From positions 1-60,709 of the forward strand of contig CAMDOO010000006.1 in assembly GCA_945903545.1 (NCBI GenBank): 60,709 nt of DNA. Direction: 5' to 3'. The notes under the pieces are model-generated. The model ran no database searches. It was not told the origin of the DNA and worked only from the letters and a program-made list of their open reading frames with translations. Below, one piece after another: positions 1 to 60,709 of this stretch. This stretch comes from Opitutus sp. GAS368 (GTDB lineage Bacteria; Verrucomicrobiota; Verrucomicrobiia; Opitutales; Opitutaceae). The position numbers and the translations under genes were made by a program. How positions within the stretch are numbered: the first letter of the stretch is position 1; each line of letters opens with the position of its first letter.

Positions 1-1
1 C

Positions 2-361
2 GACGACGCCGGCGGGCTCGCCGGGATCATCACGCTCGAGGATGTGCTGGAGGAGATCGTCGGCGACATCCGCGACGAGTTCGACATCGAGCGCGGCCCC
101 ATCTTCGAACGGACCGAGCACTCCATCACCGTCAGCGGCGCATTCACCCTGCGCGAGATCCAGGCCGAGACCGGCTGGCCCCTCGAGTGGCAGCCGCGCG
201 AGTCGGTCGGCGCCTGGGTGGTCCGCCACCTCGGCCGCATCCCGCAGCGCGACGACCGGGTCATGGTCGGCGACGTCCGCGCCATCGTGCTCGACGGCGG
301 ACCCGATCGCCCGCGCCGCGTGCGCCTCGAGCGCAGTCTCGACAGCGTGCCCCCGGTCTGA
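2..361 (+). CDS. CorC/HlyC-family CBS-domain protein, C-terminal part
   Basis: The reading frame enters from the left edge and stops at 361, so only about 119 C-terminal residues are visible. It opens with the end of a CBS domain (GGLAGIITLEDVLEEIVGD), the hallmark of the CorC/HlyC (UPF0053, hemolysin-like) family. It continues with the transporter-associated CorC_HlyC domain (FTLREIQAETGWPL, then VGAWVVRHLGRIPQRDDRVMVGD). In the family the missing N-terminal half carries a four-helix DUF21 membrane domain. Members are linked to Mg2+/Co2+ efflux or tolerance; the substrate here cannot be told. Family assignment is confident, exact role is not. Confidence 0.85.
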   Translation, partial: DDAGGLAGIITLEDVLEEIVGDIRDEFDIERGPIFERTEHSITVSGAFTLREIQAETGWPLEWQPRESVGAWVVRHLGRIPQRDDRVMVGDVRAIVLDGGPDRPRRVRLERSLDSVPPV

Positions 362-448
362 ACCCCGTTTTTTCGACCCACCCGGCCCGGGTCGTGCTGG
401 ATGCCTGGCCGACTCCAGACCATCCGCCACCGCCCTGCCACCACGACC

Positions 449-922
449 ATGCACCCTCGCTACCTCCTGCTGCTTCTTCCTATGTTGCTCTTCGCCGGCT
501 GCGGAAAAACCGGGCCCGCCGCCGCCCCGGCCGCGGCCAAGGCCGGGCACGAGCACAAGGCGCCGCACGGCGGCACCGCCATCGAGCTCGGCGACGAGGC
601 CTTCCACCTTGAGCTCGTCAGGGAGGACGCCGGCAAGCTCTCCGCCTATGTGCTCGACGGCGAACTGGAGAACTTCATCCGCATCGAAAGCCCGTCCTTC
701 CAGATCGTGGCACTGGCCGGCGGTGAGTCCCGGACCCTGGTGTTCCACGCCGTGGCCAGCACCGCCACCGGCGAGACCGTCGGCAACACCTCGCACTTCG
801 AGGCCGAGGCCGACTGGATCAAGACCACCGCAGCGTTTGGCGGCCTGCTCACCCGGCTTGAGATCCGCGGCACGGTCTTCACCGCCGTGGCCTTCGATTT
901 TCCGAAGGGGAACGAGAAGTAA
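449..922 (+). CDS. Small lipoprotein of unknown function
   Basis: A 157-residue protein starting at the ATG at 449. A longer frame opens upstream, but this start places the signal peptide at the N-terminus. Residues 1-20 are hydrophobic and end in a lipobox (LLFAGC), so the Cys should be lipidated and the protein anchored in the periplasm or outer membrane. Next comes an Ala/Pro-rich stretch and a His-containing HEHKAPHGG segment that could bind a metal (inference). The remainder looks like one beta-rich domain. I recognise no named family. It lies between the CorC-like gene and moaC, with no sign of co-transcription with either. Confidence 0.7.
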   Translation: MHPRYLLLLLPMLLFAGCGKTGPAAAPAAAKAGHEHKAPHGGTAIELGDEAFHLELVREDAGKLSAYVLDGELENFIRIESPSFQIVALAGGESRTLVFHAVASTATGETVGNTSHFEAEADWIKTTAAFGGLLTRLEIRGTVFTAVAFDFPKGNEK

Positions 923-1011
923 GTCGGAACCGGGCCCCTCATCGGACCTGGTTTCCGACTGAGACCAGCCTCGACCAACGCCCCGAAATCGCGTCCATTC
1001 GCGCCTGAATC

Positions 1012-1485
1012 ATGGAGCTTTCCCACCTCGATGCGAAGAACCGGCCGGCCATGGTCAATGTCGGCGACAAGGCTGTGACACGGCGCACGGCCCACGCCGT
1101 CGCCACCGTGGTGCTGCCGCCTGAGCTGTCCGCCCTGCTGGAGGGGGGCGACATCGCCACAAAGAAGGGCTCGATCTTCCAGACCGCGATCCTCGCCGGC
1201 GTGATGGGCGCCAAGCGCACCTCCGAGCTGATTCCGCTCTGCCATCCGCTCCCGCTGGAGGACTGCAAGGTGGAGATCACGGCCAACGTCCAGGGCGAGG
1301 TCACGATCCACTGCCGCGTGCAGACCGAGGCCAAGACCGGCGTCGAGATGGAGGCCCTCACCGGCGCCACCGTCGCCGCCCTCACGCTTTACGACATGGG
1401 CAAGGCCGTCTCACACGGGATCGTGATCCGCGAGATCCGCCTGCTGGAAAAGACCGGGGGCAAGAGCCACTACCGGGCGGAATGA
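1012..1485 (+). CDS. moaC: Cyclic pyranopterin monophosphate synthase MoaC
   Basis: A 157-residue protein of normal MoaC length. Diagnostic stretches are the start (MELSHLDAKNRPAMVNVGDK), the central IAGVMGAKRT-like and LIPLCHPL motifs, and GVEMEALTGATVAALTLYDM followed by KAVSHGIVI near the end. MoaC converts the cyclic nucleotide made by MoaA into cyclic pyranopterin monophosphate, a cytoplasmic step of molybdenum cofactor synthesis. moaD and moaE follow on the same strand but with gaps of about 100 bases each, both filled by palindromic repeats. The three genes are therefore not packed as a classical tight operon. moaA is not in the window. Confidence 0.96.
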   Translation: MELSHLDAKNRPAMVNVGDKAVTRRTAHAVATVVLPPELSALLEGGDIATKKGSIFQTAILAGVMGAKRTSELIPLCHPLPLEDCKVEITANVQGEVTIHCRVQTEAKTGVEMEALTGATVAALTLYDMGKAVSHGIVIREIRLLEKTGGKSHYRAE

Positions 1486-1510
1486 AAATGGCTTCATCGA
1501 GACCCGACTC

Positions 1511-1574
1511 GGGTAGGGCTGGGTCGACGACCCGGCCGGAGGATCGCGGTCGCCTCGTCGGGGCAACCCTACCC
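1511..1574. repeat. Palindromic repeat of the GGGTAGGG...CCCTACCC family between moaC and moaD
   Basis: Inverted repeat with outer arms GGGTAGGG and CCCTACCC enclosing a GGGTCGACGACCC core. Related elements recur near 5459-5530, 12875-13067, 42150-42178, 49012-49043, 50510-50584, 58200-58415 and 60548 in this window. It fills nearly the whole moaC-moaD gap. Confidence 0.8.
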
Positions 1575-1585
1575 ATGACCTGACA

Positions 1586-1831
1586 ATGACTCTTACCATC
1601 CACGTCCAGTACTTCGCCATCCTCCGCGAACAGCGGGGACTTTCGCGTGAGACGTTGTCGACGACCGCGGCCACGGCGGTCGAGCTCTACACGGAACTGC
1701 AAGCCAAGCACGGGTTCAGCCTCCCGGCCGACCGGCTGCGGGTCGCGATCAACGACGAATTCACCGCATGGAATGCCCCGTTGCGCGACGGCGCCGCCGT
1801 GGTCTTCATTCCGCCGGTAGCGGGCGGCTGA
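1586..1831 (+). CDS. moaD: Molybdopterin synthase sulfur carrier subunit MoaD
   Basis: An 81-residue ubiquitin-like protein ending in Gly-Gly (IPPVAGG), the terminus that is adenylated and converted to a thiocarboxylate. The N-terminal strand (LTIHVQYFAILREQRG) and the LRVAINDEF segment match MoaD. It donates sulfur to precursor Z in a complex with MoaE, encoded 97 bases downstream. Length and terminal GG are both normal. The gap to moaE holds a different palindromic repeat from the one in front of this gene. Confidence 0.93.
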   Translation: MTLTIHVQYFAILREQRGLSRETLSTTAATAVELYTELQAKHGFSLPADRLRVAINDEFTAWNAPLRDGAAVVFIPPVAGG

Positions 1832-1833
1832 TC

Positions 1834-1920
1834 GGAAAGTCCAGAGACCAGAGTCGAGGGACAAGAGCCCGGACCCGCTGCCATTTGCCTCTCGACTCTG
1901 GACTCTCCGCTCTCGACTAA
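1834..1920. repeat. Inverted repeat (AGTCCAGAG / CTCTGGACT type) between moaD and moaE
   Basis: The left part carries AGTCCAGAG and AGAGTCGAG. The right part carries their complements, CTCGACTCTGGACTCT, followed by CTCTCGACT. The element spans the gap except for a few bases before the moaE start at 1928. Confidence 0.7.
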
Positions 1921-1927
1921 AGATTCC

Positions 1928-2374
1928 ATGTTCCGCCTCGCCGAGACCCCCATCGATCCCGCTGCGTTGCTGCATTCGCTCGGCGAGGCTCGCGCCGGGG
2001 CATGCGTCACCTTCGCCGGCTGGGTGCGCAACCACAACGACGGCCGCCCGGTGGAACAGCTGGACTACGAGGCCTACCCGGCGCTGGCCGTGAAGGAGGG
2101 CGAACGCATCGTGGCGGAGGCCCGGGCGAAGTTTCCGGTGCTCGGGATCGTGGCGGTCCACCGCACGGGCTCGCTTGCGATCGGCGACCTGGCGGTCTGG
2201 GTCGGCGTGACGGCGGAACACCGCGACGGCGCCTACGCCGCCAGCCGCTACCTGATCGACGAGCTCAAGGCCCGCGTGCCGATCTGGAAGAAGGAACATT
2301 ACGCCGGCGCCCAGCCGGTCTGGATCAACTGCGCCACCCGCGGTGAGCATGCGCAGGCCGCCCCGCCGCGGTAA
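1928..2374 (+). CDS. moaE: Molybdopterin synthase catalytic subunit MoaE
   Basis: A 148-residue protein with MoaE signatures: GACVTFAGWVRNHNDGR, LDYEAYPALA, VAVHRTGSLAIGD, and VWVGVTAEHRDGAYAASRYLIDELKARVPIWKKE. The late Lys pair (IWKKEHY) corresponds to the catalytic lysine region of the family. It binds MoaD and transfers two sulfurs to cyclic pyranopterin monophosphate to give molybdopterin. It is the last of the three moa genes here; its own gap is filled with a repeat. Confidence 0.95.
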   Translation: MFRLAETPIDPAALLHSLGEARAGACVTFAGWVRNHNDGRPVEQLDYEAYPALAVKEGERIVAEARAKFPVLGIVAVHRTGSLAIGDLAVWVGVTAEHRDGAYAASRYLIDELKARVPIWKKEHYAGAQPVWINCATRGEHAQAAPPR

Positions 2375-2458
2375 AAATCCGATTTATCCCCGGGCCGCGT
2401 AGTTCCCGCACCGGGTTTGCGCTCGTCATGCCCGGCCCGCGGCATATTTTTCCGCCTC

Positions 2459-2761
2459 ATGTTCCCGCTCGCCGCCACCGCGCTCGACACGCTGAAAAAG
2501 CTGCCGCCTTCCACGTGGCTGAAGATCGCCGCCATCCTGGCCGGTTTCGTCCTTACGATCGTCATCCTGCGCAAGATCGCGCATATGAACAAGATCGTGC
2601 TCGCGGTCATCGTGTTTGCGACCGTCGTGATCGTGGGTTTCAGCTGGGTCTATGAGCGCAACGAGCCGAAGTTCCTCACCCCAATCGTGGAGAACATCGC
2701 CCCGTTCTTCCCCAGCAAGGGGTCGTACGGGAACCAGCAGCAGGGCGGGCGGAAAATGTAA
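2459..2761 (+). CDS. Small membrane protein, unknown
   Basis: A 100-residue protein with two hydrophobic segments: [20 protein letters not shown] at residues 19-38 and [21 protein letters not shown] at about 42-62. A soluble tail rich in Pro, Gly and Gln follows. The ATG at 2459 is preferred over an in-frame start 42 bases upstream because it begins right before the first hydrophobic region. No family recognised. The stop codon is followed almost at once by a strong hairpin (2763-2799). Confidence 0.65.
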
Positions 2762-2762
2762 C

Positions 2763-2799
2763 CTCTCCGCGCGGCGGACTTCGTCCGCCACGCGGAGAG
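2763..2799. terminator. Strong hairpin directly after the small membrane protein gene
   Basis: Arms of 16 bases with one mismatch (CTCTCCGCG...CGCGGAGAG, inner GGCGGA/TCCGCC) and a five-base loop, starting one base after the stop at 2761. There is no T-run, so it could be a repeat hairpin rather than a true intrinsic terminator. Confidence 0.5.
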
Positions 2800-2804
2800 A
2801 AATC

Positions 2805-2922
2805 AAAATGGCTGCGCCATTTTGGCCGAAAGCCTCCGTGGGTTTTTTCCGGACTCCTGACGCTCCATCCCAATGGCGCAGCCATTGGCTTGGCAGAATG
2901 CGGGCGAAGCCTGCATTCTGCC
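2805..2922. repeat. Three palindromes with three-base loops upstream of gnd
   Basis: Three hairpins in a row. The first is 2805-2823 (AAAATGGC, loop TGC, GCCATTTT). The second is 2870-2888 (CCAATGGC, loop GCA, GCCATTGG). The third is 2892-2922 (14-base arms starting GGCAGAATGC, one mismatch, loop GAA). The first two are near complements of each other. The design (perfect arms, triloop) matches palindromes found inside genes elsewhere in this window. Confidence 0.75.
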
Positions 2923-2979
2923 TGTGAAATCTGTTCGCAACGCCCGCGCAGGGGGTTTCTGCTCCCCCCCCTCCTCGCC

Positions 2980-4482
<1,503 letters not shown>

Positions 4483-4493
4483 GCAGGGTCGCG

Positions 4494-4557
4494 TAGTGGA
4501 GGAGCGGCTTTACGCCGCGATCTCCCCAGCCATTCGCGGGATATACCCGCTCCTACA
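4494..4557. repeat. GGAGCGGCTTTACGCCGCGAT-type inverted repeat
   Basis: The left half reads GGAGCGGCTTTACGCCGCGA and the right half GCGGGATATACCCGCTCCTAC; each half is itself a hairpin, and the outer ends pair (GGAGCG / CGCTCC). Related to the element at 31881-31954. Confidence 0.7.
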
Positions 4558-4673
4558 TTCTGATCCCAACGCAGCCCGCGCCGGCGGGAGTCCACTCCGA
4601 CCGGAAATCCGGGATTTTCAACTTTGGGCCGCCCAAAACTGAATAAATCCGACCCCGCGCTCGTCTCAGGGAC

Positions 4674-5444
4674 ATGAAACCCCTGCTCCTTCCGCTGCTT
4701 CTGGCCACGGCTGCAATCACGGCGCACGGCGACCCCGGCGCTGACCATTACCCGCGGGGCGGCCCGCGGGTCACCGTTTACCAGCATGCCGACTATCGCG
4801 GTGACTCGCTGACCTTTTATCAGGGCGACACGCTGGACAATCTCGCGGTCCAGGGCTTCGAGGGCGGCGGCACCAGCAACGACCGCATCTCCTCGATCCG
4901 CATCGAGGGCGGCGCGGAGGTCCTGGTGTACGAGGACTCCCGCTACCGCGGGCGGGCGCTGCGACTCACGGAGAGCTCGCGCAATCTCGCGGACCGCCTG
5001 CTCCCGGAAAGCGTCGGCGCGCACTGGAACGACCGCATCTCCTCCCTGCGCGTCGAGGTCCGGCGGGGCGGTGGCCCCGGCGGCCGGGGGGAAGGCCGGG
5101 TGTCACGCGCCCGGGCGGATGCGATCATCCGGAGCGCCTTCCGCGACCTGCTGAGCCGCGAGCCCGACCTGAGCGGCCCGAATGTTTACCGCGACCTGCT
5201 CATGACCCAGGGTTGGACGGAGCAAATGGTCCGCGACAACATCCGCCGCGGTGAGGAGTTCCGGCTCGAGGGAGCCGACCGGATCATCAAGCAGGCCTTC
5301 GTTGAAGTTCTCGGGCGAGTGCCGGATCCCAGCGGCACGGGCTTTTATCGGGATCGCCTCCTGCACCACAACTGGACTGGCAAGGAGGTGCGCGACCACC
5401 TCCGCACCAGCGAGGAATACAAGCGCCAGCACCCGGGCAGGTGA
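4674..5444 (+). CDS. Secreted beta/gamma-crystallin plus DUF4214-repeat protein
   Basis: A 256-residue protein with a Sec signal peptide (MKPLLLPLLLATAAITAHG). Residues about 30-125 form a beta/gamma-crystallin domain with two motifs (VTVYQHADYRGDSLTFYQGD and VLVYEDSRYRGRALRL). Each is followed by NDRISS, which fits the calcium-binding consensus N/D-N/D-x-x-S/T-S. After a Gly/Arg-rich linker come two copies of a roughly 45-residue unit (AIIRSAFRDLLSREPD...YRDLLMTQGWTEQMVRDNIRRGEEF, and IIKQAFVEVLGRVPD...YRDRLLHHNWTGKEVRDHLRTSEEY). These resemble DUF4214 helical repeats found in surface proteins. A calcium-dependent extracellular structural role is plausible. The pairing of the two folds is unusual. 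Confidence 0.8.
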   Translation: MKPLLLPLLLATAAITAHGDPGADHYPRGGPRVTVYQHADYRGDSLTFYQGDTLDNLAVQGFEGGGTSNDRISSIRIEGGAEVLVYEDSRYRGRALRLTESSRNLADRLLPESVGAHWNDRISSLRVEVRRGGGPGGRGEGRVSRARADAIIRSAFRDLLSREPDLSGPNVYRDLLMTQGWTEQMVRDNIRRGEEFRLEGADRIIKQAFVEVLGRVPDPSGTGFYRDRLLHHNWTGKEVRDHLRTSEEYKRQHPGR

Positions 5445-5458
5445 GGCGGCGCTTGCGC

Positions 5459-5530
5459 GGTAGGGCTGGCCCGCCGGGTCGGCCGCGATCCTGATCGTAA
5501 TCGCGGTCGGGCCGGCGGCCCAACCCTACC
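5459..5530. repeat. GGTAGGGCTGG...CCAACCCTACC palindromic repeat
   Basis: Member of the same family as 1511-1574, with internal CGCGATC/GATCGTAATCGCG. Its right end (CCCTACC) provides the TAG stop codon (5526-5528) of the BASS transporter gene read on the minus strand. Confidence 0.8.
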
Positions 5531-6440
5531 TTGATTCGCGGCCCGCCGCGAGGTCGGAGCCGGTTTTCCTGGCTACCCGGTGCAGCTGCCAGGAATTCCA
5601 GAGGTTGTGCCAGATGACGTAGAAAGTCGGGCCGAGCGCCGCGAGCGGGCTGGCATGGGTCATGGCCAGGTAGATGGTGAAGGCGGTGTTCTTCTGCCCG
5701 AGCGTCTGACTCGCCTCGCGGGTGAAACGGGGCCGGCCGATCAGCGCACCGAGGGCGAAGTTAGCCGCACAGACCACGCCGCTCACCAGCACGATGCCGC
5801 CCAGCTGGCCGAGGGGCAGCTCGCCCTGGCTATGCAGGAAATGGGAGGCGTTCGCCGAGACGAGCAGGATGGCCAGCATCCACATCAGGAACGAGACGTT
5901 GCGGATCTTTCCCGGCCAGACCGCCGCCGCGGGCACCAGCCAGCGGACCAAGCGGGCACTGAGCAGGGGCACAAACACCACCAGCGTGACGCTCCCCAGC
6001 ACATGGGCCGGCGAGATGTCGGTGGCGGAGGAGAGGACCAGCGGCAGCAATAACGGCGAGAGCCCTGCAATCACCAGGTTGGTGAGGATGAATCCCGTGA
6101 TGACGTAGCCGACCTGCCCGCCAAGAAAACTCATGACCACCGGCGCCGCCGACGCGGTCGGGGTGAGACCGGCGAAAAATCCCGCGAGCGCCACTTCGCG
6201 CCCGCCGATCAAGCCGCCCAAGGCCCAACCCGCGAAGCTCATCCCGATGTTCGCGAGGAGGAGCCAGCCATGCGAACGCTGCAGCGACTCGCGCGACCAG
6301 GTGAACTCCAGGAACACCGGGAAGAGCATGACCATGATCAGCCACCGCAGCGCACCCGACCACGCCTGGGCCGCGGGAAAAAGCGCGCCGAGCAGCAAAG
6401 CCAGAATGATGGCCGACGTGCGGCTGATTCCGAAGATCAT
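5526..6440 (-). CDS. Bile acid:sodium symporter (BASS) family transporter
   Basis: About 304 residues of mostly hydrophobic sequence with some nine or ten membrane helices. The GQKNTAFTIYLAMTHASPLAALGP segment and the TPTASAAPVVMSFLGG helix are typical of SBF/BASS carriers, which import organic anions with sodium. Three in-frame ATGs compete: 6482, 6455 and 6440. I prefer 6440 because a GGAG lies nine bases before it and the protein then starts MIFGISRTSA. The TAG stop lies inside a palindromic repeat. Substrate is unknown; arsenite, pantoate and bile acid carriers all belong to this fold. Confidence 0.85.
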   Translation of the reverse strand: MIFGISRTSAIILALLLGALFPAAQAWSGALRWLIMVMLFPVFLEFTWSRESLQRSHGWLLLANIGMSFAGWALGGLIGGREVALAGFFAGLTPTASAAPVVMSFLGGQVGYVITGFILTNLVIAGLSPLLLPLVLSSATDISPAHVLGSVTLVVFVPLLSARLVRWLVPAAAVWPGKIRNVSFLMWMLAILLVSANASHFLHSQGELPLGQLGGIVLVSGVVCAANFALGALIGRPRFTREASQTLGQKNTAFTIYLAMTHASPLAALGPTFYVIWHNLWNSWQLHRVARKTGSDLAAGRESR

Positions 6441-6615
6441 AAAAAGGAGCTCCATCAAAACGCGGCGACGTGACGCGCGCAATGGGCGAGCGGAGGCGTG
6501 ACGGCCGCCGGTTTCCCCCTGGCACGCGACTGGGGCAAGACCCCATAGGACGCGTGCAAGTTTTCCCTCACAGTCCCGCTTCGACCGCGTTCGTCATCCT
6601 CAAAAAAACCAAAAA

Positions 6616-6795
6616 ATGAAACCCAGCACTCAGGACAAAGCAGCAGGCACGGCCAAGAACATCTCCGGCTCCGTCAAGGAAGCCACGGGCAAAGCGGTTG
6701 GAAACCGCCGCCTGCAAGCCGCCGGCCAAGCGGAAAAAGTCGAAGGCAAGGTCCAGCAGAAGGTCGGAAAGATTGAAAAGTCCCTGGGCTGCTAA
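6616..6795 (+). CDS. CsbD-family small stress protein
   Basis: A 59-residue gene in a gap between oppositely oriented genes. The product starts MKPSTQDKAAGTAKNISGSV and continues KEATGKAVGNRRLQAAGQAEK, VEGKVQQKVGKIEKSLGC. The repeated G(x)3KEATGK and AEGK-like motifs are those of CsbD (sigma-B-controlled general stress protein) relatives, which are short, hydrophilic and helical. Function in the family is not established. An A-rich stretch lies just upstream of the ATG. Fully open from 6616 to a TAA at 6793-6795. Confidence 0.85.
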   Translation: MKPSTQDKAAGTAKNISGSVKEATGKAVGNRRLQAAGQAEKVEGKVQQKVGKIEKSLGC

Positions 6796-6830
6796 TTCGG
6801 TTCGGTTCAGGTCGAGGGTGAGCTCGGCCC

Positions 6831-8000
6831 TCAAGATCCCGGGAGGATTCTCCGGATGACATCCGTGAGCTGTCGGGCCGTCGGGAGCTTGCCGCGCAAC
6901 TCCGCGGGAAGGCTCGACTGCAACCGGCAGGCCGCCACCCCGATGGGATTGCCTTTGGTCCGGAGCGCATACTCGACCTCCAGGTTGTCCTGCTCCGCGC
7001 ACAGGATGATGCCGATTGAAGGACGATCGTCGGGGGCGCGCTCCCGGTCATTGAGCAGGTTCAGGTAGAAATCCATCTTCCCGGTGAACTCGGGCTCGAA
7101 GGCTCCGACCTTGAGATCGATCGCGACGAGAGCCTTGAGAAAGCGGTGGTAGAAAAGCAGGTCGACGAAGTATTCCTTGGTCCCGAGCGCAAGCCGGTGC
7201 TGTTTTCCGACGAAGCAAAACCCGTAGCCCAGCTCGAGGATGAAGTCGCGCACCCGCCCAACGATCCGATCTTCCAGCTCGCGTTCCTTCACGGCGCGAC
7301 CGATCCCGAGAAACTCGAGGTTGTAGCTGCTCTTGAGTGCCTCCTCAGCCTGCTCGGCGAGATGCTCCGGCAGGGCGGTGGTGAAGTTGTGCGATTTGCC
7401 CGCTTTTAGTGAGCGCTCGTAGGCCCCGGCCTTGATTTGGTTCAGCAGGACATTGCGGCTCCAGCCGAAGCGGGCGGTGGCGCGCAGGTAATAGAGGCGG
7501 ACGGCGGGATCGACCACCGGGGCGAGCACATTGATGTGGTGGCCCCACGGAACTGCGGCGACCAATTCTCGCACCGCTTGTGCGAGAATTGCAGGGCTCG
7601 AAGGCCCCCGGGCCGACCGCCGCAATTCTATCACAGGCTGTGATAGAATTGCGGCGTCTAGCCTCCCGCTGCGCAAAAGCGGAAGTTGCGCAACCTGGGC
7701 CAGAGTGGCCGGGGAGGTATGTTCGGCGAAAAACCGCCTCATTCGCCAGAGATTGACCGCGGAAAAACCGCCCATGCCGGGAAATGCCCGCCGGAGATCC
7801 TTGGCTAATACCTCGACGACGGCTTCACCCCAACCCAGGGCCCGCTGCTTCTCCGCGATGGCGCGGCCGATATCCCAGTACAGTAGGACCAGCTCACGAT
7901 TGACCGACCGCCCGGCCGTCAGTCGGGCGGAGGCCACCCGTTGCTTCAGCTCCCTGACAAACCCGGCGTAGGCGCCGGAAGACGGCATGGAATGTCTCAT
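6831..8000 (-). CDS. YhcG/DUF1016-type PDDEXK nuclease-domain protein with palindromic insert
   Basis: A 389-residue protein. The N-terminal DUF1016_N part is recognisable (LKQRVASARL...NRELVLLYWDIGRAIAEKQ, GWGEAVVEVLAKDLRRAFP, GFSAVNLWRMRRFF). The C-terminal nuclease core has YFVDLLFYHRFLKALVAIDLK, whose D...(D/E)xK residues fit the PDDEXK fold, plus FTGKMDFYLNLLND and GIILCAEQDN. In the family these proteins are often linked to restriction-modification or other defence systems, but no methylase is nearby. Between the domains, residues about 116-146 are encoded by two perfect DNA palindromes (7563-7591 and 7621-7653). An alternative start is the ATG at 7988. Confidence 0.85.
   Translation of the reverse strand: MRHSMPSSGAYAGFVRELKQRVASARLTAGRSVNRELVLLYWDIGRAIAEKQRALGWGEAVVEVLAKDLRRAFPGMGGFSAVNLWRMRRFFAEHTSPATLAQVAQLPLLRSGRLDAAILSQPVIELRRSARGPSSPAILAQAVRELVAAVPWGHHINVLAPVVDPAVRLYYLRATARFGWSRNVLLNQIKAGAYERSLKAGKSHNFTTALPEHLAEQAEEALKSSYNLEFLGIGRAVKERELEDRIVGRVRDFILELGYGFCFVGKQHRLALGTKEYFVDLLFYHRFLKALVAIDLKVGAFEPEFTGKMDFYLNLLNDRERAPDDRPSIGIILCAEQDNLEVEYALRTKGNPIGVAACRLQSSLPAELRGKLPTARQLTDVIRRILPGS
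7563..7653. repeat. Two perfect palindromes inside the YhcG-type gene
   Basis: 7563-7591: arms CAATTCTCGCAC / GTGCGAGAATTG with a five-base loop. 7621-7653: arms CGCAATTCTATCACA / TGTGATAGAATTGCG with a GGC triloop. Both are perfect, both contain AATTC, and the frame stays open across them. Confidence 0.9.
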
Positions 8001-8188
8001 GCCCCCTATAACGCAGAAAACACCCCCGATCTTTCACGGAATCGTCCGCCACCGGCATTTTTATCGAGCGCTTTTTCCGGAACGCCTCAATCGCGCGTCG
8101 AAGGCGCTGTGACCGCCGGCGGAGCCACCTTGGCCGCGGGAGGGTTTCCCTCTATGCACCTCTCTTCCATCGATCCCTTCAAAGGCCT

Positions 8189-8677
8189 TCAAAGGGATTG
8201 GTCGATTTCACCCACTCCGTGATGTCCAGCAACCTTGATGATGAGATCCGGCAGATCGCGTTCGACATAGGCCCCTCCCGGGTTTCCCCCGACTTTCTTG
8301 GAACGACCGCCCTGAGCCACCGTGATGGAATACGACGGGGCATCGTACGCGATCCCTCCGATCACGTCCCCATTTGCCTGCATCTTCCGGCCATCGCCGC
8401 TGCCGTCGATTCCCATGAAGTTCATCTCCCGGATCCGCTGGAAAAGCGGCGCGACCTGGGAGGGCGGCACTTTCTTGGTGGCCGGTTCGGACCGCGCCAC
8501 ATTTCTCCCGCCCTCATACACCACGGATCCATCACTGAAAATTGCGACCTTGTACGCGGGACAAAAGCCAAGGCAGCCGATGCGCTCATAAGTCACGGAG
8601 GCGGCCGGCTCCGATTGATCGGCGGCGTGAACGCCCGCGCCCAAAAGCGCCAGGAGGAACAGGGAGAAAAATTTCAT
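8189..8677 (-). CDS. Exported DUF6438-like protein
   Basis: A 162-residue protein starting at the ATG at 8677, which begins a clear signal peptide (MKFFSLFLLALLGAGVHAAD). An ATG-like start 21 bases upstream is less likely. The mature domain has YERIGCLGFCPAYKVAIFSDGSVVYEG, the core motif of DUF6438 (a CxxxC pair within a beta-hairpin), and later SYSITVAQGGRSKKVGGNPGG. The function of the family is unknown and it is expected in the periplasm. Codon use is less GC-biased than in the neighbours, which may point to later acquisition. Confidence 0.75.
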   Translation of the reverse strand: MKFFSLFLLALLGAGVHAADQSEPAASVTYERIGCLGFCPAYKVAIFSDGSVVYEGGRNVARSEPATKKVPPSQVAPLFQRIREMNFMGIDGSGDGRKMQANGDVIGGIAYDAPSYSITVAQGGRSKKVGGNPGGAYVERDLPDLIIKVAGHHGVGEIDQSL

Positions 8678-8767
8678 CAGATCCGTGTCACCGCCCATTC
8701 AACGCCTGAAGGTGGGATCTATTAGAAGAGTTCCTCTGATGGAAACGCATGGACTGAGGCCCTGCAC

Positions 8768-9682
8768 TTACCCCGCTCGGAACTTCTTCCACGAGGTCAG
8801 GCAACGCTCCGCAGTTTCGAACTCCGAATAACGGCTGCCTTCCTGCTCCATGAGATAGAACTCCACGCCGCCGACCTCCTCGGCCGCGGCGCAGATTTCC
8901 CGCCACGGCGAGACGCCCTCGCCGAAAAGCGTGCGGTAGCCTTTTTCGTCCTGCCGCGTGCCGGGCGCCCAGTCCTTGAGGTGGAGGCTGCGGATGCGGC
9001 CGGGGTTGGCCTTGATCCAAGCGATCGGGTCGGCGCCGGCCTCCATGCAGGTGCCGACGTCGAACTGGAGCACGAACTCCTTCGGCGTGTTGGCCGCCAC
9101 CACGTCCATGATGCGCTGGTCGCCGTCCAGGATCGCCCATTCGGTCTGGTGATTGTGGAATCCCGCCGTCAGGCCGTGCGTCTGGAGCTTGGCGGTTGCC
9201 TCAGTGAGCTGGCCGCAGAGTTGCTTCCAGCCCTCGAGTCCGCGCGCTGTGTTCGGGGCGCTCCCCAGCACGACGCAACGCGTGCCCAGGATCTGGTTCA
9301 GCTCGACCGCCTTGTCGAAGCCAGTGGCGAAGGAGGTGAAATTGTTGTGCGTGGAGTAGCAGCGCATCCCGACGTCATCCAGCAAGGCGCGCACATCCTT
9401 CGCCTGCGGAAAACTCCAGCTGAAGTAGGGCGCATAAAACTCCACGGCTTCGTAACCCATCTTCGCCACCTGCCGGACCGTGTCCTGCAGATCGCGCATC
9501 AGCGCGCCGCGCACCGAGTACAGTTCCAGTCCGATGGGATACTTCTTGGCTGTCGGAGCGGGCGACGGAGTGGCGCCTGACTCCGCCACGGCGGCCTGCA
9601 GCGCACCGGGAGCGGCAAGCGCCAGCGGGACGACGGAACCGGACAACGCGAGAAAATGGCGACGGGTAAGCGGAGCGTTCAT
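8768..9682 (-). CDS. Tat-exported sugar phosphate isomerase/epimerase-like TIM-barrel protein
   Basis: A 304-residue protein with a twin-arginine signal (TRRHFLALSGS followed by a hydrophobic Ala/Leu stretch to about residue 33). The mature part is an AP-endonuclease-2/xylose-isomerase-like TIM barrel: YPIGLELYSVRGALM, MGYEAVEFYAPYF, TAGFHNHQTEWA, VLQFDVGTCMEAGAD, GRIRSLHLKDW and EFYLMEQEGS. The Glu, His and Asp metal ligands of the fold are present. Verrucomicrobia and Planctomycetes encode many exported paralogues of this family with uncertain substrates. The precise reaction cannot be read from sequence. Confidence 0.85.
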   Translation of the reverse strand: MNAPLTRRHFLALSGSVVPLALAAPGALQAAVAESGATPSPAPTAKKYPIGLELYSVRGALMRDLQDTVRQVAKMGYEAVEFYAPYFSWSFPQAKDVRALLDDVGMRCYSTHNNFTSFATGFDKAVELNQILGTRCVVLGSAPNTARGLEGWKQLCGQLTEATAKLQTHGLTAGFHNHQTEWAILDGDQRIMDVVAANTPKEFVLQFDVGTCMEAGADPIAWIKANPGRIRSLHLKDWAPGTRQDEKGYRTLFGEGVSPWREICAAAEEVGGVEFYLMEQEGSRYSEFETAERCLTSWKKFRAG

Positions 9683-9935
9683 GGGGTAGGCCGGACACCA
9701 GCCGGCGGGGGTTGCGGGGCGCAGCGAATGTGCGGCGGGGGTCGGGGTGGCGGCAAGCCGGCGATGGTTTTACGGTAGAAAACGAAGCTCAGCTCCTTCG
9801 CGTTTCTTCGCGTGCTTCGCGGTTTAAGGGCATGTGTCCGCGGAGTCCGTGATCTTGATCAATGGATCAGGATTTTCCGGCGCCTCTCCTAATCCGTCCC
9901 TAACATTGGCAACGTTTTAAGCATGCTTATTGACA
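9683..9935. other. Intergenic region before feo operon
   Basis: No coding sequence seen. It holds a short repeat-like segment near 9795-9830 (CTTCGCGTTTCTTCGCG, then TGCTTCGCGG) and turns AT-richer towards the feo operon, as expected for a promoter region. Confidence 0.5.
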
Positions 9936-9952
9936 TTGAAACTTAGTCTCAA
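9936..9952. promoter_or_regulatory. Fur-box-like operator upstream of feoA
   Basis: TTGAAACTTAGTCTCAA is a 7-1-7 inverted repeat (TGAAACT / AGTCTCA, one mismatch). It lies 18 bases before the first feoA start, inside the AT-rich leader. Its position and symmetry fit iron-dependent Fur repression of ferrous iron uptake; this is inferred from context. Confidence 0.55.
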
Positions 9953-9970
9953 CTGGATCCCATTTCCTCT

Positions 9971-10249
9971 GTGTCTTCGTCCTCCCCCATCGCCCGCCTC
10001 CCGCTCTGCCAGCTCCCCGCTGGCGCCGTCGGGCGCGTCCAAGCGATCACGGGCGATGAGGGATTCTGTCAGCGGCTTCGTGAGATGGGTTTTGGCGAGG
10101 CCGCCTTGATCACCAAGATCTCCGGCACCACCACGAGTCTTTGTCAGGTGAACGGCACCCGGATCGCGCTCAATCATTCCGCCGCCATGAACATTCTCGT
10201 GGAGCGTTTGCCGGTGGCTCCGCACTCCGCGGAAACCCGCCGGGCCTGA
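9971..10249 (+). CDS. feoA: FeoA domain protein (first copy)
   Basis: A 92-residue protein starting at a GTG at 9971, the only start that keeps the conserved core near the N-terminus. The SH3-like FeoA fold is seen in LPLCQLPAGAVGRVQAI, FCQRLREMGFGEAALITKI and GTRIALNHSAAMNILVERL. FeoA is a small cytoplasmic partner thought to regulate or assist FeoB. The gene stands first of four same-strand genes (feoA, feoA, feoB, Cys-rich peptide) with a Fur-box-like site in front. Confidence 0.88.
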   Translation: MSSSSPIARLPLCQLPAGAVGRVQAITGDEGFCQRLREMGFGEAALITKISGTTTSLCQVNGTRIALNHSAAMNILVERLPVAPHSAETRRA

Positions 10250-10274
10250 GCTGACCCGGCCGGGCGCCTTCCCG

Positions 10275-10526
10275 ATGATGTCCGTCACGAATCTGTCCAC
10301 GCTCCAGCCCGGCGCCCGCGCCCGGGTGAAGGATATCCCCAAGAGCGGCACCACCTTTGTCCGCCTGCGCGAAATGGGACTGCTCACCGGCACCGTGGTG
10401 ACCTTCGTCCGCGCCGCCCCGATGGGCGACCCGCTGGAGTTCAAGCTGCGCGGCTATCTCCTTTCGGTCCGCCGCGACGAAGCCCGGCAGATCGAGGTCG
10501 AGTTGCTCGCGGATGGCGCGGCCTGA
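10275..10526 (+). CDS. feoA: FeoA domain protein (second copy)
   Basis: An 83-residue FeoA fold protein: LSTLQPGARARVKDI, TTFVRLREMGLLTGTVVTFVRAAPMGDPLEFKLRGYLLSVRRDEA. It matches canonical FeoA more closely than the first copy. It lies 25 bases after that copy and overlaps the start of feoB by 14 bases, indicating translational coupling. Duplicated feoA genes ahead of feoB occur in several phyla. Confidence 0.92.
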   Translation: MMSVTNLSTLQPGARARVKDIPKSGTTFVRLREMGLLTGTVVTFVRAAPMGDPLEFKLRGYLLSVRRDEARQIEVELLADGAA

Positions 10527-12705
10527 CCGGCCCGCCGCTCCGCGCCTCGCCCAGCCACCGATTCCCGCCGTGCAACTGCCGCCGCACATCAACCCGCCGG
10601 CCCCCAAGCGCACCGCCGCGTCAGGCCGCGCGCCCGTCTACGCACTCGTCGGCAACCCCAACTGCGGCAAGAGCACGCTCTTCAACGCCCTCACCGGCCT
10701 GAAGCAGAAGGTCGGCAACTACCCCGGCGTGACCGTCGAGAAAAAGGTTGGCACCGCCTACTCCCAGCACGGCCAGCCGCTCACCGTCATCGACCTCCCC
10801 GGCGCCTACTCGCTCGCCGCCCGCTCGCCCGACGAGGCCGTGACCCGCGACGTGCTGCTCGGCCGCCGCTCCGACACCGCGCAGCCCGACCGCATCCTCT
10901 GCATCGTCGACGCCACCAACCTCGAGCGGAACCTCTACCTCGTCCACCAGGTGCTCGATCTCGGCCGCCCCGTGATCGTGGTCCTCAACATGATGGACCT
11001 CGCCGCCGAGGCGGGCATGGCCGTCTTCCCCGACAAGCTCGCCCAGGACCTCGGCGTGCCCGTCATTCCCTGCGAGGCCGTCCGGGGCAAGGGCCTGATC
11101 GAGCTCCGGCTCGCCATGAGCCGGCCCGACCTCGCGCTCTCGAAGCACGCGTGGGACATCCCCGGCGCCATCGCGCCCGCCGTCGCCGAGATCCAGGCCT
11201 CGCTCGTCGCGAACGACGCCAAGTCCCCCCTCATCGCTCGCGCCGAGTCGCTCCTCCTTCTGACTGACCAGGACTCCGTGCGCGTCGCCGGCTCCACGCC
11301 GCTCAGCCCGCGCACCGCGGAGATCCTCGCCGGCTGGCAAAAGCGCTGGTCGGCCGAGGGCATGGACTGGGCCGGCACGCTCGTCTCTTCCCGCTACGAC
11401 GCCATCGGCCGCATCGCCGCCGAGGTCGTGCAACCGGGCACCGTCAACCAAGGCCCGAGCCCGAGCGACCGCATCGACGCCGTCGTCACCCATCCTTTCT
11501 GGGGCTGGGTCAGCCTCGGCGCCGTGATGTGCCTGATCTTCGTGAGCATCTTCACGCTCGCCGAGTACCCGATGAACTGGATCGACGGCCACATGGCGTC
11601 GCTCTCGGACTGGGTGAAGGACTCGATGGCCCCGGGCGACCTGCGCGACCTGATCACCGACGGCGCCATCTCCGGTGTCGGCGGCGTGGTGATCTTCCTC
11701 CCGCAGATCCTGATCCTGTTTTTCTTCATCGGGCTGCTCGAGAGCACGGGCTACATGGCGCGCGCCGCCTTCATCATGGACCGCCTGATGAGCCGCGTCG
11801 GCCTGAACGGCAAATCCTTCATCCCGCTGCTCAGCTCCTATGCCTGCGCCATCCCGGGCATCATGGCCACGCGCACGATCGAGGACGCCAAGGACCGGCT
11901 CGTCACCATCCTCGTCGCGCCGCTGATGAGCTGCTCCGCGCGCCTCCCCGTCTATCTCCTGATGATCGCCGCCCTGGTGCCCAACGAGCGGGTGCCGCTG
12001 GCGACCAAGGTCGGCATCATGTTCCTGATGTACTTCCTCGGCACCTTCGCGGCCTTCGGCTTCGCGTGGCTCTTCAAGCGCACCCTCCTCAAGGGTGAGC
12101 CGCCGATGATGATCATGGAGCTCCCGCCCTACCGCCTGCCGGGCCTGAAGGACGTCGCCCTTCAGATGCTGGAGCGCGCCTGGATCTTCCTCCGCCGCGC
12201 CGGCACCGTCATCCTCGGCATCAGCATCGTGCTCTGGTTCCTCTCCGCCTACCCCAAGGCCCCCGAGGGCGCCACGCCCTCCGAGCAGCTCTCGGGCAGC
12301 TTCGCCGGCATGGCCGGGCACGCCCTCGAGCCCGCGATCAAGCCCCTCGGCTTCGACTGGCAGATCGGCATCGGCCTGATCAGCTCCTTCGCCGCCCGCG
12401 AGGTCTTCGTCAGCACCATGGGCGTGGTCTTCAACGCCGAGGCCGACGACGGCGACACCGCGCCGCTCCGCGAGGCCCTGCTCAAGGCCCGCTGGCCCAA
12501 CGGCCGCGTGCTCTTCACCCCGCTCGCCTGCTTCGGGCTCATGATCTTCTACGTCTTCGCCATGCAGTGCGTCAGCACCATCGCGATCGTGAAGCGCGAG
12601 ACCAACGGCTGGAAATGGCCGCTCTTCCAAACCGCCTACATGACTGGCACCGCGTGGGTTCTTGCGCTACTGGTGTACCAAGTCGGGTCCGCGCTCGGAT
12701 TCTGA
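10513..12705 (+). CDS. feoB: Ferrous iron transport protein B
   Basis: A 730-residue inner membrane protein. The N-terminal G domain has the P-loop GNPNCGKST at about residues 46-54, followed by NYPGVTVEKK, DLPGAYSL and LNMMD. Gate-like motifs ESTGYMARAAFIMDRLMSRVGLNGKSFIPLLSSYACAIPGIMATR and the C-terminal FAAREVFVSTMGVV segment are typical of FeoB. The first about 40 residues are a Pro-rich leader unlike most FeoB; a later start is possible but none is obvious. It imports Fe2+. The gene overlaps feoA and is followed 12 bases later by a Cys-rich peptide. Confidence 0.97.
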   Translation: MARPDRPAAPRLAQPPIPAVQLPPHINPPAPKRTAASGRAPVYALVGNPNCGKSTLFNALTGLKQKVGNYPGVTVEKKVGTAYSQHGQPLTVIDLPGAYSLAARSPDEAVTRDVLLGRRSDTAQPDRILCIVDATNLERNLYLVHQVLDLGRPVIVVLNMMDLAAEAGMAVFPDKLAQDLGVPVIPCEAVRGKGLIELRLAMSRPDLALSKHAWDIPGAIAPAVAEIQASLVANDAKSPLIARAESLLLLTDQDSVRVAGSTPLSPRTAEILAGWQKRWSAEGMDWAGTLVSSRYDAIGRIAAEVVQPGTVNQGPSPSDRIDAVVTHPFWGWVSLGAVMCLIFVSIFTLAEYPMNWIDGHMASLSDWVKDSMAPGDLRDLITDGAISGVGGVVIFLPQILILFFFIGLLESTGYMARAAFIMDRLMSRVGLNGKSFIPLLSSYACAIPGIMATRTIEDAKDRLVTILVAPLMSCSARLPVYLLMIAALVPNERVPLATKVGIMFLMYFLGTFAAFGFAWLFKRTLLKGEPPMMIMELPPYRLPGLKDVALQMLERAWIFLRRAGTVILGISIVLWFLSAYPKAPEGATPSEQLSGSFAGMAGHALEPAIKPLGFDWQIGIGLISSFAAREVFVSTMGVVFNAEADDGDTAPLREALLKARWPNGRVLFTPLACFGLMIFYVFAMQCVSTIAIVKRETNGWKWPLFQTAYMTGTAWVLALLVYQVGSALGF

Positions 12706-12717
12706 ACCGCTCTCTCC

Positions 12718-12861
12718 ATGACCGCCGAAGTCCAATCCCTCCTCGCCCTCGCCGTGGTCGCCGTCGCCGCTCTCTGGCTCGCGCGCCGCGCCTTCGCGAA
12801 GCGGAAGCACCCCGGCTGCGGCCACGACTGCGGCTGCGGGCCGAAGCTCACGAAGCACTGA
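12718..12861 (+). CDS. FeoB-associated Cys-rich membrane peptide
   Basis: A 47-residue product: one membrane helix (SLLALAVVAVAALWLARRAF), then a basic stretch and a cysteine cluster HPGCGHDCGCGP. This is the architecture of the small FeoB-associated Cys-rich proteins found after feoB in many bacteria. It begins 12 bases after the feoB stop on the same strand, so it is very likely the last gene of the operon. The cysteines may bind iron or sense redox state (inference). Confidence 0.88.
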   Translation: MTAEVQSLLALAVVAVAALWLARRAFAKRKHPGCGHDCGCGPKLTKH

Positions 12862-12874
12862 TCGGGTGCGGGTG

Positions 12875-13067
12875 GGTAGGGCTGCCGCCGACGAGGCGGC
12901 CGCCGATCAAACGACCGAATCCTTGGCACCCAGAGACACGGAGGACCCAGAGCCAGACCTTTGGGGAAATTGGTGCGGAAACCCAATCTCTCCGGACTCT
13001 GTTCTCTGCGTCTCTGGGTGCCAAAGTTTCGGAATCATCGCGGCCGGGTCGTCGACCCAGCCCTACC
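12875..13067. repeat. Nested inverted repeats between feo operon and exoD
   Basis: Outer arms GGGTAGGGCTG (from 12875) and CAGCCCTACC (to 13067) belong to the GGTAGGG family. Inside them a second pair, TTGGCACCCAGAGACAC (from 12921) and GTCTCTGGGTGCCAA (to 13024), belongs to the ACGCAGAGACGCAGAGAA family. Between convergent genes, it may also act as a bidirectional terminator. Confidence 0.8.
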
Positions 13068-13073
13068 GTTTGT

Positions 13074-13742
13074 TCACCCGGTGAACCAATGCCCGAGGCG
13101 CTCCATCAGCTTGGCCGCGGCCTCGCCGAGCAGGACAATGTAGAGGATCCCCGCCGCGAACATCGCATAGGCCGCCGCCACAAACACCCCGTCGCGCTCC
13201 AGCAGGCCGCCCGCCATCAGCAGCACCACCCAGGCGGGAAATGAATTGGTGAACGGGATCGGCACCGGTAGCAGCAGGGCGAGGCCGGAGAGCAGCATCA
13301 GGCAGGCGTGGATCTGGCGCTGCCAGCCGTACTCGGTGAGGATCGCCAGGCGCGGGCGCAGGAGTTTTTCCAGGCCCACGATGACCTTCCCCGCGAACCG
13401 CATGAGCTGGTCGAAAAATTTCGCCGGCAGCACCCGCCGCTGGAACGCCTTCGCCAGCCATGGCCGTTGCCCAAGGGCCAGGCGGAACGCGATCAGGCTG
13501 ATCGCCAACCCGAAGGGCGTCGACAACCCCGGCAGCGGGATTGGCGTGATGAACGGCAGCGCCAGCAGGATCAGCAGCAGCGAGTACGCGCGCACCCCGA
13601 GGGCCACGATCACCGTCCGCACCGTGATCTCTTCGGTCTTCGAGCGCTCCTGCAGCAGCCGCATCTCCTCCGAGAGTTTGATCGCCGGCGGACGAATCCT
13701 GCTCCCGCGCCCGGACTCAGGACCCTGGATCGGCTCGCTCAT
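13074..13742 (-). CDS. ExoD-family membrane protein
   Basis: A 222-residue protein. After a polar N-terminus come several membrane helices. ExoD hallmarks are RSKTEEITVRTVIVALGVRAYSLLLILLALPFITPIPLPGLSTPFGLAISLIAFRLALGQRPWLAK and the later PVPIPFTNSFPAWVVLLMAGGLLERDG. ExoD was first linked to exopolysaccharide production in Rhizobium; the molecular role is unsettled. The start at 13742 overlaps the queE stop by four bases (ATGA), so the two are probably cotranscribed with queE first. Confidence 0.85.
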   Translation of the reverse strand: MSEPIQGPESGRGSRIRPPAIKLSEEMRLLQERSKTEEITVRTVIVALGVRAYSLLLILLALPFITPIPLPGLSTPFGLAISLIAFRLALGQRPWLAKAFQRRVLPAKFFDQLMRFAGKVIVGLEKLLRPRLAILTEYGWQRQIHACLMLLSGLALLLPVPIPFTNSFPAWVVLLMAGGLLERDGVFVAAAYAMFAAGILYIVLLGEAAAKLMERLGHWFTG

Positions 13743-14434
13743 GTGCCCCGGCGGTTGCCGTACAGATCGAGGTGGAGCCGGTGCGCGTAACGGTAACCCC
13801 GTTCCTTGCAGAGTTCGCCCAGCCAAGCCGCGCGCTCGTGCTGGCGCGCCGCCGTGGTCGATTCGGGCATTAGGAAAACCTGGTGGCGCGGCACCTCGCG
13901 ACCGAGCGAACCCAGCATGCCCTCGAGCTCGTCCACGTCCGCCGGCGCCGTCACCACAAACTTGAGCTGCCAGGCATACGCCTCGAGCCACGCCCGCACC
14001 ACCGCCGGCTGCCAGCGGGTCGCCTCGTGTTTTTTCCGCCACGCCGCGTGCTCCGCCTGGTGCGGTGTCGAGTTCAGGAGTTTCGGCGAAACCGAGGCGA
14101 GGTCGCAGGCGATGCCACCCGGCAGGATCGTGCCCGCCGTCTCGATCGTGAGGTGGTAGCCCAGCATCTTCAGTTCCGCCGCCAACGTGCCGATTTCCTT
14201 GGCGATCATCGGCTCGCCGCCTGTCAGCACCACGTGGCGCGCCGTCCGGTGGCTTTGCACCTCCGCCACGATCGCGTCGACCGTGCGCGGCTCGCCCTCG
14301 GGATTCCATGAGGCGTAGGGCGTGTCGCACCACGTGCAACGCAGGTTGCACCCGCTCGTCCGCACAAAGACCGAGGGCACCCCGGTGAGGGAGCCTTCGC
14401 CCTGCAGGGAGTAGAAAATTTCGGAGATTAGCAT
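13739..14434 (-). CDS. queE: 7-carboxy-7-deazaguanine synthase QueE
   Basis: A 231-residue radical SAM enzyme that makes 7-carboxy-7-deazaguanine, a precursor of queuosine. The cluster motif is SGCNLRCTWCDTPYASW (CxxxCxxC). HVVLTGGEPMIAKEIG and TIETAGT follow as in the family. I start it at the ATG at 14434 (MLISEIFYSLQGEGSLTG); a longer frame upstream reads into a CCCTATAGG repeat. queC lies 53 bases upstream on the same strand, and queE overlaps exoD. Confidence 0.93.
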   Translation of the reverse strand: MLISEIFYSLQGEGSLTGVPSVFVRTSGCNLRCTWCDTPYASWNPEGEPRTVDAIVAEVQSHRTARHVVLTGGEPMIAKEIGTLAAELKMLGYHLTIETAGTILPGGIACDLASVSPKLLNSTPHQAEHAAWRKKHEATRWQPAVVRAWLEAYAWQLKFVVTAPADVDELEGMLGSLGREVPRHQVFLMPESTTAARQHERAAWLGELCKERGYRYAHRLHLDLYGNRRGT

Positions 14435-14446
14435 GATGGTCGGTGG

Positions 14447-14487
14447 CTTGGCCATAGGCCCTATAGGCCCCATAAGCCCTATCGGCC
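14447..14487. repeat. Short CCCTATAGG tandem repeat between queC and queE
   Basis: The units CCATAGGCCCTATAGGCCC and CATAAGCCCTATCGGCCCTA share a roughly nine-base CCCTATNGG theme. It lies between the queC stop and queE start. Confidence 0.6.
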
Positions 14488-15180
14488 CTATAAATTCGGC
14501 CTCGGCCCTTTCGGCAGCGCAGCCGTTGAGAAATACTCCGTGGGGTCAACCAGCCCCGCCACTGCAAACGCCTCCCGGCGCTCCACGCAGGTGCCGCAGG
14601 TGCCGCAATGGACCGCGCCGCCCTTGTAGCAGGAATAGGTCCGGGAGAAATCCACGCCGAGCCGCGCGCCTTCCCGCGCGATCCCCGCCTTGTCCATCGC
14701 AATGAACGGCCGCAGCAGGCGGATCCCCGCGTACGTGCCGAGCCGCATCGCGTCGCCCATCGCCTGCATGAAGTCCTCCCGGCAGTCGGGATAGATCGTG
14801 TGGTCGCCGGCATGCGCCGCGATCACCAGCCCCTCCGCCCCCGTGCTCTCGGCCAAACCCGCCGCGATCGAGAGCATGATCGCATTGCGGAACGGCACCA
14901 CCGTGCGGCGCATGTTGTCGTCCGCATAATGCCCGTCCGGCACCGGCCCGCCGCCGGCCAGCAGGTCCGAGTCGAACAACTGCCCGATGAACGGCAGCGC
15001 CACCACCTCGTGCCGCACCTTGAGCCCGGCCGCGTGCTCCGCCGCGAACGGCAACTCGCGCGGGTTGTGCTTCGAGCCGTAGTCGAAGCTCACCACCCCG
15101 CGCACGTGGTGCTCCCGCGCCGCCCAATGGAGCGCGGTCACGGAATCCATTCCGCCGGAGCAGAGCACAACGACTTTCAT
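14488..15180 (-). CDS. queC: 7-cyano-7-deazaguanine synthase QueC
   Basis: A 230-residue ATP-dependent ligase that converts 7-carboxy-7-deazaguanine to preQ0. The PP-loop SGGMDSVTALHWA is at the start. VPFRNAIMLSIAAGLAE and AHAGDHTIYPDCR follow. The zinc-binding cysteines are in SYSCYKGGAVHCGTCGTCVERREAF. Length is normal. It sits first in the queC-queE-exoD string on the minus strand. A YhhQ-type transporter that could import queuosine precursors lies at 21541. Confidence 0.96.
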   Translation of the reverse strand: MKVVVLCSGGMDSVTALHWAAREHHVRGVVSFDYGSKHNPRELPFAAEHAAGLKVRHEVVALPFIGQLFDSDLLAGGGPVPDGHYADDNMRRTVVPFRNAIMLSIAAGLAESTGAEGLVIAAHAGDHTIYPDCREDFMQAMGDAMRLGTYAGIRLLRPFIAMDKAGIAREGARLGVDFSRTYSCYKGGAVHCGTCGTCVERREAFAVAGLVDPTEYFSTAALPKGPRPNL

Positions 15181-15310
15181 GCCGCGGAGTTACGCTGAAA
15201 CCGGCCGGGATTCACGGCAATTCGCGGGGGTCGGCGGCTGGAAACGCCGGGAGCGTTTTCCAGCCAATCCGGATTGAGACTGGTGCCGCCCTCGACCTTT
15301 GTCCGCGACC

Positions 15311-16318
15311 ATGACGCCGATCACGCTTTTCCCCTTCGCCGAGTACTGGTGGTTCTATGCCCTTTTCACCCTGGGCGTGCTTGGGCTTCTGGCGCTCGAC
15401 CTCGGGGTCTTCCACCGGGAGGTACGCGAGGTCCGGATCCGCGAGGCGGCCGGCTGGAGCGTCGCGTGGATCTCGCTCGGCCTCGCGTTCGGCTACGGCC
15501 TGTACCTCTATGCGCTCCACCGCCTGCCGCTGGATCCCCGGCTGGCTGGGCTGGACCACGTGGCCCTCGCCCGGCAGGTGGGCCTGGAGTACCTCACCGG
15601 TTTCGTGGTCGAGAAGTCGCTCTCGGTGGACAACATTTTCATCTTTGCGGTCGTTTTCACCTACTTTGCGATCCCGCCGCGGCTGCAGTATCGCGTGCTT
15701 TTCTACGGCATCCTCGGCGCTCTCGTCTTCCGCATCATCTTCATCAGCCTGGGCTCGGTGCTGATGCGTTTCGAATGGGTGATCTGGCTCTTCGGCGCCT
15801 TCCTCATCCTGACGGGCCTGAAGATCCTGTTTGCGCCGGAAAAACCGATCGATCCCGACCGTAACCCAGTCATCCGCCTCCTGCGGGGCCTGATGCCGGT
15901 GACCACGCGCCTCGAGGGAGCGGCGTTCCTGACGCGCATTGACGGGGTCTGGCACGCCACGCCGCTGCTGGTCTGCCTGGTTTTCATCGAGGCGACCGAC
16001 ATCATTTTCGCGGTGGACAGCGTGCCCGCGATCTTCGCCCTCACGCGCGAACCCATGATCGTCTTCACCTCAAACGTGTTCGCCATCCTCGGGTTGCGCT
16101 CCCTCTTTTTCCTGCTGGCGGGGGTGATGCACCGCTTCCGCTTCCTCAAGTACGGGCTCGGGCTCATCCTCGTTTTTGTCGGCCTGAAGATGGCGTGGCT
16201 CAACGAGGCCTTCGGCGGGAAATTCCCCATCACCTGGTCGCTTGGCATCATCCTCCTGCTGCTCGGTGCGTCCATCGCGCTCTCCCTGCTGGTTCGAACC
16301 AAGCCCACCGCGACATGA
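15311..16318 (+). CDS. TerC family integral membrane protein
   Basis: A 335-residue protein with about nine hydrophobic helices. The ATG at 15311 is preferred over a TTG 12 bases earlier. TerC signatures are VEKSLSVDNIFIFAVVFTYF, VLFYGILGALVFRIIFI, FIEATDIIFAVDSVPAIFAL and VFTSNVFAILGLRSLFFLLAG. The two acidic pairs (SVDNIF and FAVDSVPA) are the conserved metal-site candidates. TerC proteins are linked to tellurite resistance and, in newer work, to manganese export or loading of exported metalloproteins. The role here is not specified by context. Confidence 0.93.
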   Translation: MTPITLFPFAEYWWFYALFTLGVLGLLALDLGVFHREVREVRIREAAGWSVAWISLGLAFGYGLYLYALHRLPLDPRLAGLDHVALARQVGLEYLTGFVVEKSLSVDNIFIFAVVFTYFAIPPRLQYRVLFYGILGALVFRIIFISLGSVLMRFEWVIWLFGAFLILTGLKILFAPEKPIDPDRNPVIRLLRGLMPVTTRLEGAAFLTRIDGVWHATPLLVCLVFIEATDIIFAVDSVPAIFALTREPMIVFTSNVFAILGLRSLFFLLAGVMHRFRFLKYGLGLILVFVGLKMAWLNEAFGGKFPITWSLGIILLLLGASIALSLLVRTKPTAT

Positions 16319-16372
16319 ACCGGGCCGGAGATCAGGTTGGCCGTCAGCCCAAGGTCGCCTAGGCTGGGGCCC

Positions 16373-17236
16373 ATGGTCATCCTCCACGACCCCAGCTGCA
16401 CCCGTTACCACGCGCCCGGCCACCCGGAGCGGCCCCAGCGCGTGGCCGCCACCGTCGAGCTGCTGCGGAAGCGACACCCGGACTGGGTCTGGCAGCAGCC
16501 CGGGCCGGCCGGCGAGGAGGCCCTGCTCCGCGCCCACCCCCCGGCGCATCTGGAACGCCTGACCCGGGGCCCGGATTTCGACGCCGACACCGCATTTCTC
16601 CCGGAAATAGCGGCCCACGCCCGGCTCGCGGCCGGCGCCGCCCTCGCCGCGATGGACCTCGCCCTGGACCGGGGCGGAAAGGCTTTCAGCCTGATGCGGC
16701 CACCCGGACACCATGCGACCCGGAACCGCGCCATGGGCTTCTGTTACCTGAACCATATCGCCATCGCCGCCCTCGCCGCCCGAGCCCGCGGCGTGGAACG
16801 GGTCGCCGTCTGGGACTTCGACGCCCACCACGGCAACGGCACCGAGGCGATCCTCCAAGGCAAGCCCGGGATTCTCTTTGCCATTGTCCACGAGGAGTTT
16901 AGCTACCCCGGAACCGGGACCGCCCACACCGCCAACTGCCGTAATTGGGCCCTGCCCCCGCTTTCTCCCCGGGCCGACCACCTCGCCGCCCTGAACGCCT
17001 CCTGGGACTCCATCCGGGCCTTCCAGCCCGGCCTGGTGCTGGTTTCGGCCGGATTCGACGCCTACGCGGGCGACCCGCTCACCGACATGTACCTCGAGAC
17101 CGAAGACTTCCGGACCCTCGGAAACTGGGTCCGCGAGTCCGGAATCCCGTCCGCCGCCATTTTGGAGGGGGGGTACAGCGACCATCTTCCGGAATTGATC
17201 GATGGCTTCTTGTGCGGTTGGAATGGAGCCACATGA
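16373..17236 (+). CDS. Histone deacetylase-family amidohydrolase
   Basis: A 287-residue protein of the arginase/deacetylase fold. Catalytic motifs are RPPGHHATRNRAMGFCYLNH (His-His pair), VAVWDFDAHHGNGTE (Asp and His zinc ligands), FSYPGTGTAH and LVLVSAGFDAYAGDPL (Asp ligand). Bacterial members deacetylate acetylpolyamines or small acetylated compounds such as acetoin-related substrates. Start at 16373 (MVILHDPSCTRYHAPGHPERP) chosen because the family begins with this strand. rnd follows 31 bases after the stop, so the two may be cotranscribed. Confidence 0.9.
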   Translation: MVILHDPSCTRYHAPGHPERPQRVAATVELLRKRHPDWVWQQPGPAGEEALLRAHPPAHLERLTRGPDFDADTAFLPEIAAHARLAAGAALAAMDLALDRGGKAFSLMRPPGHHATRNRAMGFCYLNHIAIAALAARARGVERVAVWDFDAHHGNGTEAILQGKPGILFAIVHEEFSYPGTGTAHTANCRNWALPPLSPRADHLAALNASWDSIRAFQPGLVLVSAGFDAYAGDPLTDMYLETEDFRTLGNWVRESGIPSAAILEGGYSDHLPELIDGFLCGWNGAT

Positions 17237-17267
17237 CCTTTCCTGAACGCCTAGACGGCCCGTCCGC

Positions 17268-18464
17268 ATGATTTCCCGGTTCCTCCCCGGCTCGGTCCGC
17301 CGCCTGCTCGGCGTCAAGGCCGCCACCGGTCCCAAAGCCGCCACCGGCCCCGTCTCCTTCGAGGTGATCGATCGTCCCGACACGCTCGCGCCCTTCCTCG
17401 CCGCCCTCGACCAGCTCGACGAGGTCTCCCTCGATACCGAGGCGGACAACATGTACCACTACCGCAACCGGGTCTGCCTCCTGCAGTTCCTGGTCGCGGG
17501 TCGTGTCTTCCTGATCGATCCGCTCGCCCCGGGCATCGACCTCAAACCGCTCTGGCCGATCCTCGCCCGCAAGCATCTCGTGATGCACGGGAGCGACTTC
17601 GACCTGCGCCTGCTGCATGACCTCTGCGGGTTCCGCGCGAAAAGTCTCTTCGACACCATGCTGGCCGCGCAGCTCCTCGGCCGCACCCGCTTCGGACTCG
17701 CCGCCCTGCTCGAGGAGCACTTCGGCGTCGCCCTCGACAAGTCCGGCCAGAAGGCCAACTGGTCGAAGCGGCCCATCACCCCCAAGCTCCTCCACTACGC
17801 CGCGCTCGACGTCTGGCACCTCCCCGCCCTGCGCGACATCCTCCAGCGCGAGCTGAAGAACAAGGGCCGCGACGGCTGGCTCCAGCAGCAATGCGAGGCG
17901 CAGATCGAGGCCGGCACCGCCGGCTTCGCGCCGGACACCGAACACGACTGGCGGATCGGCAAGTCCGAGCGCCTGCGCGGCCGCAGCCTCACCGTGCTCC
18001 ACGCCATCTGGCACTGGCGCGAATCCCAGGCCCAGCGCCTCGACGTGCCGCCCTTCAAGGTCTGCTCCAATGAGTTTCTCCTCCAGGTCGCCTACGACTC
18101 GGGCGCGGAAAACGCCGCCGTCGAGGCTATCCTCCAGCCCATCCAGCTCGGCCGGCGTCACGACCGCATCTTCCCGTCGCTCGCCGCCGCCGTCCGCGAG
18201 GGTTTCGCGAAGGATCCCGCGTCACTGCCCCGGCGCCCCCCGCGCGACACCCGCTTCAACCCGCTGACCAACTCCGAGCTCGCCCGGCTCGACCGCATCA
18301 AGGCCGACCGTGACGCCATCGCCACCAAGCTCGGGATCGAGGCCACCCTGATCTCCAACCGCGCCCAGCTGGCGCTGATCGCCCGCGATCCCGCCCAGCT
18401 CGACGCCACCCTGCTGCGCTGGCAGGCCGACCTCCTGCGCGAATCGCCCTCGCTCAAGACCTGA
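17268..18464 (+). CDS. rnd: Ribonuclease D
   Basis: A 398-residue 3'-5' exoribonuclease involved in tRNA 3' processing. DEDDy exonuclease residues are visible: VSLDTEADNMYHYRNRVCLLQF (DxE), LVMHGSDFDLRLLHDLCGF (D) and LLHYAALDVWHLPAL (YxxxD). The sequence KSGQKANWSKRPITPK is typical of RNase D. The C-terminal half corresponds to the HRDC domain region. The first about 28 residues contain a duplicated KAATGP that looks like low-complexity leader; a slightly later start is possible. Confidence 0.93.
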   Translation: MISRFLPGSVRRLLGVKAATGPKAATGPVSFEVIDRPDTLAPFLAALDQLDEVSLDTEADNMYHYRNRVCLLQFLVAGRVFLIDPLAPGIDLKPLWPILARKHLVMHGSDFDLRLLHDLCGFRAKSLFDTMLAAQLLGRTRFGLAALLEEHFGVALDKSGQKANWSKRPITPKLLHYAALDVWHLPALRDILQRELKNKGRDGWLQQQCEAQIEAGTAGFAPDTEHDWRIGKSERLRGRSLTVLHAIWHWRESQAQRLDVPPFKVCSNEFLLQVAYDSGAENAAVEAILQPIQLGRRHDRIFPSLAAAVREGFAKDPASLPRRPPRDTRFNPLTNSELARLDRIKADRDAIATKLGIEATLISNRAQLALIARDPAQLDATLLRWQADLLRESPSLKT

Positions 18465-18486
18465 GCGCCGGGACCAGTGGGGGGGG

Positions 18487-18578
18487 TGAGTGACAGGTGA
18501 CAAGTGACGACTCGGACCGCCGGGAGCGGACCATTCTCCGCTTCCTTCTTGTCACCCGTCACTCGTCACTCGTCACTA
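18487..18578. repeat. GTGACAAGTGAC-family inverted repeat upstream of oleC
   Basis: Left arm GAGTGACAGGTGACAAGTGA and right arm GTCACCCGTCACTCGTCACT pair over a long stretch. Related copies lie inside oleC (19931-20006) and across the oleC/oleD junction (20421-20508). Confidence 0.85.
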
Positions 18579-18635
18579 ACGCATGGCCGTGCGCTCTCGT
18601 GTTTTTCGCGTGTTTCGTGGGCCAAAAAATCCGTG

Positions 18636-20438
18636 ATGCCTCAGGATAACGCCAACATCGCGCGGCACCTCCGGCTCATGGCGGCAAGCCAGCCGGGCAC
18701 CCCCGCCCTGAAGATCCCGCGCGGCCGGACAACAAACGGCGCAATCGACTACCTGAGCCTCAGCTTCCGCGAACTCGCCGCCGAGGCCGACGCCTGGACC
18801 GCCCGGCTGCAGGCCCACGGCGTCCGCCGCGGCGACCGTACGCTCGTGATGGTGCGCCCCGGCCTGCCCCTGATCGCCGCCGCCTTCGGACTGTTCCAGC
18901 TCGGCGCCGTCCCAGTGATCATCGATCCCGGCATGGGACTGAAGAGCTTCCTCGCCTGCGTCGCCCGCTCCCGCCCGCGCGCCCTCGTCGGCATCCCGAT
19001 GGCGCGCCTCGTCCGGCATCTCTTCCGCCGCAGCTTTCGCACTGTCGAAATCACGGTCCCAGTGAGCAGCTCGCTCACCGCCCGCTTGGCAGGCCAATCT
19101 CATATCTCAAATTTGAAATTTGAAATCGTGAACAGCGCCGCCGCGGACCTCGCGGCGGTCCTGTTCACGTCCGGCTCCACCGGCGCCCCCAAGGGCGTCT
19201 GCTACGAGCATGGCATGTTCGAGGCCCAGGTGCGGCTCATCCGCGAGGCCTACGGCATCCAGCCGGGTGAGGTCGACCTGCCCTTGCTACCCATCTTCGC
19301 GCTCTTCAACCCCGCCTTGGGTATGACCTCTGTGATTCCGGAAATCGACCCGCGCCATCCGGCGCAGGTCGATCCCGCGAAAATCGTGCAGGCAATCCAA
19401 CAGGAAAAAGTCACCAACTCCTTCGGCTCGCCCACCCTGTGGGGAAAGATCGGCGCCCACTGCCAGTCCCACGGCCTCACCCTCCCCTCCCTCCGCCGCG
19501 TCCTCTGCGCCGGTGCCCCCGTCCCCTCCGCGCTCTGGCAGAGCTCCCCCGCGTGGCTGCCCCACGGCCAGCTTCACAGCCCCTACGGCGCCACCGAGGC
19601 CCTGCCCGTCGCCACCTTCTCCGCCACCGAGGCCCTGCCTCTGCTCGCCGCCGCAAAGCCGGATCCGGCTTCGCCAGAGTTTCATCTATTAAATGAAGCT
19701 CTGGGCGGAGTCCCCGCCCTGGGCACCTGCATCGGTCGGGCGCTGCCGGGCATGGAAGTCCGGATCATCGCGATTTCCGACGCGCCAATCGCGACGATAA
19801 GCGATGCCCGGGAACTTCCGCCCGGCGAAGTCGGTGAGATCATCGTCCGCGGTCCCGTCGTCACGAAGGAGTACGACGCCCTGCCGGAGGCCACGGCGGA
19901 GGCGAAGATCGTCGCCGACAGCGATAGGTTCCCAGTGACAAGTGACAAGAATCCGGCACCCACCGATCCCTCTCTTGTTACTTCACCCTTGCCACTTGAT
20001 ACTTCCTCGGCGCCCCGCGCCGAGGTCTGGCACCGCATGGGCGATTGCGGCCGGCTCGATGCCGAGGGACGGCTCTGGTTCTGCGGCCGCAAGGTCGAAC
20101 GCGTCATCACCCCCACGGGAACGTTCTTCACCGAGCCGTGCGAGATCGTCTTCCGTCGCCACTCCAAGGTGAAACGTTGCGCGCTCATCGGACTCGGTGA
20201 ACCAGGCCGGCAGGAACCGGCCATCGTCATCGAGTGGAACGCTGGAACCGCGGAAACCGCGGCGCTGGCCGTCGAGCTCGCCCAACTCGCGGCCTCGTCG
20301 CCTGGCACCTCCGGCATCCGCCGGTTCTATTATCACCCGAGCTTTCCGGTGGATGTCCGGCACAACGCCAAGATCCACCGCCTCCAACTCGCACGCTGGG
20401 CGGCCACGGCGAAGCCGGTGGTGTCGGGTGACACGTGA
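18636..20438 (+). CDS. oleC: Olefin beta-lactone synthetase OleC-like AMP-forming enzyme
   Basis: A 600-residue member of the acyl-AMP-forming superfamily. Motifs: AAVLFTSGSTGAPKGVCYEH (P-loop), LHSPYGATEALPVA, WHRMGDCGRLDAEGRLWFCGRKVERVI, and the late HNAKIHRLQLARW lysine segment. HGMFEAQVRLIREAYGI, the ARHLRLMAASQPGTPALK start and the tight coupling to oleD fit OleC. OleC turns beta-hydroxy acids into beta-lactones in long-chain olefin synthesis. Three repeat-derived inserts are in frame: residues about 154-164, 347-356 and 433-458. The stop overlaps oleD by four bases. Other acyl-CoA ligases of this fold are the alternative. Confidence 0.82.
   Translation: MPQDNANIARHLRLMAASQPGTPALKIPRGRTTNGAIDYLSLSFRELAAEADAWTARLQAHGVRRGDRTLVMVRPGLPLIAAAFGLFQLGAVPVIIDPGMGLKSFLACVARSRPRALVGIPMARLVRHLFRRSFRTVEITVPVSSSLTARLAGQSHISNLKFEIVNSAAADLAAVLFTSGSTGAPKGVCYEHGMFEAQVRLIREAYGIQPGEVDLPLLPIFALFNPALGMTSVIPEIDPRHPAQVDPAKIVQAIQQEKVTNSFGSPTLWGKIGAHCQSHGLTLPSLRRVLCAGAPVPSALWQSSPAWLPHGQLHSPYGATEALPVATFSATEALPLLAAAKPDPASPEFHLLNEALGGVPALGTCIGRALPGMEVRIIAISDAPIATISDARELPPGEVGEIIVRGPVVTKEYDALPEATAEAKIVADSDRFPVTSDKNPAPTDPSLVTSPLPLDTSSAPRAEVWHRMGDCGRLDAEGRLWFCGRKVERVITPTGTFFTEPCEIVFRRHSKVKRCALIGLGEPGRQEPAIVIEWNAGTAETAALAVELAQLAASSPGTSGIRRFYYHPSFPVDVRHNAKIHRLQLARWAATAKPVVSGDT
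19096..19128. repeat. In-frame AAATCTC/AAATTTG repeat within oleC
   Basis: A 33-base heptamer-like repeat that matches 23146-23178 in the rlmD-like gene at 30 of 33 positions and lies in the same codon phase. It encodes SHISNLKFEIV here and SQISNLKSEIA there. Confidence 0.9.
19657..19719. repeat. In-frame palindrome cluster within oleC
   Basis: AGCCGGATCCGGCT (19657-19670, perfect), then CCAGAGTTTCAT / ATGAAGCTCTGG around CTATTAA (19674-19704, one mismatch), then GGGCGG / CCGCCC (19703-19719). The centre CATCTATTA resembles the palindromes in oleD and rlmN. Confidence 0.8.
19931..20006. repeat. In-frame GTGACAAGTGAC-family repeat within oleC
   Basis: Left arm CCCAGTGACAAGTGACAAGA, right part TCTCTTGTTACTTCACCCTT. 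The frame stays open and encodes a Pro/Thr/Ser-rich stretch (FPVTSDKNPAPTDPSLV) between conserved C-terminal motifs of OleC. Confidence 0.85.
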
Positions 20439-20508
20439 CGAGTGACAAGGGATCGGAAGCTGTCCTTTCTCCGAGCAACGTGTCACCCGTCACCCGTCAC
20501 TCGCCACC
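20421..20508. repeat. GTGACACGTGACGAGTGAC repeat across the oleC/oleD junction
   Basis: Left arm GTGTCGGGTGACACGTGACG, right arm GTGTCACCCGTCACCCGTCA. The left arm contains the oleC stop and the oleD start (ATGA at 20435-20438); the rest encodes the first about 24 residues of OleD. Confidence 0.85.
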
Positions 20509-21544
20509 CAGCCCTGCGCTGGTCACCGGCGGCACCGGCTTCCTTGGCCGGAAACTCGTCGAACGGCTGCTCGCCGAAGGACGCCAGGTCGCGGTGCTCG
20601 GCCGCACGCCCGCGCCGGACCTCGAGGCGAAGGGAGTCCGCTTCATCCGCGCCTCGCTCGATGACGCCCCTGCGGTCGAGGCCGCCTGCGCCGGGATCGG
20701 GACCGTCTTTCACACCGCGGCGAAGGTCGGGGTCTGGGGTCGCTACGACGATTTCTTCCGCACCAACGTGCTCGGCACCCGCGCGCTGCTCGCCGGTTGC
20801 CGGCGCCACGGGGTCGCCCACTTCATCCACACCAGCACCCCGAGCGTGGTTTACAATAGCCGCGACCTCGCCGGTGCCGACGAGTCGCTCCCGCTCACGA
20901 GCAACTGCCCGAGCCCCTATCCACTCACCAAGGCCATCGCCGAGCGCGAGGTCCTCGCCGCCAACTCCCCGGGGCTGCGTACCGTTGCCCTCCGCCCCCA
21001 CCTGATCTGGGGCGTGGGCGACCCGCACCTCGTGCCCCGCGTCCTCGCCCGCGCCCGCGCCGGCCGCCTGCGCATCGTCGGCTCCGGAAAAAACCGCGTG
21101 GACATGGTCCACGTCGACAACACGGTCGACGCCCACCTGCTCGCGGAAAAGGCCCTGCGGGAGTGTCATCTAATAGATGACATCTCCTCTGGGCGAAAGC
21201 GTGCGGATGGCCGGGCCTTTTTCATCACCAACGGCGAGCCGGTGCTGCTCTGGGAATGGATCAACGAACTCCTGCACGGGCTTGGGCAACCGCCGGTGAC
21301 GAAGAAGATTTCTCTCGGGGCCGCGTCCGCCGTCGGCGCCCTGTGCGAGGCGGCGTGGCGGGTGCTGCCAGTGCGCGGCGAGCCGCCGATGACGCGCTTC
21401 ATCGCCGCCGAGCTGGCCAGGGACCACTGGTTCGACCTTTCCGCGGCCCGCCGCGACCTCGGCTACGAACCCCGCGTCTCGATGGCCGCGGGCACGGCCG
21501 AACTGATCGCGTGGTACCGGCAAACCGGCCTGCCTCCGGCATGA
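20435..21544 (+). CDS. oleD: OleD-like NAD(P)-dependent 2-alkyl-3-ketoalkanoate reductase
   Basis: A 369-residue short-chain dehydrogenase/epimerase-type protein. The Rossmann motif ALVTGGTGFLGRKLVERLL starts at about residue 28. Catalytic YPLTKAIAE (YxxxK) and TSTPSVVYN are present, as is the late VDMVHVDNTVDAHLLAEKAL. It resembles the 3-beta-hydroxysteroid dehydrogenase-like OleD that reduces the OleA product. The first 24 residues come from repeat DNA and are probably dispensable. Residues 244-250 (CHLIDDI) come from a second in-frame palindrome. It overlaps oleC upstream and the transporter gene downstream by four bases each. oleA and oleB are not in the window. Confidence 0.82.
   Translation: MTSDKGSEAVLSPSNVSPVTRHSPPSPALVTGGTGFLGRKLVERLLAEGRQVAVLGRTPAPDLEAKGVRFIRASLDDAPAVEAACAGIGTVFHTAAKVGVWGRYDDFFRTNVLGTRALLAGCRRHGVAHFIHTSTPSVVYNSRDLAGADESLPLTSNCPSPYPLTKAIAEREVLAANSPGLRTVALRPHLIWGVGDPHLVPRVLARARAGRLRIVGSGKNRVDMVHVDNTVDAHLLAEKALRECHLIDDISSGRKRADGRAFFITNGEPVLLWEWINELLHGLGQPPVTKKISLGAASAVGALCEAAWRVLPVRGEPPMTRFIAAELARDHWFDLSAARRDLGYEPRVSMAAGTAELIAWYRQTGLPPA
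21164..21182. repeat. In-frame 19-bp palindrome within oleD
   Basis: TGTCATCTAATAGATGACA, a perfect palindrome around one central base. It is the exact reverse complement of 41228-41246 in rlmN. Flanking GGAG/CTCC and GCCC/GGGC pairs extend the symmetry. Confidence 0.92.
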
Positions 21545-22062
21545 ATCCGCGCCAGATCGTTCTGCCGGCCCTCGCCATGGCGGCGATCGTGCTCGTCTCC
21601 AACCTCCTCGTGCAGTTCCCGCTGAATGCGTGGCTGACCTGGGGCGCCTTCTCCTACCCTGTCGCCTACCTCGTGACCGATATCTGCAACCGCGTCGCCG
21701 GCCCGGTGCTGGCGCGGCGCGTGGCGTGGATCGGCTTCGCGGTCGGCCTCACCTGCTCCGCGCTGCTCGCGCCGGTGCGCATCGCCGCCGCCTCGGGCTC
21801 CGCCTTCATCGCCTCGCAGTTGCTCGACGTTGCGGTCTTCAACCGCCTCCGGCAGCAGAGCTGGTGGAAAGCCCCGTTCTTCGGATCGGTCTCCGCCTCG
21901 GTGATCGACACCGCCATCTTCTTCAGCCTCGCCTTCGCCGGCACCCCCGTGCCGTGGCTGCCGCTCGCGCTCGGCGACCTCGCCGTGAAACTCCTGATGG
22001 CGCTGCTGCTGCTGCCGCCCTACCGCGTGCTCGTGCAGCGCCTGACGGGGAAAATGCCTTAG
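21541..22062 (+). CDS. VUT/YhhQ-family queuosine precursor transporter
   Basis: A 173-residue membrane protein with about six helices. VAYLVTDICNRVAGP, ASGSAFIASQLLDVAVFNRLRQQSWWKAPFFGSVSASVIDTAIFFSLAF and LGDLAVKLLMALLLLPPYRVLV are diagnostic of the VUT family (YhhQ), which imports preQ0 or preQ1 type precursors. The ATG at 21541 overlaps the oleD stop (ATGA), so it is translationally coupled to oleD although the functions look unrelated. queC/queE lie 6 kb away. Confidence 0.88.
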   Translation: MNPRQIVLPALAMAAIVLVSNLLVQFPLNAWLTWGAFSYPVAYLVTDICNRVAGPVLARRVAWIGFAVGLTCSALLAPVRIAAASGSAFIASQLLDVAVFNRLRQQSWWKAPFFGSVSASVIDTAIFFSLAFAGTPVPWLPLALGDLAVKLLMALLLLPPYRVLVQRLTGKMP

Positions 22063-22084
22063 CAACCCGCCCCGTGTGCCGGCC

Positions 22085-22936
22085 TCAGCTCCGCTGCCGC
22101 ACCGCCTCGAACAGCGTGATGATCGTCGCCATCGCAACATTGAGGGAGTCGGCCTGGCCGGCCATCGGGATGCGCACGGGGAGGTCGGCGTTTTCCAGCC
22201 AGAATTTACTGAGGCCGTACTGCTCACTGCCCATGACGACGGCCAGCGGGCCGCGCAGGTCGGCGTCGGAATAGATCTTCTCCGCCGCCGGCGTGGTCGC
22301 GACCGTGCGGATTTTCTTCTCCCGGAGCCAGGCCTGGACCGCGGTGCTCTCGGCCACCACGCACGGCACGGAGAACAGCACGCCGGTCGAGGCCCGGACC
22401 ACGTTGGGGTTGAAGATGTCGGTGACCGGATCGCAGACGATCACGGCGTGGCAGCCCGCAGCGTCGGCACTGCGCAGGATCGTGCCGAGGTTGCCGGGCT
22501 TCTCGATCGCCTCGACCACGAGCAGGAAGGGCGCCTTCGCTGTAGCCGGGGTCGCTGACCCCGGACCGGCCTCACCGAGGCCAGCTACAATTCGATCCAT
22601 GTCGGCCAAGGTCCGCTGCCACTGCGGGGCCACGGCAAGGAGCCCGTCCGGCCGCTCCCGGTACGCGACCTTGGCAAAGGCGTCCTTGGATAGCTCGAAC
22701 AGCGTCGCCCCGGCCGCCGCGGCCTGCTCGAGCAGGGTGCGCTCGTTCTCGCCGAGGAACCACTCGGGCGAGAAATAGACTTCCCGCAGCGGGATCTTCT
22801 TCTCCAGCGCCCGCCGGACCTCGCGGTAACCCTCGACGAGGAACAGCCCCGCCTCGTCACGCGGCCGGCGGTCGCGCAGGCGCACCAGCTCCTTCACGCG
22901 GGGATTCTGGAGGCTGGTGATCTTTTCGGCGGGCAT
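22085..22936 (-). CDS. TrmH-family (SPOUT) RNA 2'-O-methyltransferase with repeat insert
   Basis: A 283-residue protein. The N-terminal substrate-binding domain starts ITSLQNPRVKELVRLRDRRPR and FLVEGYREVRRAL. The SPOUT domain has FLLVVEAIEKPGNLGTILRSADAAGCHAVIV, VVMGSEQYGLSKFWLENADLPVRIPM and DSLNVAMATIITLFEAVRQ (motifs 1-3 forming the knot). It methylates rRNA or tRNA ribose; the exact target is not visible. Between the two domains, residues about 116-132 (IVAGLGEAGPGSATPAT) are encoded by a palindromic repeat (22541-22589). It is divergent from and partly overlaps the upstream frame of the rlmD-like gene. Confidence 0.9.
   Translation of the reverse strand: MPAEKITSLQNPRVKELVRLRDRRPRDEAGLFLVEGYREVRRALEKKIPLREVYFSPEWFLGENERTLLEQAAAAGATLFELSKDAFAKVAYRERPDGLLAVAPQWQRTLADMDRIVAGLGEAGPGSATPATAKAPFLLVVEAIEKPGNLGTILRSADAAGCHAVIVCDPVTDIFNPNVVRASTGVLFSVPCVVAESTAVQAWLREKKIRTVATTPAAEKIYSDADLRGPLAVVMGSEQYGLSKFWLENADLPVRIPMAGQADSLNVAMATIITLFEAVRQRS
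22541..22589. repeat. In-frame GTAGCCGGGGTC...GAGGCCAGCTAC repeat within the trmH-like gene
   Basis: A 49-base element with outer TGTAGC/GCTACA, inner hairpins CCGGGGTCGCTGACCCCGG and GGCCTCACCGAGGCC. Intergenic copies lie at 27569-27617 and 39205-39254. Confidence 0.92.
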
Positions 22937-22950
22937 CGGTCTGTTTGTAG

Positions 22951-23045
22951 CGCCAGAGCCACGGAGGGCACGGAGAATCTACCCTGAATTTCAGCTTCGC
23001 CCGGCCGCGGTTCTCCGTGTCCTCTGTGCCCCTGTGGCCAAAAAG
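22951..23045. repeat. CCACGGAGGGCACGGAGAA / TTCTCCGTGTCCTCTGTG inverted repeat before the rlmD-like gene
   Basis: Left CACGGAGGGCACGGAGAA and right TTCTCCGTGTCCTCTGTGC arms. The right arm continues into CCCTGTGGCCAAAAA, where the likely GTG start (23034) of the next gene sits. Confidence 0.7.
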
Positions 23046-24386
23046 AAGTTCAACGACCATCCCTTCGCCTATCACCAGGAGATCGAGCTGGAGATCACCA
23101 CGCTCACCAACCTCGGCTCGGGCTTGGGCCGCGTGGCGCTGCCAGAATCTCAAATCTCAAATCTGAAATCTGAAATCGCGACCCAACCGCCGGCAGCCGC
23201 TGGTGGCTGGGTCGTCATGGTCCCCTTCACCCTGCCGGGAGAGCGCGTGCGGGTCCGGGTGTTCCGCAACCAGAAAAATTTCTCCGAGGCCGATCTCTTG
23301 GAGGTGCTCACTCCGTCGCCGCACCGCGTCGCCGCCCGTTGCACCCTGTTCGGCCGCTGTGGCGGCTGCCAGTACCAGCACCTCGCCTACGCGGAGCAGT
23401 TGCTCTGGAAACAGCGCCAGGTGGGCGAGCTCCTGAAATACATGGTGGGGATCGAATCCCCCGTGAACCCGGTCATCGCGTCACCGCGCGAGTACGGCTA
23501 CCGGTCAAAGATCACACCCCATTTTTCCGCTCTGCGGAAAAATGAAGGAATTCCCTCCGGGAATTCGCCGGATGCCGGCGGATCCCCGATTGGATTCCTG
23601 CGGGCCGGGAATCGTTTCGAACTGGTGGACGTGCCGGAGTGTCCGATCGCCACGCCCGAGATCAACGCGAAGCTCCCTGAGGTGCGCGAGAAGACCCGGC
23701 GGCGACTGGCCGCCGGAGAGTTCAAGCGCGATGCCACGCTGCTCCTCCGTCATTCCAGCGAAGGCGTCACCACGGACTACGACGCCATCATCACCGAGGA
23801 GATTGCGGTCGCCCGTCCGCCTTCCGCCGTCAGCCCTCCGCCCTCTCTCCGGCTCCGCTTCCTCGCCCGCGATTTTTTCCAGAACAACCCGTTCATCCTC
23901 CCGGCCTTCACCGGCTACGTGCGGGAGCAGGCGGCACAGACCGGGGCGCGTTTCCTCGTCGACGCCTACTGCGGCAGCGGACTCTTCGCCCTCGCGGCCG
24001 CCCCGGCCTTCGAGCGCGTGGCGGGCATCGAGATCAGCGAGAGCAGCATCCGCTTCGCGAGGGAAAACGCCGCGGCCAACAGCATCGCCAACGCCGAGTT
24101 CCGCGCGGGCGACGCCGCCGCGATCTTCGCCGGGCTGATATTTCCCCCGGCCGAGACCGCCGTGATCATCGACCCGCCACGCAAGGGCTGCGACGAATCC
24201 TTCCTCACCCAGCTCTTCGCCTTTGGCCCGCTCACCGTGGTCTACGTCTCGTGCGACCCGGCGACGCAGATGCGCGACCTCAAGGCCTTCCTCGCCGCCG
24301 GCTACTCCCTCGCTGCCGTGCAGCCCTTCGACCTTTTTCCGCAGACGCGGCATCTCGAGTGCGTGATCACGCTCCACCGGCCCTGA
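23034..24386 (+). CDS. RlmD/TrmA-like class I SAM-dependent RNA (uracil-5)-methyltransferase
   Basis: About 450 residues from a GTG at 23034; a longer frame opens at 22917 but reads through repeat DNA. Order: TRAM domain (IELEITTLTNLGSGLGRVAL), Fe-S cysteine motif CTLFGRCGGCQYQHLAYAEQ, FLARDFFQNNPFILP, FLVDAYCGSGLFALA, IIDPPRKGCD and catalytic VYVSCDPATQMRDL. It should form 5-methyluridine in 23S rRNA or tRNA. Repeat-derived inserts split the TRAM domain (residues 38-60) and the central domain (163-183). Whether it targets U1939 or another site cannot be decided from sequence. Confidence 0.9.
   Translation: MAKKKFNDHPFAYHQEIELEITTLTNLGSGLGRVALPESQISNLKSEIATQPPAAAGGWVVMVPFTLPGERVRVRVFRNQKNFSEADLLEVLTPSPHRVAARCTLFGRCGGCQYQHLAYAEQLLWKQRQVGELLKYMVGIESPVNPVIASPREYGYRSKITPHFSALRKNEGIPSGNSPDAGGSPIGFLRAGNRFELVDVPECPIATPEINAKLPEVREKTRRRLAAGEFKRDATLLLRHSSEGVTTDYDAIITEEIAVARPPSAVSPPPSLRLRFLARDFFQNNPFILPAFTGYVREQAAQTGARFLVDAYCGSGLFALAAAPAFERVAGIEISESSIRFARENAAANSIANAEFRAGDAAAIFAGLIFPPAETAVIIDPPRKGCDESFLTQLFAFGPLTVVYVSCDPATQMRDLKAFLAAGYSLAAVQPFDLFPQTRHLECVITLHRP
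23146..23214. repeat. Two adjacent in-frame repeats in the TRAM region of the rlmD-like gene
   Basis: 23146-23178 is the AAATCTC/AAATCTG heptamer-like repeat shared with oleC. 23179-23214 follows directly as an imperfect inverted repeat from CGACCCAACC to GGCTGGGTCG, encoding TQPPAAAGGWV. Confidence 0.85.
23520..23580. repeat. Three consecutive in-frame triloop palindromes in the rlmD-like gene
   Basis: CATTTTTCCGC/GCGGAAAAATG with loop TCT (23520-23544); GAATTCCC/GGGAATTC with loop TCC (23548-23566); CGCCGG/CCGGCG with loop ATG (23566-23580). All arms are perfect and the frame is kept. Confidence 0.9.
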
Positions 24387-24494
24387 TGGGCCGGGGTCGC
24401 TGGTAGTTGGGGTGAGGCGGCACAACTGCCTCCGCTTGGTCGGGGATTGCCAGCGGAGGCGCGGTGCCGTTCCTTGGAGTCAGCTTTTCCGCCC

Positions 24495-26696
24495 ATGCCG
24501 ACCTCGCACACTTGGAATTTTTTCCGCACCGGCGGCCTGGATCAGGTCACGCTCGCCACGGCCGCCGATCTCAAGGCCCTGCCCACGCTCGACCAGAAGC
24601 TCTGGGTCGCCCTGAGCTGCCCAGTCAAGGGCCTGGAGCTCGACGAGAAGACCCTCGCCCTGATCGACTCCGACGTCGACGGCCGCATTCGCGTGCCCGA
24701 GCTCATCACGGCGGTGCAATGGGCAGCCGCGCGGCTCAAGGACCCGGCCATCGTACTCCGCGGCGACGACGCCCTGCCGCTGGACGCCATCAACGACACC
24801 ACCCCCGACGGCCACATCCTGCTGCTGTCGGCCCGCCAGATCCTGGCCAATCTCGGAAAACCCGCGGCCAAGACGATCGCCGTCGCCGAGGCGGCCGACA
24901 CCGCGAAGATCTTTTCCGCCAGCCCGCTCAACGGCGACGGCGTCATCCCCCCCGAGGCGACCGAGGACCCGGCGGTGCAGGCCCTCATCAAGGATATCAT
25001 CACCTGCCTCGGGGGCAGCAACGACCGCACTGGCTCCGTAGGCGTGACCGCCGACAAGATCGCGGCCTTCTTCGCTGCGCTCTCGGCCTATGCCGCCTGG
25101 GTGGAGCAGAGCGCCACGGAGGACATCGCCATCCTCGGCGAGGCCACCGCCGCCGCGTGCGCGACCCTGAAAACGGTGCGGCCGAAGGTGGAGGATTATT
25201 TCACCCGCACCCGCCTCGCCGCGTTCGACCAGCGCGCCCTCGGCGCGCTCAATCGCAGCGAGGCCGACTACCTCGCGATCGCGGCCAAGGACATGAAGAT
25301 CACCGCGGAGGAGGTCTCCGGCTTCCCCCTCGCGCGCATCGAGGCCAACGGCCCCCTCCCCCTGCTGGAAGGCGTCAATCCCGCCTGGGCCGCCGACCTC
25401 GCCGCCCTGCACACGCGCGTCGTCTCCCCGATCCTCGGCGCAGCCCAGACCTCCCTCACCGAGCAGGAATGGACCGAGCTCACGGCCCGCTTCGCCGCCT
25501 ACGAAACCTGGCTGGGCGGCAAGCAGGGCAGCGCCGTCGAGCAACTCGGCCTGCCGCGCGTGAAGGAAATCCTCGCCGGCAACGGGCAGGCCGCGCTCGC
25601 CGCGCTGGTGGCCCGGGACCAGGTGCTTGAGCCGGAATTCAAGGCCATCACCGATGTCGAGCGGCTCGTCCGCTACCACCGCGACTTGCGCGCCCTGCTC
25701 CACAATTTCGTCAACTTCGCCGACTTCTACTCGCACGACCGCCTCGCCGTCTTCCAGGCAGGCACGCTCTACCTCGACAGCCGCTCGACCGAGCTCTGCC
25801 TCAAGGTGGACGGCCCCAACCCGCTCGCCGCGATGAGCAAGGCCTACATCGCCTACTGCAGCTGCACGCGGAAGGACACCCCGCCGATGGTCATCGCCGC
25901 CTGCTTCACCCAGGGTGACAGCGACTACCTCTTTGTCGGCCGCCACGGTGTCTTCTACGACCGGCAGGGCCGTGACTGGGACGCCGTCATCACGAGCATC
26001 GCCGACAACCCGATCAGCATCCGCCAGGCCTTCTGGGCCCCGTACAAGAAGTTTATCCGGATGATCGAGGAGCAGGTCGCCAAGCGGGCCGCCGCCGCCG
26101 AGGCGGAGTCCAACAGCAAGCTCGCGGCCTCGGCGGAAAAGACCGCCAACGTCGACAAGGCCGGCCCCGCGGCCGCGCCCAAGAAGATCGATATCGGCAC
26201 GGTCGCCGCCCTCGGCGTCGCGGTCGGTGCCATTGGCGGCGCCCTCGGGGCGGTGGCCACCGGGTTGGCCAAGCTCGCGATCTGGCAACTGCCGCTGGTG
26301 GTGGTCGGCCTGACCCTCGTCATCTCCCTCCCCTCGATGGCCATCGCCTGGCTCAAGCTCCGCCAGCGCACCCTCGGCCCCATCCTCGAGGGCAACGGCT
26401 GGGCCGTGAACGGCCGCGTGAAGATCAACATTCCCTTCGGCACGGCGCTGACCGACGTGGCCGTCCTGCCGCCCGGCTCGCACCGCTCCCTCGAGGATCC
26501 CTACGAGGACAAGGCCGCAGCCCGGAAGCGCCGGCAGTTCACCGCCCTCGCGATCCTGTTGCTCCTCGCGGTCGCCGCCTGGTTCATCCGCAAGGACGCC
26601 GAGAAGCATCTCAGCGAGGACGGGATGGCCCATTATTTCTGGGAGACCGACCGTCCTGCCGCGAAGACCGGGACGGAAACCCCCGCCGCGAAATAG
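24495..26696 (+). CDS. Large membrane-anchored protein with EF-hand-like motifs, unknown
   Basis: A 733-residue protein starting at 24495 (MPTSHTWNFFRTGGLDQVTL). Most of it is a soluble, Ala-rich helical region without close resemblance to a family I can name. LIDSDVDGRIRVPEL at about residues 60-74 looks like an EF-hand loop (DxDxDGxIxxxE), and SPLNGDGVIPPEA at about 141-153 is a weaker one. Near residues 565-625 two hydrophobic segments (VAALGVAVGAIGGALGAVAT and LPLVVVGLTLVISLPSMAIAW) suggest membrane insertion, and a third (FTALAILLLLAVAAWFI) lies near the C-terminus. It stands alone between rlmD-like and the lipoate ligase-like gene. Confidence 0.75.
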   Translation: MPTSHTWNFFRTGGLDQVTLATAADLKALPTLDQKLWVALSCPVKGLELDEKTLALIDSDVDGRIRVPELITAVQWAAARLKDPAIVLRGDDALPLDAINDTTPDGHILLLSARQILANLGKPAAKTIAVAEAADTAKIFSASPLNGDGVIPPEATEDPAVQALIKDIITCLGGSNDRTGSVGVTADKIAAFFAALSAYAAWVEQSATEDIAILGEATAAACATLKTVRPKVEDYFTRTRLAAFDQRALGALNRSEADYLAIAAKDMKITAEEVSGFPLARIEANGPLPLLEGVNPAWAADLAALHTRVVSPILGAAQTSLTEQEWTELTARFAAYETWLGGKQGSAVEQLGLPRVKEILAGNGQAALAALVARDQVLEPEFKAITDVERLVRYHRDLRALLHNFVNFADFYSHDRLAVFQAGTLYLDSRSTELCLKVDGPNPLAAMSKAYIAYCSCTRKDTPPMVIAACFTQGDSDYLFVGRHGVFYDRQGRDWDAVITSIADNPISIRQAFWAPYKKFIRMIEEQVAKRAAAAEAESNSKLAASAEKTANVDKAGPAAAPKKIDIGTVAALGVAVGAIGGALGAVATGLAKLAIWQLPLVVVGLTLVISLPSMAIAWLKLRQRTLGPILEGNGWAVNGRVKINIPFGTALTDVAVLPPGSHRSLEDPYEDKAAARKRRQFTALAILLLLAVAAWFIRKDAEKHLSEDGMAHYFWETDRPAAKTGTETPAAK

Positions 26697-26770
26697 CGAG
26701 GGAGGGATGAGACGGATTCCGGGTGCCCTCACCCGGATTCCGGCGGCAGGGGGCGAAGTCCTCCCCCCGT

Positions 26771-27484
26771 TTAGCGCTGCTCCAGCCACTCCGGCGAGGC
26801 GTAGCGCTCCGTCAGGCCGCTGACTTCTTCCTCATTGAGCTCCGGCCACGGGGCGGGTTCGGCCGCGAGGCCCATGGCTGTTCCGAGCTGCGCGGCAAAG
26901 TCGTCTTGAAACTTCTCCCAATCCACGGCCGCGCCCGCCGCCGGCCGCCAGACCGAACCCTGGAACAGCAGTCCGTGCTTGTTCCGCTTCTGCGCGGCGC
27001 CGGCAATCTTGCCGCCATCGGCGGACCGGACGACATCGGACTTCTCCGCGCGCTGAAAGCAGACTCCCGCCGGCCCGTCGGCGGCCTCATCCGGCGCAGA
27101 CTTCACGATGGCATCGACCCCCTGCGCCCGCAGCGCCGCGGCCAGCGCCTCATGCACCACGCGGTAGCTGTGCGGGGCGGGCTGCTCCTCGAGCGGGTGG
27201 CCGCGCGGGATCACGAGGCAGTAGGTCCAGTCGTCGCGGTGGTCGACCAGTCCGCCGCCGGTGGCACGGCGGCACAGGTCGAAAGTCTCGCCGGGCGGCA
27301 AGCTGGCACGGATCGCGGCGATCTTCTGGCTGTAGCCAAAGGTGAAGGCCGGCCGGTGCCAGCCGTAGTGACGGAAACGCGCGGCCCCCGGCTGCGGGAA
27401 CCGCTGCAGCAGGAGAAAATCCACCGCCATGTTCTCGGCCGCGGAGCCGGTGCGGTCGGGCAGAAGCTGAAGCGGAAACGCCAT
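26771..27484 (-). CDS. Lipoate-protein ligase A-like (biotin/lipoate A/B ligase fold) protein
   Basis: A 237-residue protein starting at the ATG at 27484 (MAFPLQLLPDRTGSAAENMAVD). Signature motifs are FRHYGWHRPAFTFGYSQ, the lipoyl-AMP-binding loop CRRATGGGLVDHRDDWTYCLVIP, and AQKRNKHGLLFQGSV with its Lys region near the usual catalytic lysine. In the family it attaches lipoate or octanoate to E2 and GcvH proteins. It is shorter than LplA with its accessory domain, so octanoyltransferase LipM-like activity is the alternative. The gene follows a broken cyclase gene on the same strand. Confidence 0.82.
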   Translation of the reverse strand: MAFPLQLLPDRTGSAAENMAVDFLLLQRFPQPGAARFRHYGWHRPAFTFGYSQKIAAIRASLPPGETFDLCRRATGGGLVDHRDDWTYCLVIPRGHPLEEQPAPHSYRVVHEALAAALRAQGVDAIVKSAPDEAADGPAGVCFQRAEKSDVVRSADGGKIAGAAQKRNKHGLLFQGSVWRPAAGAAVDWEKFQDDFAAQLGTAMGLAAEPAPWPELNEEEVSGLTERYASPEWLEQR

Positions 27485-27568
27485 CCCAGCAGCGCAGCGC
27501 CGGCGGCGGCCGTTGCCAAGTCCTGTCTGCACCTCGTGGCGGCGGGTTTCCGCCGAGCACTCGATTCT

Positions 27569-27617
27569 GGAGCCGGAGTCGTTGACCCCGGTGCCGGCCT
27601 CACCGAGGCCAGCTATA
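27569..27617. repeat. Intergenic copy of the 49-bp GAGGCCAGCTA repeat
   Basis: Contains GGAGTCGTTGACCCCGG and GGCCTCACCGAGGCCAGCTA, matching the insert in the trmH-like gene, with some decay at the left end. Confidence 0.85.
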
Positions 27618-27646
27618 GAGAAGACCGCCCATAACCCAGTGGCGGC

Positions 27647-29030
27647 TCAGCGGCCGCGGGCAGGCAGGTTGTTCCCGGCGGCCCGGCCGCCCCGGGGTTG
27701 CGCCCCGGCGGGCAGCAGCGGCACCACGATCGCCTCCATGCCTGGGAGCGTGTAGTTCCGCGCGAAGGCCATCGCCCCCTGCACGACCTCGCGGGGCGCC
27801 GCGGGGCGCGCGTCGCGAAGCGCGCTCACGATGATGTTGCCCATCATCAACGGCGTTGTCTCTGACCAGTCGCGCGGCTGGATGGCATTCCCCAAGATGA
27901 AGATCAGCTTGCCCTCGGGCGCGAGGAACACCCGCGTTTCCGGCTGGTTGGCCCCGGAGATATCCGGAACCACGAGCGGATTCTGCTTCGTGTAGCGGCG
28001 GAGCGTGGCCTCAAGCCAGACCTTCAGCGCCGCCATCTGCTCGGCGGCGATCAGCATCACCTGCACGTTGCCGCGGCCGGCTGCGGCTTCGCCGTTGTCC
28101 TGGATCGACTTCGCGAGACCGGCAAAATCGTACTTCTCCAGAAACTGGGTGCGGGCCTGCGCGAGTTCGCGGCGACGGGCCTGGTCGTTGACCGGGCCGG
28201 GCGCGGGCTGGGCCGGGGCAGTCGGTACGGCCGCCGTCGGCGTGGTGGTGGGCGGAGCGGATTGGACCACGGCCGGCTGGACCGCGGGAGTAACCGCCGG
28301 GGTCTTCGCGCCTTCGGCCTGAACCGCGCTCTCGGGCCGGCGGCTGAGGAACAGCCCGGCGGCAAAAACAACGGCAAGCACGGCCACGGCACCGACCACC
28401 AGCAGGGTCCGGTTGCCTCCCGCCTTCGGTGCCGGTTGGGCGGTGGGCACGGGCATGGGGGGGCCGGCTCGCACTGGACTGCAGGCCCTGGGCTTCCAGC
28501 AGCAGCCGGTAGACCGGGATCGCCTGGGAAATGTTCTTCAGGTCGCGCGGCCCGAGGTGGACGGCCTGCAGCTCGATCTTGTTCTTCACCACGTCGTACA
28601 CCGTCTGCGAGATGCAGATGCCGCCCGGCTCGGCCTCGGCCTGCAGGCGCGCCGCGATGTTTACGCCGTCACCCATCACATCCTGGTCCTGCACAATGAT
28701 GTCGCCGATATGGATGCCGATGCGGTGCAGGAGAATCTTCGAGGCGAGCTCTTCCTTCGCTTCCGCCGCAAACTGGCGCTGCATCGCGAGCGCGCAGGCC
28801 ACGGCATGCACCGCGCTGGAGAACGTCATCAGCAGCCCGTCTCCCGTGGTCTTGAGCACCGCCCCCTCGTGCTCCGCACAGATCCGGCGCATCTCACCGA
28901 AGTCGCGCTGCAGGATGCGCAGCGTGCCGACCTCGTCCTTCTGCATGCGGGCGCTGAACGAGACGGCGTCGGTGAAGACGATGGCCGCGAGGGTGCGCTA
29001 CGAATTCGTGGCGGAGGGGCGGTCGGCCAT
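27647..29030 (-). pseudogene. Adenylate/guanylate cyclase gene broken by a stop codon and a frameshift
   Basis: The N-terminal class III cyclase domain is clear: LAAIVFTDAVSFSARMQKDE, HEGAVLKTTGDGLLMTF, LLHRIGIHIGDIIVQDQDVMGDGVNIAARLQ and GGICISQTVYDVV. An in-frame ATG at 29030 would give MADRPSATNS, then a TAG at 28998-29000, then RTLAAIVFTD in the same frame. A run of seven G on the plus strand (28457-28463) then shifts the frame by one. With six G the cyclase domain would join a Pro-rich linker, a membrane helix (LLVVGAVAVLAVVFAAGLFL) and a C-terminal domain ending at 27647. Either a recent pseudogene or assembly errors; two independent lesions favour a real pseudogene. Confidence 0.75.
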
Positions 29031-29198
29031 GGGAATGCCGGGAGCTTGGGTGGTTGTCCTCCGCTGGCAATGCTGGAGGAGCCGGGCATTAGCGTTGACG
29101 CAGCCGGCCCCGAAAACCTCATTAATCCCACCCCCTGATTGGATCACCCCTGCCTGTCCGCCGGCCTCTGCCAGCGCCCGGCGCATCCTTTCCTACCC

Positions 29199-31871
29199 AT
29201 GAAAATTCCCGCGTTGCTCGTTACCACCGTGGCTGCGTGCAGCCTTTGCGCTCCTTCCGCGTTCGCCCAGGCCGCCGCCGCCCGCCCCCCCATCCCCAAC
29301 ATCACCGCGGCCCAGACGCTCGGGATGACCAACGCCCTCGACCAGGACGTCGCCGTCCAGCTCCAGGCCGTGGTCACCGCCCGCACCGCGATGATGGAGG
29401 CCTCGCTCCGCGCCCCGGCTGATCCCGCGGGGATCACGGCGAAAGCCGAGGCGTTGGGCGCCGCCGAGCGGGCCCTCGCCCTCGCCCGCGCCGATACCTT
29501 TGCGCGGCTGCAGCGTTCGCCCGACAAACTCTCCCCCGACCAGGTCGCCGTCATCGTGCAACGCACGCCGGCCGGCTCCATCACCGGAATGTCGGCCGCC
29601 ACCCTCCTCGCGTCGAGCAAGGCCCAGGCCATCGACTACGGCCCGTTCCTCTCCGCCACCGTCGTGGCGCGCTGGCCGCAGGGCAACACGACCAACAAGG
29701 GCATCGCCATCAAGCTCGGCGCCGCCAACGAGGGCGCGATGGTCTTCGACATCGACCTCCTCCGCTGGTCGGCGGGCTGGACCGATGGCTTCCTCAGCCT
29801 CACCGGCGTGACCTTCAACGGCGCCCATGGGCCCAATCCCCTCGTCGCCGGCCGCATCGGTTTCGCCACGGCGGCCGTCCCCGGCTGGAGCTCGACCACG
29901 GGTAACGCCCGGCCGGCCTTCGCCGATCCGCGGGAGAAACCGTACGGGCCGCTCCCCGCGACGACCGGCAACTACCGGGGCCTTTATCTCAACGGCGACC
30001 GCGTCGTCGTCTCGTACACCGTGGGCGACACCGAGGTCCTTGAATCCCCCGGCCTCGCCAAGCTCGCCGACGGCACCCCCGTCTTCACCCGCACCTTCAA
30101 GATCGGACCGAGCACCCTGCAGCGCTCCATCCTCGTGGCCGACGTCAGCCCCACCACCGAGCCCGTCGGTGAAAACCCCTCCGAGGCCGGCCTGACCGTC
30201 GGCCTCGTGCGCATCCCCGCCGCTTCCGAGGTCCGCACCGTCGCCGGGTTGGTCGGCGCACCGACCGGTGCGCAGTTCGATGTCCAGGCCGGTCGCCTGG
30301 CACTCCGCCTGCCCGCCCTGCCCGACGGCGCCACCTTCACGCTCGCGGTCACCCAGATCGTTCCCGAGACGCAGCCCGCGTTCAACGCCTGGCTCCGCTC
30401 CGCCCCCACCCCGCCTGACCTCGCGCTCTCCCAGCAGGGCGGCCCCTCGCGCTGGAACGAGCGCATCGTCACCAAGGGCCAGCTCGGCGTCAGCACCACG
30501 CCCGACGGCGCCTACACCGTCGACACCATCACCGCGCCCGAGGACAACCCCTACCTGTCCTGGCTGCGCTTCGGCGGCTTCGATTTCTTCGCCGACGGCC
30601 ACCGCGCCGCCATCACCACCTGGAGCGGCGACGTCTGGCTCGTCTCGGGCATCGACGAGAAACTCGAGACCCTCACCTGGAAACGCTTCGCCACCGGACT
30701 CCACCAGCCGCTCGGCCTCCGCATCGTGAGGGACGAGGTGTACGTGCTCGGGCGCGACCAGATCACGCGCCTCAAGGACCTGAACAACGACGGCGAGGCC
30801 GACTTCTACGAGAGCTTCAACAACGACGTGATCGTCACGCCCTCCTTCCACGAGTTCGCGCTCGATCTCCAGACCGACCGCGCCGGTAATTTTTATTTCG
30901 CCAAGGGCGGCGCGGTGAGCCCGGGCGGCCGCGGCTGGCAGGTCGTCACACCCCACACGGGCGCCATCCTGCGCGTCGCCGCCGATGGCTCGAAGCTCGA
31001 CATTTTCGCCACCGGCGTGCGCGCGCCCAACGGCCTGGGCATGGGGCCCAATGACGAGCTCACCGTCACCGACAACGAGGGAACCTGGACGCCCACCGAC
31101 CGCCTGAGCCTCGTCAAGCAGGGCGACTTCCTCGGGGTCGTCGACCTCGCGCAGCGCGCCGTGCCGCCCGACAACTACGGCAATCCCCTCCTCTGGCTGC
31201 CCCACAGCACGATCAACAACTCCGGCGGCGGCCAGGCCTGGGTGCCCAACAACAACCGCTGGGGTCCGTTCGGCGGCGGCCTCGTCTACACCTCGTACGG
31301 CAAATCCACCCTCTTCCTCGTCATGCGCGAGGTCGCCGGCGGCCTCAACCAGGCCGGCGTGGTCAAGTTCCCGATCAGCGTCGACACCGGCACGATGCGG
31401 GCGCGCTTCAACACGGTCGACGGTCAGCTTTACCTCGCCGGCCTGAAGGGTTGGCAGACCAACGCGGTGCGCGACGGCGCGCTCCAGCGCGTCCGTTACA
31501 CCGGCAAGGACGTCGAGATGCCGTCGGAACTTCACGTGGTGGCGGGCGGACTCCAGATCAAGTTCACCGTCCCGCTCGACCGGAAGGCGGCCACCGACCT
31601 GCAGAATTTCTCGGTCGAGCAGTGGAACTACCGGTGGACCTCGAGCTACGGCTCCGCGGAATACTCGGTCACGGATCCCACCAAGCAGGGCCATGACACC
31701 GTCGACGTGAAGTCCGTCCAGCTCTCCGCTGACGGCCGCACCGTGTTTCTCGAGATCCCCGGAATCAAGCCGGTCATGCAGATGAAGGTGAACTTCAAGA
31801 TCAGCACCGCCACCGGCCACCCGCTCGAGTCCGAGATCCACAACACCGTCGCCTACGTGCCCGCGCTGTGA
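29199..31871 (+). CDS. Secreted DUF6797-type protein with beta-propeller dehydrogenase-like domain
   Basis: An 890-residue protein with a Sec signal peptide (MKIPALLVTTVAACSLCAPSAFAQ). The DUF6797-like region includes DYGPFLSATVVARWPQGN, NKGIAIKL and DLLRWSAGWTDGFLSLTGV. The later part (FFADGHRAAITTWSGDVWLVSGID, RIVRDEVYVLGRDQITRLKDLNNDGEADFYESF, ATGVRAPNGLGMGPNDELTVTDNEG) resembles the six-bladed propeller of PQQ-type glucose/sorbosone dehydrogenases. It starts a three-gene operon with a pentahaem cytochrome and a DUF1080 protein. A role in oxidising sugars outside the cytoplasm is inferred from the propeller and the cytochrome partner. Confidence 0.82.
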   Translation: MKIPALLVTTVAACSLCAPSAFAQAAAARPPIPNITAAQTLGMTNALDQDVAVQLQAVVTARTAMMEASLRAPADPAGITAKAEALGAAERALALARADTFARLQRSPDKLSPDQVAVIVQRTPAGSITGMSAATLLASSKAQAIDYGPFLSATVVARWPQGNTTNKGIAIKLGAANEGAMVFDIDLLRWSAGWTDGFLSLTGVTFNGAHGPNPLVAGRIGFATAAVPGWSSTTGNARPAFADPREKPYGPLPATTGNYRGLYLNGDRVVVSYTVGDTEVLESPGLAKLADGTPVFTRTFKIGPSTLQRSILVADVSPTTEPVGENPSEAGLTVGLVRIPAASEVRTVAGLVGAPTGAQFDVQAGRLALRLPALPDGATFTLAVTQIVPETQPAFNAWLRSAPTPPDLALSQQGGPSRWNERIVTKGQLGVSTTPDGAYTVDTITAPEDNPYLSWLRFGGFDFFADGHRAAITTWSGDVWLVSGIDEKLETLTWKRFATGLHQPLGLRIVRDEVYVLGRDQITRLKDLNNDGEADFYESFNNDVIVTPSFHEFALDLQTDRAGNFYFAKGGAVSPGGRGWQVVTPHTGAILRVAADGSKLDIFATGVRAPNGLGMGPNDELTVTDNEGTWTPTDRLSLVKQGDFLGVVDLAQRAVPPDNYGNPLLWLPHSTINNSGGGQAWVPNNNRWGPFGGGLVYTSYGKSTLFLVMREVAGGLNQAGVVKFPISVDTGTMRARFNTVDGQLYLAGLKGWQTNAVRDGALQRVRYTGKDVEMPSELHVVAGGLQIKFTVPLDRKAATDLQNFSVEQWNYRWTSSYGSAEYSVTDPTKQGHDTVDVKSVQLSADGRTVFLEIPGIKPVMQMKVNFKISTATGHPLESEIHNTVAYVPAL

Positions 31872-31880
31872 GGCGGAAGT

Positions 31881-31954
31881 TGTAGGAGCCTGCTTGCAGG
31901 CGATCCGGGAGGCCCATCTCACCGAACCATCGCCTGCAAGCAGGCTCCCACAAA
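31881..31954. repeat. TGTAGGAGCCTGCTTGCAGG inverted repeat inside the three-gene operon
   Basis: Arms of 25 bases (31881-31905 and 31930-31954) pair at 24 of 25 positions around a 24-base spacer. It occupies most of the gap between the DUF6797 and cytochrome genes. Confidence 0.9.
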
Positions 31955-31970
31955 AGGCTGCTCGTCCAAA

Positions 31971-34082
31971 ATGCCTCACCACCCCATCGCCGCCGTGCTG
32001 GCGGGTCTCTTCTGGTGTGCATCGTCCGTTGGCCAAGTCCAAGGCGCCGCGGCTCCCATGTTGCCGCCCGCGCCGCGACCCAGCCTGCTCGCCACCGAGG
32101 CTCCCCGCCTTGAACCCGGGGTTGTCGTCACCTTCACCTCCGCCGCCACGGGCAAGAGCGACGTCCGCCGCGACCGGCTGATCGCGCTCGCCGTCCCGGC
32201 CGGCACGCCGCCAAGTGCCTTGCTGCCCGTGGGACCGTTCCGCGCCGCCTGGGAGGCTAGCCTGACCGTTCCGCTGCGGGCCGAATATGCCTTTTCCTTT
32301 CAAGGCAACGGCACGGCCACGCTCATCGTGAACGGCCAGACCGTATTGACCGAGACCGGCCCCGAGCTCGGGGAAAAACCGGTTGCCACCGTTCTGCTCA
32401 ACAAGGGGGCCAACCGGATCCAGGTCGCGTACACCGGTCCGGCGCAAAACGCGGATGCGGGCTTCCGGCTCTTCTGGTCAGCCAAGGGCTTCGGCTCCGA
32501 GCCGGTGCCGCCCTCGGCGCTCACGAGCGATACCTCCGGGATCCCGCTTCGCTCTGCGGACCGGGTGCGCGCCGGGCGGGAACTTTTCTCCCACCTGCAC
32601 TGCGCGAGTTGCCACGACGCCGGGCCCGCGACTTCGCCCGGCATGCCCGAACTCCTCGACCGCGCGCCATCCCTCGCGGAAGCCGGGGTGCGTTTTCGCG
32701 GCGAGTGGATCGCCTCGTGGATCCTCGATCCGAAGTCGCACCGGCCCGACACCCCCATGCCGAAGGTGCGGCTGAATTCCCCGCAGGACGCCCAGGACAT
32801 CGCCGTGTATCTCGCTTCCCTCGGTTCGGCTCCCGCCACGCCACCGCCCGAGGCGGCGGCGCTCATCAACGGCGGCGGACGCCTCTTCGCCGAACTGCGC
32901 TGCATCGCCTGCCACACCGCCCCGGGCAGTACGCCCGAGGCCGGCAAACCGGCCCGCGTGAATCTCGGCTCCGTCGCGCAGAAATGGCAGCCGGCCGCAC
33001 TCACCGCCTTTCTCCAGGCCCCGCAGAAGAACCATCCCGCCACCCGCATGCCGGATTTCCGGCTGTCGGCCAGCGAGGCCCGCCAACTCACCGCGTTCCT
33101 GCTGGCCGGCCCCCGGCCGGGTCCCGGCGCCCTCACCGGCGACCGCGAGCGCGGCCAGGCGCAATTCGTCTCCAACTGCCTCTCGTGCCACGGCCCGGCG
33201 GCACCGGGACCGATCGCCGCCGCGACGGCGTTACCCTCGCTGTCCGCGCTGCTCGGTCGCGATTGGATGCGGGGATGCCTGGCGGAAACACCGGCCACCC
33301 GGGGCACTGCCCCGGATTTCGGCCTCGATGCCACGCAACGCGACAACCTCCGGGCCTTCGCCGCCTCGGGGTTGGACACACTGGCCCAGGACGCTCCGGT
33401 CGAATTCGCCCGTCGTCAGTTCGCGGCCCTGAACTGCGCCGCCTGTCACGACCGTGACGACAAGGCCGCGGGTTTCACCGCCTTCGCCGAGGAGGCGCAC
33501 GCCTTGGCCAAACGCTCCGGCGCGGTCGAGACGGAAGCCGAGGGACAATCGCTGTCGCAGGATCCGCCCTCACTCACCTGGGCCGGCGAAAAGCTTCGCC
33601 CGGAGGCCCTCCTCCGCCTGCTGGCTGGCAGGGTGCCGGAGCCCGCGCGGCCGTGGCTGAAGGTGAAGATGCCCGGTTTCGGAGCGCGAGCCGAGGGCAT
33701 CGCGAGCGGCCTGGTCCTCGAGCACGGCCTGCTGCCCCAGAAGGCGGCCGGCCCGTCCCCGGATCCCGATCTCGCCGTCCTCGGCGAGCGACTCGTCAGC
33801 ACCGAGTTCTTCGGTTGCGTGGCCTGCCATGCCGCCGGCTCCACCCCCGCCGCCGCCCCGTTCGGCGCACCCGGGATCAATTTTTCCCTCGTTCCCGGCC
33901 GGCTCCGCGCCGAGTATTACCACCGCTGGCTCGACCATCCGCAGCGCATCGAACCCCAGACCAAGATGCCACGCTTCACCGGAGAAACCGGGCGCAGCCT
34001 CCAGACCGAAATCCTCGACGGCGACGCCCATGCCCAATGGGACGCCATTCTCGCTTACCTCATCCAACTCGCGAACCCATGA
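31971..34082 (+). CDS. Exported pentahaem c-type cytochrome with PA14-like domain
   Basis: A 703-residue protein. After a signal peptide comes a PA14-like sugar-binding-type domain (about residues 45-175, AEYAFSFQGNGTATLIVNGQ). Five CxxCH haem motifs follow: CASCH 211-215, CIACH 311-315, CLSCH 403-407, CAACH 489-493, CVACH 616-620. Met-Pro motifs that could give distal ligands are at M263, M360, M567 and M666. It should carry electrons in the periplasm or on the cell surface. The start follows a repeat; the TGA overlaps the DUF1080 gene by four bases (ATGA). Cytochromes of this size with carbohydrate domains are frequent in Planctomycetes and Verrucomicrobia. Confidence 0.88.
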   Translation: MPHHPIAAVLAGLFWCASSVGQVQGAAAPMLPPAPRPSLLATEAPRLEPGVVVTFTSAATGKSDVRRDRLIALAVPAGTPPSALLPVGPFRAAWEASLTVPLRAEYAFSFQGNGTATLIVNGQTVLTETGPELGEKPVATVLLNKGANRIQVAYTGPAQNADAGFRLFWSAKGFGSEPVPPSALTSDTSGIPLRSADRVRAGRELFSHLHCASCHDAGPATSPGMPELLDRAPSLAEAGVRFRGEWIASWILDPKSHRPDTPMPKVRLNSPQDAQDIAVYLASLGSAPATPPPEAAALINGGGRLFAELRCIACHTAPGSTPEAGKPARVNLGSVAQKWQPAALTAFLQAPQKNHPATRMPDFRLSASEARQLTAFLLAGPRPGPGALTGDRERGQAQFVSNCLSCHGPAAPGPIAAATALPSLSALLGRDWMRGCLAETPATRGTAPDFGLDATQRDNLRAFAASGLDTLAQDAPVEFARRQFAALNCAACHDRDDKAAGFTAFAEEAHALAKRSGAVETEAEGQSLSQDPPSLTWAGEKLRPEALLRLLAGRVPEPARPWLKVKMPGFGARAEGIASGLVLEHGLLPQKAAGPSPDPDLAVLGERLVSTEFFGCVACHAAGSTPAAAPFGAPGINFSLVPGRLRAEYYHRWLDHPQRIEPQTKMPRFTGETGRSLQTEILDGDAHAQWDAILAYLIQLANP

Positions 34083-34924
34083 AGACGATCCCCGCCCTCC
34101 GCATTCTGGCCGTTGTGTTCGGCCTCCCGCTCTCCCTTCAACTCCACGCCCAGACCCCCGCCCCGGCCAACCCCGCCACTCCCACCGCTCCGGCGGCCGC
34201 CGCCCCCGCCGCGCCGCGCCGGCCCGTCGCCGCCGATACCGAGGTCTGGGAGCCCGTGCCGAAGAAGGTCACCCCCGCTCCCCTCGTATCGGCCCCGCCG
34301 CCTTCCGACGCCATCGTGCTCTTCGACGGCAAAAACACCGACGAGTGGGTCAACACGACCAACAAGATGCCGGTCGCCTGGACGGTTGCCGACGGCGTCC
34401 TGACCGTGAACAAGGCGGTCCGCTCGAACATCGAGACCAAGCGCTCGTTCAAAAACTACCAGCTCCACCTTGAGTGGCGCATCCCCGCCGCCATCACCGG
34501 CGAGGGTCAGTCCCGCGGCAACAGCGGCGTTTTCCTCGCCTCCACCGGCGCCGGCGACGCCGGCTACGAGGTGCAGATCCTCGATTCCTACGAGAACAAG
34601 ACCTACGTCAACGGCATGGCCGCGAGCATCTACAAGCAGTTCATCCCGCTCGCCAATCCCTCCCGCCCCGCCGGCGAGTGGAACGCCTACGACCTCGCGT
34701 GGACCGCACCGATCTTCCACGCCGACGGCACGGTAACCCCCGCGCGCCTGACCATCCACTTCAACGGCGTCCTGGTGCACAACAACGTCGAGCTGAAGGG
34801 TGAGACGCTCTTTGTCGGCCCGCCCGTCTACAAGAAGTACGACTCCGCCCCCATCAAGCTCCAGACCCACGGCGACCCCAGCCCGCCCATCAGCTTCCGC
34901 AACATCTGGATTCGGGAGAACTGA
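34079..34924 (+). CDS. Exported DUF1080 (3-keto-disaccharide hydrolase-like) protein
   Basis: A 281-residue protein with a signal peptide (ALRILAVVFGLPLSLQLHAQ) and a Pro/Ala-rich linker. The DUF1080 domain begins IVLFDGKNTDEWVNTTN and continues FKNYQLHLEWRIP, SRGNSGVFLASTG, YEVQILDSYENKTYVNGMAASIY, GEWNAYDLAW, LTIHFNGVLVHNNVEL and PIKLQTHGDPSPPISFRNIWIRE. This is a concanavalin-like fold; some members hydrolyse 3-keto-glycosides. It is translationally coupled to the pentahaem cytochrome gene, so oxidation and cleavage of a sugar may be linked. Confidence 0.92.
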   Translation: MKTIPALRILAVVFGLPLSLQLHAQTPAPANPATPTAPAAAAPAAPRRPVAADTEVWEPVPKKVTPAPLVSAPPPSDAIVLFDGKNTDEWVNTTNKMPVAWTVADGVLTVNKAVRSNIETKRSFKNYQLHLEWRIPAAITGEGQSRGNSGVFLASTGAGDAGYEVQILDSYENKTYVNGMAASIYKQFIPLANPSRPAGEWNAYDLAWTAPIFHADGTVTPARLTIHFNGVLVHNNVELKGETLFVGPPVYKKYDSAPIKLQTHGDPSPPISFRNIWIREN

Positions 34925-34980
34925 GGGTCTCTTCCGGCCAACTCCCGGTAGGGCGTGGACTCCGTCCGCGCCGTTCATCC

Positions 34981-35026
34981 CCGGGCAGGGGTCTGCCCGG
35001 ACTACACCCGATCCCAATGATGTAGC
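34981..35026. repeat. GGGCAGGGGTCTGCCC repeat after the operon
   Basis: Hairpin CCGGGCAG/CTGCCCGG (34981-35000) followed by ACTACA and, after a spacer, TGTAGC that leads into the next hairpin. Together with 35027-35046 it forms one inverted element; a second copy lies at 53925-53985. Confidence 0.75.
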
Positions 35027-35060
35027 ACCGGCAGACCTCTGCCGGTCGATCGGTTTTTTT
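35027..35060 (+). terminator. Hairpin plus T-run after the DUF6797-cytochrome-DUF1080 operon
   Basis: ACCGGCAG / CTGCCGGT with an ACCT loop, then CGATCGG and seven T (35054-35060). It fits an intrinsic terminator for the plus-strand operon, although the hairpin is also half of a repeat. Confidence 0.5.
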
Positions 35061-35148
35061 GAGGAAAAGTCGCGCCTCAGCGCGGGTGCTCGCTAAATCT
35101 GATCTCTTTCCGATTTGTAGTCCGGGTGCCCTCACCCGGAGTTCAGCC

Positions 35149-35700
35149 CTATCCCCGCGGCAACTTCTTGCCCAGCAGCCTGGGCGTGATCAGCCAGCAG
35201 AGCCGCCAGCCCTCGGGCATCCACTCGAGCGCGAGGCATGCGCCCTTCTTCATCTCGATCGCAACAGCCTTCTTCCCCTGACCCAGGAGCAGGCCGGCCA
35301 GCGCACCGAGCTGCGGCTCATGGCCGACAATCGCGAGGTTGCGGCCAAAGGCCATGATCCGTTCCTCCACCGGCCCCGGGGGATCGAAGGGCTCAAGCCC
35401 TGCCACCTCCACGCAGGGGACGGTCAGACCAAGGTCGCGGCCGAGAATGCCGGCCGTTTCCACGGAACGCACAAGCGGGCTGTGCCACATTTCAACGACC
35501 TCCAGGGCGCCGTTGCGCTTGAGAAACCGCGCGAGCAGCGCCGCCTGCCTCCGGCCCTTCAGGCTCAGCGGACGGATCGGGCTCACGGCGACTTCCACCG
35601 CGTGCGCATGGCGGATCAGGAACAGCTTGAAGGCGGCCGGGCGTTTCGCGGGGGCGCTTTCCCTTCGGACCCGCGGCGCGGGTTGGGAGCCGCGTTTCAC
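35149..35700 (-). CDS. SixA-like histidine phosphatase
   Basis: A 183-residue protein from a GTG at 35700, one base after the pdxH stop codon, so probably cotranscribed with pdxH. The RHG catalytic motif is LFLIRHAHAVE (usually RHG, here RHA as in SixA). Further residues are RPLSLKGRRQAALLARFL, VEMWHSPLVRSVETAGIL (second Arg) and NLAIVGHEPQLGALAGLLL (GHE/P His). SixA removes phosphate from phosphohistidine in phosphorelay proteins. The first about 24 residues are basic and probably not part of the fold. Exact target unknown. Confidence 0.85.
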   Translation of the reverse strand: MKRGSQPAPRVRRESAPAKRPAAFKLFLIRHAHAVEVAVSPIRPLSLKGRRQAALLARFLKRNGALEVVEMWHSPLVRSVETAGILGRDLGLTVPCVEVAGLEPFDPPGPVEERIMAFGRNLAIVGHEPQLGALAGLLLGQGKKAVAIEMKKGACLALEWMPEGWRLCWLITPRLLGKKLPRG

Positions 35701-35701
35701 G

Positions 35702-36337
35702 TCAGGGGCTGATCCGCTCGACCACCCAACCGTCGTCCGTGCGCCGGTAGCGCAGCCGGTCGTGCAGCCGGCTGCGGCGGCCCTGCCAGAATTCCACGGA
35801 GTGCGGCACGAGCCGGTAGCCGCCCCAATGCGGCGGCATGGGCACCTTGGCGCCGGCGTATTTTTTTTCAACGGCCTTGAGGTTGTCCTCCAGCACCGCG
35901 CGGCCCGGGATGATCGCACTCTGCTGCGAGGCCCAGGCCCCGAGCTGGCTGGCGACCGGCCGCGAATGGAAATACGCCTCGCTCTCCTCGCGCGTCACCT
36001 TGCTCACCGCGCCCTCAACGATCACCTGGCGTTCCTGGGTGATCCAGGGGAAGACGAGACTGGCCCGCGGATTGGCCTCAAGCTCGCGGCCCTTGCGGCT
36101 CTCGTAGCTGGAGAAAATGACAAAGCCGCGGCCGTCGATGCCCTTGAGCAGCACGATGCGCGCGGACGGCGCGCCGTCGCGGGTCGCAGTCGCCAGGACC
36201 GTCGCGTTGGGCTCGGGCACCTTCGCGGCGAGCGCCTCCTGGAACCATTTTTCGAACTGGCGGAAGGGATCCTTCGCGAGGTCCTTCTCTGCCAGCCCGG
36301 CGAGCGAGTAGTCTTTCCTGAGGTCCGCGAGAGCCAT
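35702..36337 (-). CDS. pdxH: Pyridoxamine 5'-phosphate oxidase
   Basis: A 211-residue FMN enzyme of normal length, starting at the ATG at 36337 ([24 protein letters not shown]). Motifs: [77 protein letters not shown], and the C-terminal [21 protein letters not shown]. It makes pyridoxal 5'-phosphate in vitamin B6 synthesis and salvage. The cupin gene ends 41 bases upstream on the same strand; the sixA-like gene follows directly. Confidence 0.96.
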
Positions 36338-36377
36338 GACCCCGACCGTGCCGGTCCGGCCGGAAACTGTCAAAAAA

Positions 36378-36911
36378 TCATCGCGAAAACTTCCGGATCC
36401 ATTCCCCGGCACCGGGAAATCTTTGCTGCAGGAGCCGCGGATCCCCTAGGATGAATCCCGCGGGATCCCAGCCTGGTGTCATCGTGGCGGCAACCAGCGC
36501 CCAGCCCTTGGCCCCGCCCGGCAGCGGTCGGGCGCCCTGCCAGACACCCGCCGGGACGACCAGTTGGGACTCGTGACCCTCGTGGAGATCGGGCCCGAGC
36601 AGGGTGACCCGCACCGCGCCGGAAGCGGGATCCATGCTGACATGCTGGGCCGGATCGCCCGCCTGATAACGCCACAGCTCGTCCGCATCCAGGACATGCA
36701 GCGCGGAGAACCCCGTGGGGGTCATCAGGTAAAGGATCGCCGTGCCCGCCGGGCGGCCCGCCGGCACCGGGAGATTCTCGGGGCTGGTCCACGTGCGCCG
36801 GAAATATCCCCCCTCCCACGGCAACGGCTCCAAACCGTGTCGGGCAATGATTTGGGTGACCTCGGCACTCATGAGGGCAGCGAAATCCATTCGCTCCCCG
36901 AAAACAATCAT
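36378..36911 (-). CDS. Cupin, DUF985 family
   Basis: A 177-residue protein. DUF985 signatures: [71 protein letters not shown] and [21 protein letters not shown]. The fold is a single cupin barrel; the His/Glu/Asp positions for a metal are partly conserved. Function unknown in the family. An ATG at 36890 is a possible alternative start. Likely the first gene of cupin-pdxH-sixA. Confidence 0.88.
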
Positions 36912-37045
36912 GGGGACGGACCCACGGGGACTAGGGAGCTTAGGACCGGGAGGAATAGGCCCGGCACGCTGCTAAATTGTCCGGTTTTGCCTGTTTTTGC
37001 CTTGGGCGGCGGGCGCGCCCCCGGTACCCTCCGTCCTCCCGATCC

Positions 37046-38287
37046 ATGACTCCCGCCACCTACATCGACCGTCATGCCAATCGGTTAACCCAGCGCCTGC
37101 AGCGCTTGGTGGCGCTGCCCACGGTGAACCCGCCGGGCGAGCATTACGATGCGATCACCCGCCTGCTGACGGATGAACTCAAGGGGGTCGGCCTCCAAAC
37201 CCGCCGCTACCCCGTCCCTGCGGCCCTGCTGCGCCAAAGCCTGCCGCGCGAGCAATGGCCTTTCCCCCGCTTTAATGTACTCGGCAAGCTCCGCCGCCCC
37301 GGCGCGACCAAGACCGTCCATTTCAACGCGCACTACGATGTCGTCCCGGTCTCCGGCGACTGGCGCCACGGCAGCCCGTTCAGCGGCGCGATCGAGCAGG
37401 GTTGGATTTACGGCCGCGGCACCGCCGACATGAAGGGTTCCCACGCCGCACTGCTGCTCGCCCTCGAGGCCCTGCAAGCCACCGGCACCCCGCCCCGCCT
37501 CAATGTCGAGGTGTCGTTCACCGCCGACGAGGAGACCGACTCCGTCCTCGGGGCCGGCTGGCTGGTCAAGCACGCCCCCATCAAGCCCGATTTCGCCATC
37601 GTCATGGAGGGCGGCGAGGAAGGCCGCGTCTGCTGCGGCCACAACGGCACGCTCTGGCTCGAGGTCGCCGTGCACGGCCGCGCCGCCCACGGCTCCCGGC
37701 CCGACCTCGGCGTCAATGCTCTCGAAAAGATGTCGGCCCTCGTCCTCGCCCTGCAGGACTACGCCGCCCGCCTCGCCCGCCGCGGCTTCACCGCCCCCGA
37801 CGGCACGGTGATGCATCCGACCCTCAATCTCGGCGGCGTCTTCGCTCCCGGCCCCGGGGGCAAGATCAACACCGTCCCGGCCTTCGCCTCCTTCAGCATC
37901 GACCGGCGCGTCCTCCCGCGCGAAAACCACGCCGCCGCCGAACGCGAGCTTCGGTCCGAGCTCGCCGCCGCCGCCCGCCAGATCCCGGACTGCCGGATCA
38001 CCGTGACGAAGACCTCGGAGAACTTCGCCTGCTACTCACCGCCCAAGCACCCGTTCTTCGCCGCCATGGCCGCCAGCGTCGGGCGGGTGCGGCGCCGCCC
38101 GGCCGAGTTCACCGTCTCGACCGGGTTCAACGACATGCACTTCTTCTCCCACCACCTTCGCATCCCCACCCTCGGCTATGGCCCCGGCGGCCGCTGCGAA
38201 CACGCGGTGGACGAACGCGCCAGCCTCCGCGAACTCATTGGCTGCGCGAAAATCTACGCCGATCTGCTGACGACGTTCGGCGGGTGA
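37046..38287 (+). CDS. M20-family metallopeptidase/deacylase (ArgE/DapE type)
   Basis: A 413-residue cytoplasmic hydrolase from the ATG at 37046. Zinc-site motifs: VHFNAHYDVVPVSGDWRHGSPF (His, Asp), GRGTADMKGSHAALLLA (second Asp), VSFTADEETDSVLGAGWLV (Glu-Glu), and late FGPGGRCEHAVDERASL-like GYGPGGRCEHAVDE (His). The dimerisation segment HGRAAHGSRPDLGVNAL is intact. Members include acetylornithine deacetylase, succinyl-diaminopimelate desuccinylase and carboxypeptidase G2. Nothing nearby fixes the substrate. Confidence 0.9.
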   Translation: MTPATYIDRHANRLTQRLQRLVALPTVNPPGEHYDAITRLLTDELKGVGLQTRRYPVPAALLRQSLPREQWPFPRFNVLGKLRRPGATKTVHFNAHYDVVPVSGDWRHGSPFSGAIEQGWIYGRGTADMKGSHAALLLALEALQATGTPPRLNVEVSFTADEETDSVLGAGWLVKHAPIKPDFAIVMEGGEEGRVCCGHNGTLWLEVAVHGRAAHGSRPDLGVNALEKMSALVLALQDYAARLARRGFTAPDGTVMHPTLNLGGVFAPGPGGKINTVPAFASFSIDRRVLPRENHAAAERELRSELAAAARQIPDCRITVTKTSENFACYSPPKHPFFAAMAASVGRVRRRPAEFTVSTGFNDMHFFSHHLRIPTLGYGPGGRCEHAVDERASLRELIGCAKIYADLLTTFGG

Positions 38288-38295
38288 TATTCCGA

Positions 38296-38496
38296 GGTAG
38301 GGCGGACTCGGTGAGTCCGCCGGGATCCGTCCGAACGTTTGGCACGCAGAAACGCAGAAAACACGGAGGCCGGAAAGGTTTTGGGTCCAAACCCCGCGAT
38401 CCCTTCCTTGTCCCGCGTCTGCGGGACTTCTCTGCGTGAACCCAATCCGGTTCCGAGCTCCGCACGGCTGAGGCACCGCCTCAGCCCTGCCCCTAC
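38296..38496. repeat. Nested repeats between the M20 gene and marC-like gene
   Basis: Outer GTAGGGCGGACTC and GCCCTGCCCCTAC; inside, GGCACGCAGAAACGCAGAA and TTCTCTGCGTGA. The outer right end supplies the TAG stop (38493-38495) of the marC-like gene. Confidence 0.7.
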
Positions 38497-39074
38497 ACTC
38501 CCAGCCCGCGGCGGATCATGCTCACCGCGATCGCGGCGAGCAGCAGCGCGATCACCTTCGAGACCGCCCGCAGACCGGTGCTGCCCACCGTGCGGCCGAG
38601 GAATTCGCTGCCGGCAAACGTGAGCACCACAATCCCCAGGTTCACGGCGAGCGCCGCCAGCGTGACGGCCAGTCCGTGCGACCGCGTGAGCAGCAGCAGG
38701 GTCGTGATCAGCGCCGGTCCCGCGATCAACGGCATGCCCAGCGGCACCACGCCGAAGTCGCCCGCGGGCCGCTCGCGACGGACCGACCCGGAGACCGCGA
38801 TCTCCCGCGCGGCGAGGATGAAAAGGATCATCCCTCCCGCGACCTGGAAGTCCTGCACCGTGATCCCGAGCGCCAGGAAGATGCTCTGGCCCAGGAAGAC
38901 GAAGAGCAGCGCCACCCCGCCACCGGTCAGCGTCGCCTGCCGCGCCACCCGCTGCTTCGCCGCCAGCGGCAGTCCGCGGCCCAACCCGAGGAATATCGCC
39001 GCCAGCCCGATCGGGTCGATCGCCACGAAGATCGGGATGAACGCCTGCAGGAATCTGCCGAATGATTCGTCCAT
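38493..39074 (-). CDS. MarC-family membrane protein
   Basis: A 193-residue protein with six hydrophobic helices, starting at 39074 (MDESFGRFLQAFIPIFVAIDPIGLAAIFLGLG). The IDP(I/V)G motif and the later GGMILFILAAREIAVSGS, VVPLGMPLIAGPALITTLLLL and TFAGSEFLGRTVGSTGLRAVSKVIALLLAAIAVSMIRRG segments are characteristic. The function of MarC is unknown despite the name. The TAG stop codon is formed by the end of a GTAGGG-type repeat. Confidence 0.92.
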   Translation of the reverse strand: MDESFGRFLQAFIPIFVAIDPIGLAAIFLGLGRGLPLAAKQRVARQATLTGGGVALLFVFLGQSIFLALGITVQDFQVAGGMILFILAAREIAVSGSVRRERPAGDFGVVPLGMPLIAGPALITTLLLLTRSHGLAVTLAALAVNLGIVVLTFAGSEFLGRTVGSTGLRAVSKVIALLLAAIAVSMIRRGLGV

Positions 39075-39605
39075 GGCCCAGAGTAAGCCGGCGGCCCGGC
39101 CCACGCAAGGCAGCCGCCGGAGCCCCCGACTGCAAACCATCGGACCTTTTGCACCAAAGCCGCGAACTCAGCAAAGGTTGGGGATCGGTAGTCGGTCAGT
39201 TTCCTGTAGCTGGCCTCGTTGAGGCCGGCCCCGGGGTCACCGACCCCGGCTACAGATCATTCGTTTCCGTCGCTACCTTCTGCAAAATTTTCGGCGGTGC
39301 TCAGCCCCGGCGGATGTTCGCCACAGAGTCACACGCCCAAGCCTCGGATTGTTGGCCGCAAAAGGGCGCAGAGGGCGCATAAACGGATTTCCCAAACTCC
39401 GAACCAAAAAAGTCAGGGGCTCGGGGGTCCGATGGATCGTTTTGCGCTTCTTGCGACTTTTTGCGGCTAAACCGGCTTGAGGATCGGAAACCCAATCCAT
39501 CATCCGTGGAGAAAACCTTCCTGTTCCCGGGAACCCTTTTCTTCCGATGGAGACATCATGCCAAGGAATATTGCCCCCCGGCATCCGCCTCCTACCTTCA
39601 CACCC
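39075..39605. other. Repeat-filled 531-bp intergenic region
   Basis: No gene seen. It contains the 50-bp GTAGCTGGCCTCGTTGAGGC repeat (39205-39254). It also holds an inverted pair of the GCCGCAAAAAGGCGCAAA family (TTGGCCGCAAAAGGGCGCA near 39352, GCGACTTTTTGCGGCTAA near 39452). The last 100 bases precede the phosphatase gene and include a short ATG-led frame in line with it that I do not consider coding. Confidence 0.6.
39205..39254. repeat. Intergenic copy of the GTAGCTGGCCTC...CCCCGGCTACA repeat
   Basis: Nearly perfect version of the element inserted in the trmH-like gene, in reverse orientation: TGTAGCTGGCCTCGTTGAGG followed by CCGGGGTCACCGACCCCGG and CTACA. Confidence 0.9.
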
Positions 39606-40223
39606 ATGCTTACCAGGATTGTCCTACCCCTTTTCCTCGCCACCGCCGTGACCGTGTCCGCCCAAATCCCGCTGGAAATCCAGGCGGTGAACAAGGACCC
39701 CGGCCCGCCGCCGCTGCTGGCCGGCGTCCCCCGCTCGGCCCAGGTCAGCCCCGAGATCTACCGCGGCGGCCAGCCGACGGCCGAGGGCCTGAAGTCCATT
39801 TCCGCGCGCGGCATCAAGACCATCATCTCGCTCCGCGACCGCAACGAGGTCGTCTCCGAGAACCAGCCGATCGAGGAGGCCTACGCCAAGGCCAACGGGA
39901 TCGCCTTCCAGCGCTTTCCCATCCCGGGCGTGCCCACGATCCGTGAGGCGCTGCAGGTGATCAGCCTGATCGAGAAGGCCGAGAAGCCCGTCCTCGTCCA
40001 CTGCCTCAACGGCTCCGAGCGCACGACCACCATCCTCGGCTTCTACCGCCTGCGCCATGAGGGCTGGAGCATCGAGAAGGTCCTCGCCGAGGCCGACACC
40101 TACGGCATCGCCTTCCGCACCCAGGCCTACCGCAATTTCCTCAAGTCCATCGCCGAGGCCATGCCCGCCAAGCCCACGACCGCGCCCATGGCCCCCGTGG
40201 CCGCGCCCAAGTCGGGCAGCTGA
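39606..40223 (+). CDS. Exported dual-specificity protein tyrosine phosphatase-like protein
   Basis: A 205-residue protein from the ATG at 39606, which begins a signal peptide (MLTRIVLPLFLATAVTVSAQ). The phosphatase signature is VLVHCLNGSERTTTILGFYRL (HCx5R with Thr), preceded by IYRGGQPTAEGLKSISARGIKTIISLRDRNEV, the usual GQP start of plant-like and bacterial DSPs. Catalytic Cys and Arg are both present. It is expected outside the cytoplasm, where the substrate could be phosphorylated sugars, lipids or proteins. The C-terminus is Pro/Ala-rich. Confidence 0.86.
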   Translation: MLTRIVLPLFLATAVTVSAQIPLEIQAVNKDPGPPPLLAGVPRSAQVSPEIYRGGQPTAEGLKSISARGIKTIISLRDRNEVVSENQPIEEAYAKANGIAFQRFPIPGVPTIREALQVISLIEKAEKPVLVHCLNGSERTTTILGFYRLRHEGWSIEKVLAEADTYGIAFRTQAYRNFLKSIAEAMPAKPTTAPMAPVAAPKSGS

Positions 40224-40630
40224 GTCCGATCGACCGTTGGTTGCCGGGCGGAGGCCCATGCGAGCCTGATCCCATCTTTCTCGTTCTCTTACTCTTTCTC
40301 TTTCTCGGATATCCGACCCCCGTTTGGACTCCCGAGCCCAGCGCGCGCCGGGATCAAGCGAACGCCCGAACGTTTTAGCCGCGGATCTAGAACCCTGTAG
40401 CTTCGCTCGGTAACGCGGACCGAACCAGTTTTCGGGAACGCTAATCTTCGCCAATCGACGCTAATCCCTTCTCCCTTCTGCATGAGCGCAGATCAGCGAA
40501 GATTGGCGTTCCCGCTTCAGGGCTCGGGGCCCTCCCCATCCGGTCTTCATCTGCGGAATGCGCGGTTAAACTCCGGTTCCGCCTTCCGTCCGCCCTTGTT
40601 TTGTCCGGCGGCGGACGGCAAGTTGCCGCG
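40224..40630. other. Repeat-filled 407-bp intergenic region
   Basis: Nothing coding seen. It holds a CTCGTTCTCTTACTCTTTCT segment near 40280 (half of the long hairpin family found at 46559). Near 40440-40515 there is an inverted repeat, AACGCTAATCTTCGCCAATC versus AGCGAAGATTGGCGTT. Confidence 0.6.
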
Positions 40631-41896
<1,266 letters not shown>

Positions 41897-42043
41897 ACGG
41901 CGGCGCTTTTGCAGCCGCGGCAGGGCTGGCCATCCAAGGCACGATCCGATTCTTCCAAACCGGTTTTCGCCACCCGTCTTCGCTGCGCTTCGCCGAGGCA
42001 GGCAGAGGCACAGAGGTCGAAATAATTAGAGTCACGGAACCCA

Positions 42044-42178
42044 AACCAAAACAACGAGGCTTGGGCTCTGTGCTCTCTGTGGCAAACAATCGGGGTTGTC
42101 GCGGCGGGCCGAACCCGTCCCGCCCTACCCGGGGACATCTCGATCCATTGCGGCCGGGTCGTCGACCCAGCCCTACCC
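42044..42178. repeat. Composite intergenic repeat after rlmN
   Basis: Starts AACCAAAACAACGAGGCTTG (29 bases identical to 52056-52084), continues with a TCTCTGTGGCAAA module, a GGCGGGCCGAACCCGTCCCG module and a GTCGTCGACCCAGCCCTACC module. The 287-bp gap between rlmN and the Sel1-repeat gene shows no gene. Confidence 0.75.
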
Positions 42179-42183
42179 GCTGC

Positions 42184-43431
42184 TCAGCGCGCGGGCGCGG
42201 CGCGGAGCTTGGCCAGCTCGGTCGCCGCGGCGGGGTGCTTGAGCGCGGCGGATTTTTCCAGCCACTCGAGGGCGAGGGGGACATTGCGGTCCACGCCGTC
42301 GCCCGCGGAGTACATCAGGCCGAGCTGGTACATGCCGATGCCGTCGCCCTGCGCAGCGGCGTCCTCGAAGCAGAGCAGCGCGGCCACCGGGTCGCGGCCC
42401 AGGCCCTGGCCGCGGTTGTAGGCGATGCCGAGCTGCACGAGAGCCCGGGCGTAGCCGGAATTGGCGGCCGGACGGATCCAACGCAGCGCGGCCGCGTAGT
42501 CCTGCCTCACCCCGGTGCCGTTGAGGTAGAAGGCGCCGAGATTACTCATGGCGCGGATGTCGCCCAGCCGGGCCGATTGCTCGTAGCAGGTGCGGGCCTG
42601 CACAAAATCCTGCGGGCCGCCGAGGCCGCTCTCATGCAGCCAACCGAGCCGGAATTGCGCCTCGCGGTTGCCCAGCCCGCCGGCGGTGCCGTACCAGCGG
42701 CGCGCCTCCGCGTAGCTGACCTTGGTCCCCGCACCCTCCTCGTACATCCGGCCCAGCAGGAGCTGGGCGCTGACGTCCCCGGCCTCCGCGGCCGAACGGA
42801 CCCAGCGCAGCGCCTCCGCGTGGTCCTGCTTCACGCCCTCGCCGGAAAACAGCATGCTCCCGAGCATCGCCATCGCGGGGACATGGCGGTCGGCGGCGGC
42901 CAGCCGGAGGTGCCGCACCACGGAAGCCGGGTCGATGGCGCCCACCCCTCGGCCGGTCGCATAGAGCCCGGCCACCTCGTAATGGCCGGATGGACCGGCA
43001 GCCTGGGCCGCGGACTCAAACCACTTCCGCGCGGTGGCAAAATCCTGCGCCACGCCGGCGCCGCTGGCGTACTGCCAGCCCAGGCTCACCATGGCGCTGA
43101 CGTTTTTCTGGCCGGCCGCCTGCAGGTTCCACGCGGCCGCCTCCACCGGGTGGGAGGGAAAGCCGTTCGCGCCCCGTAGATAGTCGTCGGCCAGCGCGGC
43201 CTGCGCGGCCGGGTCGCCGGCCTCGGCGGCGGCGCGGCGGAAGGCCGGTCCCGTGGTGGTCGAGCCGGCCGACGGCGGCGGGACCGGGGCTACCACCGAA
43301 GGCAGGGTCAGGTTGGGGGTGGCCACGAACGGGACCGGAACGTTCTTGGCCACCGGCGTCGACGCGCATCCGCCGGCCAGCACGGCGGCCAGCGCGAGAA
43401 GCAACCCCGGGGGACGGAGGGTCCGGCTCAT
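42184..43431 (-). CDS. Sel1-repeat lipoprotein
   Basis: A 415-residue protein starting at 43431 with a lipoprotein signal (MSRTLRPPGLLLALAAVLAGGC, lipobox LAGGC). After a Pro-rich linker come about nine or ten Sel1-like TPR repeats of roughly 36 residues, such as AMVSLGWQYASGAGVAQDFATARKWFESAA, AMAMLGSMLFSGEGVKQDHAEALRWV and AQLLLGRMYEEGAGTKVSYAEARRWY. These form a solenoid for protein contacts, often in envelope or signalling complexes. It stands alone, with repeat-filled gaps on both sides. Confidence 0.9.
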   Translation of the reverse strand: MSRTLRPPGLLLALAAVLAGGCASTPVAKNVPVPFVATPNLTLPSVVAPVPPPSAGSTTTGPAFRRAAAEAGDPAAQAALADDYLRGANGFPSHPVEAAAWNLQAAGQKNVSAMVSLGWQYASGAGVAQDFATARKWFESAAQAAGPSGHYEVAGLYATGRGVGAIDPASVVRHLRLAAADRHVPAMAMLGSMLFSGEGVKQDHAEALRWVRSAAEAGDVSAQLLLGRMYEEGAGTKVSYAEARRWYGTAGGLGNREAQFRLGWLHESGLGGPQDFVQARTCYEQSARLGDIRAMSNLGAFYLNGTGVRQDYAAALRWIRPAANSGYARALVQLGIAYNRGQGLGRDPVAALLCFEDAAAQGDGIGMYQLGLMYSAGDGVDRNVPLALEWLEKSAALKHPAAATELAKLRAAPAR

Positions 43432-43514
43432 GCGGACACGCCAACTGCCACCGGCACCCCGCGCAAGATTTATGTCCCCGGGTAGTCCCAGAAGTCGCAA
43501 GCAAACCCGGAAGG

Positions 43515-43628
43515 TTGGCCGCAAAAAGGCGCAAAATTTCCGGGCTCCGACGACCTCGCCATCGCGCTTATAAGCGCGCGGGAGATTCCATTCGAAGTCT
43601 CGGAAATTTTGCGCCTTTTTGCGGCCAA
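43515..43628. repeat. Long perfect inverted repeat (28-base arms) between divergent genes
   Basis: Arms 43515-43542 and 43601-43628 are exact complements (TTGGCCGCAAAAAGGCGCAA and onward). In the centre lies a perfect 16-base palindrome CGCGCTTATAAGCGCG (43563-43578). It separates the Sel1-repeat gene (minus) from the M16 peptidase gene (plus). Confidence 0.92.
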
Positions 43629-43695
43629 GTCTGGTTCGGAATATGCGTCCGCCTCCTGATTCGGGGTTGCACCGCCGAAGGAGCCCGCACGATGA

Positions 43696-46548
43696 ATGAT
43701 CCCCATGACGGGCCTCCCCTCCCGAATCCGTGGACTGCGCCGGCTCGCCGCGCTCGGTGGGCTGCTCGCGGTCCTGCTCGGCGCCACGACCGTCGCCGCC
43801 GCCCCGTGGCCGGAGAGGGCCAGCGATCTCGCACCCGATCCCGCGCTGCGGTCCGGCACGCTGGCCAACGGCCTCCGCTATGCCGTGCGGCCCCACGGGT
43901 TCCCGGCCGGCCGGGTGGCGCTCCGGCTGGTCGTAGCCGTCGGGTCGCGCGAGGAGCGGGAGGAGGAGCGCGGCCTCGCGCATTTCCTCGAGCACATGGC
44001 GTTTCGCGGCACCAAGGCCTACCCGCGCGGCGAGCTGATGCCGGCGCTCGAGCGGCTCGGCATCGCGCCGGGACCGGACAACACCGCGTTCACCTACTAC
44101 GACCATACCACCTACATCCTGGAGCTGCCCGACCCACGGCCCGCGATGCTGCGCCAGGGCCTCGGGGTTTTCCGCGAGGTGGCCGAGGGGATCACGTTCG
44201 ACGCCGACCTGATCGAGCTCGAGCGCGCGGTCGTCCTGAACGAGAAGTCGCTCCGCAACACGCCGCAGGCGCGGGAGCACGACGCCAACCGCAACTTTCT
44301 CTGGCCCACCGCGCGGGAGATCCGGCGCTCCCCGATCGGGCTGGCCGACACCGTATCGAACCTGACCCGCGCGCACTTCGTCGCGTTCTACGACGCCTGG
44401 TACCGGCCGGAGCGCATGGCAGTGATCGTCACTGGCGACATCGACCCCGACGACGCCGTGGCGATGGTCCGCGAAATCTTCGGCCCCCTGCAGGCACGCG
44501 CGCCGGCACGGCCCGAGCCCACCGGGCTCGTGGCGGTGCAGGCCAACGACGGCCGGGTCGGCATCTACCGGGAGGACGCGATCGTTGGCGCCGGCATCAT
44601 GTTTGAGCACCCGCTGCCCAATCCGCCGCGGCCCGACACCGCCGACAACCGGCGCGAGGGCATCCAGCGCGGTGTCGCCATCGGCATGTTTTATGTCCGG
44701 CTCCGCGAGCTGGCACAGCGCGAGGCGGGCGTCATCACCTCGCCCAACACCTCGCTCGAAGACCCGGTGCAGGACTGGCTCCTGGCGTCCTTCTCGTCGT
44801 CCGGCCGCACCGACAACTGGCGCCAGGTTGCCACCGCGATGGAGCAGGAGCTGCGGCGGGCAAAGACCCACGGGTTCACCGCCGAGGAATTCCGCCAGGC
44901 CGTCAGTTCCTACCGGGCGCACTATGACGCCGCGGTGCGCACCGCCGACACCCGGGAGTCGTCGGCCCTCGCCGCCGGCCTCGAGCAGAGTTTCCTCTCG
45001 GGCCTGCCCTTCGTGACACCCGAGACGGCGCGCGACTCCGTGCGCCCGATCCTGGATGCCCTGACGCCGGAGGACTGCCTCGCTGCCTTCCGCCGTGCCT
45101 GGGGCGAAGGCACGCCGCGCGTGTTCATCGGCTCCAACAGCTCGCTGCCGATCGGCATCGCCGATGTGGCCCGGGTGTTGGAGGCCTCCAGGCAGGTTGA
45201 GGTCGCACCGCCCCAGGAACGGGCCGCGGTCACGCTGGCCTACAGCGACTTCGGTCCCGCCGGTGCGCTGCGCCGCGTGCAGGCCGTGGCGGGACTCGAC
45301 CTGCGGCTGGCGGAATTCGGCAACCGGGTGCGGCTGAACTTCAAGCCCACCGCCTTCGACCAGGGCTTCGTCTCGTTCGTCGCCCGGATCGGCAACGGCC
45401 GCCAGGGGCTGCCCGTGCGCGGCCTCGATACCTACGCCAACTCCGTGTTCGTGAACGGCGGGCTCGGCCGGCACGCCGCCGCGGACCTCTCCTCGATCTT
45501 CGCCGGCCACAACGTGGACATCCGGTTCTCGGTGCAGGACGACGCCCTGCTCTTTTCCGGCCGCTGTGCGCGGGAGGACCTGCTGCTGAGCCTGCGGCTC
45601 GTGGCCGCGTACCTCACCGACGCCGCCTACCGCCCCGAGGGGCTGCGCAATCTGCAGTCCGACGTCTCGACGATCTACTCCAGTTTCACGAACTCGCCCG
45701 GCGGGGTGGTCCACGGCCAGCTCGAGTTCCTGCTCAGCGGCGGCGACCAGCGCTTCGGCCTGCCCGACGCCGGCCAGATCCTCGGCCGCAGCCACACCGA
45801 GCTGGCGGCCTGGCTCACGCCGCAGCTGCGGTCCGGCCCGGTCGAGCTCAGCGTGGTGGGCGACACCTCGTGGGAGGAGGCCTCGGCGGCCGTGGCCGCG
45901 ACGCTCGGCGCGCTGCCGCCGCGCAGCTCGCGCGGGGCCGAGCCGAACCGCCCGGTGAAGTTCGTCCCTGGCGGCCTGGTGCGCACCTTTGCGTCGGCCC
46001 CCTCGCTGCGGCAGGCCAACGTGACCCTGGTCTTCCCGATCCCCGATGCAGTGGACGTCCACCAGGAACGGCGCTGTCAGATGCTGGCCGAGGTGCTCGA
46101 CGAGCGCATCCGGATCGCGCTGCGCGAGGAGCTGGGCGCCACCTACACACCGTCGGTGAACTTCGTCCAGAATCAGGGCTTCGAGGGCTTTGACTACATC
46201 CAGTTCTCCGCCGACGTGCTGCCCACGCACTTCGACCGCGTTGCCCCGGTGATCCGGCGGGAGATCGCCACGCTGCAGCGCGAGGGGATCGGCGCCGACC
46301 TTTTCAGCCGGGTGCGCGAGACCATCCTCCGGCAGCGCGAGAATGAGCTGCGCACCAACGCCTACTGGCTCTACACCGCGCTCGACGGCATCCAGCAGTA
46401 CCCGGCGAAGCTGGCCGCCGTGCGTGACCGCACCGCGGACTACGCGGGGATCACGGCGGGGGAGCTCAATGCCGTGGCGCGCCGCTACCTCATCCCGGCC
46501 GAGTCTTACATGTTCACGGCGATCCCGGAGACGGCGGCGCCGAGGTAA
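43696..46548 (+). CDS. Exported M16-family zinc metalloprotease
   Basis: A 950-residue protein with a signal peptide (LAALGGLLAVLLGATTVAAA). The inverted zinc motif HFLEH is at residues 96-100 (ERGLAHFLEHMAFRGTKAYP), with the third ligand in the ELERAVVLNEK helix about 75 residues later. Two M16 halves are present: the N-terminal peptidase with VSNLTRAHFVAFYDAWYRPERMAVIVTGDID, and a C-terminal half with LGATYTPSVNFVQNQGFEGFDYIQFS. Such proteins degrade peptides in the periplasm. A second start, ATG at 43705, is possible. Confidence 0.92.
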   Translation: MIPMTGLPSRIRGLRRLAALGGLLAVLLGATTVAAAPWPERASDLAPDPALRSGTLANGLRYAVRPHGFPAGRVALRLVVAVGSREEREEERGLAHFLEHMAFRGTKAYPRGELMPALERLGIAPGPDNTAFTYYDHTTYILELPDPRPAMLRQGLGVFREVAEGITFDADLIELERAVVLNEKSLRNTPQAREHDANRNFLWPTAREIRRSPIGLADTVSNLTRAHFVAFYDAWYRPERMAVIVTGDIDPDDAVAMVREIFGPLQARAPARPEPTGLVAVQANDGRVGIYREDAIVGAGIMFEHPLPNPPRPDTADNRREGIQRGVAIGMFYVRLRELAQREAGVITSPNTSLEDPVQDWLLASFSSSGRTDNWRQVATAMEQELRRAKTHGFTAEEFRQAVSSYRAHYDAAVRTADTRESSALAAGLEQSFLSGLPFVTPETARDSVRPILDALTPEDCLAAFRRAWGEGTPRVFIGSNSSLPIGIADVARVLEASRQVEVAPPQERAAVTLAYSDFGPAGALRRVQAVAGLDLRLAEFGNRVRLNFKPTAFDQGFVSFVARIGNGRQGLPVRGLDTYANSVFVNGGLGRHAAADLSSIFAGHNVDIRFSVQDDALLFSGRCAREDLLLSLRLVAAYLTDAAYRPEGLRNLQSDVSTIYSSFTNSPGGVVHGQLEFLLSGGDQRFGLPDAGQILGRSHTELAAWLTPQLRSGPVELSVVGDTSWEEASAAVAATLGALPPRSSRGAEPNRPVKFVPGGLVRTFASAPSLRQANVTLVFPIPDAVDVHQERRCQMLAEVLDERIRIALREELGATYTPSVNFVQNQGFEGFDYIQFSADVLPTHFDRVAPVIRREIATLQREGIGADLFSRVRETILRQRENELRTNAYWLYTALDGIQQYPAKLAAVRDRTADYAGITAGELNAVARRYLIPAESYMFTAIPETAAPR

Positions 46549-46558
46549 ATCGCCGTTA

Positions 46559-46658
46559 AATCGTTCTCGTTCTCCTACTCGTTCTCATACTCGGATCGCC
46601 GGGGTTAAGGCGGAGCAGATATCCGAGAATGAGAACGAGTAGGAGAACGAGAACGATT
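46559..46658. repeat. Long hairpin (38-base arms) between convergent genes
   Basis: Arms 46559-46596 and 46621-46658 (AATCGTTCTCGTTCTCCTAC and onward) pair at 37 of 38 positions around a 24-base spacer. It lies between the ends of two convergent genes and could stop transcription from both sides. Confidence 0.92.
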
Positions 46659-46663
46659 GGCCC

Positions 46664-48058
46664 TCAACCCAGGACTTCCCGCGCGCGGGTCACGAGCGGG
46701 TCGCCATGCAATGCGATTTCCTCGGGGAGCGGCTCGGTGCCCACGGCCTTGACGCGGTCGCGGAGCGTCAGCCAGGCGGCCGACGCGATCGGCGAGCCGG
46801 CGACGTGCGGGGCGAGGACCGCGAAGACGGGCGCGGTCGGCGGCACGAGCTCGCGCGGCACGAGTCCCTTGCTGGAAAGAAAGAGCCCGGCCGAGGCGCC
46901 GAGGACCTCCAGCCAGGCGCGCGGGTCGGCCGGCGGTGAGAACGGCAATCCGCCGGGGGCGGCGCTCCACTCCATGAAAGCCTGGACCTGGGCCAGAAGC
47001 TGGGCGAGGACCGGTCCGGCATCGGCGGGAGTCCAGCGCGCGGAGAACTGCTTGCGCTCGCGGAACTTCTTCACCTCCCAGACGCGCAGGACCAGCTCGT
47101 AGTCGCCGGCCACATGCCGGAGGGCGCCGGTGATGACATAGTCGATGGGGTCGGAGGACGTGTTGACGAGCTGCGAGAGGTTCTCGCTCGTCCACTCCGC
47201 GCCGAAGAGAAACGGGCGCTTGACCCCGCCGCGGTCGTGGAGGCCGACGATGGCGAGAGAGCTGTAGTGCGGGGAAAAGTGAAACGTCTCCGCCAGCCAG
47301 AGTGGCAGGGCGCGGGAAAGCCGGCCGAGCTCATCCTCGGGTTTTTCCATCGCCGCGGCCAGGCCGGGCTGCCCGATCAGGGCGAGCTGCGCGAAGGCGA
47401 TGCGGCGAACGCGCCCGGGCTTGGCGGGGAAAAGCGCCTCCTCGAGGTTCTCCAGTCCGTAGAACCAGATCGGGCGCGTGAAGCTCACCAGCTCGACGTG
47501 CGGAGCCTGAACCGGCGCCTCACCGTCGGACGTGAGTTGCGCCGAGGGCGCCGTGGGGTGCGCAAACAGCTCCGCGATGACATTGGAGAATCCGTAGAGC
47601 CGCTCCTCCAGCTCCGGGCGCTCGAGGTCGAAGAGGATGTCGAGCACGTGCTGGGCCGCGCCGGGATCGCGCACCGCGATGTAGGCCTGCAAGAGGTTGA
47701 GTCCCGTGGCCGGGCCATGGCGCTGCGCGTCGTAGCGCGGAGCCACGAGCTCCACGATTTGGACAACGTGCCCGAAGGTGCCGAGATCGCCGGAGATCGT
47801 GACGAGCACATCGGGCCGGTCGCCGGCGGCGGCAAGGACCTCCTCGTAGATGCCGACGGCCCCGGCGAGATCCTTGGCCTCGAGCAGCGCGCGCGCCTGC
47901 GCCAGGCGCGGCATCACCCCGCCCGGCCGCGGGACGGTACCCGGGACCTCCAGCGGCGAGGCGCCCGGAGTCGCGGGTGCAGGCTGGGCCGTCGGCGGCG
48001 CCGGGTGCGTCCCATTGGGCTGGGGCTTTTTCGCGGAGAAACGGTCAAGGAAACCCAT
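46664..48058 (-). CDS. Unknown soluble protein, TPR-like N-terminal region
   Basis: A 464-residue protein starting MGFLDRFSAKKPQP, followed by a Pro-rich linker to about residue 45. Residues about 50-135 look like two or three TPR-type helical pairs (RLAQARALLEAKDLAGAVGIYEEVLAAA, GLNLLQAYIAVRDPGAAQHVLDILF). The rest alternates hydrophobic and charged patches without a motif I recognise. No signal peptide or membrane helix, so cytoplasmic. It ends at the long hairpin after the M16 gene. Family unknown to me. Confidence 0.7.
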   Translation of the reverse strand: MGFLDRFSAKKPQPNGTHPAPPTAQPAPATPGASPLEVPGTVPRPGGVMPRLAQARALLEAKDLAGAVGIYEEVLAAAGDRPDVLVTISGDLGTFGHVVQIVELVAPRYDAQRHGPATGLNLLQAYIAVRDPGAAQHVLDILFDLERPELEERLYGFSNVIAELFAHPTAPSAQLTSDGEAPVQAPHVELVSFTRPIWFYGLENLEEALFPAKPGRVRRIAFAQLALIGQPGLAAAMEKPEDELGRLSRALPLWLAETFHFSPHYSSLAIVGLHDRGGVKRPFLFGAEWTSENLSQLVNTSSDPIDYVITGALRHVAGDYELVLRVWEVKKFRERKQFSARWTPADAGPVLAQLLAQVQAFMEWSAAPGGLPFSPPADPRAWLEVLGASAGLFLSSKGLVPRELVPPTAPVFAVLAPHVAGSPIASAAWLTLRDRVKAVGTEPLPEEIALHGDPLVTRAREVLG

Positions 48059-48263
48059 GCGCCGAGAAAAACGCCGGGGCCGCCGCTGGCGAAGCTATTT
48101 CTGGCGGCAGATGTAACGGTCGCCTCTTTCGGCAAGTGTGGCGGTGGCCGGCGGCGTACTAATCGCGATTGTTCCGCAGCGGGGAACCCGTCATGGGTTT
48201 GGGCAGCCGCCCGGGCTCCGTCCGCTGTCCACGGCCCATCCGTCCACCTCCGACTCCCGACCC

Positions 48264-48881
48264 ATGCTCCACGTCCTCCAACATCCCCTCGCGGTGCATG
48301 CGATCACACATCTGCGCGACGAGACCACCAAGCCGGCGACGTTCCGCACCCTCGCCTACCAGCTCGGCCTCCTGCTGGCGGTTGAGGCCACGCGCGACCT
48401 GCCGCTTGAGGACAAGCCGATCCAGACCCCGCTCGAAAAGCACACCGGCCGCGTGCTCAATCACCAGCCGCTCGTGGTCGTGCCGATCCTGCGCGCCGGC
48501 CTCGGGATGGTGCAGCCGTTCCTCGATATTTTTCCGGATGTCAGCGTGGGCTACGTGGGACTCGAGCGCGACCACACCACGGCCGAGGCCCGCAGCTATT
48601 ACTGCAAGCTGCCGCCCCTTGCCGGCTGCCGCGTGTTTGTGGTCGACCCGATGCTCGCCACCGGTGGCTCGGCGGCGCAGGCCCTCGCGCTCGTGAAGCA
48701 GCACGGCGCGGTTGCGCCGCGGCTCGTCTGCATCGTGGCCGCCCCCGAGGGCGTGGCCGAGGTCGAGCGCCAGCACCCGGGCACAATCGTCCAAACCGCC
48801 GCGCTCGACCGGGAACTGAACCACAAGAAGTACATTCTGCCCGGCCTGGGCGACTTTGGGGCCCGGCTGTATGGCACGTGA
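48264..48881 (+). CDS. upp: Uracil phosphoribosyltransferase
   Basis: A 205-residue enzyme of normal length. Family motifs: ITHLRDETTKPATFRTL, LVVVPILRAGLGMVQPFLDIFPDVSVGYVGLERDHTT, VFVVDPMLATGGSAAQALALVKQHGA (PRPP-binding loop) and the C-terminal KKYILPGLGDFGARLYGT that binds uracil. It salvages uracil to UMP. The start at 48264 (MLHVLQHPLAVHAITHL) fits the family. A repeat begins 19 bases after its stop. Confidence 0.97.
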   Translation: MLHVLQHPLAVHAITHLRDETTKPATFRTLAYQLGLLLAVEATRDLPLEDKPIQTPLEKHTGRVLNHQPLVVVPILRAGLGMVQPFLDIFPDVSVGYVGLERDHTTAEARSYYCKLPPLAGCRVFVVDPMLATGGSAAQALALVKQHGAVAPRLVCIVAAPEGVAEVERQHPGTIVQTAALDRELNHKKYILPGLGDFGARLYGT

Positions 48882-48900
48882 GATCGACGATCCCGGAAGT

Positions 48901-49083
48901 TTTTAACCACGGATTTCACGGATGGCACGGATGGGAACCCCGAAGGATTCATCCACTCGCCCTCGCTAGCTCCACAAAACGAATTCTGCCGTGGGATCTT
49001 GGCTGGATATTATCGCGGTCGGGCCGGCGGCCCAACCCTACCTTACTTCTTATCCGTGTAATCCGTGAAATCCGTGGTTAAAA
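48901..49083. repeat. AACCACGGATTTCACGGAT / ATCCGTGAAATCCGTGGTT element
   Basis: Arms 48901-48932 and 49052-49083 pair at 30 of 32 positions. Between them a GGCCGGCGGCCCAACCCTAC module of the GGTAGGG family is nested (to 49043). The right arm ends 19 bases before the next gene's ATG. Confidence 0.85.
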
Positions 49084-49102
49084 AATCCTCCTCTCCGAAA
49101 AC

Positions 49103-49822
49103 ATGCGCGCGCTTTCCTTTCAACGGGTCCTGAAAAAGTCGGTCGGTTACCGCTACCTGCTCCATGTGCCGGCGGCGGCGGAGTATGAGGCCAAGAAACG
49201 CTGGCCTCTGCTGCTCTTTCTCCACGGCATCGGCGAACGCGGGTCCTCCCCGTGGGTGGTGGCGAAGAATGGACCGCCGCGCCTGCTCAAGGGGCTGGAG
49301 AAACGCCGCGGTTCGTTCCGCCGGCATAGCGACACCGCCGCGGACCTGCTCGCGGAGAACTTCATCGTCGTCTCGCCGCAGTGTCCGAAGGGAGAGACTT
49401 GGGATGCCGACACCCTCCTGGCCCTGCTGGACGAGGTGGCGGCCTCGCAGCGGGTCGATCTGCGGCGGGTTTGCCTGACGGGACTCAGCATGGGTGGCTT
49501 CGGCACTTGGGCGCTGGCGATCCGGAATCCCGAGCGGTTCGCCGCCGCCGTCCCGGTCTGCGGGGGCGGCCTCGGGGTCAACGCGATGGCGCTCTCCCCG
49601 CGGAAGAAAGCCGTGCTGCGCCGGCTGCCGTTCTGGGCCTTCCACGGCGCGAAGGACCGGATCGTGCCGCTATCGGCTTCCGAGAGCATGGTCACGGCGA
49701 TGAAAGAGAACGGCGTGAAGCAGGTGACCTTCACCGTCTACCCGGACGCCGGCCATGATTCGTGGACCGAGACGTACACGAATCCGAAGCTGTACGAGTG
49801 GTTGCTGGCGCAGCGGAAGTGA
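49103..49822 (+). CDS. Alpha/beta hydrolase, esterase/phospholipase-like
   Basis: A 239-residue serine hydrolase. The fold is shown by WPLLLFLHGIGERGSSPW (oxyanion HG), the nucleophile elbow RRVCLTGLSMGGFGTWALA (GLSMGG), FWAFHGAKDRIVPLSASE (acid Asp) and TVYPDAGHDSWTETY (His). This is the dienelactone hydrolase/PHB-depolymerase-like esterase group that often acts on feruloyl or other carbohydrate esters. No signal peptide. Its RBS region lies in the right arm of a repeat. Confidence 0.88.
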   Translation: MRALSFQRVLKKSVGYRYLLHVPAAAEYEAKKRWPLLLFLHGIGERGSSPWVVAKNGPPRLLKGLEKRRGSFRRHSDTAADLLAENFIVVSPQCPKGETWDADTLLALLDEVAASQRVDLRRVCLTGLSMGGFGTWALAIRNPERFAAAVPVCGGGLGVNAMALSPRKKAVLRRLPFWAFHGAKDRIVPLSASESMVTAMKENGVKQVTFTVYPDAGHDSWTETYTNPKLYEWLLAQRK

Positions 49823-49902
49823 GAGATCGGAGTTGGGTCACGAAGAGGGCGCAGGGAGCGCCGAGGCCGAACCGCAATTAGTTCCCTTATCCACGACTCC
49901 GC

Positions 49903-50424
49903 ATGGGTGCATCGATCACATTCCGGCCGCTGGTCCGTTCGGATTTACCAAGGCTGGAGCGCTGGCTGGCCGAGCCACATGTCGAGACATGGTGGCGCGA
50001 GCGGCTCGATCCATCCGGCTTGGAAAAGAAATTTGGTCCGCGCATTGATGGCACCGAGCCGACGTATGTTTTCGTGATCGAAAGCGGGATCCGGCCTATC
50101 GGCTGGATCCAGTGGTACCGTTGGTCCGATTACCCTTCACATGCGGCGCAACTCGGGGCCGAACCCGGCTCTGCAGGGATCGATTTAGCGTTGGGCGAAA
50201 AGACTCTGCTCGGATCCGGCCTGGGGCCGCAGGTAATCAACGAATTCATCCGTCGGGTCGTCTGGAGCGATCCAGCTATCCGGGCCGTTGTCGCCGACCC
50301 CGAGGCGGCCAATCTCCGGTCTGTGCGCGCTTTCGAAAAAGCCGGATTCGTGCTCGTGAGGACCGTGCAGCTGGGAAGCGAGAACTTCCAGAGATGCGTG
50401 GTGCGGCTTGGGCGAACCGAGTGA
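49903..50424 (+). CDS. GNAT acetyltransferase of the aminoglycoside 6'-N-acetyltransferase type
   Basis: A 173-residue protein: ITFRPLVRSDLPRLERWLAEPHVETWWRE, then YVFVIESGIRPIGWIQWYRW, GIDLALGEKTLLGSGLGPQVINEFI (acetyl-CoA loop) and VVADPEAANLRSVRAFEKAGFVLVRT. The HVxxWW start and piGwIQwYRW segment match the AAC(6')-I group, and also relatives such as siderophore acylases. Third-position GC is clearly lower than in flanking genes, which points to horizontal transfer. It lies next to the arn cluster but faces the other way. Confidence 0.8.
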   Translation: MGASITFRPLVRSDLPRLERWLAEPHVETWWRERLDPSGLEKKFGPRIDGTEPTYVFVIESGIRPIGWIQWYRWSDYPSHAAQLGAEPGSAGIDLALGEKTLLGSGLGPQVINEFIRRVVWSDPAIRAVVADPEAANLRSVRAFEKAGFVLVRTVQLGSENFQRCVVRLGRTE

Positions 50425-50509
50425 TCCCGGTTTGAAAACCCGGCCGCAGCCTTCCTCTGCGCGCTCTGCCTTGGCGCGCAGCGCCTTCATTGCGTGAAAC
50501 CAAGCCGGA

Positions 50510-50584
50510 TCATCGCGGCCGGGCCGGCGGCCCAGCCCTACCCGCAGGCAGTCAATTTGGCCCGCCGGGACGGCGGGCCCTACC
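50510..50584. repeat. GGCCGGGCCGGCGGCCCAGCCCTACC repeat modules
   Basis: Contains GCGGCCGGGCCGGCGGCCC and CAGCCCTACC, then a second GGCGGGCCCTACC module. It fills the gap between the GNAT and arnA-decarboxylase gene ends. Confidence 0.7.
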
Positions 50585-51622
50585 TTACTCCAGCTGGTAG
50601 TCCTTGTGCGCGAGGTGGTAGTCGAGCGTGAGCTTGATGGCGGTCTTAAGGTCCACCTTGGGGGTCCAGCCGAGCTGCTTCTTCGCGTTGGCGATGGAGG
50701 GCACGCGCTTCTGGATGTCCTGGTAATATTTCCCGAAGTACTTCCCGGACGGCACGACGACGACCTTCGCCTTGCGGGCGTGTTCGGCGTATTCCGGGTA
50801 GTCCTTGAACGCGGCGATGATGAACTTCGCGAGCTGGGCGACGCTCACGTCGTTCTTCGGGTTGCCGATATTGAAGATCTGGCGGGAGGCGCGGCCGCCC
50901 TTGTTCTCGATGATGCGGAGGAGCGCGTCGACGCCGTCGTCGATGAAGGTGAACGAGCGGCTCTGCTTGCCGCCGTCGACGAGCTGGATCGGCTTTTGGA
51001 AGATGACGTTCGAAATGAACTGGGTGAAGAGGCGCGAGCTGCCCTCCTTGGCCTCGAAGACGTTGTCGAGCTTGGGCCCGATCCAGTTGAACGGGCGGAA
51101 GAGCGTGTAGTCGACGTTGTCGCGCACGCCGTATGCGTAGATCACGCGGTCGAGGAGCTGCTTCGAGCAGGCGTAGATCCAGCGCTGCTTGTCGATCGGG
51201 CCGTAGACCATGTTGGTCGTCTGCTCGTCGAGCTCGGCGTCGGCCGACATGCCGTAGACCTCGGAGGTGGAGGGGAAGATGATCCGCTTCTTGTACTTCG
51301 CGGCGAGGCGGACGACCGCGAGGTTGGACTCAAAATCGAGCTCGAAGACCCGGAGCGGGTCCTTGACGTACTGCGCGGGGTTGGCGATCGCGACGAGGGG
51401 GATGACGGCGTCGCACTTCTTCACGTGGTACTCGATCCACTCGCGCGAGATCATGACGTCGCCCTCGACAAACCTGAAGCGCGGGTGACCGAGGCAGTTG
51501 CTCAGCTTGTGGTCGCCGATGTCCATCCCGTAGACCTCCCAGTCCTTCTGGCGGAGGATCGCGTGGGTCAGGGAGCTGCCGATGAAACCGTTGGCACCGA
51601 GGATGAGGACCTTGAGGGGCAT
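50585..51622 (-). CDS. ArnA-type UDP-glucuronic acid oxidative decarboxylase (stand-alone)
   Basis: A 345-residue protein matching the C-terminal half of ArnA closely. Motifs: VLILGANGFIGSSLTHAIL (Rossmann), GDVMISREWIEYHVKKCDAVIPLVAIANP, RIIFPSTSEVYGMS, PIDKQRWIYACSKQLLDRVIYAYG (YxxxK-type SKQ), FRPFNWIGPKLDN and VPSGKYFGKYYQDIQKRVPSI. It oxidises and decarboxylates UDP-GlcA to UDP-4-keto-pentose, the first step of L-Ara4N synthesis. In enterobacteria this is fused to the formyltransferase domain; here the latter is a separate gene 523 bases upstream, with a 330-bp element between. Confidence 0.93.
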   Translation of the reverse strand: MPLKVLILGANGFIGSSLTHAILRQKDWEVYGMDIGDHKLSNCLGHPRFRFVEGDVMISREWIEYHVKKCDAVIPLVAIANPAQYVKDPLRVFELDFESNLAVVRLAAKYKKRIIFPSTSEVYGMSADAELDEQTTNMVYGPIDKQRWIYACSKQLLDRVIYAYGVRDNVDYTLFRPFNWIGPKLDNVFEAKEGSSRLFTQFISNVIFQKPIQLVDGGKQSRSFTFIDDGVDALLRIIENKGGRASRQIFNIGNPKNDVSVAQLAKFIIAAFKDYPEYAEHARKAKVVVVPSGKYFGKYYQDIQKRVPSIANAKKQLGWTPKVDLKTAIKLTLDYHLAHKDYQLE

Positions 51623-51690
51623 GAGGCCGAGGGAGAACGCTCAACGCTCAACGTTCAACGCTGAACACTCAAGCCGGAGGGGGTGCTACC

Positions 51691-52020
51691 AAGACATCCT
51701 ATCCACTCTAACTTCAGGACATCCTATCCAGTGGCATGGGATTGAGGATGATGAGGAGGGTGGAACTAAGCCGCAAGACCAACCGCTTTGGCGGAGCGGC
51801 TTGGCGCGGAGCCAAAGCGGTTGGTCTGTAAATCAATCGTGCCGAGAAGCAGGTAGCTGAACCAAACCTCGACCTGGGCCAGCGCCTTCAGGGCAAACTC
51901 TTTTCGGACATCTTTCATATTGGTGGTTTTCCATGGCATCCGGCTCTTCTCTCCGAAAAGCCGGCCGCCGACGCTAACCACTGGATAGGATGTCCTGAAA
52001 CTCGGTGGATAGGATGTCCT
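51691..52020. mobile_element. 330-bp element with two nested terminal inverted repeats
   Basis: Outer ends AAGACATCCTATCCAC (51691-51706) and GTGGATAGGATGTCCT (52005-52020), inner ends CAGGACATCCTATCCAGTGG (51715-51734) and its exact complement (51978-51997). The interior holds a 17-base-arm hairpin (51776-51792 / 51811-51827) and a fragment starting MPWKTTNMKDVRKEFALKAL on the minus strand, similar to the N-terminus of IS481-type transposases. It looks like a MITE or a shrunken IS. Confidence 0.65.
51767..51940 (-). pseudogene. Transposase N-terminal remnant (IS481-like)
   Basis: A 57-codon frame starting at about 51940: MPWKTTNMKDVRKEFALKAL then AQVEVWFSYLLLGTIDLQ, followed by hairpin-encoded residues. 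The MPWK start and the spacing of F and FSYL resemble the helix-turn-helix start of IS481 transposases (MPWKxxx...F...). The catalytic DDE domain is absent. Assignment is tentative. Confidence 0.4.
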
Positions 52021-52055
52021 GGTACTGCACCAGGGACGCATTGAAGCCGCTCCCC

Positions 52056-52148
52056 AACCAAAACAACGAGGCTTGGGCTCTGTGTTCTCTGTGCCTCTGT
52101 GGCAAAAAATCCAAAAGCGATCCGGCGGGCCGACCCGTCCCGCCCTAC
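52056..52148. repeat. Composite repeat shared with the rlmN downstream region
   Basis: Begins AACCAAAACAACGAGGCTTG, 29 bases identical to 42044-42072, followed by CTCTGTGCCTCTGTGGCAAA and GGCGGGCCGACCCGTCCCG CCCTAC modules in the same order as there. The final CCCTAC gives the TAG stop of the formyltransferase gene. Confidence 0.8.
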
Positions 52149-53047
52149 TCTCCGATCATCTGTCCAACCTTCAGCGCGGTCGTCCCCGTTCCGCGCCACT
52201 CGGTGCGGGTGAGCTCGAGGGCGCCGTCGGCCGTGGCGACGATGAGCGGAGTAACGGAGAGAATCTCACCGGGCTTCCCGCTTTTGCCCGCCGCCGGCTC
52301 CGCCCACCAGACCATGAGACGCGAGGTGCCGAGGTCGGTGAACGCGCCAGGATAGGGATCGGTCACGGCGCGGATGAGGTTGAAGATCTGCGCGGACGTT
52401 TGGGTCCAGGCAATGCGACCGTCCTCGGGCTTACGGCCGCCGAAGTAGGTGGCCTGCGTTTCGTCCTGCGGCGTCTCGCGCGCGGTGCCGGCCAAAAGGG
52501 CATCGATCTGGCGCTCCAGCACGCGGCGGGCGCAGGGCAGCACCTTGCGGAAAGCCTGCTCGGCGGTGTCGCGCGGGCCGAGGTCCACGCCTTCCTGGTC
52601 GACGACCGCGCCGGCGTCCGGTGCCTTGACCATCCGGTGGAGGGACATGCCGATTCGCGTCTCGCCGTGGAGCACGGCCCAGTTGATTGGTGCACGGCCG
52701 CGGTACCTCGGAAGCAGCGAGCCGTGCAGGTTGAAAGCCCCCAGCCGCGGCAACGCGAGGACCGTAGCGCCAATCATGTTCCGATAGTAGACCGAGAGGA
52801 TGAGGTCGGGCCGGAGCGCGGCGATTTTCTCCCTCCACTCCGGAGTATTAACCTTCTCCGGCGTAAAGACCGGCACCCCCTTCTCCTGCGCGGCATGCGC
52901 CGGGGTCTTGAACCAGATCTTCTCGTGGGGGTTGTCCTCGTGCGTGATCAGGGCCACGACGTTGTCGCCGCGCCCCAGCAGCAGCGACAGGCATTCGTAG
53001 CCGACCTCGCTGTAGCCGAAGAAAAGGATCCGGGGACGGGCGGTCAT
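52145..53047 (-). CDS. ArnA-type UDP-L-Ara4N formyltransferase (stand-alone)
   Basis: A 300-residue protein matching the N-terminal half of ArnA: ITHEDNPHEKIWFKTPAHAAQEKGVPVF, PDLILSVYYRNMIGATVL, AFNLHGSLLPRYRGRAPINWAVLHGE (catalytic Asn and His), MSLHRMVKAPDAGAVVDQ (catalytic Asp) and ATYFGGRKPEDGRIAW. It transfers formyl from 10-formyltetrahydrofolate to UDP-L-Ara4N. Start at 53047 (MTARPRILFFGYSEVG). The TAG stop lies in a repeat. Separate from the decarboxylase, unlike enterobacterial ArnA. Confidence 0.92.
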   Translation of the reverse strand: MTARPRILFFGYSEVGYECLSLLLGRGDNVVALITHEDNPHEKIWFKTPAHAAQEKGVPVFTPEKVNTPEWREKIAALRPDLILSVYYRNMIGATVLALPRLGAFNLHGSLLPRYRGRAPINWAVLHGETRIGMSLHRMVKAPDAGAVVDQEGVDLGPRDTAEQAFRKVLPCARRVLERQIDALLAGTARETPQDETQATYFGGRKPEDGRIAWTQTSAQIFNLIRAVTDPYPGAFTDLGTSRLMVWWAEPAAGKSGKPGEILSVTPLIVATADGALELTRTEWRGTGTTALKVGQMIGE

Positions 53048-53282
53048 GAGGACCAACCGGCCATGCTCATTTTCTCAAAGGGAAAAATGGTGCTCATGTC
53101 CCGACCCTAGGTGACGTCACTCCGCTGGCAAATGCGATTTCCCGAACCGTTGGTCACGCCGAGGCCGCGGGGAACGCAGAGAAACAATGCCTAGAAATTT
53201 GAGCCGAACCCGCGGTTCGAAGAGTCCGTCCTCCGCGCGTTTTGCCTTGGCGCATGCCGCGCCTTCCCTGCCCGAAACCTTC

Positions 53283-53801
53283 CTATCCCCGGGCCGCCGG
53301 CACCCCGCGTTGGAAGTACCGGATCATGGTCATCGCCCAGAGGCCGGCGCCGACCAGGAACAAGCCGAGGAGCGTGAGCATCAGCCCGCCCGGCATCCGG
53401 GCCGGCGAGTTCTGGTTCGCTTGGTAAACCACCAAGTGAATCCCGCCGGCCAGCCCCACCTGCATGCTGCCGAACCAGAGGAAATGCCGGATGAGATAAC
53501 TCTCGGTCGCCTCCCGGCGCTCCGGCGCCAGCCAGTAGTCGCGGTTCGGCAGGTTGAGGAACTGGGCGGGCAGGTAGCGGAAAGTCTGCGGGATCACGAC
53601 CCAGAGCAGCGGCAGGCCCGCGCCGAACAGCGCAATGAAGCGGAGGTACGCCTCCGTGCTCATCCAGCCGTCGGCCTCGCCGGCCGCGTTGAAATGCGAC
53701 GCCATCTGCGGCGGCAGGCTGAGCGACGACTTCGCGACGAAGCCCAGGAAGGCCATGTAGAGGATCGCCAGGGTGAAAGCGGGAAAGCGCCAGGTTTTCA
53801 T
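53283..53801 (-). CDS. DUF1648-like membrane protein
   Basis: A 172-residue protein starting at 53801 (MKTWRFPAFTLAILYMAFLGFVA). The first part, LPPQMASHFNAAGEADGWMSTEAYLRF, matches the DUF1648 pattern (HFN..G..D.W). Four hydrophobic helices follow (LFGAGLPLLWVVI, FLWFGSMQVGLAGGIHLVVY, GGLMLTLLGLFLVGAGLWAM). NRDYWLAPERR is another family-like motif. Its place between arnC and the arnA formyltransferase gene may mean a linked envelope role, or chance. Confidence 0.75.
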   Translation of the reverse strand: MKTWRFPAFTLAILYMAFLGFVAKSSLSLPPQMASHFNAAGEADGWMSTEAYLRFIALFGAGLPLLWVVIPQTFRYLPAQFLNLPNRDYWLAPERREATESYLIRHFLWFGSMQVGLAGGIHLVVYQANQNSPARMPGGLMLTLLGLFLVGAGLWAMTMIRYFQRGVPAARG

Positions 53802-53924
53802 CGGGTTTGGTGTTGGCCGCAAAAAGGCGCAGAAAGCGCAAAAAGAGCGAGCCCCTGATCGGCCGGACCGGCAATCTTCAAACCTACCTCGGGGTGAGGG
53901 CGCCCGGATTAAATAAATTTGATG

Positions 53925-53985
53925 TAGCGCCGGCAGACCTCTGCCGGCGGATTTCCGGGCAGGGGTCTGCCCGGGCTACAGTCCA
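53925..53985. repeat. TGTAGCGCCGGCAGACCTCTGCCGG...CCGGGCAGGGGTCTGCCCGGGCTACA element
   Basis: Two hairpins (GCCGGCAG/CTGCCGGC and CCGGGCAG/CTGCCCGG) joined as an inverted pair with TGTAGC/GCTACA ends. Same family as 34981-35046 but with hairpins in swapped order. Followed at 54005 by CCGGGTGCCCTCACCCGG, also seen at 26719 and 35122. Confidence 0.8.
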
Positions 53986-54027
53986 TCGGGATCGGAGGCC
54001 GTCCGGGTGCCCTCACCCGGAAATGGC

Positions 54028-54969
54028 TCACTTCCTCTCCAGCAGCTCGCGCACGTGGTAGCGTTGCCGGGCGCGGACGACCTGGTAGGTGCGGCCGACG
54101 TACTCGCCGATCAGGCCGATGCCGACCATCGTCACGCTGATGAGGAAAAACAGGATGCCGAAGAGCGTGAACACGCCGTTGGTATTGTCGTTCAGGAAGA
54201 GCCGGTAGTACGCCAGCACCAGCACGAGCAGGAAGCTGCCCGCCGAGCAGGCCATCGCGAACATCGTGAAGATCTGCAGCGGCGCGAGGGAGAAGCCGGT
54301 GATGAGGTCGAAGTTCAGGCGGATGAGCTGGTAGAAGGAATAGTTCGAGACACCCGCGTGGCGCTCCTCGTGCTTCACGCCGACTTCCGCCGGGTTGCCC
54401 GAGAAGCTGTAGGCCAGCGCGGGGATGAAGGTGTTGATCGCCCCGCTGCGCACGATCGCCTCGATGATCGGCCGGCCGTACGCACGCAGCATGCAGCCCT
54501 GATCGGTCATCTCGATGGAGGTCGTCTTACTGCGCACGACGTTGATCAGCTTCGACGCGAGCGTGCGGAAGAGGCTGTCCTGGCGATTAAGGCGGTAGCC
54601 GCCGACGTAGTCATGGCCGGCGTCGATCAGCGCGAGCAGCTTCGGGATTTCCTCGGGCGGGTTCTGCAGGTCGGCGTCGAGCGTCACGATCACCTCGCCG
54701 CGCGCGCGCTCGAAGGCCGCCATGATCGCCATGTGCTGGCCGTAGTTGGCGTTGAAATCGACCACCCGGGTGACCTCGGGCCGCGCCGTGAACTGCGCCC
54801 GCAGCAGCTCCAGCGAGCGGTCGGCGCTGCCGTCGTTGGTGAAGATCACCTCGTAGCTACGCCCCAGCCCGTCGAGCACCGGATAGAGCCGCTGGAACAG
54901 CACCGGCAGGTTCGACTCCTCGTTGTAGACGGGGATGACGATGGAGAGCTGGGGGGATGGGGCGGCCAC
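54028..54969 (-). CDS. arnC: Undecaprenyl-phosphate Ara4FN transferase ArnC
   Basis: A 313-residue GT2 glycosyltransferase. Motifs: LSIVIPVYNEESNLPVLFQRL, YEVIFTNDGSADRSLELL, NANYGQHMAIMAAFERARGEVIVTLDADLQNPPEEIPKL (DxD-type), GGYRLNRQDSLFR, QGCMLRAYGRPIIEAIV. Two C-terminal membrane helices follow, then IGLIGEYVGRTYQVVRARQRY. It closely follows ArnC throughout. It attaches Ara4-formyl-N to undecaprenyl phosphate at the inner membrane. It lies between arnB (upstream) and the DUF1648-like gene. Confidence 0.94.
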   Translation of the reverse strand: MAAPSPQLSIVIPVYNEESNLPVLFQRLYPVLDGLGRSYEVIFTNDGSADRSLELLRAQFTARPEVTRVVDFNANYGQHMAIMAAFERARGEVIVTLDADLQNPPEEIPKLLALIDAGHDYVGGYRLNRQDSLFRTLASKLINVVRSKTTSIEMTDQGCMLRAYGRPIIEAIVRSGAINTFIPALAYSFSGNPAEVGVKHEERHAGVSNYSFYQLIRLNFDLITGFSLAPLQIFTMFAMACSAGSFLLVLVLAYYRLFLNDNTNGVFTLFGILFFLISVTMVGIGLIGEYVGRTYQVVRARQRYHVRELLERK

Positions 54970-55002
54970 GGAATTGAGAACAGCGATGACTAGATCTGAA
55001 AT

Positions 55003-55100
55003 GTGGAAAGCGGGAAAGGGGGAACAATCAGAACAGCCAATCCATCGTCCACGCCATAGACGGCTGGCCTATTGCCGTTCCTGATTTCCTGCTTTCCACA
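55003..55100. repeat. ATGTGGAAAGCGGGA / TCCTGCTTTCCACAT inverted repeat between arnB and arnC
   Basis: Left TGAAATGTGGAAAGCGGGA and right TTTCCTGCTTTCCACATTCC arms about 60 bases apart. The gap holds no gene. Confidence 0.65.
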
Positions 55101-55104
55101 TTCC

Positions 55105-56253
55105 TCATGGTTTCAAGTTTTGCCTGAGAATCCCCATCAGCGCCTCCACCACGCGCGGCACGTCGGCGTCGGCCATCGTCGGGAAGAGCGGGAGCGTGAG
55201 GATGTTGCGGCCAGCGGACTCCGCGTTCGGGAAGTCGCCGTCCTTCCAGCCGAGTCTCCGGTAAAGCTTGAAGAGGTGGATCACCGGATAGTGCACGCCC
55301 GACCCGATGCCGGCGGCCTGGAGTTTTTCCATGATCGCGGCGCGTTTCAGGGTGAGTCGCTCCTCGGGCAACATCACCTGGAACATGTGCCAGTTGGCGT
55401 CGGTGAAATTGGCGGGCGGCAGGCCGAGGCCGAGCGGGCGCGCGCCGGCGGCCTCGAACTGGGCGAGGTAAGCCTTCGCGAGCGTGCGGCGGCGCTCCGT
55501 GAACTCCGCCAAATACGGCAGCTGGCCGAGTCCCACGCGCGCGGCGACATCGGTGAGGTTGAATTTCCCGCCCGCAAGCTCGACCTCCATGCCGTCGAGA
55601 CCGGAGCGCACCACGCCCTGCAGGCGGTACTGCTCGGCGAGCTTCGCCTCCGCCTCGTTGTTCAGAACGAGCGCGCCGCCCTCGATCGAGGTGACGTTCT
55701 TGTTCGGGTGAAAGCTGAAGGAGACGAAGTCGCCGAAGGAGCCGATGGCCCTGCCCTGCCACGTGCTGCCGAAGGATTGCGCGGCATCCTCGATCACGCG
55801 GAGCTTGTGCTGCTTGGCGATGGCATGGAGGCGGTCGCGATCGACGGGCAGGCCCGCCAGATCCACCGGGATGATCGCGCGGGTAGCGGGCGTGATCGCC
55901 GCCTCGACGCGAGTGAGATCGATATTCCGCGTGACAGGATCGATATCGACGAACACCGGGCGGGCACCGACGGCGAGGATGACATTGCTCGTGGCGACCC
56001 ACGACAGCGGCGTGGTGATGACCTCATGGCCCGGGCCGATGCCGGCGATCCGGAGTGCGATCTCCATCGTGCAGGTGCCGGAATTGAAAGCGCGGACCGG
56101 TCGGCCGCCGCAATACTCGGAAAGTTTCGCCTCGAAGGCCTTCACCTGCGGGCCGGACGTGATCCAGCCCGAGCGCAACACCTCGACCACGCCCTGGATG
56201 GTGGCGTCGTCGATCGTGGGCCGGGTGAGGGGGATGGAGTCAGGAGAGGACAT
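55105..56253 (-). CDS. arnB: ArnB-type PLP-dependent sugar aminotransferase
   Basis: A 382-residue DegT/DnrJ/EryC1 family enzyme, starting at 56253 (MSSPDSIPLTRPTID). Motifs: VLRSGWITSGPQVKAFE, EVITTPLSWVATSNVILAVGARPVFVDID, AIIPVDLAGLPVD, LRVIEDAAQSFGSTWQGR and the PLP-lysine region VSFSFHPNKNVTSIEGGALV. It would aminate UDP-4-keto-arabinose to UDP-L-Ara4N. DegT enzymes share these motifs for other sugars, so the arn role rests partly on its neighbours. It lies between arnT and arnC. Confidence 0.87.
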   Translation of the reverse strand: MSSPDSIPLTRPTIDDATIQGVVEVLRSGWITSGPQVKAFEAKLSEYCGGRPVRAFNSGTCTMEIALRIAGIGPGHEVITTPLSWVATSNVILAVGARPVFVDIDPVTRNIDLTRVEAAITPATRAIIPVDLAGLPVDRDRLHAIAKQHKLRVIEDAAQSFGSTWQGRAIGSFGDFVSFSFHPNKNVTSIEGGALVLNNEAEAKLAEQYRLQGVVRSGLDGMEVELAGGKFNLTDVAARVGLGQLPYLAEFTERRRTLAKAYLAQFEAAGARPLGLGLPPANFTDANWHMFQVMLPEERLTLKRAAIMEKLQAAGIGSGVHYPVIHLFKLYRRLGWKDGDFPNAESAGRNILTLPLFPTMADADVPRVVEALMGILRQNLKP

Positions 56254-56273
56254 CGGGTGCGACCAAACCGGTT

Positions 56274-56341
56274 TCACGCAGAGACGCAGAGAACGCTGAG
56301 GTCGGATTTCCGGTCTCCGCGTTCTCTGCGTCTCTGCGTGA
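56274..56341. repeat. Perfect TCACGCAGAGACGCAGAGAACGC hairpin between arnT and arnB
   Basis: Arms 56274-56296 and 56319-56341 are exact 23-base complements with a 22-base loop. The same module is nested inside GGTAGGG elements at 12921-13024 and 58251-58370. Confidence 0.92.
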
Positions 56342-56362
56342 CAAAATTCTGTGGGGTCGGGA

Positions 56363-58111
56363 TCACGGCTGGTTGCTGAGCAGCAAATGGCCGCGGGTAT
56401 CGACGCGCAAACGATATTGGAAGGTCGGGTCCTCCAAGAGCTGCTTCACGGCCGGCAGGTCGTTCAGCGCCACCATCCAGATGCGGGTGGATCCGGCCCA
56501 TTGCCGGCGAAACTCGGCTTCGTCGATGAAACGCCCGCTGGTCGGCGCCACGGGGTCGATATCGATCTCGAGCTCGTCCGGCCAAGCCACCGTGCCGACC
56601 TCGCGCCCGGTGTAATAGACGAAGTCGTGGAAAAAACCGTGGTAGTGGTACACGCGGTCACCGGGCTTGATCTTGGGGCCGGCGAATTCGGCCAGCTCCT
56701 TGGTGCTGATCCGGGCGAACTCCTCCTGTCCCGCCGCCACCGCCCCGTAAAAACCGACCGCCGTCACGGTCATCGCCAGGAACGCGGAGCGCACCCCGCG
56801 GTGGCGCGCGAACCATGCGGCGGCGACCCCGCCGGTGATGAGGAAGACGGCGCCGACGATCGCATTGTCCTGCACCGCCAGTCGGATCGATTCCGGCCGG
56901 ATGATCCCCGGCCGGAACGCGCCGACGAACAACGCCGCCCCGAGCAGGCCGGAGAAGAAACCGAAGAACCGCATCCCCCAGCGCAACCGGCCGGTCGCAC
57001 GCGTTTCGTCAAGTTCGGCAAACCACGCTCCGATCAGCACGGCCAACGGCGGGAAAACCGGCAGAATGTACGGGATCAGCTTCGACTGGGACTTGCTGAA
57101 GAAGAGCAGGATGAACGCGGCCCAGAAAACGAGGAACCACGCGTCGGCGTTCTCCTTCCGCGCCGCCCAGCTGGCCTTGAGGCCGCCGAACGGACCAGCG
57201 GTGAGCTTGTCGAACGGGCCGCCCCCGAGGCGTTCGCGCAGCGCCGGCCAGAGGAACCCGGTCCACGGGAAAAGCCCGAGCAGGATGATCGGCAGGAAAA
57301 ACCACCAAGGCTCGCTGCGGGCGTGGGCCGTGGTCGTGAAACGCTCCCAGTGCTCGTGGATGAAATAGAACGACGCCCACTGCGGGTTCCGGGCGTGGGC
57401 CAACAGGTGCCAGGGCAGCGCAATCGCGAGGAAGAGCAGCAGGCCGGTCGGCAGGTAAAGCGGCCGCAGCCGGCGCCACTGGTTGAAAAGCAGCAGCCAG
57501 AAGAACATCACCGCGCCGGTGAGCAGGAAACCGATCAGGCCCTTGGTCAGCGTCGCGAGCGCCGCGCTCGCGTAGAGCCCGTAGAAGCACCAGCGGCGGG
57601 CCGCGCTGGGTTTCTCCCGCACGCCGAGGATAAAGCAGAAGAGCGTCGCCGTCATCAGCGTCGACACCGCCATGTCGAGCGAGAGGATCCGTGAGAACGC
57701 AAAGAAGAGCAGCGAGGCGCCGAGCACGACGCCCGCGGCGAGCCCCGCGGCGCGGCCGTAGAGGCGCCGGCCGGCCCCATAGGCCAGCAGGATGCCGCCG
57801 AGGGCGAACCCGGCCGGGATCGCGCGCATCGCCCATTCACCGGTGCCAAAAATTTCCTGCAGCACGGCGCCCATCCAATAGACCAGCGGCGGCTTCTCGA
57901 AATAAACCACGCCGTTGAGGCGCGGCGTCACCCAGTCGCCCGTCGCCACCATCTCGCGCGGGATCTCGGCGTACCGGCTCTCGTCCGGATTGGCCAGGGG
58001 CGCATTGCCGAGTTGCAGCCCGTAAAGTGCGCCGAAGACCAGCAGCAACAGCCAAAGATCGCGCCCCCAGGAGGCGGGGCGGGGCGCGTCGGTTGCGGGG
58101 GTGTCGGACAT
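56363..58111 (-). CDS. arnT: GT39-type glycosyltransferase, probable ArnT
   Basis: A 582-residue protein with about twelve membrane helices, starting at 58111. The first loop carries NPDESRYAEIPREMVATGDWVTPRLNGVVYFEKPPLVYWMGA, with the acidic residues and EKPPLVYW typical of ArnT and relatives. Other PMT-like motifs are LSLDMAVSTLMTATLF and FSKSQSKLIPYILPVFPPLAVLIG. A soluble C-terminal region follows. It would move L-Ara4N from undecaprenyl phosphate to lipid A on the periplasmic side. GT39 proteins also use other donors; the neighbouring arnB and arnC favour ArnT. Confidence 0.87.
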   Translation of the reverse strand: MSDTPATDAPRPASWGRDLWLLLLVFGALYGLQLGNAPLANPDESRYAEIPREMVATGDWVTPRLNGVVYFEKPPLVYWMGAVLQEIFGTGEWAMRAIPAGFALGGILLAYGAGRRLYGRAAGLAAGVVLGASLLFFAFSRILSLDMAVSTLMTATLFCFILGVREKPSAARRWCFYGLYASAALATLTKGLIGFLLTGAVMFFWLLLFNQWRRLRPLYLPTGLLLFLAIALPWHLLAHARNPQWASFYFIHEHWERFTTTAHARSEPWWFFLPIILLGLFPWTGFLWPALRERLGGGPFDKLTAGPFGGLKASWAARKENADAWFLVFWAAFILLFFSKSQSKLIPYILPVFPPLAVLIGAWFAELDETRATGRLRWGMRFFGFFSGLLGAALFVGAFRPGIIRPESIRLAVQDNAIVGAVFLITGGVAAAWFARHRGVRSAFLAMTVTAVGFYGAVAAGQEEFARISTKELAEFAGPKIKPGDRVYHYHGFFHDFVYYTGREVGTVAWPDELEIDIDPVAPTSGRFIDEAEFRRQWAGSTRIWMVALNDLPAVKQLLEDPTFQYRLRVDTRGHLLLSNQP

Positions 58112-58199
58112 GATCAGGGCGGAGGAAGAATTCGGCGGACGGGCCGGCGGTTGGCGATTCAATTAGGTAGGGGCCGACGTCCCGGCGGGCCAGGTTTGA

Positions 58200-58446
58200 G
58201 GTAGGGTTGGGCCTCTGGCCCGACCGCGACGATTCCGAACCCGGATTGGTGTCACGCAGAGAAGGCGCGACATGCGCCAAGGCAAAGGGCGCGGAGATCC
58301 GGACCAAATTTTCTGGTTCCGAAACCCACAACCCTTCCGACTTCCGCGTTCTCTGCGTCTCTGCGTGCCAAACCTCCGGAAATGATCGCGGCCGACCCGG
58401 CGGGTCAGCCCTACCCTTGAGCCAGGGCGGTTGAGGACAACCGCCC
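58200..58446. repeat. Nested repeats in the 342-bp gap before arnT
   Basis: Outer GTAGGGTTGGGCC (58200) and GGCGGGTCAGCCCTACC (to 58415); inner GTCACGCAGAGAAGGC (58251) and TTCTCTGCGTCTCTGCGTGC (to 58370); then a GGGCGGTTG/CAACCGCCC hairpin (58425-58446). No gene seen between 58112 and 58453. Confidence 0.85.
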
Positions 58447-58453
58447 CTACCTT

Positions 58454-60430
58454 TTACTTTCCCGCCTCGCGCGCGTACTTCGCCTGGTCCTCCGCGCTCA
58501 CGGCCTTGTAGCCGCCGGTGCGGTAGAGGTGGCTCGCGGTCTGGTAGTAGGCGATCGTCTCCTCGATCCGCTGCTCGGGCTTCGGGGTCAGGTCGAAGGT
58601 CTGCGGGTTGAAGGTGTACTCGGCCGACTGCCGCACGGGCGACAGCACGCTGAGCTCGCCGCCCTTGAAGAGGCCGAGCTTCTGGTAGTTGCCGATGAGG
58701 GCGCGCGGATCGGAAAGGGGCTTGCGGACATCCCAGCCGTAGAACCGGCTCGCGTAGCTCCAGTTCAGCAGGCCGAGCAGGGTCGGCGCATAGTCCACCT
58801 GGCTCGTCAGCGCCGTCACATGGCCCGGCGCGATCTGCCCGCCGGGTGCGAACACAATCAGCGGCACGTGGTAGTTCTGTACCGGCAGCGCGGTCTTGCC
58901 CGCGACCGAGGCGCAGTGGTCGCCGACGATGACGAAGACCGTGTTCTTGTACCACGGCTTCGACTCGGCATCGCGGAGGAACTGGCCGATCGCGAAGTCG
59001 GTGTACTTCACCGCGCCGGAGCGGCCCGATTCCTTCGAAGGCAGGTCGATCTTGCCGTCGGGGTAGGTGAACGGCCGGTGATTCGACGTGGTCATCACGA
59101 AATGATGGAACGGCTTGCCCGCGGCGTGCGCGGCGTCGGCCTCGCGCATCGTCCAGCGCAGCAGGTCCTCGTCACACGCGCCCCACGCGTTGGCGAAGGT
59201 GATGTCCTTCGAGTCCACGGAGGCCCGGTCCACGATCCGGTAGCCGTTGTGGCCGAAGAAATAGTTCATGTTATCGAAGTAGCCGAAGCCCCCGTAGATG
59301 AACGCGGTATCGTAACCCCGGCTGTTGAAGACCGAGCCGAGCGTGAACAGCCCCTCGTTGCGCGGGCGCTTCACGAGCGAGCGGCCGGGGGTCGGCGGGA
59401 GCGAGAGCGACAGGGCCTCCATGCCGCGGTCGGTGCGCGTGCCGGTGGCGTAGAACTTGTCGAAGACGAGGCTCTTCGCCGCGATCGCCTCGAGGTTGGG
59501 CGTGAGCTGCGAGGCGCGGTTGAAGATGCTGAGGAAGTCCGCACTCAGGCTTTCGACCGTGATCTGGACGACGTTAAGCTTCAGCTCGGGGCCCTCGTTG
59601 CGGATGAAGCGGAGGGTGTCGTTGGGCTCGGAACCGAGCCGTTTCGAGCCGTCGGCGGCGAGCACGTCGTGCAGGCGCTTGAAGGCGTCATCGGTCGGGA
59701 GCGTTTTATAGAACTGGTCGTACTCGAGCTCGTTGTTCCAGAAGGCGGCGAAGAGCGACCAGACGCCGTCCTTCGCGAGCTCGCGGTTGTAGTTGTTGGC
59801 GAAGTTCGGGAGCTGGCCGGAGTCGAGGCCGAACCCGGCGATCGCCGCGGCGAGCAGCCAGGCGCCGCCGTCGAGCAGGCGGCGGCGGAACGGCTGCGGC
59901 GCGGCCGCGAACCAGCGCGGCAGCAGGCGCGTGCGCCAGAACAACGCGTAGCCGGCGAGCGTGGCGAGGAACAGGCCCCCGTAGATCAGGGGCATCGGGT
60001 ACGACTCCCGGATGTTGTCCACCACCTCCTGCGTGTAGACGAGGTAGTCGACGGCGATGAAGTTGAAGCGGACGCCAAACTCGTCCCAGAACACCCACTC
60101 CGAGACCGCGCCAAACAGCAGCAGGCCGAGCGCGCCGAAGAGGACCGCATGGCCGAACCATTGGCCGGCGCGCCAGGTGAAGAATTTTGCCGGCAGGAAG
60201 ATCAGGAGCAGGCTGAGCGGGATGGCAAAGAGCAGGCCGGCGCCCAGGTCGTAGATGGCACCGATCAGAAAGGCGGCCGGGAGGCTAAGGTCGAAGGTCA
60301 CATCCCCCGCGGCCTTCACGGTGAGCATGACGCGGATCAGCGTCGCCAGCGTGACGAAGAGCAGGAGGAAGAGGACCACGCCACCATGGCGGCGGGCGAG
60401 CAGCCGGTCGAAAAAGGGCGGAAGTTTCAT
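58454..60430 (-). CDS. LTA synthase-like membrane sulfatase-fold protein
   Basis: A 658-residue protein. Residues 1-205 contain five or so membrane helices. The rest is an alkaline-phosphatase-superfamily domain: LNVVQITVESLSADFLSIFN (metal-binding Glu), the nucleophile Thr in FYATGTRTDRGMEALSLSLPPTPG, DTAFIYGGFGYFDNMNYFFGHNGY, FHHFVMTTSNHRPFTYPDG, NTVFVIVGDHCASV and VPLIVFAPG. LtaS, OpgB and related enzymes use this fold to transfer glycerol phosphate or phosphoethanolamine groups outside the cell. It heads the minus-strand arn region, so an envelope-modifying role is likely. Confidence 0.9.
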   Translation of the reverse strand: MKLPPFFDRLLARRHGGVVLFLLLFVTLATLIRVMLTVKAAGDVTFDLSLPAAFLIGAIYDLGAGLLFAIPLSLLLIFLPAKFFTWRAGQWFGHAVLFGALGLLLFGAVSEWVFWDEFGVRFNFIAVDYLVYTQEVVDNIRESYPMPLIYGGLFLATLAGYALFWRTRLLPRWFAAAPQPFRRRLLDGGAWLLAAAIAGFGLDSGQLPNFANNYNRELAKDGVWSLFAAFWNNELEYDQFYKTLPTDDAFKRLHDVLAADGSKRLGSEPNDTLRFIRNEGPELKLNVVQITVESLSADFLSIFNRASQLTPNLEAIAAKSLVFDKFYATGTRTDRGMEALSLSLPPTPGRSLVKRPRNEGLFTLGSVFNSRGYDTAFIYGGFGYFDNMNYFFGHNGYRIVDRASVDSKDITFANAWGACDEDLLRWTMREADAAHAAGKPFHHFVMTTSNHRPFTYPDGKIDLPSKESGRSGAVKYTDFAIGQFLRDAESKPWYKNTVFVIVGDHCASVAGKTALPVQNYHVPLIVFAPGGQIAPGHVTALTSQVDYAPTLLGLLNWSYASRFYGWDVRKPLSDPRALIGNYQKLGLFKGGELSVLSPVRQSAEYTFNPQTFDLTPKPEQRIEETIAYYQTASHLYRTGGYKAVSAEDQAKYAREAGK

Positions 60431-60709
60431 GGGGTTTCAGTCCTGCCGGCCGGAGCGCCGCGCTGGCCCGAGCGGAGGCCAGCACAATGTTCCCGCACCC
60501 AGGTCTGACAAGTCACGAGTGCCGATTATTCCCGCAAGGTTTGCGGGTAGGGCTGGGTCGACGACTCCCTCGACAGGTTCGGGACCTTGAGCTTGTCGAA
60601 ACGGCCGGCCGAGATCGTTTCCGGAGGTTTGGCACGCAGAGACGCAGGGATCGCAGAGTTCGGATGGGTGCCCCCGCCTGCGCGGGGGTGACCTCACCGG
60701 CGAGGATCG
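60431..60709. other. Right-hand intergenic edge
   Basis: No gene seen. Contains the left half of a nested element (GGGTAGGGCTGGGTCGACGA at 60547, then GGCACGCAGAGACGCAGGGA near 60631). In between is a CTCGACAGGTTCGGG / GAGCTTGTCGAA segment, and further right a GCCCCCGCCTGCGCGGGGGT hairpin near 60670. The element is cut by the window end. Confidence 0.6.

Follow-up and report, generated by a model that had tools for sequence, protein, structure and literature searches.

A hairpin in the variable loop of an Opitutus rlmD-like gene, probably made by fold-back copying of adjacent coding sequence

An rlmD-like gene of Opitutus sp. GAS368 carries several small palindromes close together in its coding sequence, which raises the question of how perfect hairpins come to lie, in frame, within a gene for a conserved enzyme. 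We addressed this question in a stretch of 60,709 nucleotides (the window), which is contig 6 of a genome (G000) of 3.08 Mb in 122 contigs, and in related genomes of the Opitutaceae.

Hairpins in the variable loop of the rlmD-like gene

The gene (22917..24386, forward strand, with a possible true start at 23034) is annotated as a 23S rRNA (uracil-5-)-methyltransferase. Its product matched TIGR00479 (rumA/RlmD) with 253.7 bits against a cut-off of 183.55, contained the TRAM and tRNA_U5-meth_tr domains, and matched the E. coli RumA structure 1uwv with E=5.8e-39. An earlier note on this DNA, made from the sequence alone, had described three perfect triloop hairpins with unrelated arms at 23520-23580. 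Two of these were confirmed as substantial hairpins. Hairpin 1 (23520-23544, forward strand) is perfect, with 11-bp arms, CATTTTTCCGC-TCT-GCGGAAAAATG; as read from the sequence, its left arm lies at 23520..23530 and spans codons for H-F-S-A, its TCT loop at 23531..23533 and its right arm at 23534..23544. Hairpin 2 (23548-23566, forward strand) is also perfect, with 8-bp arms, GAATTCCC-TCC-GGGAATTC, and is present in a single copy in the genome; its origin is less certain. Hairpin 3 (23566-23580, forward strand; CGCCGG-ATG-CCGGCG) has 6-bp arms, which carry no significance on their own, and it is probably a chance palindrome that needs no explanation. The arms of the three hairpins are indeed unrelated to one another.

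Hairpins 1 and 2 occupy a loop of rlmD that varies in length: among 104 sequences, the segment from ITPHF to IGF measured 16 to 67 residues as extracted, with a mode of 22. The same gene contains a second insert (23147..23178, forward strand), a short-repeat array of the SQISNLKSEI type. Such arrays (SQISNLKSEI, QNSKLQNS, STLNPQLS and the like) recur in protein loops of the Opitutaceae, including those encoded by rlmD and rlmN.

Whole-genome pattern searches found no dispersed donor family for the arms of the rlmD hairpins; AATTCCC..GGGAATT occurred at 1 site in the genome and TTTTCCGC..GCGGAAAA at 2. The latter pattern was considered as a family element and rejected, with 5 sites in 38 genomes, of which the window's own was the only one in rlmD. 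Inspection of the flanks of hairpins 1 and 2 revealed no GTAG tetranucleotide beside either stem.

Comparison of rlmD and rlmN loops across the Opitutaceae

To polarise hairpin 1, we compared it with rlmD from other members of its genus. In G002, the left arm CATTTTTCCGC was identical at 11 of 11 positions and the right arm was absent, and the alignment of G000 with G002 placed in G000 a 27-nt insert that contains the greater part of hairpin 2 and of the right arm of hairpin 1. Because G002 has the left arm without the right arm, the right arm of hairpin 1 is most simply explained as a derived, inverted copy of the left arm, whose H-F-S-A codons would have pre-existed as the anchor of the fold-back. 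This polarity comes from G002 only, and the right arm may, formally, have been lost there instead. A second member of the genus, G001, carries the hairpin CATTTTGCCGCG-C-CGCGGCAAAATG, in which a T:A pair of G000 is replaced by G:C on both sides; this difference may represent a compensatory change within one hairpin or separate events. In addition, CGGGAATTC of hairpin 2 resembles CGGGAACTTC, which is located after hairpin 1 in G001.

Hairpins anchored on conserved codons were also found in more distant rlmD genes. That of G019 (GCCGCACTTCGCGGCGC-C-GCGCCGCGAAGTGCGGC) has 17-bp arms, the left of which takes in the conserved P-H-F codons; the nearest relatives of G019 possess these codons and lack the hairpin. 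The rlmD genes L107 and L119 have hairpins anchored on the same codons too. The hairpins, mapped on an rlmD tree built by a quick maximum-likelihood method, required 4 changes, of which the starred branches force no fewer than 3. Anchored hairpins with arms of at least 10 bp occurred in 5 of 104 rlmD genes, versus 0.03 expected from shuffled sequence. This result refutes, for hairpin 1, the idea that we are looking at chance palindromes of a GC-rich gene that became conspicuous because many were read. Chance fits hairpin 3, as it does the majority of coding palindromes located in conserved protein without gaps, but it does not sit well with two triloop hairpins, with arms of 11 and 8 bp, that share one insert and are separated by 3 nt, and as an account of the locus we judge it very improbable.

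Similar observations were made for rlmN, where loop quasi-palindromes numbered 15 among 34 sequences, versus 0.05 expected. G003 rlmN contains a perfect 19-bp hairpin, CATGAGCACGACGTTCCGC-GCCT-GCGGAACGTCGTGCTCATG, whose right arm is the conserved coding sequence for RNVVLM. In G114, a congener of G003, the right arm differs by two synonymous changes (GTC to GTG and CTC to CTG), and the left arm mirrors both (GAC to CAC and GAG to CAG, i.e., D to H and E to Q), so that 15 bp are still perfectly matched. These mirrored changes fit homogenisation of the arms by template switching; separate events, or selection for the hairpin, could also have produced them. The hairpin is absent from two further members of the G003 genus, and those of G003 and G114 may be separate events. 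At the same place in G002 rlmN, the arm extends over 20 bp, 2 of them mismatched. In both rlmD and rlmN, then, hairpins recur at the same loop positions, with both arms carrying each lineage's own sequence.

The matched arm differences in the pairs G000/G001 and G003/G114 would also be expected if the hairpins were selected RNA structures acting in mRNA stability, pausing or rlmD regulation, with arms that covary by function. However, 95 of 104 rlmD genes have no hairpin with an arm of at least 9 bp at the loop, those present differ in place, size and sequence, and no Rfam match was found anywhere in the window. We therefore consider a selected RNA structure a poor candidate, and covarying stems in coding DNA do not necessarily imply a functional RNA. 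An assembly or library artefact, i.e., a fold-back chimera in metagenome-assembled genomes, was weighed as well, since the assemblies of G000, G001, G002 and G003, like those of most genomes compared, are fragmented and MAG-like. Against this, each hairpin is short enough for one read to span it, the reading frames are intact, and homologous hairpins recur across independent assemblies and in different genera, which leaves the artefact scarcely credible.

The window's own rlmN (40631-41896) contains the unique triloop hairpin CGGGATTCCGG-TGC-CCGGAATCCCG (41072..41096, forward strand) in its variable loop. A search for an ancestral arm found its first codon alone to be conserved, which leaves fold-back copying as no more than a possible origin. 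Among the anchored fold-backs, loops measured 1, 1, 3, 4, 4, 8 and 12 nt; a three-base loop is thus no signature of the fold-back process, and the loop length of three in hairpin 1 is incidental.

Palindrome families and the loop-length spectrum

A different explanation sees in the hairpins mobile palindromes of REP type that RAYT/Y1 transposases have carried into the gene, as for Rickettsia RPEs and the intragenic REPs of O. terrae. REPs that carry a GTAG tag and are accompanied by RAYTs have been described before; O. terrae (Verrucomicrobia, the same phylum) is reported to be highly enriched in them and, together with R. conorii, to have the most intragenic copies (PMC3733652). The G000 genome has both components: families of GTAG-tagged REPs, and three PF01797 (Y1_Tnp) matches over the cut-off, whose RAYT-subfamily status is putative. 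Its noncoding hairpins group into families with common arms, and in most families GTAG stands at the stem edge, as in GGGCGCGTG (7/7 copies), CCGGGGTC (12/13), GGCTGACTC (5/5), GGCCCGCCG (4/4), CCGGGCAG (5/5) and CCGGCAGA (8/10). Among noncoding triloops with arms of at least 8 bp, 30 of 64 were tagged, versus 3% at random positions, and GTAG-tagged REPs account for about half of all noncoding hairpins with loops of three or four bases. Tagged members within the window are CCGGGGTC-GCT-GACCCCGG (22546..22564, forward strand, within a predicted gene at 22085-22936), GGCGGACTC-GGT-GAGTCCGCC (38301..38321, forward strand), CCGGGGTC-ACC-GACCCCGG (39231..39249, reverse strand) and GGCCCGCCG-GGA-CGGCGGGCC (50559..50579, reverse strand); further hairpins with GTAG beside the stem lie at 34981, 35027, 35121, 53928, 53955 and 58425.

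Transposition is thus the right reading for many other hairpins of the window, and REPs do enter these genes: in L295 rlmN and in L115 and L025 rlmD, these very loops hold whole GTAG-tagged REP dimers that keep the reading frame. Hairpins 1 and 2, on the other hand, have neither the tag nor a dispersed family, and for hairpin 1 the mobile reading is largely refuted by its left arm, which is shared rlmD coding sequence. For the rlmD hairpins, we regard it as unlikely.

Other families have no tag. The CTA-W-TAG palindrome occurred at 25 sites in the G000 genome and at 0 in a reversed-pattern control; within the window it lies in rlmN (41228..41246, forward strand, with an imperfect second copy at 41274-41290) and inside a reductase/epimerase-like gene (20480-21544) at 21164..21182 on the forward strand. 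Across the family Opitutaceae, this 17-bp dispersed palindrome (GTNANCTA-W-TAGNTNAC) was found in 46 of 120 genomes, in up to 53 copies, with near zero in the reversed-pattern control and no GTAG tag; copies are often paired at a spacing of about 45-58 bp, and the stem varies by genome (GTCATCTA, GTCACCTA, GTAACCTA, GTCAACTA, GTAAACTA) with its symmetry mostly kept. Of 34 Opitutaceae rlmN genes, roughly one in four to one in three (e.g., L218, L294, L296-L299, L301 and L308) carry an in-frame, NATTN-centred hairpin with a fully matched stem of 9-14 bp that differs between genera; these hairpins are apparently related to the CTA-W-TAG family. A variable loop of an mnmA-like gene (L315, in G019) holds a hairpin with 16-bp arms, GCGACCTCCCGGTCGC-GTTAACG-GCGACCGGGAGGTCGC. 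With REP dimers (L025, L115, L295), CTA-W-TAG palindromes and short-repeat arrays all inserted there, the rlmD and rlmN loops are tolerant sites that gather several kinds of insert.

The window also contains the dispersed hairpin CAAAATGGC-TGC-GCCATTTTG (2804..2824, forward strand), a member of an untagged family (AAAATGGC); the pattern (C)CAAAATGGC-NNN-GCCATTTTG(G) had 6 more sites in the genome sample described below, likewise untagged and intergenic. A dispersed CATTTT..AAAATG element was rejected, having 6 sites versus 3 in a reversed-pattern control and unrelated contexts.

The earlier note had extended its triloop design to rlmN, a nuclease gene and an intergenic gap, and had predicted an excess of hairpins with three-base loops. 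The rlmN hairpin (41072-41096) and those with loops TGC at 2804 and GCA at 2870 were all recovered, and the nuclease gene yielded no loop-GGC hairpin with arms of at least 8 bp. Within the window, loop-3 hairpins with arms of at least 8 bp numbered 13, versus 1.8 expected. We then determined the loop spectrum in 861 kb of the 3.08-Mb genome, taken in stretches. For arms of at least 9 bp and loops of 1, 2, 3 and 4 bases, there were 31, 24, 41 and 43 noncoding and 13, 11, 11 and 6 coding hairpins, versus 10.3, 8.0, 9.3 and 11.0 expected in the whole sample. The predicted excess at three bases is therefore real, but it is shared by loops of 1, 2 and 4, extends scarcely beyond 4, and is almost all noncoding; in 800 kb of G003, from another genus, there was little excess at three. 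The coding excess was limited to arms of at least 10-11 bp (at arms of at least 11 bp, loops of 1, 2 and 3 gave 4, 2 and 5 hairpins versus 1.3, 0.7 and 0). Such a loop-length excess can be largely the product of REP families.

Between G000 and G003, 128 orthologue-like pairs differ in length by 4 residues or more at 115 sites, which hold 11 hairpins versus 2.8 after shuffling, and hairpin density was 1.07 per kb at length-variable sites versus 0.36 in ungapped coding sequence. The proposal that all coding palindromes are insertions was rejected: of the 16 candidate sites that could be aligned with G003, the majority fall where the conserved protein has no gap, and many coding palindromes of this kind are probably chance. 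Altogether, the single architecture that had been proposed mixes GTAG-tagged REPs, the CTA-W-TAG family (41228, 21164) and another dispersed family (2804). Structure-guided copying, the mechanism suggested for it, is probably right for hairpin 1, given the arm found in G002, but does not explain the triloops as a whole.

A proposed fold-back mechanism and its relation to known systems

We propose that hairpin 1 arose by fold-back (template-switch) insertion, and that this process has recurred at the edges of the RlmD and RlmN loops, the arms being later kept matched; from the sequence comparisons, we give this reading about three chances in four. It is favored for hairpin 1 by an arm common to the outgroup, the lack of the other arm there, and the lack of a donor family. 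Further support comes from G019 rlmD and G003 rlmN, in which an arm reads as conserved codons in reverse complement, and from the mirrored changes of G003 and G114; fold-back thus appears supported in relatives also, for G019 rlmD and for G003, G114 and G002 rlmN. In this mechanism, a polymerase copying the edge of the gene would switch to the nascent or the opposite strand, copy the coding sequence just before that point, over about 11 nt, as its reverse complement, and then switch back. The result would be a perfect hairpin that keeps the reading frame and lengthens the RlmD loop, which tolerates such change, by a few residues. The same process would have been repeated at conserved edges of RlmD and RlmN loops in the Opitutaceae, and later template switching (quasipalindrome correction) could preserve the identity of the arms. 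We infer the replication step itself, the strand used and the same origin for hairpin 2.

A bolder and decidedly tentative proposal, which we would not expect to hold, is that fold-back is unusually active in the Opitutaceae, repeatedly building in-frame hairpins from the conserved codons that edge the loops of housekeeping enzymes and keeping their arms matched, with synonymous changes in the adjacent conserved arm dictating new loop sequence. These genes provide polarised bacterial examples, in conserved protein genes, of hairpins copied from the edge of the very gene that carries them, and the synonymous changes in a constrained arm that are mirrored as amino-acid changes in the other bear on the origin of new loop sequence.

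The mechanism is already known; the newer element is that it recurs in conserved enzymes of bacteria, in frame and with one arm tracking the other. Previous studies showed that template-switch (quasipalindrome) mutations create and maintain hairpins in RNA genes (Monttinen & Loytynoja 2022, PMC8794818). There, as proposed here, an inverted copy of adjacent sequence forms a perfect stem in one event and the arms then change together; the difference is that those are RNA genes, whereas ours are in-frame insertions in bacterial protein-coding genes. Template switching in Saccharomyces (PMC8604942) likewise homogenises arms in coding DNA, with amino-acid changes, but acts on existing inverted repeats or inverts their spacers, whereas the Opitutaceae arms are newly inserted in loops of conserved enzymes and anchored on conserved codons. 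The GTAG REPs of RAYT systems (PMC3733652) resemble the window hairpins in being short, with small loops, several stem families per genome and intragenic copies, and they account for many of the others in the window, but not for hairpins 1 and 2, which have no tag and no family. Rickettsia RPEs, as described in PMC3733652, are also palindromic inserts, in frame, in functional proteins; they form dispersed families, whereas hairpin 1 is copied locally from the gene in which it lies. Finally, the coding palindromes of Nematomorpha mitochondria (PMC6649704) are perfect inverted repeats in conserved coding sequence too, but they are mitochondrial, are much longer (up to 284 bp) and have both arms in conserved protein.
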